Source: Ferrovibrio sp.
Lineage (GTDB): Bacteria > Pseudomonadota > Alphaproteobacteria > Ferrovibrionales > Ferrovibrionaceae
Assembly: GCF_029255545.1 (NCBI RefSeq)
Contig: NZ_JANLJJ010000011.1
Span: 37,374-88,757, forward strand
Length of the DNA: 51,384 nt
Direction: 5' to 3'
This document shows, piece after piece, positions 1 to 51,384 of this stretch (within the stretch, counting starts at the first letter, position 1; each line of letters begins with the position of its first letter). Under the pieces are notes generated by a model that did no database searches, was not told where the DNA came from, and was given only the letters and a program-made list of their open reading frames with translations. The position numbers and the translations under genes were made by a program.

Positions 1-250
1 CGATCCGTTCCGGCTTGCCGTCCTTGATCGCGGCTTCCCATTCGGCGCTGGTATCACCAAGGGTGTAACGCCCGCGCACGATGGTGGCCCCGGCGGCAAC
101 ATCCTCGGTTTCGCCCGGCATTTCCGCCGCCTCGTCCGCCTGGCCCTGAGTCTGGGCCTGGGCCTGAGGCAGGCTCAGGCTGATCAGCAGGAGGGCAAGG
201 CCGGCCAGCCGGCGGAAAAATCCGGATCTATCGGCAGGCATCTGCGTCAT
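1..250 (-). CDS. Secreted protein of unknown function, N-terminal part only
   Basis: Reading leftward from an ATG at 250, an open frame of 83 codons runs off the window edge. The first 33 or so residues look like a Sec signal peptide: a short basic stretch (DRSGFFRR), a hydrophobic core (LAGLALLLISLSL) and an AQA-type cleavage site. A Gln/Glu/Ala-rich linker follows, and then a segment starting about residue 56 (TIVRGRYTLGD). I do not recognise a family from this fragment. It is divergent from the binding-protein gene at 450. A second ATG at 241 would also leave an intact signal peptide. Confidence 0.55.
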   Translation of the reverse strand, partial: MTQMPADRSGFFRRLAGLALLLISLSLPQAQAQTQGQADEAAEMPGETEDVAAGATIVRGRYTLGDTSAEWEAAIKDGKPERI

Positions 251-449
251 GGCGAATAGTCTGCCCCTGGAAAACGGCAGGAATCGGGCAACAGGATCAT
301 GAACAACCCTTCAAAGCCCCCGATATTTCTGGCGAATCGGGGCAAGGCAATATTACTGCACCGCAATACTTTCCGCCCGGGGTAATCATTTCGTAAGTCG
401 ATATGACACGAAAATACCGCTAAATTGCCGTTCAATCGAAGGGGGAATC

Positions 450-1190
450 TTGCGCGGCATTGCGATCATTCTGGCCTCGGTTCTCAGCCTCCCGGCTGGC
501 CAGGCCGCTGCCCAGGCCGGCCTGCAAATCGTGGCGCCGGCGCGCCCGCCCTACATCGTCGACCAGGATGGCATCGCCACCGGTCCGGCCGTGGAACTGA
601 CGCAGCAGCTCGCCCGCAGCATCCGCATCGACTCCACCGTGCGCATCCTGCCCTTTCAGCGCGCCGTCATGGCCTTGGACAAGGGCGACACGCTCTATCC
701 GGCATTGCTGCGCACGCCGCAGCGGGAAAAGCGCTATGTGTGGATCGGCGAGGTCTATGTCGACCGCGCGGTTTTCTTCACCCGCAATGACCGCAACACC
801 ATCAACAGCATCGATACCGCCCGCGCACTGCCGGTCATCAGCGTCATGCGCGGTTCCGAACTGCAATCCATCCTGCAGTCGCTCGGTCTGGAGCAGCTGG
901 AGGCCAACGCCACCGAAATCGACAATGCCCGCCTGCTGCAGGCCGGCCGCATCGATGGCTGGTTCGCCCTGGAAGCCGTGGGCCGCGCCACTTGGCGCGG
1001 CCTGGATTTCAACCCGGTTGAGCTGCGCTCCGGCGAGCCCTTCGCCCTGCTGTCCTTCTGGATTGCCGGATCGGCCAATTTGCCGGCCGACACAGTGGTG
1101 AAGCTGCGCGCCGCCTACCGGGCCATGCGGGCCGACGGCCGCTATCAGCGCATCATCGCGCCGCTGGCGGCGCTGAGCGCGCCATCCTGA
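450..1190 (+). CDS. Periplasmic solute-binding protein, family 3-like
   Basis: This is a 246-residue exported protein. A signal peptide ends near AAAQA (about residue 22), followed by a type II periplasmic-binding fold of the amino-acid-binding (SBP_bac_3) kind. The family motif near the start of the mature protein is present as RPPYIVDQDGIATGPAVEL, and it is about the usual length. The start is TTG at 450, chosen because AAGGGGG lies just upstream. No permease or ATPase gene is adjacent, so it may serve a transporter encoded elsewhere or act as a sensor or orphan protein. The ligand cannot be predicted. A bidirectional terminator follows at 1211-1237. Confidence 0.75.
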   Translation: MRGIAIILASVLSLPAGQAAAQAGLQIVAPARPPYIVDQDGIATGPAVELTQQLARSIRIDSTVRILPFQRAVMALDKGDTLYPALLRTPQREKRYVWIGEVYVDRAVFFTRNDRNTINSIDTARALPVISVMRGSELQSILQSLGLEQLEANATEIDNARLLQAGRIDGWFALEAVGRATWRGLDFNPVELRSGEPFALLSFWIAGSANLPADTVVKLRAAYRAMRADGRYQRIIAPLAALSAPS

Positions 1191-1210
1191 CCATCGCCGC
1201 CAGCCCATGA

Positions 1211-1237
1211 AAAAGGCCGGGATCGCTCCCGGCCTTT
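1211..1237. terminator. Bidirectional rho-independent terminator between the binding-protein gene and pnp
   Basis: An 11-bp perfect stem (AAAGGCCGGGA / TCCCGGCCTTT) with a 4-nt loop sits between two convergent genes. On the minus strand the stem is followed by five T, giving a good pnp terminator. On the plus strand the T run is shorter. Confidence 0.85.
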
Positions 1238-1263
1238 CCGTTTACAGCGGTGCTGCGTGAGGT

Positions 1264-3408
<2,145 letters not shown>

Positions 3409-3579
3409 ATTGACCTTCTTCCTTCTGAAGCGCCGCGGTCCCTGACCGGCGGCGCCCGGCGGGACGGCGCCCATCGCCTCCCACCCGGCCGATACGGCTG
3501 ATCGTCAGCCGTTCTCGGCGAACCGGCATTGCGGGCCCATCCCGAATGCCGGCCTGCCCGGACTATCCCCGAAACACCA

Positions 3580-3615
3580 ACGCCCGCCCCCGGCTGAAAT
3601 GCCGAAGGCGGGCGT
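3580..3615 (-). other. Hairpin in the rpsO-pnp intergenic region
   Basis: The 9-bp arms ACGCCCGCC and GGCGGGCGT enclose 18 nt that contain a further CGGC/GCCG pairing. On the minus strand it lies between the rpsO stop and the pnp start, and no clear T run follows. In Escherichia coli this interval carries a terminator and an RNase III site controlling pnp. An equivalent processing or attenuation role here is inference. Confidence 0.45.
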
Positions 3616-3674
3616 GGCATGTCGTGTCCGGAATACGGCCGCTCGCGGTTCGTATCGCGCCAGCGGCCATATCG

Positions 3675-3944
3675 TTACTTGCGCAGACCCAGGCGCTGGA
3701 TCAGTGCGTCGTAACGCGGCGTATCCGTGCGCTTGAGATAGTCGAGCAGGCTGCGGCGCTTGCTGACCATCATCAGCAGGCCGCGACGCGAATGCACGTC
3801 TTTCTTGTGGGTCTTGAAGTGTTCGGTGAGGTTGTTGATCCGCTCGGTGAGCAGAGCCACCTGGACGTCCGGCGAACCGGTGTCGCCCTTCTTGGTGGCG
3901 AATTCGGAAACCAGCGCGGTCTTGCGCTCGGCAGTGATGGTCAT
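3675..3944 (-). CDS. rpsO: 30S ribosomal protein S15
   Basis: At 89 residues this is the exact usual length for S15, which binds 16S rRNA early in assembly of the small-subunit platform and contacts 23S rRNA in bridge B4. The sequence is typical throughout: [36 protein letters not shown], and the C-terminal [13 protein letters not shown]. It sits 18 bp after truB on the minus strand and upstream of pnp, so it is probably cotranscribed with both. Confidence 0.98.
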
Positions 3945-3962
3945 GCGACTAACTCCGCGACA

Positions 3963-4868
3963 TCATAGGTTGAACAAACGCAGCGGCCTGACCTCGTCGG
4001 CGAGACGCTCGGCAATTCCAACGGCCTTGCCGTCGGCTGTCACCAGCATTTCTCCTTCCGGCGGGAGTCCGGGAGCCGCAATCGCGATCCGTATCGACTG
4101 GCCGTGCCTGAGGCGGTCGGCCTGGGGGCCGGTTACAACCAGGGCCGGGATGTCGTCCAGCGCGGTTTCAACCGGCAGCAGATACGCGTGCGCGGCGTCC
4201 TTTTGGCACAGTTCCTCCAGCGAATCCAGCGAAAAAGCCCGGTCTTCGCCGTAGCGGCCGACCCGGGTGCGGCGCAGGGCGACGACATGGCCGAAACACC
4301 CCAGAACCTGACCAAAATCCCGCGCCAGGGCCCGCACATAGGCGCCCTTGCCGCAATCCACCTCGAACACGGCATGATCCGGATCCGGAGTATCGACCAG
4401 CCGCAGGGCATCGATCCGGATCGGCCGGGGCGCCAGGTCGGGGGGCTGGCCGGCCCTGGCTAGGTCATAGGCGCGGGCGCCAGCGATCTTGAGCGCCGAA
4501 TAGGCCGGCGGGCGCTGCATGATTTCGCCGATGAACTGCGGCAGCATGGCCGCGATGGCGGTCCGGTCCGGCCGCACGTCCGAGCGGGCGATCACCTCGC
4601 CCTCGGCATCGTCGGTGGCGGTCGCTTCGCCCCAGCGCACGGTGAAACGGTAGGTTTTGCCCGACCCCATGACATAGGCGACCGTCTTGGTCGCCTCGCC
4701 CAGCGCGATCGGCAGGATGCCGGTGGCCAGCGGATCGAGAGTGCCGCCATGGCCGGCCTTGGCCGCCTGGGTCAGGCGGCGCACCTTCGCCAGGCACTGG
4801 GTCGAGGTCAGGCCAAGCGGCTTGTCGACGATCACCCAGCCATGGACCGGGCGGCCCTTCCGTTTCAT
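3963..4868 (-). CDS. truB: tRNA pseudouridine(55) synthase
   Basis: This 301-residue enzyme makes pseudouridine 55 in the tRNA T loop. The catalytic Asp is D45 in GHGGTLDPLATG. The N-terminal GWVIVDKPLGLTS and the YSALKIAGARAYDLAR segment are also family hallmarks. A PUA-like C-terminal tail completes the protein. The start overlaps the end of rbfA by 4 bp (ATGA), indicating translational coupling. Confidence 0.97.
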   Translation of the reverse strand: MKRKGRPVHGWVIVDKPLGLTSTQCLAKVRRLTQAAKAGHGGTLDPLATGILPIALGEATKTVAYVMGSGKTYRFTVRWGEATATDDAEGEVIARSDVRPDRTAIAAMLPQFIGEIMQRPPAYSALKIAGARAYDLARAGQPPDLAPRPIRIDALRLVDTPDPDHAVFEVDCGKGAYVRALARDFGQVLGCFGHVVALRRTRVGRYGEDRAFSLDSLEELCQKDAAHAYLLPVETALDDIPALVVTGPQADRLRHGQSIRIAIAAPGLPPEGEMLVTADGKAVGIAERLADEVRPLRLFNL

Positions 4869-5356
4869 TCCTCGGTCCCGTCGTCGGCCGGCTTCTTCAG
4901 GTCGGCCTGCACGGCGGGATGCAGCAGCGCGCGTTCGACGCGGGCGGCCTCGTCGAAGCTCTCGTCCAGTTTGAAGGAGAAACTCGGCGCCAGTCGCAGG
5001 TTGATGCGGTGGGCCGCTTCGGTGCGGATATAGGCCTGGGCGCGGTTCAGCGCCGCGATGGTCTTCGTCGCGTCCTCGCCACCCCCCTTACCTCCACCGA
5101 GCGGCATGACGAAGGCGGTGGCATTGCGCAGGTCTGGGCTGACCCGCACCTCGGTGACGGTGACCGATACGCCATCGACCAGATCGGGGTCGCGGAAATG
5201 GCCGCGCAGCAGGATGTCGCTCAGGATATGGCGCAGCTCCTCGCCGACCCTGAGCTGCCGCTGGCTGCGGCCGCCCGGCAGGTCGGCCAGAGAGTTGCCG
5301 GCCTGGGAACGACTGCCGCGTGCACCGCTACGGGCGCCCTTGCCGCGCTGCGCCAT
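4865..5356 (-). CDS. rbfA: Ribosome-binding factor A
   Basis: RbfA is a KH-fold protein needed for late 30S maturation and 16S 5'-end processing. The core runs from about residue 33 (RQLRVGEELRHILSDIL) to about 135 (LAPSFSFKLDESFDEAARV). The protein is 163 residues, longer than the usual 120-135, because of a basic Gly/Arg/Ser-rich N-terminal extension of about 30 residues and a short acidic C-terminal tail. It is 30 bp downstream of infB and overlaps truB by 4 bp. Confidence 0.95.
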   Translation of the reverse strand: MAQRGKGARSGARGSRSQAGNSLADLPGGRSQRQLRVGEELRHILSDILLRGHFRDPDLVDGVSVTVTEVRVSPDLRNATAFVMPLGGGKGGGEDATKTIAALNRAQAYIRTEAAHRINLRLAPSFSFKLDESFDEAARVERALLHPAVQADLKKPADDGTEE

Positions 5357-5386
5357 GATCCATCACTCCGTCGGACTGTGGCGCGC

Positions 5387-8254
5387 TTAAAGCTCGCGCG
5401 CCACGCTCTCGAGTTCGAAACACTCGATGACGTCGCCCTGCTTGATGTCGTCGTAATTCTCGAACGACATACCGCAATCCATGCCCTGCTTGACCTCGCG
5501 GACATCGTCCTTGAAGCGCTTGAGGGTCGAAAGCTGGCCTTCGTGGATCACCACGTTGTCGCGCAGCAGGCGGACCTTGGCGCCGCGCTTGACCAGCCCC
5601 TCGGTGACCATGCAGCCGGCGACCTTGCCGACCTTGGTGATGTTGAACACCTCGCGGATCTCGGCATAGCCGAGGAAACGCTCGCGGATCGACGGCGCCA
5701 GCATGCCCGACAGCAGGGCCTTCAGGTCATCCAGCACGTTGTAGATGATCGAGTAATAGCGGATGTCGACGCCATCGCGCTCGGCCATCTCGCGCGCCTG
5801 TTTGGAGGCGCGCACATTGAAGGCGATGATGGCGCCCTTCGAGGCCGCCGCCAGGGCGATATCCGATTCATTGATGCCGCCGACGGCGCCATGCAGGATG
5901 CGCACCGCAACTTCATCGGTGGCCAGCTTGTTGATCGAGCCCATGATCGCTTCGAGCGAGCCCTGCACGTCGGTCTTGATGACGATCGGCAGTTCCTTGG
6001 CTTCGCCAGCCTGGATCTTGGAGAACATCTGCTCCAGCGTGCCGCGCGCGGAGATGGCGGATTTGGCCTCGCGCTGCTTGCGCTCGCGGAATTCCGCGAC
6101 CTCGCGGGCCCGCGCCTCGTTGTCGACGACGACAAACTCGTCGCCGGCTTCCGGATTGCCCTGCAGGCCGAGCACCTCGACTGGAACGGCCGGGCCGGCT
6201 GAAACCACGTTCTTGCCGTGATCGTCGATCAGGGCGCGCACGCGGCCCCATGACGGGCCGGCCACGAACACGTCGCCGACATGCAGGGTGCCGCGCTGGA
6301 CCAGCACGGTGGCCACCGAGCCACGGCCGCGCTCCAGCTTGGCTTCGATCACCACGCCTTCGGCGCGGCGATCCGGATTGGCCTTGAGGTCGAGGATTTC
6401 CGACTGCAGCAGGACGGCTTCCTCGAGCTGGTCGAGACCCTTTTTGGTCTTGGCCGAAACCTCGATCGACTGCACGTCGCCGCCCATCTGCTCAACGACA
6501 ATCTCGTGCTGCAGCAGTTCCTGCCGCACTTTCTGCGGATTGGCCTGCGGCTTGTCGCATTTGTTGATCGCCACCACGATCGGCACGCCGGCCGCCTTGG
6601 CGTGATGGATCGCCTCGATGGTCTGCGGCATCACGCTGTCGTCGGCCGCCACCACCAGCACGACGATGTCGGTGGCCTTAGCGCCGCGGGCGCGCATCTG
6701 GGTGAAGGCTTCATGGCCCGGCGTGTCGAGGAAGGTGATCGCCTTGCCCGACTTCAGGTGCACCTGGTAGGCGCCGATATGCTGGGTGATGCCGCCGGCT
6801 TCGCCACTGACCACGTCGGTCTGGCGCAGGGCATCGAGCAGCGAGGTCTTGCCGTGATCGACATGGCCCATGACGGTGACAACCGGCGGACGCGGCATCA
6901 GGGCCGCCTCCTCGTCCTTCTCGCCGCCCAGGCCCAGCTCGATGTCGGATTCCGCGACACGCTGCACGCGATGGCCGAATTCGCCAACGATCAGCTCGGC
7001 GGTATCGGCATCGATGGTTTGGTTGATCGTCGCCATCACGCCCATCTTCATCAGGGCCTTGATGACGTCGACGCCGCGCTCGGCCATGCGGTTGGCCAGC
7101 TCCTGCACGGTGATGGTCTCGGGAATGACAACGTCGCGCAAGATTTTCTGCTGCTCCGCGGCGCCCTGATGATGGGCCCGCTTTTCGCGCTCGATGCGGC
7201 GGCGGAAGGATGCCACCGAACGGACGCGCTCGTTTTCGTCCAGCGCCTTGGTCACGCTGAGCTTGCCGGCGCGGCGCTGGGCGCCGTCGCGGCCGCGGCC
7301 CGGCGTCGGCTTGGCCGGCGCGACCTTGGCGCCGGCGCCACGGCGCTTGGCGCCAGCCTCGTCATCCTCATCCGCCACGACACGGGCGCCAACCGGCGCA
7401 GCGCCGGGGGCGGCCTCGGTGCCGGTGGTTTCCGGCGCATTCAGGCGGCGGGCCGCCTCGGCCTCGGCCTTCTTGCGGGCATCGTCTTCCGCCTTCTTGC
7501 GGGCATCCTCGTCGGCCTGGCGACGCAGGGCGGCCTCGCGCTCGGCGTGGACGCGGGAAAGCTCCTCCTGGCGGCGACGCATGTCCTCTTCGGCCACGCG
7601 GCGCATCTCGCTGAAGCGGCTGCGCAGATCGGCATCGCGGGTCCGCGCCTGCTTCTCTTCCTCCGACATCGGCTTGAGCACGACGCCGGTCGGGCGCTGG
7701 GCGCGCTGGGCGCCGCCGCGCTCGGTCCGTTCGGTCCGTTCGCGGCCCGGACGCACGTCACCGGTTGGCTGCGCCGTCATGCGCGGGCCGCTGCGGGGGG
7801 TTTCCACCACGCGGGCGGTCGGCGCGGCGGCGGCCGGACGCGGGGCCGGTTCGGCAGCGGGCTGGGGCTCGACCGGCTTGGCAGCCGGAGCCTTGGCGGC
7901 CTCGGCCGCACGGGCGGCAGCGGCCTCCTCGGCGGCCTTCGCGGCCTTCGCGGCATCGTATTCGGCAATCTTTTCGGCGTGCGACGGCACCGTCACGCTG
8001 GGCGTGGCAGCCGGCTTCGGCGCAGCGGCGGCAGGCGTCGGCGCGGCGGCCGGCGTCGGGGCGGCTTCGGCTTTGCCGGCAGCAGCACCCGGCGGCACGA
8101 TGGTGCGTTTCTTGCGCACCTCGACCGTCACCGCCTTGGTCCTGCCATGGCTGAAGCTCTGGCGTACCTGGCCGGTCTCGACGGTTTTCTTCAGCTCCAG
8201 CCGCTTGGGCCGCGCCGCCGCCTTGTCCTTGTCCTGCTCGTTCACGTCGCTCAT
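5387..8254 (-). CDS. infB: Translation initiation factor IF-2
   Basis: IF-2 is the GTPase that places initiator tRNA and drives subunit joining. At 955 residues it is a long form. An IF2 N-terminal motif ([20 protein letters not shown]) is followed by about 300 residues of Ala/Pro/Glu/Arg-rich linker. The G domain then begins with [10 protein letters not shown] near residue 461 and contains [14 protein letters not shown] and SAKT, followed by domains II to IV. The linker GC bias produces long antisense open frames that are not genes. The gene is separated by about 130 bp from ylxR and is followed closely by rbfA. Confidence 0.98.
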
Positions 8255-8381
8255 ACAGTCCGCTTCCGCCTACCGCTCAAAACTCATCCGCATCGGTCCG
8301 ATGCACACATTCCGTACCAGACCCGGCACCATCTATGGCGCGCCCCGGGTCATGGCACCCCCCACCCGGCCCGTCAACCGC

Positions 8382-8844
8382 CTAAATCCCGGCGCCGACA
8401 AGCCTGGCAAGCAATGCCAGATCGGCCGCCAGGCGGCCGGTGAACGGCGTGGGCCTGAGCCCCAGCCGCCCGAAACCGAGCGCCGCCGCGTCGACGACCA
8501 GCATGGCGCCGGTCTCCGCTGCGGCCGCATCGGCCATCACCAACCCGGCACGCCGGGCCTTTGCGACCTGGGCCGCGACATGCGCCGTCCAGGCCGCGAC
8601 GCTGCGGGCCGCCAGATCCTCTGGCACCTGCAGCTTGCGTTTCGCGCCACGGGCGAACGCGCCCCTGGCTTTTGCCGCCGCCACCGCGCCCGGCGCCGGC
8701 GCCAGCCACAAACCGCGGCCAGGCAACCGATGCGCCGGATCCGGCACCACTGCGCCCGTCGCATCGACGGCAAAGCGCAGCAGGCAATCCGGTGTCGCGC
8801 GCAGGCCGCTGAGCAGACAGCGGCGTTGCGGCGCGGCGTTGCCG

Positions 8845-8852
<8 letters not shown>
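8382..8852 (-). CDS. ylxR: YlxR-family (DUF448) RNA-binding protein
   Basis: This protein of about 156 residues joins an N-terminal YlxR/DUF448 domain to a C-terminal L7Ae/L30e-like domain. The YlxR part has RRCLLSGLRATPDCLLRF and PGRGLWLAP, where the family motif is R-x-C-x-x-[CS]-R/G. The C-terminal domain includes KARRAGLVMADAAAAETGAMLVVDAAALGFGRLG. The longer open frame starts upstream inside nusA, but ATG at 8852 overlaps the nusA stop by 8 bp (ATGCCTGA) and begins at the conserved domain. It belongs to the rimP-nusA-ylxR-infB operon. YlxR proteins are linked to RNase P and ribosome biology in some bacteria. Confidence 0.9.
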
Positions 8853-10377
<1,525 letters not shown>

Positions 10378-10436
10378 CGTTCCTGTTCCTCGAACTCGTT
10401 ACCCGTACAAATCCCTGTTGAAACCCCGGCGCGGCG

Positions 10437-10958
10437 TTACTGAGCCGCGGTCGGCCGCCCCGCCAGCGCGGCAGCGATCAGGTCGTCGGTGACGACCAGC
10501 TTGGCAGTGGCGATCTCGGCAACCGGCAGCGGCGTTTCCGCGCCCGATTCCTCGTCCGCCAGCAGCACGGCATCGCCCCGCAACCCCTTGAGGCGGCCGC
10601 GGAACCGTTTGCGGCCATCAAGCGGCCGGGCCAATTCGATCTTGGCCTCAAAACTCTTGAACCGCTCGAAATCCGCCGGCTTCACCAGCGGCCGATCCAG
10701 CCCCGGCGACGAGACTTCCAGCCGGTAGGCGCCGCTGATCGGGTCTTCCACATCAAGCAGCGCGCTCACCGCGCGGCTGACATCGGCGCAATCATCGACG
10801 GTCACGCCGCCGTCATGCGGGGCGCCGCCGGTCTCGCGCTCGAACATGATCTGCAGCACCGGGCGCTGCGCACCGATCAGCTTGACGCGCACCAGCTGGA
10901 AGCCCATGGCCTCCAGGGTGGGTGCAATCATATCCGCAATTCGGGCGGCCGCATCCAT
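10437..10958 (-). CDS. rimP: Ribosome maturation factor RimP
   Basis: RimP is a 30S assembly factor. The 173-residue protein has the family landmarks LEAMGFQLVRVKLIG, the VDDCADVSRAVSALLD strand-helix, YRLEVSSPGLDRPL and an SH3-like C-terminal domain (FRGRLKGLRGDAVLL). The frame is open well upstream, through hairpins and low-complexity DNA. ATG at 10958 is preferred because the alignable protein begins there. It is the first gene of the rimP-nusA-ylxR-infB-rbfA-truB-rpsO-pnp series, and two hairpins lie in its leader. Confidence 0.94.
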   Translation of the reverse strand: MDAAARIADMIAPTLEAMGFQLVRVKLIGAQRPVLQIMFERETGGAPHDGGVTVDDCADVSRAVSALLDVEDPISGAYRLEVSSPGLDRPLVKPADFERFKSFEAKIELARPLDGRKRFRGRLKGLRGDAVLLADEESGAETPLPVAEIATAKLVVTDDLIAAALAGRPTAAQ

Positions 10959-10991
10959 GCGTGCGCTGTCGTCCTCAAATTCAGGTCTGAA

Positions 10992-11019
10992 ACCCGCCGG
11001 CCCGGTTCTGCCGGCGGGT
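10992..11019 (-). other. Leader hairpin upstream of rimP
   Basis: A perfect 10-bp stem (ACCCGCCGGC / GCCGGCGGGT) encloses an 8-nt loop, ending 34 bp before the rimP start. On the minus strand it is followed by TTTC, so it could be a weak terminator, an RNA-stability element or part of an attenuator. Its role is inferred from position only. Confidence 0.5.
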
Positions 11020-11042
11020 CGCCAAACCCATACGGCACAAAC

Positions 11043-11065
11043 AAAAAATGGGCCGACCGGCCCAT
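11043..11065 (-). terminator. Rho-independent terminator upstream of rimP
   Basis: The 7-bp arms ATGGGCC and GGCCCAT enclose a 4-nt loop, followed on the minus strand by a run of T (TTTTTTG). It lies 141 bp downstream of the CbtA-like gene stop and 85 bp upstream of the rimP start. It probably ends the metK-trmB-cbtA transcript, and rimP would then need its own promoter or readthrough. Confidence 0.65.
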
Positions 11066-11149
11066 ATCCAATTCCCCGATCCGACCATGGACCAGGCCAG
11101 CAATGTCGGAGGCTGTTATAGCGGCAAATTCCGTCAATGCAAGGCTTTT

Positions 11150-11216
11150 CAGCCCCTGGTTCAGCCCCTGGTTCAGCCCCGGTTGAGCCCCGGCTCAACC
11201 CTGGCTCAACCCTGGC
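11150..11216. repeat. Short direct and inverted repeat cluster at the 3' end of the CbtA-like gene
   Basis: On the plus strand there are two adjacent copies of an 11- to 12-bp unit (CAGCCCCTGGTT), a partial third, and then two copies of GGCTCAACCCT in the opposite sense. The centre (11181-11200) is a palindrome, GGTTGAGCC-CC-GGCTCAACC. The cluster includes the stop codon of the minus-strand gene and extends past it. It resembles slippage-generated duplications and could fold into alternative hairpins. Confidence 0.75.
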
Positions 11217-11901
11217 GCAGGACCACCCGACGGGTCGCCAGCACGGAGAAAAACCCGAGCAGCAGCCAGAATACCAGATCAAGCCCCAGGCCCATTTCCA
11301 TCCCCAGGGCGGTGTCGGTGGCGGCGGGCTCGAAACTCAGGCCGGCATTCAGCCCGGCCAGCGGGTCGCCGGCTTCCACCGGCAGGGCCGTCCATTCCGG
11401 CAGGGTGGAGACCACCAGCAGGGGGAGCAGGAGCAGCCCGATGCCCAGCACGAGGGCCGAGCGACCCAGGGACCGCAGCCCCCCGCCGGCCAGCCTCCCG
11501 CCGGCCAGACTTCCGCCAGGCGACTGGCCCGGCCGCAGCAGGAACAGCCCCCCGCCGGCGCAGGCCACGGTAAACAGCCAGACCAGCAGCCCGATGGCGT
11601 CGCGCGGCACGACGCCCGGCACTTCGAGTGGCAGGATCATCCAGGGTATCAGCACGACCGCCAGGAAACCGCCCAGGCCCCAGGCCAGGCCACCGCGATA
11701 GCCGGGCGCGCCCAGGCGATGGAAGATCAGCTGCAGCACCAGCCCGCCACCGAGGCCAACCAGCACATGCTGCAGCAGAAAGGCCTCGCGGCCGACAATA
11801 TCCGAATTGTCCGGCGGCGCGACCACCGCCTTGACAATCATCAGGACCAGCGTGGCGAGGATGCTTGCCATCGCCGCCGCAGCACCCAGCCGGAACGGCA
11901 T
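11206..11901 (-). CDS. CbtA-like integral membrane protein
   Basis: This is a 231-residue hydrophobic protein with about five or six membrane segments. The central GGLAWGLGGFLAVVLIP and LPLEVPGV, plus the closing FWLLLGFFSVLATRR, resemble the CbtA family, often annotated as predicted cobalt transporters. Against that function, there is no CbtB partner with a His-rich motif, no room for a cobalamin riboswitch (trmB ends 27 bp upstream) and no obvious metal-ligand cluster. A good GGGGGAGGGCGG precedes the ATG. It looks cotranscribed with metK-trmB. A Gly/Ser-rich loop (GGSLAGGRLAGGGL) appears to be built of short repeats. Confidence 0.55.
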   Translation of the reverse strand: MPFRLGAAAAMASILATLVLMIVKAVVAPPDNSDIVGREAFLLQHVLVGLGGGLVLQLIFHRLGAPGYRGGLAWGLGGFLAVVLIPWMILPLEVPGVVPRDAIGLLVWLFTVACAGGGLFLLRPGQSPGGSLAGGRLAGGGLRSLGRSALVLGIGLLLLPLLVVSTLPEWTALPVEAGDPLAGLNAGLSFEPAATDTALGMEMGLGLDLVFWLLLGFFSVLATRRVVLRQG

Positions 11902-11928
11902 CCGCCCTCCCCCGCAAGGATCGTCCGG

Positions 11929-12666
11929 TCAGAGCCGGCGCAGGCGATAGTAATGCGGAGTCCGTCCGGCGGCGATGGCTTTCTGTTCGTATTTGCTGGC
12001 TGGCCAATCCTCGGGTCGTTGCAGCCAGTCGGCACTGCATGCGGCCAGCCATTCGAAACGCGGCTCGGCCAGGATATGGCGCAGCATCCAGCGCTGGTAA
12101 TCCGGCACGTCGGTGGCCACGCGCAACTCGCCCCCTGAAGGGATCAGCCGCGCCCAGTCGGCCAGCGTGTCGGCATTCACGATGCGGCGCCACTGGTGCC
12201 GCTTCTTCGGCCAGGGATCGGGAAACAGCGTGAAGCCGCGCTGCACGCTACGATCAGGCAGCGCCTTCAGCAGCAGCCGCGCATCGTCGGTGAGGATACG
12301 GATGTTATCCCTATGATCGCCGCGCTCATGGCGTTCGGCGATGCGCATCACCAGCTTGGCGACGCCATGCTCATAAGGCTCGATGCCGATGAAGCCGATC
12401 TCGGGATGGCGCTCGGACAGTTCAAACAGATGCCCGCCATCGCCGAAACCGATCTCGACCCAGTAGGCCTGCTTGGGACTTGTAAACAGCGTGGCCGGAT
12501 CGAGCGTCACGCCCGGCGCAGGCAGCGTGAACGACACGCGCGGCAGCCAGTCACCAAAGCGGCTTTCGCGGGTGGGAGAAAGCTTGCGGCCGCGCCGGCG
12601 CCCGTAGATCAGGCGTCGTCCAGATACTCCTGGGGGCGCGGCCGCATCATGAGACTCGTCAGACAC
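11929..12666 (-). CDS. trmB: tRNA (guanine-N7-)-methyltransferase
   Basis: TrmB makes m7G46 in tRNA using S-adenosylmethionine. The 245-residue protein has the AdoMet-binding EIGFGDGGHL, the IGIEPYEHGVAKL segment, the family signature FPDPWPKKRHQWRRIVN and a C-terminal SKYEQKAIAAGR. The first 20 or so residues are a low-complexity extension before the conserved GRRRGRKLSPTR. It follows metK by 18 bp in the same direction, and MetK makes its cofactor. Confidence 0.97.
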   Translation of the reverse strand: MSDESHDAAAPPGVSGRRLIYGRRRGRKLSPTRESRFGDWLPRVSFTLPAPGVTLDPATLFTSPKQAYWVEIGFGDGGHLFELSERHPEIGFIGIEPYEHGVAKLVMRIAERHERGDHRDNIRILTDDARLLLKALPDRSVQRGFTLFPDPWPKKRHQWRRIVNADTLADWARLIPSGGELRVATDVPDYQRWMLRHILAEPRFEWLAACSADWLQRPEDWPASKYEQKAIAAGRTPHYYRLRRL

Positions 12667-12684
12667 GAAACCTCTTGAACGTCC

Positions 12685-13899
<1,215 letters not shown>

Positions 13900-14045
13900 G
13901 TTTTATCTCCTCAAGCGGCCGCGCCAACCGGCCCGAAGCTGTTTCGCCCCGCACCAGCGCTTGGCGCACGCCGGAATTGGGAAAACGCGAAAGTCCGGTT
14001 ATTTCGCAGAGGTTACGGCGGGGGTCAAGCGGAATGCCGCCCGGA

Positions 14046-14492
14046 TCAGGCCGAATGCAGTGACCGGATCGGGGCCGGGGCGGCCTCTTCCATCATTGTC
14101 GGCCCGCTCATGGCCCGCACCAGGTCGATGATGCGCCGCCGCATGCCAGGCTGGCGCAACTGGTGGAAAGCACGCAGCAATTCGACATCCTCGCGACTGA
14201 ACGAGGGCAACTGGCCATCTGCAACCACCACCGGTTCAAGCAGCCGGCCATTGCGCGATTCGACGGGCTGGCCCTCCAGGCCTTCGAAGAAATAGGCCGG
14301 CGGCACGTCCAGGATCGTGGCGAACTGGAACAGCCGGCTGGCGCCGATGCGGTTGGCGCCCTTTTCGTATTTCTGGATCTGCTGGAAAGTCAGGCCGACC
14401 AGTTGGCCGAGCCGATCCTGGCTCATGCCAACCATGGCACGGCGCAGTTTCAGGCGATTCCCGACATGCACATCAACCGAATTCTTCGGCAC
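14046..14492 (-). CDS. XRE-family regulator of the PhrR/PraR type
   Basis: This is a 148-residue DNA-binding protein with one helix-turn-helix of the Cro/C1 class at about residues 10-65: VGNRLKLRRAMVGMSQDRLGQL, FQQIQKYEKGANRIGASRL. The sequence and its place beside metK and lnt match the PhrR/PraR/BabR group of rhizobia and Brucella, which affect pH response, attachment and quorum-related genes there. Those roles cannot be assumed here. The C-terminal part (about 95-148) has a helical segment, LLRAFHQLRQPGMRRRIIDLVRAM, found in relatives. Confidence 0.88.
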   Translation of the reverse strand: MPKNSVDVHVGNRLKLRRAMVGMSQDRLGQLVGLTFQQIQKYEKGANRIGASRLFQFATILDVPPAYFFEGLEGQPVESRNGRLLEPVVVADGQLPSFSREDVELLRAFHQLRQPGMRRRIIDLVRAMSGPTMMEEAAPAPIRSLHSA

Positions 14493-14587
14493 TGGACGGT
14501 CCTTTATTCTGGTGCGGCCAAGCCGGCCGTCGATGCGATACCGCTTCTGCGGTCACCGGCTGAATAAAGCGACCTCCGTCGACGGGG

Positions 14588-16174
14588 TCAATGATTAATC
14601 CGCGCACGGCGAAGCACCGCGCCCAACAAAAGCAGCAGCGCGGCAAGAAGCAGCGCCGGCCAGTCGCCAAACCGGCCATAGACGGTGGGCTTCCCCAACG
14701 GCATCGGCAGGGGGCCATCCACCACGCCAACCGCATCCAGCCCCAGGCTGGCGATCATGCGGCCATAGGGGTCGACGATGGCGCTGATGCCGTTATTGGC
14801 GGCGCGCACCAGCGGCAGGCCCTGCTCGACGGCGCGGAAGCGGGAAGCGGCGAGATGCTGGTAGGGGCCGGAGGAGCGGCCGAACCAGGCATCGTTGGTC
14901 AGGTTGAGCAGCCAGCGGACGGAAGCGCCGTCCGCCGCCACCTCGGCGGGAAAGATCGCCTCGTAGCAGACCAGGGCGCGGGCCGCCGGCAGGCCGGGAA
15001 CAGCCAGCGGCGCCGCGGCGGCGCCGAAGGAGAAATCGACGCTGCCGACAGCCAGCGCGTCGAGGCCGAGCGGCCGCAGCAGGCCGCGGAAGGGCAGGTA
15101 TTCACCAAACGGCACCAGATGGATCTTGTCATACTGCGCCGGCAACGTGCCGTCTGAAGCCAGCACGAAGATGCTGTTGTAGAGCACCAGGTTGCGCGAC
15201 GCGCCGGGGCCACTGCTGAATTCCCGTCTGGGCGCGCCGGTGATCAGCGCGCCGCCGGCCGGCGCCAGTCGCGCCAGCGCCTCGCGCAGGGCGGTTTCCT
15301 CATCCAGCAGATAGGGGATCGCGGTTTCCGGCCAGATGATATGCGTCGGCGCAATGGCCGCAGGCTGCAGGCTGAGCGCGACATGGGCCTGCAGGTGCTT
15401 CTGCCGCAGGTCGTCGCGCCATTTCAGGGTCTGCGCCACGCTGGGCTGCACCAGGCGCAGCTGGATGCCGGGCATGGTCTCGAACGGAGCCTGCCAGACC
15501 CGCAGCGCGCCGGCACCAAGCAGGAGCGCAAAGCCGAGCGGCAGGGCCAGCCCCGCGAGGCGCTGCCGCCGCGACGCCGCCGGCATGGCCGCCAGCGCCA
15601 GGCCGCTGCAGGCCAGCATGGTGGCAAAGCCCAGGCCATGGGCGCCGATCCAGGCCGCAGCCTGCATGGTGGCCGGCCAGCCGCCCCAGACATAACCGAC
15701 CAGGTTCCACGGAAAGCCGGTCAGCACAAAAGAGCGCAGCCATTCGCCCAGCAGCCAGCCACATGGCAGCAGCAGGTGGCGCCAGGCCATGCTGCGCCCG
15801 CCGGCAAGCCGGCCGAGCCAGGCGCCGCCGGCGGGGAACAGCGCCAGCAGCAGGGGCAGGCCAAGCACCGGCAGCGGCAGCAGGATCGCGAAGCGTTCGG
15901 CATCGACGAAAAAGGCGATGCCGATCCAGTACAGACCCGCGACAAAATAGCCGTAGGCAAAGACATACAGCGTGAAGAAGGCCTGGCGCCGACCGCTTTT
16001 GGGACCGCCTTCCACCAGCAGCTGCGCGGCGACCAGCGCGGCCAGGCCGAGCGGGCACAGATAAAGCGGCGCCTGGGCCGCGGCAAGCAGCGCGCCAAGG
16101 CCGGCGGCGGCGGCATAACGGCGCCAGCCGCCCAGGCCCTGCCAGCGGGCGATGATTTTACCGAGTTCGGTCAT
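14588..16174 (-). CDS. lnt: Apolipoprotein N-acyltransferase
   Basis: Lnt adds the third acyl chain to lipoprotein N-terminal cysteines in the inner membrane. The 528-residue protein begins with several membrane helices and carries a periplasmic nitrilase-like domain. The catalytic triad is visible as Glu in [10 protein letters not shown] (about 281), Lys in [12 protein letters not shown] (about 347) and Cys in VCYEAIFP (about 399). A last membrane helix lies near the C terminus ([17 protein letters not shown]). It sits between corC and the XRE regulator, as in many alphaproteobacteria. Confidence 0.96.
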
Positions 16175-16251
16175 TGTCCGGCAGTAATGGGATTCCGGCT
16201 CGCGCGATGCAAAACAGCATTGCTTGGCCGGAATGGCGATTTCAATATCTC

Positions 16252-16280
16252 CGTCACCCCGGGCTCGCCCCGGGGTCCCA
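16252..16280. repeat. Intergenic palindromic element between corC and lnt
   Basis: The sequence CGTCACCCCGGGCTCGCCCC continues into GGGGTCCCA and forms an 8-bp stem (ACCCCGGG / CCCGGGGT) with a 5-nt loop. It resembles the CGTCATCCCGG...CCGGGATCC dispersed palindromes common in alphaproteobacterial intergenic DNA. A second, weaker inverted repeat (ATTCCGG / CCGGAAT) lies at 16192-16234. I saw no other copy in this window. Confidence 0.6.
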
Positions 16281-16319
16281 TTTCACCAACCCCGGGATGG
16301 CAATCGAGGATGCGCATCC

Positions 16320-17198
16320 TTACGCGGCGTCGGCGCTGGATTGCCGCGACAGCGGGCGGATGCGCACGCGCTTGACCCGGCGCGGGTCGGCATCCAGCAC
16401 GTCGATCGTCAGGCCGGCGGGATGGTCGAGCTGTTCGCCGCGCAGGGGCACGCGACCGAGATGCGAGACGATCAGGCCGCCAACGGTATCGACATCCTCG
16501 TCCTTGTCCGGATCGAGCAGCTGGCGGCCGAGCTTCTTCTCCAGATCCTCGATCGGGCAGCGGCCATGGGCCTCCAGCACGCCATCGGCGCGCTGGATCA
16601 GCAGGCCGCCGGCCGCCTCGTCATGCTCGTCGTCGATTTCGCCGACGATCTGCTCGACCAGGTCCTCGATGGTGACCAGGCCATCCACGCCGCCATATTC
16701 ATCGACGATGATCGCCATGTGGATGCGGGTGTCGCGCATCTCGCGCAGCAGCTCGAGCACGGATTTCGACGGCGGCACCACCAGCAGCTTGCGCACCACT
16801 TTTTCCAGCGCGAAGCCGCTGCGGCCGGCCAGATAGGGCAGCACGTCCTTGACATGCACCATGCCGATCACGTCATCCAGCGTCTCGCGATAGACCGGCA
16901 GGCGCGAATGCTCGGCATCCACCAGGGTCTTCACCAGCTTCTCGAAATCGATATCGGCCGCCACGGCGATGATGTCGGTGCGCGGCACGCGGATTTCGCC
17001 GACCCGCATCTCGCCGACTTCCAGAACGTTACGCAGCAGGGCGCGCTCGGCGGTCTCCTCCGGCGTGGTGGTATCGTCGGCATGCTCTTCGAGCAGTTCC
17101 TCGATGCTGTCGCGCAGGCTTTCCTCGCCGCGACCGCGCAGCAGCGTCAGCAGGCGCTGCCACAGGGTGTTGCTGCCGTTTTCACGCGCCTCGCTCAT
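16320..17198 (-). CDS. corC: CBS-domain protein of the HlyC/CorC family
   Basis: This is a 292-residue cytoplasmic protein with no membrane segment. It carries a pair of CBS domains (about 65-195; [18 protein letters not shown] and [28 protein letters not shown]) and a C-terminal transporter-associated CorC_HlyC domain (about 210-285; [20 protein letters not shown]). The YbeX/CorC group has been linked to Mg/Co efflux and to ribosome biology, and its fixed place between ybeY and lnt supports this group. It overlaps ybeY by 4 bp. Confidence 0.93.
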
Positions 17199-17818
17199 GC
17201 TGCCTTCTTCTTCCGCGCGGGGGCTTTCCGGGCCCGGGCCGGCGCGGCCTTCAGCTTAATCGCTTTTTTCGTCACTGCTTTTTTCTTCGCGGTTTTTTTC
17301 GCAGCCGCCGTCTTAAGGGCCGGCTTGCGGGGCGCCTGGTAGGGGTCGGCGATGTTCAGGCCGGCGAGGATTTCCACCTCGCGCGGCTCCATCGCGGCGG
17401 CCTCGTCATCATCCATGTGGTCATAGCCGAGCAGATGCAGTACGCCATGCACGGTGAGATGGGCGACATGGTCGGCCAGCGCCTTGCCCTGCTCCTTCGC
17501 CTCGCGGCGGCAGGTGGCCAGACCCAGCGCGATGTCGCCCAGATAGGCGGGCGGGCGGGCGGGATTGATCGCGGCATCGGCCGGAAAGGACAGCACGTTG
17601 GTCGGCTTGTCCTTGGCGCGCCAGCCGGCATTCAGCTTGCGCATCTCGGCATCGTCGGTGAGCAGGATGCTCAGGCCCGTTTTTGCCTTCGCCGGCAATT
17701 CGGCCTGCAGGGTGGCGCGCACGGCGCGGCGGATCTGCGCCGCGGGACCCGGCAGGGCCGCGCGCCAGCCGGCGGCGGCGATGCGGATATCGATCTCGGT
17801 ACTGGAACCGTCGGGCAT
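17195..17818 (-). CDS. ybeY: Endoribonuclease YbeY with a long Lys/Ala-rich tail
   Basis: YbeY is a zinc-dependent endoribonuclease needed for 16S rRNA maturation and ribosome quality control. The core (about 1-162) has KPTNVLSFPAD and the metal-binding H-x3-H-x5-H as H124, H128 and H134 in HGVLHLLGYDH. Residues 163-207 form an extra tail made almost entirely of Lys, Ala, Arg and Pro (AAAKKTAKKKAVTKK and similar), like histone H1 or AlgP tails. Usual family members end soon after the metal site, at about 150-170 residues. The frame is intact through the tail, which ends in the 4-bp overlap with corC. Confidence 0.95.
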   Translation of the reverse strand: MPDGSSTEIDIRIAAAGWRAALPGPAAQIRRAVRATLQAELPAKAKTGLSILLTDDAEMRKLNAGWRAKDKPTNVLSFPADAAINPARPPAYLGDIALGLATCRREAKEQGKALADHVAHLTVHGVLHLLGYDHMDDDEAAAMEPREVEILAGLNIADPYQAPRKPALKTAAAKKTAKKKAVTKKAIKLKAAPARARKAPARKKKAA

Positions 17819-17828
17819 GGCGGTGCGC

Positions 17829-18943
17829 TCAGCGCCGCGGCCGGCCGGCGGCGTCCGGCCGGCTCAGGTCAAGCTCCTGCTCGTGCTGGGCATAGGCCCG
17901 CACGATCTTGGTGACCAGCGGATGGCGAACCACGTCGGCCTCGCCGAAGCGCACGAAGGAGATGCCGGCAACGCCGTCCAGAATGTCGATCGCATGGCGC
18001 AGGCCCGAGGGCACGCCGATCGGCAGGTCGATCTGCGACAAATCGCCCGTCACCGCCAGGCGGGAATTCTCGCCAAGCCGCGTGAGCAGCATCTTCATCT
18101 GTACCGGCGAGGTGTTCTGCGCCTCGTCGAGGATGACATAGGCATTGGCCAGCGTGCGGCCGCGCATGAAGGCGAGCGGCGCCACTTCGATCTCGCCGCT
18201 CTCCAGGCCCTTGGCGACGCGTTCGGCCGGCAGCATGTCGTAAAGCGCGTCGTAGAGCGGACGCAGATAGGGGTCGATCTTCTCGCGCATGTCGCCGGGC
18301 AGGAAGCCGAGCCGTTCGCCGGCTTCGACGGCGGGACGCGAGAGGATGATGCGGTCGACGCGGCCCTCCAGCAGCATGGAAACCGCCATGGCCACCGCCA
18401 GATAGGTCTTGCCGGTGCCGGCCGGGCCGAGACCGAAGACCAGCTCGTGTTTCTGCAGCGCGTCGAAATAGGTCTTCTGCGTCACCGAGCGCGGCAGGAT
18501 GATGCGCTTCTTGGTGCGGACCGCACCCTCGGGCACCTTCTCGCCCTCGCGCAGCATATCACCGGCCTTGTCCCGTAATCTCGCCGTCACTGGAGCGTTC
18601 ATCTGACCTCCCTGTATCATGCGAATGGCGCCATCGACATCGCCCATTTCAATCATCCGGCCAGCTTCCAGCCGGCCGTAAAGATCACTCAGCACCTGGC
18701 TCGCCTGCGCCTGGCCTTCGGCCGGGCCGCTGATCATCAGCCGGTTGCCGCGCGGCGTCACCGCCACGCCAAGGCGCTCCTCGATCCGCGCCAGATGCCG
18801 GTCATGCTCGCCGAACAGCAGCGCCAGCAGGCGGTTATCGGCAAATTCGACAATGGTCGGTTGGCCCGGCGTTTCCGGGCCGCGCGTCTCGCTCACAGGC
18901 TTGAGCCTTTCGGTTACCAGAAGATCCTTGTGCCGCGCCCGCG

Positions 18944-18947
<4 letters not shown>
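17829..18947 (-). CDS. phoH: PhoH-like ATPase (YbeZ group)
   Basis: This is a 372-residue P-loop ATPase of the PhoH/YbeZ family, associated with RNA metabolism and YbeY. Walker A is GPAGTGKT at about residue 174. Later motifs include [26 protein letters not shown] (Walker B) and [10 protein letters not shown]. An N-terminal KH-like segment ([25 protein letters not shown]) precedes it. The start is GTG at 18947, overlapping the miaB stop (GTGA). It ends 10 bp before ybeY, so miaB-phoH-ybeY-corC form one tight operon. Confidence 0.95.
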
Positions 18948-20395
<1,448 letters not shown>

Positions 20396-20804
20396 GTCCG
20401 GGTTTCAGCGGGGCGAATCGTCAGATGTAACGAGGCCCCAGACGCTCCTTGATATGTTTCGACTGATGCAGCCTAGCATCCCGCAGGCGGCAAGCCAAGC
20501 GGAACGGCGGGTCGATCCGGCCAGCGTCACAGATTCTTCACAAGAGAATCAATGGGTTAATTGAACCGACTCCGACCCGGCCGGCGCCAGGCGTGGCCGG
20601 CCTGCGGCCGGACCCTAGCCAATCATCGCCAATAATCGCCAATTATCGCCAATGATCGACAATTATCGCCAATTCCGGCCAATGATCGCCAAAACGGCCT
20701 GGCCATTGCGACCTGGGGCAAGAAGGTGAGGACCGCGGAGGATGTGATGCCGGCGGCGGCCAAGATCAAGCCTTGGGATCAAGTCTTGGGAACAGGCCCC
20801 GGGA
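20396..20804. other. 409-bp intergenic region between miaB and plsC
   Basis: No credible gene is seen on either strand. From left to right it holds the miaB upstream region, an inverted repeat GATTCT...AGAATC at 20532-20550, a GC-rich CCGGCC-rich stretch at about 20576-20611, the 10-bp tandem array at 20619-20700 and an imperfect direct repeat TCAAGYCTTGGGA at about 20766-20792. The AT-rich part at 20530-20565 could hold the miaB promoter, but I cannot name clear -35/-10 boxes. Confidence 0.6.
20619..20700. repeat. Eight-unit 10-bp tandem repeat (consensus AATNATCGCC)
   Basis: Consecutive 10-bp units are AATCATCGCC, AATAATCGCC, AATTATCGCC, AATGATCGAC, AATTATCGCC, AATTCCGGCC, AATGATCGCC and a degenerate AAAACGGCCT. 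The fourth base varies while the rest is conserved. The 10-bp period is close to one helical turn, so every unit faces the same side of the DNA. It is noncoding on both strands and lies between plsC (upstream in transcription) and miaB. Confidence 0.9.
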
Positions 20805-21692
20805 TCACGCTCCAGGGGCTGCCGCGGGCGCTTCCCCGGCCGGCAACGCCCCCGCCACATGGCCATGCATATGGTGGTGATGCGGCTTGGGCAGGCTGCG
20901 CTGGCCCGGCGCGCGGCCGGCATTGATGTCGCTCAGGCCTTCCAGCACGCGCTGGTGGCACCAGGCCGCCATGCCCTTGCGCGAGGCGAAATCCTCCATC
21001 GTCACCGGCTGGTGGAATTCGACCACCGCCTCGCAGGGCCCCGCCTTGAGGAAGCGCCACAGATGCGGCAGCAGGTCCTCGTCGCCAACCCAGGCGAAAA
21101 TGCGCATCCAGCGCCGGCCGACCGGCATGTGGTTGAGCCGGGCATAACCGAGGCTGAGCGGCTGTACGGTGAGCCTGCGGCCGCGCACCGGATGCTCGGC
21201 GGCGGCGAAGAAGGCGGACTTGAAGCTGTGGATGCGCAGGCCATCCGAGGACGTGCCTTCGGGGAACAGGATCAGGTTGTCGCCCTGCTCCAGCCGCTCG
21301 CGCATTTCGTCGCGATGCTCGGCGGTGCGGCGACGGTTCTCGCGTTCGATGAACACGGTGCGCTGCAGCCGCGCCAGGGTGCCGAAGAACGGCCAGGTGC
21401 CGACCTCGTGCTTGGCGATGAAGCTGGCCGGCAGCACGGCCGACAGCACCACGATGTCGAGCCAGGAAATGTGGTTGGACACGAACAGGGTCGGCGCGGT
21501 CGCCGACAATTCGCCAACGCGCCGCACCTTCACGCGCAGCAGCCAGGCGACGCTGCGGTGATAGGCATGCGGCAGGCTGCGCATCAGCGGGCTGCCGGTC
21601 TTGATCAGCAGAAACTGAACGGGGATCAGCAGCACCGTCCACGCCAGGAAGACGGCGAGCGTCAATACGGCCCTGATTGTCATGAGATGCAT
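20805..21692 (-). CDS. plsC: 1-acyl-sn-glycerol-3-phosphate acyltransferase
   Basis: PlsC acylates lysophosphatidic acid to phosphatidic acid at the membrane. The 295-residue protein has an N-terminal membrane helix (AVLTLAVFLAWTVLLIPVQF), the H-x4-D motif (H74 to D79 in NHISWLD) and the FPEGTSS substrate motif at 143-149. After about residue 250 there is a nonconserved tail with a His-rich patch (PHHHHMHGH) and Ala/Pro/Gly. ATG at 21692 is used; the ATG three codons on is equally possible. It follows fur by 14 bp. Confidence 0.94.
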   Translation of the reverse strand: MHLMTIRAVLTLAVFLAWTVLLIPVQFLLIKTGSPLMRSLPHAYHRSVAWLLRVKVRRVGELSATAPTLFVSNHISWLDIVVLSAVLPASFIAKHEVGTWPFFGTLARLQRTVFIERENRRRTAEHRDEMRERLEQGDNLILFPEGTSSDGLRIHSFKSAFFAAAEHPVRGRRLTVQPLSLGYARLNHMPVGRRWMRIFAWVGDEDLLPHLWRFLKAGPCEAVVEFHQPVTMEDFASRKGMAAWCHQRVLEGLSDINAGRAPGQRSLPKPHHHHMHGHVAGALPAGEAPAAAPGA

Positions 21693-21706
21693 GTCGGCAG
21701 GCGCGG

Positions 21707-22150
21707 TCAGCGACCGCTCTTGTCTTTCTTGCCGCCATCCTTGTCGTCGAGCGGCACGCCGAACAATTCGAGCCGATGATCAACCAGCTTGTAGCCCAGC
21801 CGGGCAGCGATCTTTTCCTGCAAAGCCTCGAGTTCCGGATCGTTGAATTCGATGATCTTGCCCGAACGCGTGTCGATCAGGTGATCATGGTGCGATTCGG
21901 GCATTTCCTCATAGCGGGCGCGACCGTCGCCGAGGTCGAGCCGGCTGAGGATGCCGTTTTCCTCGAACATGCGAACGGTGCGGTAAACCGTGGCGATCGA
22001 GATGCGCGGATCGACCGCCACCGAGCGGCGATGCAGTTCCTCCACATCGGGATGATCGTCGGAAGCGCTCAGCACGCGGGCAATCACCCGCCGCTGGTCG
22101 GTCATCCGCATGCCCAGTTGTTCGCAGAGTTGTTCGAGACGGCTGCTCAT
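21707..22150 (-). CDS. fur: Fur-family metal-dependent repressor (Fur/Mur type)
   Basis: This is a 147-residue ferric uptake regulator homologue. The winged-helix DNA-binding domain includes MTDQRRVIARVL and ISIATVYRTVRMFEENGIL. The metal-binding HHDHLID is at 87-93. The usual C-terminal CxxC structural-zinc motifs are absent: the segment after HHDH reads LIDTRSGKIIEF. This is typical of alphaproteobacterial Fur/Mur, which often respond to manganese as well as iron. The context mucR-fur-plsC-miaB is a conserved alphaproteobacterial order. The C terminus is a charged tail (DDKDGGKKDKSGR). Confidence 0.94.
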   Translation of the reverse strand: MSSRLEQLCEQLGMRMTDQRRVIARVLSASDDHPDVEELHRRSVAVDPRISIATVYRTVRMFEENGILSRLDLGDGRARYEEMPESHHDHLIDTRSGKIIEFNDPELEALQEKIAARLGYKLVDHRLELFGVPLDDKDGGKKDKSGR

Positions 22151-22309
22151 CGGCCGGCTGCCCTTTTATGCTGTTCAATCCCTGTCGAAGCGACCCGCTA
22201 GTTTTAGCACGTCCCTTCCGAGGATGAAACGCGTCGCCATGGCTGTTGGTGCGGATATCGGCCCGCCCGGCCGTCAAAACCCGTGCGCGCCACGCCCGGC
22301 ACGGCGCGG

Positions 22310-22744
22310 TCAGCGCCGGCGGCGGCCCTTGCCGAGGCCGATCTTCTTCGCCAGCGCCTGTCGTTGCAAGGCGTAATTGGGCGCGACCATCGGATAATCC
22401 GCCGGCAGGCCCCAGCGTTCGCGATACTGCTCTGGCGTCATCTTGTAATGGCTCATCAGATGGCGTTTGAGCATCTTCAGCTTCTTGCCGTCTTCCAGGC
22501 AGACGATGTAATCGGGCATCACCGATTTCTTCACCGCGACGGCCGGCTGCGGCCGCTCGCCGCCACCGGCCGGGGCCGCCGACAGCAGGGTCGCCCCACT
22601 GCCGTCGATGCCGGCCAGGGTGGCGTAGACCTGGCGGATCAGCGCCGGCAGATCGGCGGCATCGATCTTGTTGTTGGAGACATGGGCGGCGACGACCTCG
22701 ACGGTCAGCGCCAGCAATTCCGACCGGTCGGCGGCTGTGGCCAT
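22310..22744 (-). CDS. MucR/Ros-family transcriptional regulator
   Basis: This 144-residue protein is of the Ros/MucR family, which in alphaproteobacteria controls exopolysaccharide, motility, virulence and cell-cycle genes. The C-terminal DNA-binding region is highly typical: DYIVCLEDGKKLKMLKRHL then HYKMTPEQYRERWGLP and YPMVAPNYA. The zinc-finger positions are C82-x2-D85 and H95/H99, so the second Cys of classical Ros is an Asp, as in some Mesorhizobium homologues. ATG at 22744 (with GGGAG upstream) is chosen over an open frame starting further upstream. Confidence 0.93.
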   Translation of the reverse strand: MATAADRSELLALTVEVVAAHVSNNKIDAADLPALIRQVYATLAGIDGSGATLLSAAPAGGGERPQPAVAVKKSVMPDYIVCLEDGKKLKMLKRHLMSHYKMTPEQYRERWGLPADYPMVAPNYALQRQALAKKIGLGKGRRRR

Positions 22745-22838
22745 GATCTCGCTCCCAATATCTGAAATAAAACGCCGTATGGGTCGAAATATAGGCGGCC
22801 GGCCGACACTAAATCCAGTGATCAATCCGGGTTAATTT

Positions 22839-23993
22839 TTACGATTTGCTTAAAACCGGCAGTAATACCTGCATGACCAGGGCATCGCCGCCGGCGGCGT
22901 AATAGCCGGTACGGCGCCCCACCGCCTGGAAGCCCAGGCCGGCATAGAGGGCGCCGGCGGCAGCATTGGCCTCGGCCACCTCGAGGAAACAGCGGCTGGC
23001 GCCGGCCCCGGCCAGCCGCGCGAATCCCTCGCGCAGCAGGGCGGCGGCGACGCCCAGGCGGCGCAGCCGCGGCCTGACCCCCAGCGTGATGATTTCGGCC
23101 TCGTCGGCGGCGATCCGCAGCAGCAGGAACCCGGCCGGCTGGTCGCCGGTCAGCGCCAGCAGGCACAGCGCGCCCGGCATGGCGAGCAGCTCGCGGAAAC
23201 TCTGCGCGTTCCAGACCTCGCCATGGGCATCGCCGGCAAAGGCTTCTTCATGCAGCAGCGCCAGCAGCTCGGCGCTTTCGGCGCCGCAGGGCCGGATCGT
23301 CACATCAAGGCTGGCGCGTGGCTGGGTGACGGCCGGCAGGGCGGCATCGGGCGGCCGGATATAAAGCGGCGATGGCGGATGCACCGGCCGGGGCTGGGCG
23401 GCAGCCAGCCGCGCCACGATCACCGGATCGGGATTGGGCGATGCCGGCGACAGCAGCAGGTCGTCGCGGCCGGCCGCCTGTCGCAGCAGCGTAGCGCCGC
23501 TGCCGACCAGCACCGTCGCGCCGGCGGGCAGGGCGGCAACGGCTGTGGCCACGGGCAGGATCCGCGGCTCGGCCAGCGCCGCACCCAGGCCATTGGCGGC
23601 GGCGGCGAAAGCCTGCATGTAGACCTCGCCGCGACGCGCATCGATCACGGCCACGATGGGTTTGCCGGGCTGCGCGGCCGCCACGGCCAGCGCCTGCGTC
23701 GTGGTGACGCCATGCACCGGCCGGTTCAGCGCGAGGCCAAGCGCGCGGGCCGTGGCCAGCGCCGTGCGGATGCCGGTGAACGACCCCGGCCCGATGGTGG
23801 CGGCGATGGCGTCAAGCTGCGCAAGCGCGATGCCGGCGGCGTTCCGCGCCTGCTCCAGCACCGGCAGCAGGCGCTCGGCATTGCCCTTGCCGCCGGGCGA
23901 GACCACGCGCGCCAGCACCTTGTCGTCGGCGACGATGGCGACCGAGCAGGCATCCAGCGCGGTATCGATGGCGAGCAGCTTCACGGCCGCCAT
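22839..23993 (-). CDS. TsaB-RimI fusion: tRNA t6A complex subunit joined to a ribosomal-protein N-acetyltransferase
   Basis: One uninterrupted 384-residue frame carries two normally separate proteins. Residues 1 to about 225 are TsaB (LLAIDTALDACSVAI, IGPGSFTGIRTALATARALGLAL, VAVIDARRGEVYMQAF), the partner of TsaD in making t6A37 in tRNA. Residues about 229-384 are a GNAT domain of the RimI type, with the acetyl-CoA loop RLRRLGVAAALL and LEVAEANAAAGALYAGLGF. In most relatives tsaB and rimI are adjacent genes, so fusion by stop-codon loss is the simple explanation. The TsaB HSERLLP-type motif reads NAERLLP. Only 20 bp separate this gene from the divergent dipeptidase gene. No good ribosome-binding site is seen, so the start could be the GTG three codons in. 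Confidence 0.92.
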   Translation of the reverse strand: MAAVKLLAIDTALDACSVAIVADDKVLARVVSPGGKGNAERLLPVLEQARNAAGIALAQLDAIAATIGPGSFTGIRTALATARALGLALNRPVHGVTTTQALAVAAAQPGKPIVAVIDARRGEVYMQAFAAAANGLGAALAEPRILPVATAVAALPAGATVLVGSGATLLRQAAGRDDLLLSPASPNPDPVIVARLAAAQPRPVHPPSPLYIRPPDAALPAVTQPRASLDVTIRPCGAESAELLALLHEEAFAGDAHGEVWNAQSFRELLAMPGALCLLALTGDQPAGFLLLRIAADEAEIITLGVRPRLRRLGVAAALLREGFARLAGAGASRCFLEVAEANAAAGALYAGLGFQAVGRRTGYYAAGGDALVMQVLLPVLSKS

Positions 23994-24013
23994 CCGCGAT
24001 GGTAGGAGAAGGC

Positions 24014-24577
24014 ATGACGAACCATGCCAGCCTGATCGAGATCGCCGGCCCGGATTATCCGGTGCTGATCGACATGCGTTATGCCGGTCCCGCCAACATC
24101 ACCGGCCTGCCGATCTACAAACGCGCCGGCTGTTTCCTGAATCCGGAAGCCGCCACGCTGCTGCGGCGCGCCATCGCGCTTGCCGCGCAGATCGAGCTGC
24201 GGCTGAAGGTCTTCGATGCCTTCCGCCCCACCGAGGCGGCCTGGGCCTTGTGGAATCATAATCCCGATCCGAATTTCCTCGCCGATCCACGCAAGGGCTC
24301 GCCCCATTCGCGCGGTGCGGCGGTGGATGTCACACTGGTCGATGCCGAGGGCCGCGAATTCGACATGGGCACCGATTTCGACGCCTTCACGCCGCTGGCC
24401 TTCCACGGCAGCCTCGACATCACGCCGTCGCAGCAGCGCAACCGCGCCCTGCTGCTGGGCATCATGACCGCCGCCGGCTGGGACTTCTACCGCAATGAAT
24501 GGTGGCACTACCAGCTTTTCCAGCCGCGCCGCTATCCGCTGCTGTCGGATGCGGCGGCCGGCACGTCGATGATGTGA
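24014..24577 (+). CDS. D-alanyl-D-alanine dipeptidase, VanX/DdpX family
   Basis: This 187-residue zinc dipeptidase hydrolyses D-Ala-D-Ala. Visible active-site residues are R71 (FDAFRPTEAA), zinc ligands H98 and D105 in SPHSRGAAVDVTL, then E162 and H165 in NEWWHY. The frame is open from 23999, but ATG at 24014 has AGGAGAAGG at ideal spacing. No signal peptide is present, so it acts in the cytoplasm, more consistent with a DdpX-like catabolic role than with vancomycin resistance (no vanH or vanA nearby). Its 3' end overlaps the convergent oxidoreductase gene by 46 bp. Confidence 0.92.
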   Translation: MTNHASLIEIAGPDYPVLIDMRYAGPANITGLPIYKRAGCFLNPEAATLLRRAIALAAQIELRLKVFDAFRPTEAAWALWNHNPDPNFLADPRKGSPHSRGAAVDVTLVDAEGREFDMGTDFDAFTPLAFHGSLDITPSQQRNRALLLGIMTAAGWDFYRNEWWHYQLFQPRRYPLLSDAAAGTSMM

Positions 24578-25701
24578 TCCGGAATGACATGGCCGGCGGC
24601 CCAGCGCGCGGCCGCGTCGAAGTCTTCCTTCTCCTGCAGTACGGCGGCGATCTTCTCGCCCAGCACCGGGCCGAACTTGAAACCGTGGCCGGACGTGCCG
24701 CACAGCGCGAAGCCGCGCGCGCCGAGGCGGCGGAACTGGAAGCGTTCCTCGGGCTCGACATCATAGAAGCAGGTCTTGCCCTGCAGGATGCGATAGCCTT
24801 CCAGCCCGGCGATGCGGTGGCGCGCATTGTCCAGGATGGCGTCGATCTCGGCCGCTGACGGCTCGCGGTCGCCGCCCGGATCGGCGGTGGGGCCAAACCG
24901 GTGGTCGCCGATCTTGAGGCCCGTGCGCATGCCATCCCGCGTCACCCGCGGCGGCACCAGATAAAAGCCCTTCGTGGCGCCGATCTCGAGCAGCATCGGC
25001 GCGGCATGCCAGGCGGCGGTGAATTCCGCCGGCGGCTGCAGATAGACGATGGTCTGGCGCGACGGACGCGATACCGGCGCCAGATCGGGCAGCAGCTGGC
25101 CGGTCCACGGCCCGGCCGCGACCAGGATGCGATCGGCGCGCAGGCCGTTGCCATCGGCCAGGCGGAGCGTGCCGGCTTCGGCATCCAGCGCCGCCACCGC
25201 CTTGCCGGTGAGCAGCGGCACGCCGCGTTCGCGCAGGTGACTGCTGAGCGCGGCGATGATCGCTTCGGCAAACAGCAGGCCGCCCGAGGGGCAGTAATAG
25301 GCATCCTCCAGGCCATCGCCGACCAGCATCGGCCAGCGGCCGGTCACCGCCTCGGCGTCGAAGGCGAGATGCTCGATCTCCTCGGCGGCCAGCGCCACCA
25401 CGCATTCCTTCGCCCAGCTGTCGCCCGCGCCGCTCAGGACCAGCGTGCCGGTTTCGGCATAGAAGCGCATCTTGAGATCGCCCCACAGCCGTTCCCAGCC
25501 ATGATACGCCTCGCGCACCATGCGCAGATAGCCGCGCTGCGCGCCGTAGGGGTAGCGGATCAGGCGATGCTGGTCGACCGAAGTGCCGAGCGGATTGGGC
25601 AACGCGCCCTGCTCCACGACGCTGACATCGGCGCCGGCGCGCTTGAGCGCCCAGGCCGCGGAAAGCCCGACGATGCCGCCGCCGACGATGATGGTCTTCA
25701 T
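24532..25701 (-). CDS. FAD-dependent amine/amino-acid oxidase, monomeric sarcosine oxidase-like
   Basis: This is a 389-residue DAO-family flavoprotein. The N-terminal Rossmann motif is IIVGGGIVGLSAAWALKRAG. The C-terminal flavin region includes GFALCGTSGHGFKFGPVLGE. A Cys near residue 310 (KTCFYDVEPEERF) sits where monomeric sarcosine oxidase and N-methyltryptophan oxidase attach FAD covalently. The substrate is probably a secondary or N-methyl amino acid, but identity is uncertain. It follows the ornithine-cyclodeaminase-like gene by 16 bp, suggesting an amino/imino-acid pathway. Confidence 0.85.
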   Translation of the reverse strand: MKTIIVGGGIVGLSAAWALKRAGADVSVVEQGALPNPLGTSVDQHRLIRYPYGAQRGYLRMVREAYHGWERLWGDLKMRFYAETGTLVLSGAGDSWAKECVVALAAEEIEHLAFDAEAVTGRWPMLVGDGLEDAYYCPSGGLLFAEAIIAALSSHLRERGVPLLTGKAVAALDAEAGTLRLADGNGLRADRILVAAGPWTGQLLPDLAPVSRPSRQTIVYLQPPAEFTAAWHAAPMLLEIGATKGFYLVPPRVTRDGMRTGLKIGDHRFGPTADPGGDREPSAAEIDAILDNARHRIAGLEGYRILQGKTCFYDVEPEERFQFRRLGARGFALCGTSGHGFKFGPVLGEKIAAVLQEKEDFDAAARWAAGHVIPDHIIDVPAAASDSSG

Positions 25702-25717
25702 ATCTGCCTGCCCGGTG

Positions 25718-26674
25718 TCATTCGTTGGCCATCACGCTGGCAACCACCAGCTCGGCGGCCGCGAGATCTTCAAGAGCGGTGCCGACCGATTTGAACAGCG
25801 TGATCTCGTCGTCATGGCCACGCGCGAAGGCATCGGCGCGGCACAGATCAAACAGATCGCCGCGCACCTGCTCGGCCGTCAGCAGCCCGTGTTTCAGCGG
25901 CACCACCAGATCGCCGGCTTCCTTCAGCGCGCCGCTGCGCGTATCGACCCAGACGGAGGCGCGCTGCAGGGCCGCATCATCGGCCTCGCGCATCTCGGGC
26001 GTGAAACCGCCCACCAGATCAACATGGCTGCCGGGCCGCAGCCAGTCGCCGCGCACCAGCGGCTCGCGGCTGAGCGTGGCGCAGGAAATCGTGTCGGCCG
26101 CGCGCACCGCGTTCTCCAGATCATCAACCACCGCGATGGCCGCGTTCAGGTCGGTGAGTTTTTCCGCTATCGCCTCGGCGCGGAAACGGTTGCGATTCCA
26201 GATCTCGATGCGCTTGTAGCGCCGCACCGCGCAATGAGCGCGGATCAGATGCGGCGCCAGCGAGCCGGCGCCGACCATCAGCAGCTGTTTCGCGTCGCGC
26301 CGCGCCAGATAATCGGCGGCCAGCGCCGAGGCGCAGCCGGTGCGGCGCAGGGTGAGCGCGACGCCATCGATCACCGCCTTCGGCGTGCCGGTCTTTGCAT
26401 CGAGCAGCAGATAGGAACCGGTGACCGAAGGCAGGCCAAGCCTGGCATTCTCGGGATAGACGCTGACCGCCTTGATGCCGATATGGCCGCCGGGCTGCCA
26501 GGCCGGCATCAGCAGCAGGGTGCCGCCGGCGCCGCCATCGGGATCTTCGATATGGAAATGGCTGCGCAGCGGCATATGGCCGCCGGTGCTGCGGAAGGCG
26601 GCGCGCAGATGCTGCACCAGCTTGCCGTAGGGCAGGGCCGCATGCACGGCAGCGGCCTCGATGCTGCGCATCAT
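25718..26674 (-). CDS. Ornithine cyclodeaminase / mu-crystallin family protein
   Basis: This is a 318-residue NAD(P)-dependent enzyme of the OCD/mu-crystallin family. Members include ornithine cyclodeaminase, alanine dehydrogenase and ketimine reductases acting on delta-1-pyrroline-2-carboxylate or delta-1-piperideine-2-carboxylate. Motifs are IGIKAVSVYPENARLGLPSV, the dinucleotide-binding MVGAGSLAPHLIRA, and GSHVDLVGGFTPEMREAD. The start is one of two adjacent ATGs (26674 or 26671), with AGGAG overlapping the lapA stop. A longer upstream frame is low-complexity and is rejected. It is paired with the oxidase downstream. Confidence 0.88.
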   Translation of the reverse strand: MMRSIEAAAVHAALPYGKLVQHLRAAFRSTGGHMPLRSHFHIEDPDGGAGGTLLLMPAWQPGGHIGIKAVSVYPENARLGLPSVTGSYLLLDAKTGTPKAVIDGVALTLRRTGCASALAADYLARRDAKQLLMVGAGSLAPHLIRAHCAVRRYKRIEIWNRNRFRAEAIAEKLTDLNAAIAVVDDLENAVRAADTISCATLSREPLVRGDWLRPGSHVDLVGGFTPEMREADDAALQRASVWVDTRSGALKEAGDLVVPLKHGLLTAEQVRGDLFDLCRADAFARGHDDEITLFKSVGTALEDLAAAELVVASVMANE

Positions 26675-26681
26675 GATGCTC

Positions 26682-26984
26682 CTAGATCGCCGGCGGCGGC
26701 ACTGACGGCAGCGTGCCGGGACCAGTGGAGGACGATGCCGCGGCCGCTTTCTGCGCCTGCATCTGGCGCTTGTGGCGGGCAGCGGCCCAAGCATTCAGGC
26801 GGCCATACGCCGCGCCCAGGATGAGGCCGGCGAGAAACACCAGGAAAACCAGCAGATAGAGCGGCAGGTCGAGAATGAAGGGCAGCGGTTCGAGACTGAC
26901 GGTTACGCCCTGGCGGTTGGAGACCGCGAAGACCACCAGGATGATCAGCAGCAGGGCAGCAAACAAAACGCGCAGGAAGCGCAT
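26682..26984 (-). CDS. lapA: LapA/DUF1049-family inner-membrane protein
   Basis: This is a 100-residue membrane protein with two helices (FLRVLFAALLLIILVVFAVS and LPLYLLVFLVFLAGLILGAAYG) separated by NRQGVTVSLEPLPFILD. A basic Ala-rich coiled tail follows. This is the LapA_dom layout, and LapA works with LapB in controlling LPS synthesis in enterics. It lies 16 bp downstream of ihfB, the conserved alphaproteobacterial order. Confidence 0.88.
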   Translation of the reverse strand: MRFLRVLFAALLLIILVVFAVSNRQGVTVSLEPLPFILDLPLYLLVFLVFLAGLILGAAYGRLNAWAAARHKRQMQAQKAAAASSSTGPGTLPSVPPPAI

Positions 26985-27000
26985 GGCGGCCCCGCGCCGG

Positions 27001-27309
27001 TTATTCGTCGGACTCGGCGGTCTGGTCGCCCGACAGATTCAGTTTTTGGCGCAATTCCTTGCCGGTCTTGAAAAACGGCACGAATTTCTCCTGCACGTCG
27101 ACGGCGGCGCCGGTGCGTGGATTGCGGCCGGTGCGCGCCGGTCGGCGTTTCACCGAAAAGGCTCCGAAACCGCGCAATTCGACGCGGTCGCCGCGCGAGA
27201 GCGCATTGGCGATTTCATCGAATATGGTGCCGACGATCCGCTCGATATCGCGTTGCGTCAGATGCTGGTTGCGTTCGGCCAGACGGTTGATGAGTTCGGA
27301 CTTGATCAT
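27001..27309 (-). CDS. ihfB: Integration host factor subunit beta
   Basis: This is a 102-residue HU/IHF-family DNA-bending protein. The N-terminal helices ([20 protein letters not shown]), the beta-saddle ([17 protein letters not shown]) and the DNA-contacting arm with its Pro ([16 protein letters not shown]) are all present. The RNPRTG arm and acidic C-terminal tail fit IhfB rather than HU. It is downstream of sppA and upstream of lapA. In relatives rpsA often precedes it; here sppA is the last gene of the block. Confidence 0.96.
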
Positions 27310-27350
27310 CGGCGTTTCCCTGCACAGTGGTGGCGGGGCCCCCTCGTTCG

Positions 27351-28280
27351 CTACTCAGGGTGCCAAAGCGAGATCAGCCCGTCAAGCTTAAGCCGTTCGG
27401 AGAAAAGGCTTTTTCCAATCAAGGCGGCAAAGGTGCGGCTGCCGACCCCGTCCAGCCAGCCGGCCGGGGGCTCCGGCGGGATGTCCTGGAGCGGCAATTC
27501 AGCGGCAATTCCCCGGTTCCGGGCCAGCCAGTCGCGCGCCTCGGCCAGGCCGCCCAGGCCGTCAATCAGCCGGTTTTCCAGCGCCGCCCGGCCGGAATAA
27601 ACCCGCCCGTCGGCCAGTTTTGCCACGGTTTCGACCGGCAGATCGCGGCGCTCGGCCACCAGTTTGACGAACCAGGCATGGGTTTCCAGCACCATGCTCT
27701 GGATCTGGGCCCGGCCTTCCGGGCTCATCGGACGGGTCGGGTTGGGCTCGGCCTTGAGCGGGCCGGACACGATGGTTTCGGCGCTGATCCCGATTTTTTC
27801 CATCAGCTTGGAGAATTCCGCAGTCTGGAACAGCACCCCGATCGAGCCGGTCAGCGAGGTTTCCCGGGCCAGCACCTGGTCGCCGGCCACCGCGATCATG
27901 TAGCCGGCCGAGGCGCCCAGGGTGCCGATCACCGAGACCACCGGCTTTTTCTCGCTCACCTTGCGGATCGCCTGGAACAGGGCCTCGCCGCCATAGGTGC
28001 TGCCGCCCGGACTGTTGATATGAATGATCAGCGCCTGCACGCGCTCGTCGGTGGCGGCCTCGTGCAGCTTTTCCATCCACCAGTCGTTCTCGGCGATCAC
28101 GCCGCTGATCTCCAGGCGGGCGACATGGGCCTGATGCCGGCGGATCACGTTGCCCGGGTCGATCCAGTACAACGCGCCGGTCGCGGCGACCACGAGAGCA
28201 AGCACGGCGACCAGGCGCCACCAGTTCAGGCGGCGCGCCAGACGGCGGCGTTCCAGCCAGGCATCGGTATCGTTTGACAT
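27351..28280 (-). CDS. sppA: Signal peptide peptidase SppA, short form
   Basis: This is a 309-residue membrane-anchored serine protease that digests leftover signal peptides. One N-terminal membrane helix ([17 protein letters not shown]) is followed by a Clp-like protease domain. The nucleophile Ser is in [10 protein letters not shown] (about residue 123), and the catalytic Lys is in [12 protein letters not shown] (about 174). The single-domain length is the SppA36 type, not the 600-residue enteric form. Confidence 0.94.
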
Positions 28281-28362
28281 GGCGACAAGGTAAGGGCGGG
28301 CCGCCGGCTTGCCAAGGGAGCCAGCCGCGACAAACCCGGGAAAATCCTTGTAGTCTCGGGCG

Positions 28363-29262
28363 ATGCTGCGACTGATTGCCTTGTTTCTGCTGCTTGCCGC
28401 CGGCCCGGCCTGGGCGCAGGGCCCGGGCGGCGCGGCACCGCGCTATACGGACCGGCCGCTGTCGGCCACGCCGCTGGATCGCGCCATCACGCAACGCCAC
28501 TGGGCGCCGGGCCTAAATGACGGCTTTGTGCCGCAGGGCCTGGCCTTTGCCCGCGATACGCTGTTTGTCGGCGCCTACCAAAGCCGCAATGCGCGGCAGA
28601 ATCGCGGACCGGCGCGCATCTTCGCCGTCGATCCGCAGAGTGGCGCGGCGATCGGTGGCTTCGACCTGCCGGCCAGCATCGGCCATGCCGATGGCCTTGC
28701 CGCCCTGTCCGATGGCGGAATGCTGTTCCTCGCCGACAACAGCCGCAGCCTGCATGCCTTCGACCTGCCGCGTTCGCTGCAGGCCGGCCATGCCGTTTCC
28801 GTCGGCCGGGCGCGCCGGCTGGCCAATGAGCCGGGCCTGGGCAGCAACCTGCTGACATCCGATGGCGAGCATCTGTGGTTCGGCAGGTTCAGCCGCGATG
28901 GCGAGGCCTGGCTGGTCGCGGCCGGCATCGCAGCGCTGTTCAATGGCGACGCGGCGCCTTTCGCCCTGCGCGATGCCGCGCGCCGCATTCCCCTGCCTCC
29001 GCATGCCCAGGGCGCCAGCTTCGATTCCGCCGGACAGCTCTGGATCAGCGCCAGCAACAGCCGCATGGGCCGGCTGTATCGCCTGGATGCAAAAACCGGC
29101 GCCGTGCTGGCCGAATATCCGGCCATGGCAGGGCTGGAAGACCTGACGCATGACCGCGACGGCCGGCTCTGGGCCGTGGGCGAGGCCGGGTCGCAACGCT
29201 GGAATGCCTGGGCAACATTTTTCCCGCTGCTGTTTGCCATCGACCCGGCGACGCTGCAGTAG
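28363..29262 (+). CDS. Secreted beta-propeller-like protein of unknown function
   Basis: This is a 299-residue protein with a clear signal peptide (LRLIALFLLLAAGPAWAQ). The mature part has repeating segments such as PQGLAFARDTLFVGAYQ, IFAVDPQSGAAIGGFDLP, HADGLAALSDGGMLFLADN and LEDLTHDRDGRLWAVGE. These resemble blades of SMP-30/NHL-type propellers. No catalytic residues can be assigned. It is the first of three plus-strand genes with short gaps that end in a sterol-desaturase-like gene. Confidence 0.7.
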   Translation: MLRLIALFLLLAAGPAWAQGPGGAAPRYTDRPLSATPLDRAITQRHWAPGLNDGFVPQGLAFARDTLFVGAYQSRNARQNRGPARIFAVDPQSGAAIGGFDLPASIGHADGLAALSDGGMLFLADNSRSLHAFDLPRSLQAGHAVSVGRARRLANEPGLGSNLLTSDGEHLWFGRFSRDGEAWLVAAGIAALFNGDAAPFALRDAARRIPLPPHAQGASFDSAGQLWISASNSRMGRLYRLDAKTGAVLAEYPAMAGLEDLTHDRDGRLWAVGEAGSQRWNAWATFFPLLFAIDPATLQ

Positions 29263-29297
29263 CTTGCCCGCGCCCGCAAAGCCGCCATACTGCGGCC

Positions 29298-29720
29298 ATG
29301 GCATTGCCGCTTGATCCGACCGTGCCGCTGGCCGGCATCCTTCTGATCCTGCTTCTGGTCTGGCTGACCGGCGGAAGCCGGCACGCCCGGCTGGCCGGTG
29401 GTCATGATGCCGCCGCGCTTCTCGCGGCGCCGGAAACCGGCTTCACCACGTCCGACATCGCCGTATCGGCCGACGGCGACTGCGCCATCGCGCGGGACCC
29501 GGCCGGCCACGTGGCCGTGGTGTTCGCCAGCGGCGCGAAACTGGCGGCGCGCAGGCTGCGGCCGGCCGAGATCGTCGCCGTGACGCTGAGCGCGGGCGAG
29601 GATGGCCACGCCGTGCTGGCGATCCGCACCACCGCCTTCACGCATCCCGATTTCACCCTGCGGCTGGCGCGCACGGCGGCAGAAGACTGGCAGCGCCATC
29701 TGGCGGAGATGCCGGCATGA
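29298..29720 (+). CDS. Small membrane-anchored protein of unknown function
   Basis: This is a 140-residue protein with one N-terminal membrane helix (PLAGILLILLLVWLTGG) and a soluble remainder rich in short beta-strand-like segments. I do not recognise a family. Its stop overlaps the start of the next gene by 4 bp (ATGA), so it is translationally coupled to the sterol-desaturase-family gene and may be a partner of that enzyme. Confidence 0.65.
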   Translation: MALPLDPTVPLAGILLILLLVWLTGGSRHARLAGGHDAAALLAAPETGFTTSDIAVSADGDCAIARDPAGHVAVVFASGAKLAARRLRPAEIVAVTLSAGEDGHAVLAIRTTAFTHPDFTLRLARTAAEDWQRHLAEMPA

Positions 29721-30625
29721 GCGAACTGCCATTCGCCCTGCCCGATCCGGTGATCCTGGCGATCCCCGCCTTCGTCGGGCTGGCCGCGCTGGAAATCCTG
29801 GTCGCGCGCCTGCGCAAACAGCCGGCCTATGAACTGCGCGACACCGCCGCGTCATTGACCATGGGGCTGGTCAACCTGGTGCAGGCCGTGCTGTTTGCCG
29901 GCGTGATCTGGTCGAGCCTGCAGGCGACGTATCAATGGCGGCTGCTTGATCTGCCGTTCAATGCCTGGACCTGGCTCGCGCTGCTGTTCGCGGAAGACTT
30001 CGTCTATTACTGGTTCCACCGCCTGAGCCACGAGCATCGCATCTGGTGGGCGGCCCATGTGAACCACCATTCCTCGCAGCATTACAATCTCTCGACGGCT
30101 TTGCGGCAGCACTGGACCGGCAACCTGGCCTTCACCTGGGTGCTGTGGCTGCCGCTGGCGCTGCTCGGTTTTCCGCCGGCGCTGATCGTGTTCCAGAAGG
30201 GCATCAGCCTGGTCTACCAGTTCTGGATCCATACCGAGCAGATCCGCCGCCTGCCGCGCTGGTTCGAGGCCGCGTTCAACACGCCATCGCATCACCGCGT
30301 GCATCACGCCACCAATCCGCGTTATCTCGACCGCAACTATGCCGGCATCTTCATCATCTGGGACAAACTGTTCGGCAGCTTCGCCGCCGAAGACGATGCC
30401 GAGCCCTGCCGCTATGGCATCGTGAAGAATCTCGGCAGCTTCAATCCGCTGCGCATCGCCTTTCACGAATGGGTCGAGATCGGCCGCGACCTGCGAAAGG
30501 CCGGCTCGCTGAAAGACGCCTTCGGCTATCTGTTCGGCCCGCCGGGCTGGCGGCCCGATGGCGCCGGCATCACGTCGGACATATTGCGGGCGCGCTGGCG
30601 GGCGGAACGGGCAGCCGGCGACTAG
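29717..30625 (+). CDS. Sterol desaturase / fatty acid hydroxylase superfamily protein
   Basis: This is a 302-residue multi-pass membrane di-iron enzyme. The three histidine boxes are HRLSH (101-105), HVNHH (114-118) and HHRVHH (192-197), with a further His near 172 (WIHTEQ). Bacterial members hydroxylate or desaturate sterols, hopanoids, carotenoids or fatty acids, and the substrate here cannot be read from sequence. It is the last gene of the 28363-30625 group and convergent with the PAS_5 gene. Confidence 0.9.
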   Translation: MSELPFALPDPVILAIPAFVGLAALEILVARLRKQPAYELRDTAASLTMGLVNLVQAVLFAGVIWSSLQATYQWRLLDLPFNAWTWLALLFAEDFVYYWFHRLSHEHRIWWAAHVNHHSSQHYNLSTALRQHWTGNLAFTWVLWLPLALLGFPPALIVFQKGISLVYQFWIHTEQIRRLPRWFEAAFNTPSHHRVHHATNPRYLDRNYAGIFIIWDKLFGSFAAEDDAEPCRYGIVKNLGSFNPLRIAFHEWVEIGRDLRKAGSLKDAFGYLFGPPGWRPDGAGITSDILRARWRAERAAGD

Positions 30626-30635
30626 GATCTGTACC

Positions 30636-31199
30636 CTAGAGCGCGTCGAGCATGCCGCGGAAGGTGGCCTGCAGCACGCCCTTTTCCAGGGCCTGCATCG
30701 GAATGAGCTGCGGTTCCGGCTGTTTCGCCGGCGCGGCCGACACGCTCCAGGTCACCGCGCCCAGCACGAAGGCAACCCGGCCGGGATCGCCCTCGGCCGC
30801 CACCGGCAGCAGCAGGCGCCGCACCCGGCTCATGCCCTCTTCGGCCCAGCGCTGGGTGCTTTCGGCATAAAGCGGCTGCGCCTTGCCGATCACGGTGGCG
30901 TAGAGCTGCTCCATATGCTGGCGATAGGCGCCGCCGTATGTTTCGGCGCTGGTTTTGCCCGTGGCATCGCGGCCGAACCGCTGCACCAGCTCGGTGCCGA
31001 CCAGCCGGAACCGGACCACCTGCCCCTCGCCGGTGGGTTCGGCCAGGGCGAGGAAGGGCAGCAGGCGGCGCGGCATGTCGAGCGGATCGATGACATTACG
31101 CAGCGGCAACGCATCCTCGATCCGTCTGGCCGACCAATAGGCGGCCAGATTCAGCAGGATGCGATCATCAGCAAAGGGGAGTGGAAGACCGGCGGCCAC
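30636..31199 (-). CDS. PAS_5-domain protein
   Basis: This is a 187-residue soluble protein whose middle (about 15-150) matches the alphaproteobacterial PAS_5 family: LAAYWSARRIEDALPLRNVIDP, a central VVRFRLVGTELVQRFGRDATGK and a C-terminal strand region. The function is unknown; such proteins are often single-domain sensors without an output domain. The GTG at 31199 has no clear ribosome-binding site, so the true start may be a few codons inside. An AT-rich leader lies upstream. Confidence 0.75.
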   Translation of the reverse strand: MAAGLPLPFADDRILLNLAAYWSARRIEDALPLRNVIDPLDMPRRLLPFLALAEPTGEGQVVRFRLVGTELVQRFGRDATGKTSAETYGGAYRQHMEQLYATVIGKAQPLYAESTQRWAEEGMSRVRRLLLPVAAEGDPGRVAFVLGAVTWSVSAAPAKQPEPQLIPMQALEKGVLQATFRGMLDAL

Positions 31200-31335
31200 A
31201 ACAGGTAACGAATGGGTGAAACGGACGAATCGCGTGGGTGAACAGTGACTCGACAGTCAGATAATTTTCATTTTATTACAATGACTTACAACTTATCAGC
31301 GAATCACTCTCAGTAGAAATATCGCCCAGGGGCCA
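31200..31335. other. AT-rich intergenic segment between the ECF sigma gene and the PAS_5 gene
   Basis: From 31255 to 31325 the base composition falls well below its surroundings (runs such as ATAATTTTCATTTTATTACAA). It presumably holds the PAS_5 promoter. There is no room for, and no trace of, an anti-sigma gene after the sigma factor. Confidence 0.6.
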
Positions 31336-31917
31336 CTAGTCGCCGCCGGCCTCGCCATCCAGCTGCGTGCGCAGGCGCGCCAGGGCGAGCCGGATCCGCG
31401 ATTTTACCGTGCCCAGCGGCAGCTTCTCGCGCGCGGCGATGTCGCGATGCGACAGATCGGCGAAAAAAGCGAGCTGCAGCAGATGCATCTGGTCCGCCGG
31501 CAGCCCCTGCATGGCCCGCCGCAGCCGGGCTTCGGTTTCGGCCTGGTCGACGCCGCTGTCGGGCGCCGGCGCGTCGTCGGGCACCAGAGCCGGATCGGCG
31601 GGGTCGATTTCCGGTCGCTTTTCACGGCGCAGGCGATCAATCCGCTTGTTGCGCGCAATGGTGAACAGCCAGGTCGCCACCGAGGCCTGCGCGGCATCGA
31701 AGGTGGCCGCCCGGCGCCAGGCCACGATCAGGCTTTCCTGCGCCAGCTCCTCGGCAACATCCTCCGGCGTGCCGAGCCGCATCATGTAGGCCTTCAGCCG
31801 CGGCGCGAAATGATCATAGAGAATGGCAAACGCGGCGCGGTCGCCGGCATCGGCCACCGCCTGCATCAGCATCGCCTGGCGTTCGCGATCCATGCCGCCC
31901 GTTTCCATCGCCGCCAT
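31336..31917 (-). CDS. ECF sigma factor, RpoE/ChrR-class-like
   Basis: This is a sigma-70 family protein of about 193 residues with only regions 2 and 4. Region 2 is FAILYDHFAPRLKAYMMRLG through ASVATWLFTIARNKRIDRLRREKRPE. Region 4 is LPADQMHLLQLAFFADLSHRDIAAREKLPLGTVKSRIRLALARLR. The linker (EIDPADPALVPDDAPAPD) and the LAFF..LSH..IA segment resemble the ECF11 class, such as Rhodobacter RpoE, which is normally followed by its zinc-cupin anti-sigma ChrR. No such gene follows. Several in-frame starts exist (31917, 31908, 31893); the longer frame from 31995 has a proline-rich unlikely N terminus. Confidence 0.88.
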   Translation of the reverse strand: MAAMETGGMDRERQAMLMQAVADAGDRAAFAILYDHFAPRLKAYMMRLGTPEDVAEELAQESLIVAWRRAATFDAAQASVATWLFTIARNKRIDRLRREKRPEIDPADPALVPDDAPAPDSGVDQAETEARLRRAMQGLPADQMHLLQLAFFADLSHRDIAAREKLPLGTVKSRIRLALARLRTQLDGEAGGD

Positions 31918-32039
31918 GCTGCGCGAAGCGCCCGGATAAGGCAAGACAGCCAATGGCTTAAGCAGGCATCCCGGGGGCGGCGGCGGCGCTGCCATGATGT
32001 TGCCATGAAATCGGGTGGAAATCCCCTCCCGTCGCCGCT

Positions 32040-32633
32040 ATGTTCGCCGCCATGACCGACAAGAAGGCTTATCGACCGGCAGCTTTGCTGCTCGCCTCGC
32101 TCCTCCTTTTTCTGCCGCTCGGCCATGGCGATGCCCAGGCTCAGCAGAAGCCGCAGAAAAAGCAGACGGCTGCGAAAAGCGAGACCAAACGCATCGGCAG
32201 CTTCCAGGGCTGGGATGCCTATGAGCATACCGACCAGGGCGCCAAGCTCTGCTATCTGCACGCCCAGCCGCAAAAGAAGGAACCGGCTGCGGCCAAGCGC
32301 GGCGAGATCTATATCCTGGTGACGCATAAGCCGAAGGAAAAGATCCGCAACGAGGTGAGCATCTATTTCGGCTATCCGCTGAAAGAGAGCGTGGCGGCGC
32401 AAGCGGTGATCGGCACCGCGAATATCGAGATGTTCACCCACCAGGAAGCGGCCTGGGCGGCAGATGCCGCCACCGACCAGAAGCTGGTCGATGCCCTGCG
32501 CAAGGGCAAGACGCTGGTGGTGAAGGGCGAATCCGCCCGCGGCACCAAAACCACCGATACCTATGACCTGAACGGCTTCGGCGCCGCGCTGCAGGCCATC
32601 GACAAGGCCTGCGGCATGGGGGGAACGTCGTAA
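32040..32633 (+). CDS. Invasion-associated locus B (IalB)-like exported protein
   Basis: This is a 197-residue protein with a signal peptide ending at DAQAQ and a Lys/Gln-rich linker. An IalB-like domain follows: [56 protein letters not shown] and a closing Cys (DKACG), which may pair with the first. IalB homologues are common periplasmic proteins in alphaproteobacteria, and invasion roles are known only in Bartonella. A second ATG at 32052 is as likely a start. It ends 5 bp before rlmN. Confidence 0.75.
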
Positions 32634-32638
32634 CCGCC

Positions 32639-33850
32639 ATGACCGCGATTGTTCCCGACATCGCCGCCCGTCCGGCCGCCGCCCGCCCAGCCGCTGCATC
32701 GGCCGCCACCGGCGCGGATGGCCGCAGCGACCTGCTGGGCCTGACGCGGCCCGAGATCGCCGCCGCCCTGGTGGCCGCCGGCGAGGCCGAGAAATCGGCC
32801 AGGATGCGCGCCAACCAGCTGTGGCACTGGATCTATTACCGCGGCAGCCGCGATTTCACCGCCATGACGACGCTGTCGAAGGATCTGCGCGAACGCCTGG
32901 CGGAGCGGTTCACCATCGGACGGCCGGATGTCAGCAAGGACCTGAAGAGCACCGACGGCACCCGCAAATGGCTGCTGAAATTCGCCGATGGCGAAGAAGC
33001 CGAATGCGTGCATATCCCGGAAGACGACCGCGGCGCGCTGTGCGTCTCCAGCCAGGTCGGCTGCACGCTGACCTGCAAATTCTGCCATACCGGCACCATG
33101 AAGCTGGTGCGCAACCTGGATGCCGGCGAGATCGTCGGCCAGGTGATGCTGGCGCGCGACCATCTTGAGGAATGGCCCTCGCCCAAGGATGGCCGCATGC
33201 TGTCCAACATCGTGATGATGGGCATGGGCGAGCCGCTGTACAATTTCGACAACGTGTCGAAGGCGCTCAAGATCGTGATGGACAACGAGGGCATCGCGAT
33301 CTCGAAGCGCCGCATCACGCTGAGCACCGCCGGCGTGGTGCCGATGATCGCGCGCTGCGGCGCCGAGCTGGGCGTGAACCTCGCGATCAGCCTGCATGCC
33401 GTGCGCGACGACATCCGCGACGTGATCGTGCCGATCAACAAAAAATATCCGATCAAGGAGCTGCTGCAGGCCTGCGCCGATTATCCGGGCCTGAGCAACG
33501 CGCGCCGCATCACCTTCGAATACGTGATGCTGAAAGGCGTGAATGACACGCCGGCCGACGCGAAGGAGCTGGTGCGGCTGCTGAACGGCATTCCGGCCAA
33601 GGTGAACCTGATCCCGTTCAACCCGTGGCCCGGCGCGCCCTATGAATGCTCGACCGACGAGACGATCCGCAAGTTCAGCGACATCGTCTTCAATGCCGGT
33701 TATTCCTCGCCGGTGCGCACGCCGCGCGGCCGCGACATCATGGCCGCCTGCGGCCAGCTCAAATCGGCCAGCGTGAAGCGCAGCAAGGCCGATATCCTGC
33801 GCGAGCAGGCCGCCAAGGAAGCCGCGGCGACCGCGGCCCTGCCGGCCTGA
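32639..33850 (+). CDS. rlmN: 23S rRNA (adenine2503-C2)-methyltransferase
   Basis: RlmN is a radical-SAM enzyme methylating A2503 of 23S rRNA and A37 of some tRNAs. The 403-residue protein has the cluster-binding C142-x3-C146-x2-C149 ([12 protein letters not shown]), [17 protein letters not shown], and the resolving Cys near residue 371 ([11 protein letters not shown]). The first 30 residues are an Ala/Pro/Arg-rich extension before the conserved core. It is cotranscribed with the IalB-like gene and the next small gene. Confidence 0.97.
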
Positions 33851-33854
33851 TCCG

Positions 33855-34352
33855 ATGGCCGCCCCGCGCCACGCCCGTCTGCTCCTGGCCGCCGCCGCCC
33901 TGCTGGCGGCATGGCCCGCCATGGCGCAAAGCAACCTGACCGGCCTCAATCTGGCGCCGCCACCGCCGGCCCTGCCGGCTGCCCCGGCTGCATCACCGCT
34001 GCCGGCGCCTGCGCCGGCCGTGGCCGGAATTGACGAGCGCATCGCCTTCAACAGCACCGAGCGCTGGTTGATTCCGCATTATTTCCAACGCGTGCGCGAA
34101 CAGCAGAGGCGCGCCGCGCGGGCCAAGAAATTCCAGCGCGCCCTGCCAGATGGCATCGCCACGCCGCCGCAGAAAGGCGACATGCTGCCGCTGGGCGTGG
34201 TGGCCAGCCTGCATCGCCTGCCGGCGCCGCTGGTCCGCGACCTGCCGCCGGAACGCCCGGACACCAACCGCCTGGTGGTCGGCACCGATATCGTGATGCT
34301 GCGCAGCTCAACCGGCGAAGTGCTCGACGTGCTCAACAGAGTGATCGAGTGA
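33855..34352 (+). CDS. CigR/RcnB-like exported protein
   Basis: This is a 165-residue protein with a signal peptide (LLLAAAALLAAWPAMAQ) and a Pro/Ala-rich linker. The C-terminal half carries features of the RcnB/CigR family: ALPDGIATPPQKGDMLPLGV, LVRDLPPERPDTNRLVVGTDIVML and TGEVLDVLNRVIE. RcnB affects nickel/cobalt homeostasis and CigR is a Salmonella effector, so function here is open. It follows rlmN by 4 bp and abuts the convergent chemoreceptor gene. Confidence 0.65.
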   Translation: MAAPRHARLLLAAAALLAAWPAMAQSNLTGLNLAPPPPALPAAPAASPLPAPAPAVAGIDERIAFNSTERWLIPHYFQRVREQQRRAARAKKFQRALPDGIATPPQKGDMLPLGVVASLHRLPAPLVRDLPPERPDTNRLVVGTDIVMLRSSTGEVLDVLNRVIE

Positions 34353-36587
34353 TCAGGCCGCCCGGGCTTCGACCCGGGCCTGCATCCGGACCTGCGATGC
34401 CGGTTTCGCTGTTTCCGCTTTCTTGAAAAATCCGACCAGCTCGGCCAGCGCGCGCGCCTGTTCCGCCAGGGCCTGGGCCGAGGCGGTGGTTTCCTCCACC
34501 AGGGCAGCGTTGCGCTGGGTCGCCTGATCCATCTGCGCCACGGCGGTGTTGACCTGCTCCAGCCCGGTCGCCTGTTCTTTGCTGGCCGCCGCGATCTCGG
34601 CGATGATATCGGATACACTCCTGATGGCCTGGTTGACCTCGTCCAGCGCGGCGCCGGCGCGATCGACCAGCCCGGCACCCTCGCGCACATGGCCATTGGA
34701 ATCCTCGATCAGGCCCTTGATCTCCTTCGCGGCATTGGCCGAACGCTGCGCCAGCGCGCGCACTTCGTGCGCCACCACCGCGAAACCCTTGCCGGCTTCG
34801 CCGGCGCGGGCCGCCTCGACGGATGCGTTCAGCGCCAGCAGATTGGTCTGGAAGGCGATCTCGTTCATCACCACGACGATGTCGCCGATGCGGGTGGCGC
34901 TGGCCTCGATCTTCTGCATCGCGCCAACCACGCCCTGCACCACGACTCCGCTGGCGACCGCCTTGTCGCGGGCAGCGGCGCTTAAGTGATCGGCCCGCGC
35001 GGCGTTGTCGGCATTCTGTTTCACCGTCGCGGTGATCTGCTGCATGGTCGCCGCGGTTTCCTCCAGGGCGGCCGCCTGGCTTTCGCTGCGCTGGGCCAGA
35101 TCGAGGCTGCCGGCGGAAATCTCGCCGGCGGCCGATTGCACCGCCACCGTGCTGTCGCCCAGGCGGCGCGAGAAATCGCTGAGCAGGCTGGCCATGCGGT
35201 TGGCGCTGTCCTTCAGCTGGCTGAAGATGCCGGCGTAATCACCCGTCACCTTGTGGCCGGTATCGCCATGGCCAAGCGCCTCGGTCACGTCGGCCAGTTC
35301 GCCCACCATGCCCTGCAGCATCTCGGTCAGCCGGTTGAGCTGACGGCTGACATCGAGGAAAAAGCCTTCCTTGCCGTCCTGCGCCAGCCGGCCGGCAAGG
35401 TCGCCGCCGATGATGCGGTTGACCAGCTCGCTGATCTCGGCGGCGGCGACTTTTTCGCGCGCCTCACGCTCGGCGAGCTTAAGCCGCTCGCCGTCGCGCA
35501 CCACCTGGCGGTCGCGCGATGATTTGCGCCGCGCCCGGCTTTCGCCCCGCCAGTCGCGCCAGGCCTGGCGCAGGTCGCCGAACCGCCGGCCGCCGCCGGC
35601 GACCAGGCCGGCCAGCGCGACCACCGGCAGGCCGAGCGTCAGGCAGGCGGCGAAAACGCCGGAGAAACGATCCTTCGGCTGCGCCAGCAATCGCGCGCAG
35701 TCGGCGCGCAGATCGGCGGCGACGCGGTCGCGGACCCGGTTGATCTGCTCGATCCGCTGCGTCGTGGTCTGAAACCAGTGCGGCGCCGCTATGCCGCCGG
35801 TGGAGCCATGGGCGAAACCGTCATGGATCGCGGCGCGTAAGGTCTGCACGGCCGTGAATACCGCGTCCTGACAGACCGTATCGAAGAAGGCCGCCTGCGC
35901 CGAAGAGGCATGCGAGCGGAAGACGGCGAAATCGGCCTCCTGCAGGAAACCCAGACTCATGAACCGCTGGAAGACCGGCAGCTCGAAGCGGCCGGCCGCC
36001 AGCGCGCCCGACCCGGTGGCGCGTTCCTGCGCCGATTTCTCCAGGCCTTCCAGCAGGGCAAGGAATGCATCCAGCCCGCGGGCGAAGGCCATGTTGTTCA
36101 GCAGATAGCCGATGCCGCGCACGCTTTCCAGGCCATGGCGGATCGGCACGGTCCAGTTGGCGAAGGATTGCTGGGTGGTCAGCTCAAGCCGGTCGATGGC
36201 AGGCCGGTTGGCGCGGGCGCGCTCGAGCAGGGCGCCGAGTTCGTCGCCGGCAGAAACCAGCGATGCCAGCAGGGCATGCCCGCGACAATCCTCGACCGCG
36301 GCCCTGACCGCGACCGCGCTCTGGTCCATCGCGCCGCGCGCCACCTGCAGCTGGTCGCGGAATTCATGGCCCTTGCTGCCGATGAACAGCGCGCTGGAGC
36401 CGCGTTCGCGCTGCAGGTCGTTGGCCAGTTGCCCGATGGCGATGGCATAGGCGATGGCCTTTTCGGCGGCCGGGGCTTCGTCACGCAGCTGCCGCTCCTC
36501 GAACAGGCGGGTGGCGGCAAAGCCGACAAAACCGAGTATCGCAAGATTGCGGGGTGAGGTCGGTGAGGTCTGGACGGCGGCAGGCAT
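34353..36587 (-). CDS. Methyl-accepting chemotaxis protein with a NIT (nitrate/nitrite-sensing) domain
   Basis: This is a 744-residue chemoreceptor. A short N-terminal hydrophobic segment (about 14-30) is followed by an all-helical sensor domain with the NIT hallmark [19 protein letters not shown] and a second family motif [21 protein letters not shown] membrane helix (about 305-330), HAMP-like segments and a full signalling domain follow, with [21 protein letters not shown] at the hairpin tip. NIT domains sense nitrate and nitrite. ATG at 36587 with GAGGTG is preferred over a longer frame through the terminator. The gene lies directly after the cyanate/nitrate operon but has its own sigma-54-like promoter. 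Confidence 0.9.
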
Positions 36588-36649
36588 GCGGCACCTCTTC
36601 TTTATCGCTTTTGGGTGGTCGCAACCGGCGACACCATGCTTCAAAAGCA

Positions 36650-36665
36650 AGCATGATCCGTGCCA
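36650..36665 (-). promoter_or_regulatory. Candidate sigma-54 promoter of the NIT chemoreceptor gene
   Basis: On the minus strand TGGCACGGATCATGCT matches the -24/-12 consensus TGGCAC-N5-TTGC[AT] with one mismatch (ATGC for TTGC), and the invariant GG-N10-GC is kept. A transcript would start near 36639, about 50 nt before the ATG. A 7-bp inverted repeat, CATGCTT...AAGCATG (36635-36655), overlaps the -12/start region. Confidence 0.6.
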
Positions 36666-36726
36666 AGAAAACTTTGGCGGAAACAGCCTGACATGCCACG
36701 CACGGTTCGCGTGCAGCGCGGCCCGC

Positions 36727-36764
36727 AAAAAAAGATGCCGTCCGACGCAACGCCGAACGGCATC
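36727..36764 (-). terminator. Rho-independent terminator of the cynS operon
   Basis: The arms GATGCCGT and ACGGCATC are extended inward by partial pairing, and on the minus strand are followed by seven T. It lies 47 bp after the cynS stop and before the chemoreceptor promoter, so it separates the two transcripts. Confidence 0.9.
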
Positions 36765-36810
36765 CTGCCTTGATCATCTGCTGCGGCCCTGGCGGGCCGG
36801 CGACGCGGTA

Positions 36811-37260
36811 TCAGTAGCGCTTGTAATCGAGGAACTTGCCGGTCATGACGATCTTGACGCGGTCGCCCTTCGGATCGGGCAGGCGTTCCATCGTCATGTT
36901 GAAGTCGATCGCCGACATGATGCCGTCGCCGAATTCCTCCTGGATCAGCTCCTTCCAGGTGGTGCCATAGACCTGCACCAGTTCGTGGAAGCGATAGATC
37001 AGCGGATCGGTCGGCGGGCCCGGCGGCAGCGAACCCCGATAGGGCGTCTCGGCCAGCAGCTTCTCTTCCATCTTGCCCAAGCCGAACAGCTTGGCCGCCT
37101 TCGCCGCCTGCGGCGGCGTCAGCTTCATCTGGCCGAGCAGGCCGGCGGTGAGGAAGATCGGCGACTGCTTGGAATCGATCTTTTTGGTGATCTCTTTCCA
37201 GCTCCAGCCTTTCATCCGCTTGATGTCGAGAATCTTCTCGGTCACGGACTCGCGTTTCAC
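36811..37260 (-). CDS. cynS: Cyanate hydratase (cyanase)
   Basis: CynS converts cyanate and bicarbonate to ammonia and CO2. The 149-residue protein matches the family (156 in Escherichia coli). The catalytic Arg and Glu are in PLIYRFHELVQVYGTTWK, and the catalytic Ser is in FGDGIMSAIDF. The N-terminal HTH-like helical domain (ILDIKRMKGWSWKEI) is present. The start is GTG at 37260 with AGGAGAGAAACC. It is the last gene of the operon after the ABC transporter genes, which points to cyanate as at least one transported substrate. Confidence 0.97.
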   Translation of the reverse strand: MKRESVTEKILDIKRMKGWSWKEITKKIDSKQSPIFLTAGLLGQMKLTPPQAAKAAKLFGLGKMEEKLLAETPYRGSLPPGPPTDPLIYRFHELVQVYGTTWKELIQEEFGDGIMSAIDFNMTMERLPDPKGDRVKIVMTGKFLDYKRY

Positions 37261-37297
37261 GGTTTCTCTCCTGTGGTTCTGGTGGCGACGGACATGG

Positions 37298-38176
37298 TTA
37301 TTCGGCAGCCGCGCCGTCCAGGCCTACCCCCAGCCCCGCCTTGGGCGCGGCGGCATAGACATGCGGCGGCTTGCGGGCATCCCAGCCCGCCGGTGGCGTG
37401 AAGGCCTTCGAGCGCCGAACCAGGAAATCCAGCAGGTGATTGCGGATCGGATAGTAATCCGGCAGCTGGTGCAGGGTTTCGCGGCTGCGATCCTTCGGCA
37501 GGGTGTTGACCAGGATCTCGGCGATCCTGGCGCCGGGCCCGTTGGTCATCAGCACGATGCGGTCGGCCAGCAGCATGGCCTCGTCGACATCATGGGTGAT
37601 CATGAAGACGGTAAGATTGGTGGCGGCGCGCAGGCGCAGCACCTCGTCCTGTAATGTTCCACGCGTGAGTGCATCGAGAGCCGAGAACGGCTCGTCCATC
37701 AGCAGCGTTTTCGGCTCGGTCGACAATGCGCGGGCAATGCCGACGCGCTGCTTCATGCCGCCGGAAAGCTGCGCCGGCCGTTTCGCTTCCGCGCCGGCCA
37801 GGCCGACCATGGCGATGTATTTGCGCGCATGCTCGATGGCCCTGGCCTTCGGCCAGGCCGGCCAGCGCGACTGCACGGCAAACAGCACGTTGTCGAGCAC
37901 GCTCATCCACGGCATCAGGGCATGGCCCTGGAACACCACGGCGCGGTCCAGGCTGGGGCCTTCCACCGCCTTGCCGTCGAAGATGATGGCGCCGTCGCTG
38001 GGCGTGTCCAGGCCGGCCAGGATATTGAGCACGGTGGTCTTGCCGCAGCCGGAATGGCCGATGATGCAGACGAACTCGCCCTTCTCGACGCCGAACCACA
38101 GATCCTCGAACACCGCCTTATCGCTGCCGGGAAACTGGCGCTTGAGCGCCTCGACCGAAATGAAATGCTGACTCAT
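37298..38176 (-). CDS. Nitrate/cyanate-type ABC transporter ATP-binding protein
   Basis: This is a 292-residue ATPase of the NrtC/NrtD/CynD (taurine-nitrate) group. Walker A is [10 protein letters not shown], the Q loop is [11 protein letters not shown], the signature is [15 protein letters not shown], Walker B is [11 protein letters not shown] and the switch His is in ITHDVDEA. The C-terminal extension ([19 protein letters not shown]) is usual for nitrate/cyanate ATPases. ATG at 38176 follows the permease stop by 10 bp. Confidence 0.93.
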
Positions 38177-38186
38177 GGCTGCTGCC

Positions 38187-39026
38187 TCATTCCGGATAGG
38201 TGACAAGGCGGGTGAGGAAACCAAGCAGCTGGTCGAGCAGCATGCCGATCACGCCGATGAACAGGATGGCGTTGATCACGTTGGCGATGGAGAGGTTGTT
38301 CCACTCGTTCCACACGAAGTAGCCGATGCCGGTGCCGCCGACCAGCATCTCGGCGGCGACGATCACCAGCCAGGCGATCGAGATCGAAATGCGCATGCCG
38401 GTGAGGATGGTGGGCGCCGCCGCCGGCAGGATGACGCGGAAGATCTTGCGGAAGGTGCCGACCTCCAGCGTGCGCGCCACGTTCAGCCATTCCTTGCGCA
38501 CATTCGCCACGGCAAAGGCCGTGTTGGTCAGCATCGGCCAGATCGAGCAGATGAAGATGACGAAGATCGAGGAAATCGCGCTGTCCTTGATCGTGTAGAG
38601 CGCCAGCGGCATCCAGGCCAAGGGCGAAACCGGCCGCATGACCTGGATGAACGGATCAAGCGCCTGGCGGAACAGCGGCGAGAGGCCAATCAGGAAGCCG
38701 AGCGGCACGGCGACCAGCACGGCCAGACCGAAACCCAGCGCGACGCGCAGGATCGACCAGCCGAGCTGGACGCCGATGCCCTGGTCGTTCGGGCCCTTCA
38801 CGTAAAACGGATCGGCCAGATGCTTCCACAGCGTCGCGCCGACATCGAGCGGACCCGGCATCGCCGATTTGCCCTGGGTGGCGGTGAGCCCCATCAGCTT
38901 GGCGTATTCCGGATCCATGGCCTGGGTCTGGCCGGCGCCCGAGGTGGCGATATGCCAGGCCCCGAGCAGCGCGACCAGCAGGGCCACCGACACGATGGCG
39001 GCGCGCAGGCGGAACGATATCTTCAT
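38187..39026 (-). CDS. Nitrate/cyanate-type ABC transporter permease
   Basis: This is a 279-residue inner-membrane permease with about six helices and the cytoplasmic EAA loop ([28 protein letters not shown]). It is typical of the NrtB/CynB/TauC group, including [17 protein letters not shown]-like membrane segments ([20 protein letters not shown]). An N-terminal signal-anchor helix precedes a periplasmic loop of about 60 residues ([16 protein letters not shown]), as in NrtB. It lies between the binding-protein and ATPase genes. Confidence 0.93.
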
Positions 39027-39068
39027 GCGTAATACTCCACGCTTGACTCCACGCCCGTTCCGCCCGAC

Positions 39069-40460
39069 TCAGGCGCGCCTGATCTTGAACGAGTTGACGT
39101 ATTCGGCAGGCTTGCTTGGGTCGAAGGGCTTGCCCATCACCGAGAAGGTCTTGTACGGGCTGCTTGGCGGGGTGAGGCCGACATCCTGCATCAGCTTCGC
39201 CGTATCGGTGGCGAGGAAAACCTGCTCGGCCACCTTCTGGTAATCGACGTCGCCCTTGATCTGACCCCAGCGCTTCATCTGGGTGAGAATCCAGATGCCG
39301 AAGCTCTGCCAGGGGAAGGGCGCGAAATCGATGCGGTCGGGCACCTTCTTCACATTGCCCAGGCCATCTGCGTAAGTGCCGGTCAGAACCTGCTCAACCA
39401 CCGTCACCGGCTGGTTCAGATAGGCCGCCGGCGCGATGGCCTCGGCGATCTGCTTGCGGTTCTCCGCCTTGGTGGCATAGGCGGTCGCCTCGATGATGGC
39501 GCGCAGCAGGGCGCGATAGGTATTCGGCGCGCTCTTGATGAAGTCCTGGCTGGCGGCGAAGGCGCAGCAGGGATGGCCGTCCCAGATTTCCTTGGTCAGC
39601 AGGTGGATGAAGCCGACGCCGTCATAGACCGCGCGCTGGTTCACCGGATCGGGCGCCAGGAAGCCGTCGATATTGTCGGCGCGCAGGTTGGCCACCATCT
39701 CCGGCGGCGGCACGGCACGGATCTGCACGTCGGTATCGGGGTCGACGCCATGTTCGGCCAGATAATAGCGCAGCAGGTAATTGTGCATCGAATAATCGAA
39801 GGGCACGGCCAGCTTGAAGCCCTTCCACTGCTTCGGGTCGCGCTTGTCCTTGTGCTTCATCGCCAGCGTGATGGCCTGGCCGTTGATATTCTCCACCGCC
39901 GGCATGGTGTAGGGGATCGGGTTCGAGCCGGTGCCGGTGGTGATCGCCAGCGGCATGGGCGACAGCATGTGGGCGGCGTCGTATTCCTTGTTGATGGTCT
40001 TGTCGCGGATCACCGCCCAGCCGGCGGTCTTGATCACGTCGACATTCAGGCCGTGCTTGGCATAGAAGCCCATCGGATGCGCCATGATGATCGGCGTGGC
40101 GCAGGTGATGGCGATGAAACCGACCTTGAGGTCCTTCTTCTCCAGCGGGCCCTTGTCCTGCGCGAAAGCCTCGCGCGCGGTGGCCAGCGGGAAGAACTGC
40201 TCGATCGCGGCCAGCAGCGTGCCGGCGCCGATGGTGTGCAGCACGCGGCGGCGGGTCATGTCGTCGGGGATCAGGGCACGCACCACCGCCTGGTCGACCG
40301 CGTTGGTCAGGCGCTTTTCCGCGTCGGCGGCGGTCTGCAGCTGGGTCTGCTGCTGCAGGGCGGCCAGCTCGGCATTGTGGTCGCCCAGGCTCCGGTGGGC
40401 GCCGCAGGGGCAGGCGGACAGATCGCTCTGGTGGTCGAACGGGTTCTTGAACAGTGACAT
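39069..40460 (-). CDS. NrtA/CynA-family periplasmic binding protein, Tat-exported, with a Cys-containing leader
   Basis: This is a 463-residue substrate-binding protein of the CmpA/NrtA/CynA family (DLKVGFIAITCATPIIMAHPMGFYAKHGL; GFLAPDPVNQRAVYDGVGFIH; DGHPCCAFAASQDFI). A twin-arginine-like motif (TRRRVLHTIG, residues 69-78) with a following hydrophobic stretch suggests Tat export. It is preceded by an unusually long leader of about 68 residues containing SACPCGAHRS (C17, C19) and a Gln-rich helix. ATG at 40460 is chosen; a longer frame would cross the promoter. It is the first gene of the operon, with a sigma-54 promoter about 40 bp upstream. Confidence 0.92.
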   Translation of the reverse strand: MSLFKNPFDHQSDLSACPCGAHRSLGDHNAELAALQQQTQLQTAADAEKRLTNAVDQAVVRALIPDDMTRRRVLHTIGAGTLLAAIEQFFPLATAREAFAQDKGPLEKKDLKVGFIAITCATPIIMAHPMGFYAKHGLNVDVIKTAGWAVIRDKTINKEYDAAHMLSPMPLAITTGTGSNPIPYTMPAVENINGQAITLAMKHKDKRDPKQWKGFKLAVPFDYSMHNYLLRYYLAEHGVDPDTDVQIRAVPPPEMVANLRADNIDGFLAPDPVNQRAVYDGVGFIHLLTKEIWDGHPCCAFAASQDFIKSAPNTYRALLRAIIEATAYATKAENRKQIAEAIAPAAYLNQPVTVVEQVLTGTYADGLGNVKKVPDRIDFAPFPWQSFGIWILTQMKRWGQIKGDVDYQKVAEQVFLATDTAKLMQDVGLTPPSSPYKTFSVMGKPFDPSKPAEYVNSFKIRRA

Positions 40461-40501
40461 GCTGCCTGCCTCTCCTGTTGCGGATGCCTCAGGCTGCAAG
40501 G

Positions 40502-40517
40502 AGCAAGGAGCGTGCCA
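40502..40517 (-). promoter_or_regulatory. Sigma-54 (-24/-12) promoter of the cyanate/nitrate operon
   Basis: On the minus strand TGGCACGCTCCTTGCT is a perfect match to TGGCAC-N5-TTGC[AT]. Transcription would begin near 40491, about 30 nt before the binding-protein start. The divergently encoded sigma-54 activator and the palindromes at 40564-40616 complete the expected layout. Confidence 0.88.
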
Positions 40518-40563
40518 TGGCCACAAAATGGTGATTGCCAAGACTTTGCCGCCACCGCTATAC

Positions 40564-40616
40564 TACGATTATTCGTAATATACGATTATTCGTAGTTCTG
40601 ATTACGATTAATCGTA
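40564..40616. promoter_or_regulatory. Three 14-bp palindromes, candidate enhancer (activator-binding) sites
   Basis: TACGATTATTCGTA occurs at 40564-40577 and again at 40581-40594. TACGATTAATCGTA, a perfect palindrome, is at 40603-40616. Centres lie about 80, 97 and 119 bp upstream of the predicted sigma-54 start site, the usual range for enhancer sites. They also lie 20-72 bp before the activator start codon, so the activator may regulate itself. They do not match the NtrC consensus. Confidence 0.85.
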
Positions 40617-40635
40617 GAACCACGCAGGATCAGCC

Positions 40636-42558
<1,923 letters not shown>

Positions 42559-42698
42559 TTCCGGGCAAACCACAATGGCTGGGGTGTCGTTCTGGCACTC
42601 TCCCCCTCTTGTCTGCCAAGGCATTAGGCGCTTCACTGTCTCTGCCTTCCAGAACACGGCCGCCGTTGCCTGCGCTCCCTTCCTGCTGCGAGGCGATC

Positions 42699-42944
42699 AT
42701 GGTCACCATTCGTCTGGACAAACACGGCCGGCTCGACCTGCCGGCCGAGCTGGTCGACAGCCATCACTGGCGCGTCGGCACGGAGTTCGTCATCGAGGAT
42801 CGACCCGAAGGCCTGCTGCTGCGCCCCCTGCGCGATCATCCGAAAGCCGCCAGGGCGGCATCAGATGGCCACCATGGCAGTACCGGCCGCGATTCCGCGC
42901 TGGCCGATGCGGTGCGCAGCCGCTATGCCCGGCTGGGGCATTAA
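42699..42944 (+). CDS. AbrB/SpoVT-fold DNA-binding protein, orphan antitoxin-like
   Basis: This is an 81-residue protein. The N-terminal 45 residues form a swapped-hairpin AbrB/MazE-type domain (VTIRLDKHGRLDLPAEL, GTEFVIEDRPEGLLLRPL). The C-terminal part is short and charged and ends in ADAVRSRYARLGH. Such proteins are usually VapB or MazE antitoxins, yet no toxin gene is adjacent on either side. ATG at 42699 is favoured (GAGGCGATC upstream) over an upstream frame through low-complexity DNA. Confidence 0.75.
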   Translation: MVTIRLDKHGRLDLPAELVDSHHWRVGTEFVIEDRPEGLLLRPLRDHPKAARAASDGHHGSTGRDSALADAVRSRYARLGH

Positions 42945-43079
42945 AGCCTGAAATGATGTAGCCGAAACAACGCCGTGACCACCATCACGGCCATCCGTCC
43001 CTTGCCGCGCCATCATCCGGCCGTATTTCCCTGACATCGGTATCACCTGCCGCTTCAGGCCTCCCGGAGGATGTCGGCG

Positions 43080-43901
43080 ATGCATCGCCCGCTGGTTTGC
43101 GTTTCACTGGTCTCTGCCCTGCTCGCCCTGCCGGCCACACTGCTTTCGGCTGGCGGGCCAGCGATGGCGCAGAGCGGCGCGACCGAGAAATCCGGCGAAA
43201 AAACCGACTGGCGGCTGACCATCGGCGCCGGCGCCATGCTGGCGCCGAGCTATCTTGGTTCCGATGACTATGACATCGACGCCCTGCCGTTATTCGACCT
43301 GCGCTATGCCGACCGCGTCTTCCTTTCCACCCGCGACGGCCTCGGCGCCAACCTGCTGAGCTCCTCGCGCTGGCGGGCCGGCCCGGTGATCAAATACCGC
43401 TTCGGTCGCGACCAGGATGACGATGACGCCCTGCGCGGCCTGGGCGATGTCGATCCGGCCGGCGAAGCCGGCGGCTTCGTGCATTACGATCTGCGGCCGT
43501 TCAAGCTGGGGGCGGAAATCCGGCAGGGCTTCGGCGGCCATGAAGCCGTGATCGGCGACATGTTCGTCACCTGGAGCACCAGGCTGACCGACAGCCTGAT
43601 GCTGACCGCCGGCCCGCGCGCCACGGTGGCGAGCAAGGATTTCACCCAGACCTATTTCGGCATCGATGCCGGCCAGGCGGCCCGGTCGGGCTACCGGCCG
43701 TATGATCCGGACGGGGCCTATGTGAGCTACGGCCTTGGCGCCACGCTGACCTACAAGCTCACCGACCAGCTCAGTCTCGGCGGCTTCGCCGGCATCGACC
43801 GCATCGCCGGCGATGCGGCGGATTCACCGATCGTCGACCAGGCCGGCTCGGCCACCCAGGCCCGGCTTGGCCTGACGCTGGGTTACAGCTGGGGCTGGTA
43901 G
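43080..43901 (+). CDS. MipA/OmpV-family outer-membrane protein
   Basis: This is a 273-residue exported protein. A signal peptide ends at PAMAQ (about residue 31), and a beta-barrel with alternating aromatic strands follows: IGAGAMLAPSYLGSDDYDIDALPLFDLRY, GGFVHYDLRPFKLGAEIRQGFGGHEAV and a closing LGLTLGYSWGW with a terminal aromatic. This fits MipA/OmpV, linked to murein-enzyme scaffolding in Escherichia coli. ATG at 43080 lies 9 nt after CGGAGG; an ATG at 43071 directly abuts the ribosome-binding site and is less likely. Confidence 0.88.
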   Translation: MHRPLVCVSLVSALLALPATLLSAGGPAMAQSGATEKSGEKTDWRLTIGAGAMLAPSYLGSDDYDIDALPLFDLRYADRVFLSTRDGLGANLLSSSRWRAGPVIKYRFGRDQDDDDALRGLGDVDPAGEAGGFVHYDLRPFKLGAEIRQGFGGHEAVIGDMFVTWSTRLTDSLMLTAGPRATVASKDFTQTYFGIDAGQAARSGYRPYDPDGAYVSYGLGATLTYKLTDQLSLGGFAGIDRIAGDAADSPIVDQAGSATQARLGLTLGYSWGW

Positions 43902-44025
43902 CCCCCTCGCCGGCGCGACCCGGGTTCCGTATCGAATCGCAACCATCATCCATCTTCCGCCAGCGGATTGATTGCGGCCGGCCGGCCGCCTAGGCTGCGG
44001 CCATCCGCTTTCGGGAGGGAACGCC

Positions 44026-45288
44026 ATGTATGGCCTGCACCGGCGCGTCATCATGCGCCTGCTTGCTGGATTCGCCATCCTGTCGGTGCTGATCGGCGCC
44101 GTGGTTGTCTATATCGACCTTGAAGCCGTGGACGAGAAGGTCGTGGCGCTGGGCGAGACGGCGGCAGAGGATTTCCTGCGCGAGAACCATGCGGCCCTGG
44201 CCGAAGCCGAGAGCGCGCCGCAGAGCCCCGCCTTCACCCAGGCGGTGCAGCGCCTGCTCGACACCAATCACTTCGTCATCGTCGAAATCTACAACGCCCG
44301 GCAGCAGAAGCTCATCGAAAGCAGCCGCCCCGGCTATCACGATGTCGAAACCGTGCTGGATCGCAGCCCGCACCGCTTCCCCCCCAACGCCGCCTCGCAT
44401 TACACCAAGCACCTCGCGCATGGCGGCATTTACCTGCAGATGATCACGCCGATCCGCGATGCGCAGGGACACACCGTCGCGTATTTCGAAGGCATCTATG
44501 AGGTCGATGCGGCAACCATGGCCGATATCCGCTATGGCGTTCTGCATTCCCTGGCCGTTGTCGTGATCGCGGTGCTGGCCACGTCCGTCCTGCTCTATCC
44601 GGTGATCCTGTCGCTGAACCGCAGCCTGATCCTGCATGCCGAGCGCCTGCTGCGCGCCAACCTGGAAATGCTGGAAGTACTGGGCAGCGCCATCGCCAAA
44701 CGCGACAGCGACACCGATACGCATAATTACCGCGTGACCTGGTATGCCGTGCGGCTGGGCGAGACGGTTGACCTGGATCGCGATGCCATGCAGCGCCTGA
44801 TCAAGGGCGCTTTCCTGCATGATGTCGGCAAGATCGGCATCAGCGACAGCATCCTGCTCAAGCCAGGCAAGCTGACGGCGGAGGAATTCGCCACCATGCA
44901 GCAGCATGTCGCGCTTGGACTCGACATCATCGGCCAGTCGGAATGGCTGTCGGAGGCCGGCGACGTCGTGCGCTACCATCACGAGAAATACGACGGCAGC
45001 GGCTATCTCGGCGGCCTGGCCGGCGAGGCGATTCCTCTGGCAGCGCGCATTTTCGCCATCGTCGACGTTTTCGATGCGCTGACGTCGCGGCGGCCCTACA
45101 AGGAGCCGATGTCGCTTGAGCAGACCATCGGCATCCTGGACGAAGGCGCCGGCCGCCATTTCGACCCCGACCTGCTGGCGCGGTTCCGGGCCATGGCGCC
45201 AAACCTGCTGGAGGAAAGCAACAGGCTCGGGCATGACGGCATGCGCGCCGCGCTTCAGGCCCTGACGCAGCGCTATTTCTTCGCCTGA
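44026..45288 (+). CDS. Membrane HD-GYP domain protein, putative cyclic-di-GMP phosphodiesterase
   Basis: This is a 420-residue protein. It has membrane helix 1 (RLLAGFAILSVLIGAVVVYI), a periplasmic sensor region of about 140 residues, membrane helix 2 (LAVVVIAVLATSVLLYPVI) and an HD-GYP domain. The HD pair is in FLHDVGKIGISD, and later metal ligands are in VVRYHHEKYDGSGY. The signature GYP reads GYL (GSGYLGGLAGE), which could change partner (GGDEF) binding rather than catalysis. The closing segment ARIFAIVDVFDALTSRRPYK is typical. Confidence 0.92.
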   Translation: MYGLHRRVIMRLLAGFAILSVLIGAVVVYIDLEAVDEKVVALGETAAEDFLRENHAALAEAESAPQSPAFTQAVQRLLDTNHFVIVEIYNARQQKLIESSRPGYHDVETVLDRSPHRFPPNAASHYTKHLAHGGIYLQMITPIRDAQGHTVAYFEGIYEVDAATMADIRYGVLHSLAVVVIAVLATSVLLYPVILSLNRSLILHAERLLRANLEMLEVLGSAIAKRDSDTDTHNYRVTWYAVRLGETVDLDRDAMQRLIKGAFLHDVGKIGISDSILLKPGKLTAEEFATMQQHVALGLDIIGQSEWLSEAGDVVRYHHEKYDGSGYLGGLAGEAIPLAARIFAIVDVFDALTSRRPYKEPMSLEQTIGILDEGAGRHFDPDLLARFRAMAPNLLEESNRLGHDGMRAALQALTQRYFFA

Positions 45289-45308
45289 TTGATCACTGGC
45301 GCCGCGTC

Positions 45309-46505
45309 TCAGGCCGCGTTGCCCAGTTCCACGTTCACTAGGTTCACCCAGTAGGCGGCGCCGGTCAGGATGATCTGGTCGTTGAAATCGTAATGCGGCG
45401 TGTGCACGTAGTGGCAGGAGCCATCCTCGATGCTGCCGCCATTGCCGATCAGGATATAGGCGCCCGGCTTCTGCTCCAGCATGAAGGCGAAATCCTCCGC
45501 GCCGGTCAGTTTCTCCACATCGCCATCGGTGCGGTCAGGCCCCACCGTCAGCGCCGCCGCCTTCAGCGCGATGGCAGTCTGCTCGGGCGCGTTCACCAGC
45601 GGCGGATAACGCCGCAGGTAATGATGCTCGACGCTGCAGCCATGGGCGGCGGCAATGCCATGGGCGATCTCGGCCAGGCGCCGCTCCAACAGGTCGCGAT
45701 CGGCTGGCGTATAGCTGCGCGCGGTGCCGCGGATCGTCACGTCCGACGGAATCACGTTGGGCGAACCATAGGCGCCGGCCGCGATATGCCCGACGCTGAT
45801 CACGGCGGCATGCTGCGGCGAGACATTGCGGCCGATGATGCCCTGCGTGGCGGTGATGAAATTCGCGGCCGGCTGGGTCGGGTCGGTGCCCATCTGCGGC
45901 ATGGCGCCGTGGCCGCCGGTGCCACGGAACAGGGTGGTCCAGGTATCGGAGGCGGCCATCATCGGGCCGGGCCGGATGGCAAAATGGCCCGTGGGCAACC
46001 CCGGCATGTTGTGCATGCCATAAACGGCATCGCAGGGAAACTTCTCGAACAGGCCGTCCTCGATCATCACCCGCGCGCCGGCCTCGCCCTCTTCCGCCGG
46101 CTGGAAGATGAAATGCAGCGTGCCGGCGAAATCGGGATCCTGCGCCAGATGCCTGGCGGCGCCGAGCAGCATGGTGGTGTGGCCGTCATGGCCGCAGGCA
46201 TGCATCTTGCCGTCATGCACTGAGCGGTGATCGAACGTGTTCTTTTCCTGCAGGTTCAGCGCATCCATGTCGGCGCGCAGCGCAATGGCGCGCTGGCCCT
46301 GCCGTTTGCCCTTCAGCGTGCCGACCACGCCGGTTTTCCCCAGGCCGCGATGGATCGGGATACCCCATTCGGTGAGCCTGGCCGCCACGATGTCGGCCGT
46401 GCGGTTTTCCTCAAACGCCGTTTCCGGATGCTTGTGGATGTCGTGCCGGATCGCGGTCAGTTCCTCGCGATAGGCCTGCATGTCCTTGAGGATATCTTTT
46501 GTCAT
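45309..46505 (-). CDS. M20-family amidohydrolase (hippurate hydrolase / N-acyl amino acid amidohydrolase-like)
   Basis: This is a 398-residue metal-dependent amidohydrolase of the M20D group. Metal and catalytic motifs are ADMDAL, MHACGHDGHTTMLLGAA, FQPAEEGEAGARVMIEDGL and GMHNMPGLPTGH, with the last ligand His in VHTPHYDFND. The dimerisation lid domain lies between. Members deacylate hippurate, N-acetyl amino acids or indole-acetyl amino acids; the substrate is not predictable. ATG at 46505 precedes the conserved domain; a start 11 codons upstream cannot be excluded. It is transcribed in the same direction as the LysR gene. Confidence 0.92.
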   Translation of the reverse strand: MTKDILKDMQAYREELTAIRHDIHKHPETAFEENRTADIVAARLTEWGIPIHRGLGKTGVVGTLKGKRQGQRAIALRADMDALNLQEKNTFDHRSVHDGKMHACGHDGHTTMLLGAARHLAQDPDFAGTLHFIFQPAEEGEAGARVMIEDGLFEKFPCDAVYGMHNMPGLPTGHFAIRPGPMMAASDTWTTLFRGTGGHGAMPQMGTDPTQPAANFITATQGIIGRNVSPQHAAVISVGHIAAGAYGSPNVIPSDVTIRGTARSYTPADRDLLERRLAEIAHGIAAAHGCSVEHHYLRRYPPLVNAPEQTAIALKAAALTVGPDRTDGDVEKLTGAEDFAFMLEQKPGAYILIGNGGSIEDGSCHYVHTPHYDFNDQIILTGAAYWVNLVNVELGNAA

Positions 46506-46550
46506 GGGACGCTCGTTCTGTGGGGAGGCTCCCAGCACAGCACTGCCGGC

Positions 46551-47462
46551 CTAACTTGGCAAGGCCCGACGGCGCGGCCTGGCCGCCGCGCCGCTGGCCA
46601 GCAGGTTGCGCTCACGCTCGAACAGCGCCACCAGATAATCCATCACCGCGCGGATGCGCGGGGCCCGGCGCAGATCGGGATGCACCATCAGCCAGATATC
46701 CCGGTCCGCCGAGGCGGTTTCGGCGGCGACGCGCCGCAGCTGCGGATCGGTGGTGCCGATGAAATGCGGCAATACCGCCACGCCCATATCGGCGCAGGCG
46801 GCATGGTACATCGTGGTCATGTCGCTGCACTGGAACGCGATCGGCCGGCCGCGCAACTGCGCCTCCAGCCACTGCTGCTGGGCGATATGGCCCAGCGCCT
46901 CGTCATAACCGATGAAGCCGTAATCCCTCGGCCTGGTCGTGCTGAGGTAGCGCCTGCTGGCATAGAGGCCAAAACCGACCGAACCCATGCGCCGGGCGAT
47001 CAGGCCGCTTTCGCTCGGTTTGGCCAGGCGGATGGCGATATCCGCCTCGCGCCGGTTGAGATTGACCAGGCGCTGGTCGCCGGACAGCGCGATGCGGATA
47101 TCGGGATGCAGGCGACGGAACTCGACCAGCCGCGACGTCAGGAACAGGCTGGCGAACATCGGAGTGGTGTTGATCCGCACGGTTCCCTGCAGGGCCGGCC
47201 GGCCGCTGGCCTGCCGCTGCAGCGCGATTGCCTCCTGCTCCATGCGCTCAGCCGAAGTCCGCAGGGTGTCGCCCTCCTCGGTCAGCGCATAGCCGCGCGA
47301 CAACCGGTCGAACAGGCGCAGTCCCAGGTCGCGCTCCAGGGTCGCGATCCGGCGCGCCACGGTGGAATGATCAACCTTGAGCCGCCGGGCGGCGGCCGAA
47401 AGCGAACCCTCGCGGGCCAGTTCGAGAAACAGCCGGATGTCGTCCCAGTTGGCCATGACCAT
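46551..47462 (-). CDS. LysR-family transcriptional regulator
   Basis: This is a 303-residue regulator. The N-terminal winged HTH is DIRLFLELAREGSLSAAARRLKVDHSTVARRIATLERDLG, and a periplasmic-binding-like effector domain follows (about 92-295). VDHSTVARRIATLE marks the subgroup near MexT/PtxR-like alphaproteobacterial regulators. It is divergent from an MFS transporter gene, the classic LysR arrangement, and lies 45 bp upstream of the amidohydrolase gene. A start two codons in (MANWDD, 47456) is equally possible. Confidence 0.92.
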   Translation of the reverse strand: MVMANWDDIRLFLELAREGSLSAAARRLKVDHSTVARRIATLERDLGLRLFDRLSRGYALTEEGDTLRTSAERMEQEAIALQRQASGRPALQGTVRINTTPMFASLFLTSRLVEFRRLHPDIRIALSGDQRLVNLNRREADIAIRLAKPSESGLIARRMGSVGFGLYASRRYLSTTRPRDYGFIGYDEALGHIAQQQWLEAQLRGRPIAFQCSDMTTMYHAACADMGVAVLPHFIGTTDPQLRRVAAETASADRDIWLMVHPDLRRAPRIRAVMDYLVALFERERNLLASGAAARPRRRALPS

Positions 47463-47690
47463 ATCTGTGAATTTATGCGCAGGTTCTGGGTATTTTTACC
47501 ATATCCCGTTTCCCGCTGCCGAGCCTAATATTGCTCCGGTCGCCTCGACGCGATGCAAGCTCGAGGCGATGCAGGGGATTGCAGCGATACAATCGGCGGC
47601 TGGACTTACCTCCAGCCCCGCCCCATCATCGCGGCGCCCGAGATACCGCGACCGTCAAGAACCGCAACCGTCAAAAACTAAAGAGCCCCC
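47463..47690. promoter_or_regulatory. Divergent LysR-MFS intergenic region with an inverted repeat
   Basis: The 228-bp region contains a perfect 8-bp inverted repeat, CGCCTCGA (47541-47548) and TCGAGGCG (47561-47568), separated by 12 bp. The motif CGATGCA is present twice (47551 and 47567). This is the expected site for LysR-type binding, though the repeat is not the canonical T-N11-A on its own. No gene is seen. Confidence 0.45.
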
Positions 47691-48965
47691 ATGGCCACCC
47701 GCAGCCTTTCCGCCCGCACCCCCTTCCACCATGATTCGCTCAGCCAGTGGCAGAGCGTGTCGATCCTGAGCGGCGCCGCCATCATGCTGTCGCTGGCCAT
47801 GGGCATGCGCCAGAGCCTTGGCCTGTTCATGCAGCCGATCACCCGCGACATCGGCATCTCGGCCGCCGATTTCGCCTTCGCGCTGGCGGTGCAGAATATC
47901 GTCTGGGGCATCGCGCAGCCCTTCGCCGGTGCGCTGGTCGACAAATTCGGCACGCGGTTCATCGCGCTGTTCGGCGGCCTGCTCTATGCCGCCGCCCTGA
48001 TCATCACCGCCTATGCCGATGCGGCCTGGATGATCACCATCAGCTCGGGCGCCATGATCGGCGTGGCCCTGGCCTGCACCACATCGGGCATCGCCGCCAA
48101 GATCGCCGCGAAAGTGGTGCGGCCGGAACGGCGCAGCCTGGCCTTCGGGCTGGTTTCCGCGGCCGGTTCGATCGGCACCTTCTTCTGCGCCCCGCTGGCC
48201 CAGGGCGTGATCCAGGCGAGCGGCTGGCAGATGGCGATGTTTGCCTTCGTGGCTTTGGCCGCCGCCATGCTGCCGGCCGCCATGATGGGCGGCCGGGCCG
48301 ACAAGGTGCCGGTCGATGCCATGCCGGGTGCCGCCGAAACGATGCGCAGCACCCTGGCCGAGGCCCGCCGCCATGGCGGCTATATCGTGATGGCCGCCGC
48401 CTTCTTCGTCTGCGGCCTGCAGCTGGTGTTCCTCACCACCCACCTGCCGACCTTCCTGGCCGATTGCGGCGCCGACCCGATGCTCAGCGCGCAGGCGCTC
48501 GCGGTGATCGGCGCCTTCAACGTGTTCGGCAGCTGGCTGTTCGGCTGGCTCGGCGACCGCTACCACAAGCCGATGCTGCTGGGCCTGATCTACCTGCTGC
48601 GCTCGGCTGCCATCGCGCTGTATTTCACGCTGCCGGTCAGCAGCGCCTCCACGCTGGTCTTCGCCGCCATCATGGGCACGCTGTGGCTGGGCGTGATCCC
48701 GCTGGTCAACGGGCTGGTGGCGCAGATCTTCGGCATCCGCTATCTCGCCACGCTGACCGGCATCGCCTTCTTCAGCCACCAGGTCGGCAGCTTCCTCGGC
48801 GCCTGGGCCGGCGGCGTGATCTATGACGTGCTCGGCTCCTACACGCTGGCCTGGCAGCTCGCCGCCGGCATCGGCGCCGCCGCTGGCGTGATGCAGCTGT
48901 TCATGAATACCCGACCGACCGAGCGCGTGCTGGCTGCCCAGCGCGCGGCGGTGGCGGCGGAATAG
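47691..48965 (+). CDS. Major facilitator superfamily transporter
   Basis: This is a 424-residue, 12-helix MFS protein. The N-terminal half has GMRQSLGLFMQPITRDIGISAADFAFALAVQNIVWGIAQPFAGALVDKFGTR, matching the oxalate/formate-antiporter-like and monocarboxylate group, with the loop 2-3 motif G-x-L-x-D-K-F-G-T-R. The loop between helices 6 and 7 contains a hydrophilic stretch (ADKVPVDAMPGAAETMRSTL). The substrate is unknown, possibly an organic acid, and control by the divergent LysR protein is likely. Confidence 0.92.
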   Translation: MATRSLSARTPFHHDSLSQWQSVSILSGAAIMLSLAMGMRQSLGLFMQPITRDIGISAADFAFALAVQNIVWGIAQPFAGALVDKFGTRFIALFGGLLYAAALIITAYADAAWMITISSGAMIGVALACTTSGIAAKIAAKVVRPERRSLAFGLVSAAGSIGTFFCAPLAQGVIQASGWQMAMFAFVALAAAMLPAAMMGGRADKVPVDAMPGAAETMRSTLAEARRHGGYIVMAAAFFVCGLQLVFLTTHLPTFLADCGADPMLSAQALAVIGAFNVFGSWLFGWLGDRYHKPMLLGLIYLLRSAAIALYFTLPVSSASTLVFAAIMGTLWLGVIPLVNGLVAQIFGIRYLATLTGIAFFSHQVGSFLGAWAGGVIYDVLGSYTLAWQLAAGIGAAAGVMQLFMNTRPTERVLAAQRAAVAAE

Positions 48966-48968
48966 CCC

Positions 48969-50363
48969 CTAGCGGCGGCGGCGCAACAGCCGCGCGAGCG
49001 TCAGGATCGTTGTGATGGCCGCGCCTGCGGCCAGACCGATCCACAGCCCGGTCACGCCGAGATCCCGCGCCGCGCAGAGATACAGGCCCAGCGGCGCGCC
49101 AACCACCCAGTAGCCAATGAGCATGTAAAGCATGGGTGCCCGGGTGTCCTTGCGCCCGCGCAGCAGACCCGACGCCGTAAGGCCGACATAGCCAGCCACC
49201 TGGATCAGGCCGAGCAGCACCAGCAGGCCGGCCGCGGTCTGCGCCGCAGCCAGGCCCACGGCGCTGGCATCGAAGAAGGCCTGCGCCAGCGGCGCCGCAC
49301 CAAGCGCCAGCAGAAGGCACACTGCCAGGCCCAGCACGAACGCCACGGCGAGACTGCTGGCGAAAACGGCGCGACCGGCGCGCGGATCGCCCAGCGCATC
49401 GGCGCGCGCGATGCGCACCATGGAAGCCTGCAGCAGGGCCGCCGATCCGGCATAGACGATGCCGGCCATGCGCAGGGTGAGCGTATGCGCGGCCACCTCA
49501 GCGGCGCCCAGAGTGGCAGCCACCAGCGTCGCGCCGAGGAAGATGCCGGTCTCGGTGGCGGTGATGACGCCGATCGGCAGGCCGACACGCAAAACGGCCA
49601 GCAGGCCGTGCATGTCGAACGATGCCTGCCTGAACGATGCCTGCCTGGCGGCGTCGGGTGCCGCGCGGCGCGCGACGACGACCAGCGCGATGAAACTGGC
49701 CAGAGCCACCAGCAGGGAGGACAGCCCCGCGCCGGTCGGGCCGAAGGCGGGGATCGGGCCGAAGCCGAGCATCAGCACGTAATTGGCGCCCGCATTCAGC
49801 GGCAGCATGGCCAGCGTCACCTTGAGGAAAACCCTAGGCTGCTCGGCCGCCGTCAGCAGCGTGCGGTAGAGCGCGACGCCCAGCATCGGCACCAGCATTA
49901 GCGCCATGGTGCGCGTGTAGCCCTCGCCCTGCGCCAGCAAAGCCGCGTCCAGGCCAAACCATTCCAGCCAGACCGGCGCGAACCAGACCAGCGGCATTGT
50001 GCCGGCCGCCAGCAGCGCCACTAGGACCCAGCCGATGCGTTCCAGCCGCGCGCGTTCCGCCATATCCGCTCGCGCCACGGCGGCGGCATAAAACGGCGCG
50101 AGGCCGCCGAGCGTGCCGGCGCAGAGGTAGAACAGGATCGAGTAGAGGTCGCTGCCGACCGCCACCGCCGCCAGGGCATCGGCGCCGAACAATGCCGACA
50201 CCATCACGGTATCGGTCACGCTCATGCCCATGTTGACCAGCGCGATCAGCGCAATCGGCAGGGCCAGCCGCAACAGCGCCCGGCCTTCTTCAATCCGAAG
50301 CCCCCACGCCGATGCCGGGGCAGGCGCGGCAGTGGGGACGAACTCAGCATCAAGGGTGGACAT
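48969..50363 (-). CDS. MATE-family multidrug/Na+ antiporter
   Basis: This is a 464-residue, 12-helix MATE exporter. It has the N-terminal LALPIALIALVNMGMSVTDTVMVSALFGADALAAVAVG and later PTGAGLSSLLVALASF and GLPIGVITATETGIFLGATL, where the two halves of the fold begin. ATG at 50363 starts the alignable protein; the longer frame upstream is low-complexity. Residues near the middle cytoplasmic loop (AARQASFRQASF) are duplicated by a perfect 15-bp tandem repeat at 49617-49646. Confidence 0.9.
   Translation of the reverse strand: MSTLDAEFVPTAAPAPASAWGLRIEEGRALLRLALPIALIALVNMGMSVTDTVMVSALFGADALAAVAVGSDLYSILFYLCAGTLGGLAPFYAAAVARADMAERARLERIGWVLVALLAAGTMPLVWFAPVWLEWFGLDAALLAQGEGYTRTMALMLVPMLGVALYRTLLTAAEQPRVFLKVTLAMLPLNAGANYVLMLGFGPIPAFGPTGAGLSSLLVALASFIALVVVARRAAPDAARQASFRQASFDMHGLLAVLRVGLPIGVITATETGIFLGATLVAATLGAAEVAAHTLTLRMAGIVYAGSAALLQASMVRIARADALGDPRAGRAVFASSLAVAFVLGLAVCLLLALGAAPLAQAFFDASAVGLAAAQTAAGLLVLLGLIQVAGYVGLTASGLLRGRKDTRAPMLYMLIGYWVVGAPLGLYLCAARDLGVTGLWIGLAAGAAITTILTLARLLRRRR
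49617..49646. repeat. Perfect 15-bp tandem duplication in the MATE gene
   Basis: Two adjacent copies of GAACGATGCCTGCCT occur in frame and duplicate five residues (RQASF) in the loop between the two halves of the transporter. Confidence 0.85.
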
Positions 50364-50448
50364 GGACTCATTCCTGCTTTTCAGATGCGAGGACAGATTC
50401 GGCGGCCGCGGCGTGACACGCGGCCGCCGGCCTTCAGCGATCCCTGTT

Positions 50449-50682
50449 TCAGAGATCCCTGAGACGGCGTTCGGCGATCCAGAAGGGCTGCGTCGCCTCG
50501 TAATGCGCGGCGACAGGATCGATCCCCGCATCGCGCAGGGTGCGGGGATCGATCCGCGCCAGCACGCGGCGCGCCCGGATGCGCCGGTGCCGCACGCGCA
50601 AGGCCTGGGTCACACGGGTCAGCCAGCCGGTGTGACGGTCCTCGGCCCGCCGGCCGAAAGCCGCCCAGACGATGGCGTTCAT
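50449..50682 (-). CDS. DUF1127 small protein
   Basis: This is a 77-residue basic protein. The arginine-rich stretch RVRHRRIRARRVLARIDPRTLRDAGID matches the DUF1127 (YjiS-like) motif. It is followed by a C-terminal helix with ATQPFWIAERRLRDL. Short DUF1127 proteins in alphaproteobacteria have been tied to phosphate, RNA and stress regulation. The start at 50682 overlaps nothing but lies 2 bp after the methyltransferase stop, so the two are probably cotranscribed. Confidence 0.75.
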   Translation of the reverse strand: MNAIVWAAFGRRAEDRHTGWLTRVTQALRVRHRRIRARRVLARIDPRTLRDAGIDPVAAHYEATQPFWIAERRLRDL

Positions 50683-50684
50683 GT

Positions 50685-51384
50685 TCAGCGCCGCAGCTCG
50701 AGGATCAGGTTGAAGGGCGTGGCCGTGGCGCGGCGGAATTGCGCGAAGCCATTGGCCCGGGCGAGCTCTGCCAGCCGGCCTTCGCCGGCCTGCGCGCCCA
50801 GCACATGGGTGCCGTTTTCCGAAATCGCATGGGCACAGCACAGGGCGGTGGAGCCGGCATAGTACATGCGGCCGATCGGGTTGAGGTTGTCCTCCACCTT
50901 GTCGTTGGCGAAAGGCTCGACCAGCATCACCGTGCCGTCCGGCGCCAGGCTCTTGGCGGCATGGCGCAGGGCCACGTCGGGATGACCCATGTCGTGCAAC
51001 GCGTCGAAGAAGCAGATCAGGTCGAAACCCGACGAGGGGTAATCGCCGGCCTTGGCCACGGTGAAGGTGACGCGGTCGGCCACGCCGGCCTGCTTCGCAT
51101 TCTCGCGCGCCGCCTCGATCGAGCCGGCATGGGCATCGAAACCCCAGAACCGCGACTTCGGGAAGGCCTGCGCCATGATGATGGCGGAATGGCCGTGGCC
51201 GCAGCCGATATCAGCGACCTTCGCGCCCTTTTCCAGCTTGGGCACCACGCCCTCCAGCGCGGGCAGCCATTCCGGCACCAGATGCGCCTGGTAGCCATTG
51301 CGGAAGAAGGCGGCAACGCCGCAATACAAGCGATGATGGTGGTCGCCCCAGGCCACGCCCTTGCCGGTACGGAAGGCCGCGATG
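50685..51384 (-). CDS. Class I SAM-dependent methyltransferase, 5' end outside window
   Basis: The frame is open to the window edge (233 residues visible, beginning IAAFRTGKGVAWGDHHH). It contains the AdoMet motif VADIGCGHGHSAIIMAQAFP, the acidic loop FDAHAGSIEAARENA, FFDALHDMGHP and VMLVEPFANDKVEDNLNPIGR. This matches a family of bacterial methyltransferases with an N-terminal winged-helix domain, like Mycobacterium Rv2258c; that domain would lie beyond the edge. The substrate is unknown. Confidence 0.88.
   Translation of the reverse strand, partial: IAAFRTGKGVAWGDHHHRLYCGVAAFFRNGYQAHLVPEWLPALEGVVPKLEKGAKVADIGCGHGHSAIIMAQAFPKSRFWGFDAHAGSIEAARENAKQAGVADRVTFTVAKAGDYPSSGFDLICFFDALHDMGHPDVALRHAAKSLAPDGTVMLVEPFANDKVEDNLNPIGRMYYAGSTALCCAHAISENGTHVLGAQAGEGRLAELARANGFAQFRRATATPFNLILELRR

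Follow-up and report, generated by a model that had tools for sequence, protein, structure and literature searches.

Three palindromes at conserved spacings beside cynF as a probable enhancer of cyanate and cyanide operons

The window, i.e. the whole 51,384-nt stretch of Ferrovibrio sp. DNA that we analysed, contains a divergent intergenic gap at 40461-40635 with an NrtA-like substrate-binding protein on the minus side and an activator on the plus side (Table 1). The operon opposite the activator encodes an ABC transporter and a cyanase; the same genes occur at the plasmid loci L158, L159, L161 and L162, with one extra gene in the set of L159. Pfam assigned two PAS stretches, Sigma54_activat (3.9e-74) and HTH_8 (23.4 bits, cut-off 22) to the activator, the translation of which contains the GAFTGA motif; no GAF domain was among the Pfam matches. 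One Sigma54_DBD match in the genome shows that rpoN is present. Among the best 80 of 552 matches, the nearest relative of the activator comes from an alphaproteobacterial MAG (L034, 84% identity), and Ferrovibrio sp. L035 and L036 (76-78%) are among the nearest matches that carry a genus name.

Table 1. Features of the cyn locus (positions in the window)
Feature	Position	Strand	Basis or remark
cynF, 640 aa; PAS-PAS-AAA+(GAFTGA)-Fis HTH sigma-54 activator	40636..42558	+	Pfam, translation, relatives
cynA/nrtA-like substrate-binding protein (NMT1_2)	39069..40460	-	Pfam
ABC permease (cynB/nrtB)	38187..39026	-	Pfam
ABC ATPase (cynD/nrtC)	37298..38224	-	Pfam
cynS, cyanase (Cyanate_lyase + CYNS_N)	36811..37260	-	Pfam
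Sigma-54 promoter TGGCACGCTCCTTGCT (-24/-12) of the nrt/cyn operon	40502..40517	-	0 mismatches to consensus
Sigma-70-like promoter TTGCCA-18-TATACT for cynF	40535..40564	+	1 found, shuffle mean 0.3; weak
Palindrome 1, promoter-proximal, TACGATTATTCGTA; predicted CynF-dimer site	40564..40577		centre 55.5 bp from the -24 G
Palindrome 2, TACGATTATTCGTA	40581..40594		17 bp from palindrome 1
Palindrome 3, TACGATTAATCGTA	40603..40616		22 bp from palindrome 2

The first-pass annotation had reported three copies of a palindrome in the gap, TACGATTATTCGTA twice and TACGATTAATCGTA once. All three are present at 40564-40616, the last ending 19 bp before the presumed start codon of cynF; however, only palindrome 3 is a perfect dyad, and palindromes 1 and 2 are each broken at one pair. 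At ≤3 mismatches the window yielded 7 strand-matches versus 0.95 expected, a number reached by none of 100 shuffles: six of them are the three sites, the seventh lies at 39787 and has 3 mismatches. In the whole genome (4,110,678 bases) the three sites are the sole places within one mismatch of TACGATTAWTCGTA and the only exact matches to TACGA-N4-TCGTA. One mismatch to the latter pattern adds 19 genome places, compared with 203 for the reversed control pattern, so that a single loose site carries little meaning. The most consensus-like of these places, TACGAGATTTCGTT (L125), was judged a chance match because it lies inside coding frames resembling, by eye, succinate dehydrogenase genes. NtrC recognizes dyads of the type TGCACC-N5-GGTGCA; this consensus had no match in 40461-40635 at ≤3 mismatches, in agreement with the earlier statement that the motif is not NtrC-like.

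Downstream of the sites, the perfect sigma-54 promoter proposed before was recovered: TGGCACGCTCCTTGCT is the sole zero-mismatch match to TGGCACG-N4-TTGCW in the window, in which the number of matches at ≤2 mismatches (4) is below the 10.7 expected. Counted with the second G of TGGCACGCTCCTTGCT as -24, the site centres lie at -79.5, -96.5 and -118.5 relative to this promoter, which reproduces the previously given distance of about 80-119 bp before the predicted start. A sigma-54-like box is also present at related loci. Cyanase genes also appear in published work on sigma-54: for Bradyrhizobium deficient in RpoN, cynS is listed among the genes with lowered expression (PMC13207237), and cyanate lyase is enriched in predicted sigma-54 targets of alpha- and gammaproteobacteria (PMC12316311).

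For comparison we gathered loci by protein search, independently of the motif. A first set comprises 80 loci from named genome contigs (the best 80 of 552 matches), a second set 36 loci from further genomes, a plasmid set 5 loci from 21 matching records and a Pseudomonas-type set 43 loci from the genus of G563, in which 35 of 398 genomes had a match; this genus was taken as Pseudomonas because its member G1003 has the gene order published for strain CECT5344. The sets overlap, with some genomes counted in two, and many loci are close kin (Bradyrhizobium, Pseudomonas). The predicted operator is a cassette of three ACGA-N4-TCGT palindromes whose centres are separated by 17 (or 18) and by 21-23 bp; a region passed if it contained centre spacings of 17-18 and 21-23 with ≤4 mismatches over the 24 core bases. 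By this measure 77 of 78 regulator-upstream regions of the first set passed (two of the 80 being too short), together with 26/36 in the second and 37/43 in the Pseudomonas-type set; of the plasmid loci, L158, L159 and L160 passed and L161 and L162 failed. None of 6,732 control windows from the loci of the first two sets reached ≤4 mismatches, and two reached 6.

Clustering at 85% protein identity reduced 120 upstream regions to 43 clusters (2 of 122 regions, L045 and L058, were left out as too short). The cassette is found in 31 of the 35 two-PAS clusters, and in each of these 31 it was unmatched by any of 100 shuffles; the conservation beside the activator at orthologous loci, which the first-pass annotation had named as a check, is observed. 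The passing regulators are 48-84% identical to the CynF of the window. In each of the three sites, conserved bases concentrate in A-C-G-A and T-C-G-T. The inner positions are rich in A/T, and most of the sequence between the sites drifts. Among the 31 clusters the spacings are 17 and 22 in 15 cases, 17 and 21 in 11, 17 and 23 in three and 18 and 22 in two. An apparent loss of site 3 in Bradyrhizobium, seen in a test with fixed spacings of 17 and 22, was rejected: with 21-23 allowed, site 3 is found one base nearer. The cassette was found in none of the 8 other clusters, i.e. those of more distant regulators, the closest approach being L172 with 8 mismatches (equalled by 4/100 shuffles); we regard its absence from these paralogue clusters as a weak negative.

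The second set had ten misses, of which nine are matches to CynF that lack the first PAS domain (L170-L176) or both PAS domains (the FhlA-like L177 and its cluster mate L178); the tenth, L182, has a degenerate array with 6 mismatches. L182 is also one of the four two-PAS clusters that failed, the others being L038 (7 mismatches, equalled by 3/100 shuffles) and the plasmid loci L161 (5 mismatches) and L162 (6), which have two sites only and in which a pattern search detected no sigma-54 box before the first operon gene. At the regulator, the cassette is absent in L266, and two good sites are found in L267, L249 and L254. A CynF without the first PAS domain, encoded at 3004-4510 of L271 beside cynS, is accompanied by a perfect three-site cassette, so the first PAS domain is dispensable for keeping the operator.

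In 28 of the 31 clusters with a cassette the recognition helix of the regulator is TTLASR; the other three have TTLYSR (L192), TTLSSR (L169) and TTLISK (L160). In L038 the sites lean to ACAA..TTGT and the helix reads TTLAAR; in the plasmid locus L160 they lean to ATGA..TCAT, with the helix TTLISK. We read these altered half-sites, two cases only, as possible co-variation with the helix. Five of the 8 non-cassette clusters carry STLRS(R/K). The correlation is loose, since L271 has the helix PTTLRSR yet a perfect cassette, and L161, L162 and L182 have a TTLYS helix with two or degenerate sites.

A strict two-site pattern was searched genome-wide. Within the class, 4 of 385 genomes contained it; among 18 chosen genomes it was present in 11, at 12 places. 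The reversed-pattern control gave 0 in both searches, and all 16 places (13 distinct, three shared) lie ≤150 bp upstream of a match to cynF or nitA. In the 7 chosen genomes in which the pair was missed, the cassettes have mismatches in the tested pair.

The first-pass annotation was not aware of a described activator for cyanase operons of this architecture. However, CynF of Pseudomonas pseudoalcaligenes CECT5344 is such an activator: its gene is divergent from cynABDS, the mutant is without cyanase activity, and CynF is needed for cyanate-induced cyn expression (PMC6627978). The cynFABDS locus of CECT5344 and the window are alike in activator type, divergence, the sigma-54 promoter before cynA and operon content. 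In L229 (G1003; 4.66 Mb, single contig) we found the order gltBD-cynF-cynABDS-hemE as published for CECT5344, with gltBD and hemE assigned from Pfam, together with a perfect cassette; the CynF encoded there is ~60% identical to that of the window. L164 had been considered as a CECT5344-like locus as well and was rejected: its flanks code for sugar-kinase and efflux families. On sequence grounds, the activator of the window is an orthologue of CynF.

The same three-site cassette accompanies a second regulator, NitA, a Fis-family sigma-54 regulator divergent from nitBCDEFGH in the nit1C cluster (PMC11049912). Altogether the cassette precedes three types of target. In alphaproteobacteria and at some Pseudomonas-type loci it precedes an ABC transporter together with cyanase. 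At further loci from outside the class, among them Pseudomonas-type loci, the target is a formate/nitrite-type channel with cyanase (the PF01226 channel being tested with Pfam in L163 and L166 and by tblastn in the Pseudomonas-type loci). In Pseudomonas-type loci and on an Acinetobacter ursingii plasmid it is the nit1C nitrilase cluster, the regulator of which goes by the name NitA in Pseudomonas. The palindromes are therefore found at the cyanase operon as noted before, but are not cyanase-specific. NitA and nit1C differ from CynF and cyn in the operon, in the first spacing and in the distance to the promoter, which is 99.5-110.5 bp for the nit cassette versus 54.5-90.5 bp for cyn. Among 68 good-cassette regions the first spacing is 17 in 45/45 beside cynS and 18 in 21/21 beside the nitrilase; two regions with neither gene in range have 17 (L069) and 18 (L241). 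G1003 carries both the cynF-type and the nitA-type cassette in one genome. The tree places the nit regulators (9 rows) next to CynF in a single group with full support, and since they are one clade the split between 17 and 18 may reflect history rather than function. A functional spacing code is an unlikely, if conceivable, alternative: CynF and NitA would read the same half-sites, a first spacing of 17 would stand for cyanate and of 18 for cyanide, the one extra base pair between dimers 1 and 2 would decide which AAA+ hexamer assembles on the three-dimer array as its DNA template, and the distance to the promoter would shift only by approximately whole helical turns.

Within the open-access main texts searched, the sites of the cassette are undescribed. 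We found no CynF binding site in the accessible text of PMC6627978, the main text of which does not contain the string 'palindrom', and no NitA binding site in the accessible portions of the open-access literature on NitA. The consensus strings ACGAAATTTCGT and TACGAAATTTCGTA were absent from the open-access literature searched, in which the FhlA string TTTCGTACGAAA was found in one paper, and the accessible part of PMC11804256 contained nothing relevant to CynF or NitA sites.

Two characterized activators provide parallels. NorR occupies three upstream sites at norVW, all of which are needed and which scaffold an oligomer of higher order, most likely hexameric (PMC2941729). The NO sensor of NorR is a GAF domain, and GT(N)7AC is listed as its binding consensus (PMC4987338). 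The likeness lies in the three candidate sites between regulator and operon, present in 31/35 two-PAS clusters here, whereas CynF has PAS domains and no GAF match, and the consensus here is ACGA-N4-TCGT. For FhlA, the site CATTTCGTACGAAATG with the half-site TTTCGT is listed (PMC4987338). The recognition helix of E. coli FhlA, RTTLLSRMKRLGI, is similar to that of the CynF of the window and the half-site TTTCGT is common to both; however, the halves are exchanged, TTTCGT-ACGAAA in FhlA versus ACGAAA-TTTCGT here. The window contains no match to CATTTCGTACGAAATG at ≤3 mismatches, and the E. coli hycA-hypA gap, read by eye for an FhlA-like array, shows degenerate TTTCG half-sites only. The FhlA parallel is a resemblance and not membership.

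In some Pseudomonas-type loci nitA is displaced from the operon. Of four such cases, three (G799, G825 and G1130) were examined at both genes and the fourth (G957) was left out. The cassette lies upstream of nitB in 3/3: in G825 an ORF separates nitA and nitB and the cassette adjoins nitB, in G799 nitA is ~7.6 kb away and the cassette stands at nitB, and in G1130 nitA is located downstream of the nit genes, nitB having three sites and nitA keeping a pair. No pair is left at nitA in G799 and G825, where one single near-site (1 mismatch) remains. As nitB keeps the cassette when nitA is displaced, we assign it primarily to the target operon.

The distance of the cassette to the promoter was measured in 42 of 57 clusters, namely those in which the cassette is good. 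The operon-side match that scored best was taken as the sigma-54 box (that of L066 is without the -12 GC). The distances from the centre of site 1 to the -24 G span 54.5-110.5 bp in ~11-bp steps: they fall at 54.5-56.5, 64.5-67.5, 74.5-79.5, 87.5-90.5, 99.5 and 109.5-110.5, and the gaps between are empty. The best period is 11.0 bp with a resultant of 0.80, compared with 0.73 at 10.5 bp. As a rough control, the distance from the centre of site 1 to the next ATG past site 3 (40 values) showed no period, with a best resultant of 0.19. When repeated distances were reduced to one entry each (18 values), the phasing was equalled by 1 of 5,000 uniform random sets; with kin collapsed at 65-80% identity (26-36 values) it was equalled by none of 5,000 at any of the four thresholds. 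The uniform null ignores shared ancestry, so that these counts are not true probabilities. The four clusters of the Ferrovibrio group have distances of 55.5, 77.5, 79.5 and 90.5. It is difficult to account for the empty gaps in another way, and phasing is the expected demand of looping from an enhancer to the sigma-54 polymerase.

We consider it very probable that the three palindromes are the enhancer docking sites of CynF; a hexamer of three dimers would loop them to the sigma-54 promoter. Conserved with CynF, fixed in spacing and phased to the promoter, they behave as the enhancer of the divergent PAS-PAS activator, the role suggested for them at the outset. Each ACGA-N4-TCGT dyad would be bound by one CynF dimer through its Fis-type HTH, and three dimers placed abreast at 17 and 22 bp would bring together six AAA+ domains, i.e. 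one hexamer, after the example of NorR. The PAS domains would sense the inducer, cyanate or a product; the GAFTGA ring would then touch the sigma-54 polymerase at TGGCACGCTCCTTGCT and the cynABD-cynS promoter would open. According to the ~11-bp periodicity among the relatives, the cassette would face the promoter on approximately one side of the helix.

There is a small chance that the palindromes are mainly an operator repressing cynF, bound by CynF or another protein, with cynA activated via other sites. Palindrome 1 begins with the last base of the -10 element in the sole sigma-70-like match for cynF, the presumed start codon of cynF or nitA adjoins site 3 or lies 2 bp from it in some kin, and the displaced nitA genes retain the pair or single near-site described above. 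However, nitB has the complete cassette at all three of these loci while nitA is without a pair at two, and it is the distance to the sigma-54 box that is helically phased whereas that to the next ATG is not. The same observations bear on autoregulation of cynF, which had been suggested earlier: the overlap of site 1 with the sigma-70-like -10 speaks for it, but the cassette sits at the target operon in the three nit loci. Autoregulation is plausible and secondary to control of the target operon; occupancy beside the cynF start would probably damp cynF too, as the weak sigma-70-like match suggests.

It is decidedly improbable that a different regulator, for example of nitrogen or redox metabolism, binds the sites and acts together with CynF. 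The assignment of the sites to CynF is derived from sequence comparison, and ammonium control of cyn has been described in P. pseudoalcaligenes (PMC6627978); yet in the searched genomes the strict pair stands only beside genes of the cynF/nitA family, the window genome has no further close match to the sites, these are unlike the NtrC motif, and the altered half-sites of L038 and L160 pair with altered CynF recognition helices. At the displaced-nitA loci the cassette adjoins nitB, which also counts against another regulator. That the dyads act as RNA hairpins in a cynF leader is scarcely credible: a stem of 5 bp with a loop of 4 nt is conceivable for each unit, and the dyads would lie in the leader if the weak cynF promoter is right, but the cassette stays with nitB and not nitA when the two are separated, it is phased to the operon promoter, and the inner positions 6/9 and 7/8 show no extra pairing, the core being too invariant to inform. 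We give equally little credence to chance, or to mere similarity by descent among closely related loci: many loci are close relatives, but no control window passed, and the cores are kept, unlike the variable spacers, over a range of proteins that reaches down to 48% identity. The element is real and well conserved, and ordinary in kind as the enhancer of a sigma-54 activator.

The enhancer reading would supply a cis-element that has been missing for two known regulators of the assimilation of cyanate and cyanide. One operator would unite CynF and NitA and predict the controlled operons wherever the family occurs, and the phased three-site array offers a natural data set on the assembly of sigma-54 activators and on helix-face limits to looping. 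For specialists, the interest lies in a cyanate/cyanide operator shared with a one-base difference in spacing and in an evolutionary helix-face constraint; the cassette could also serve as a compact part for cyanate or cyanide biosensors.

Several observations were made in the surroundings of these loci. The gene immediately downstream of cynS in the window, at 34353-36728 (-), codes for a methyl-accepting chemotaxis protein that carries a NIT (nitrate/nitrite-sensing) domain. It has a near-full-length match in four of the seven Ferrovibrio-group loci L183-L189 (L183-L186) and a C-terminal match only (single stretch reported) in L188 and L189, with no match in L187; its position near cynS possibly links chemotaxis to cyanate or nitrate. 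A small ORF after cynF, 42700-42944 (+), resembles by eye DNA-binding proteins of the AbrB/SpoVT type; the frame 42518-42961 had no Pfam match. In L163, L166, L168 and L169, outside the class, the cyn operon carries a formate/nitrite transporter instead of the ABC transporter (PF01226, checked with Pfam in L163 and L166), and a gene resembling, by eye, a protein phosphatase lies near this operon in L163, L168 and L169. CynF/NitA-type regulators are present on 17 Acinetobacter plasmid records, and the one examined (L160) carries nit1C; the nit1C trait is probably mobile. The Loktanella plasmid L161 combines cynF-cynABDS with most of the nit1C set beyond cynF, and two palindromes precede its cynF.
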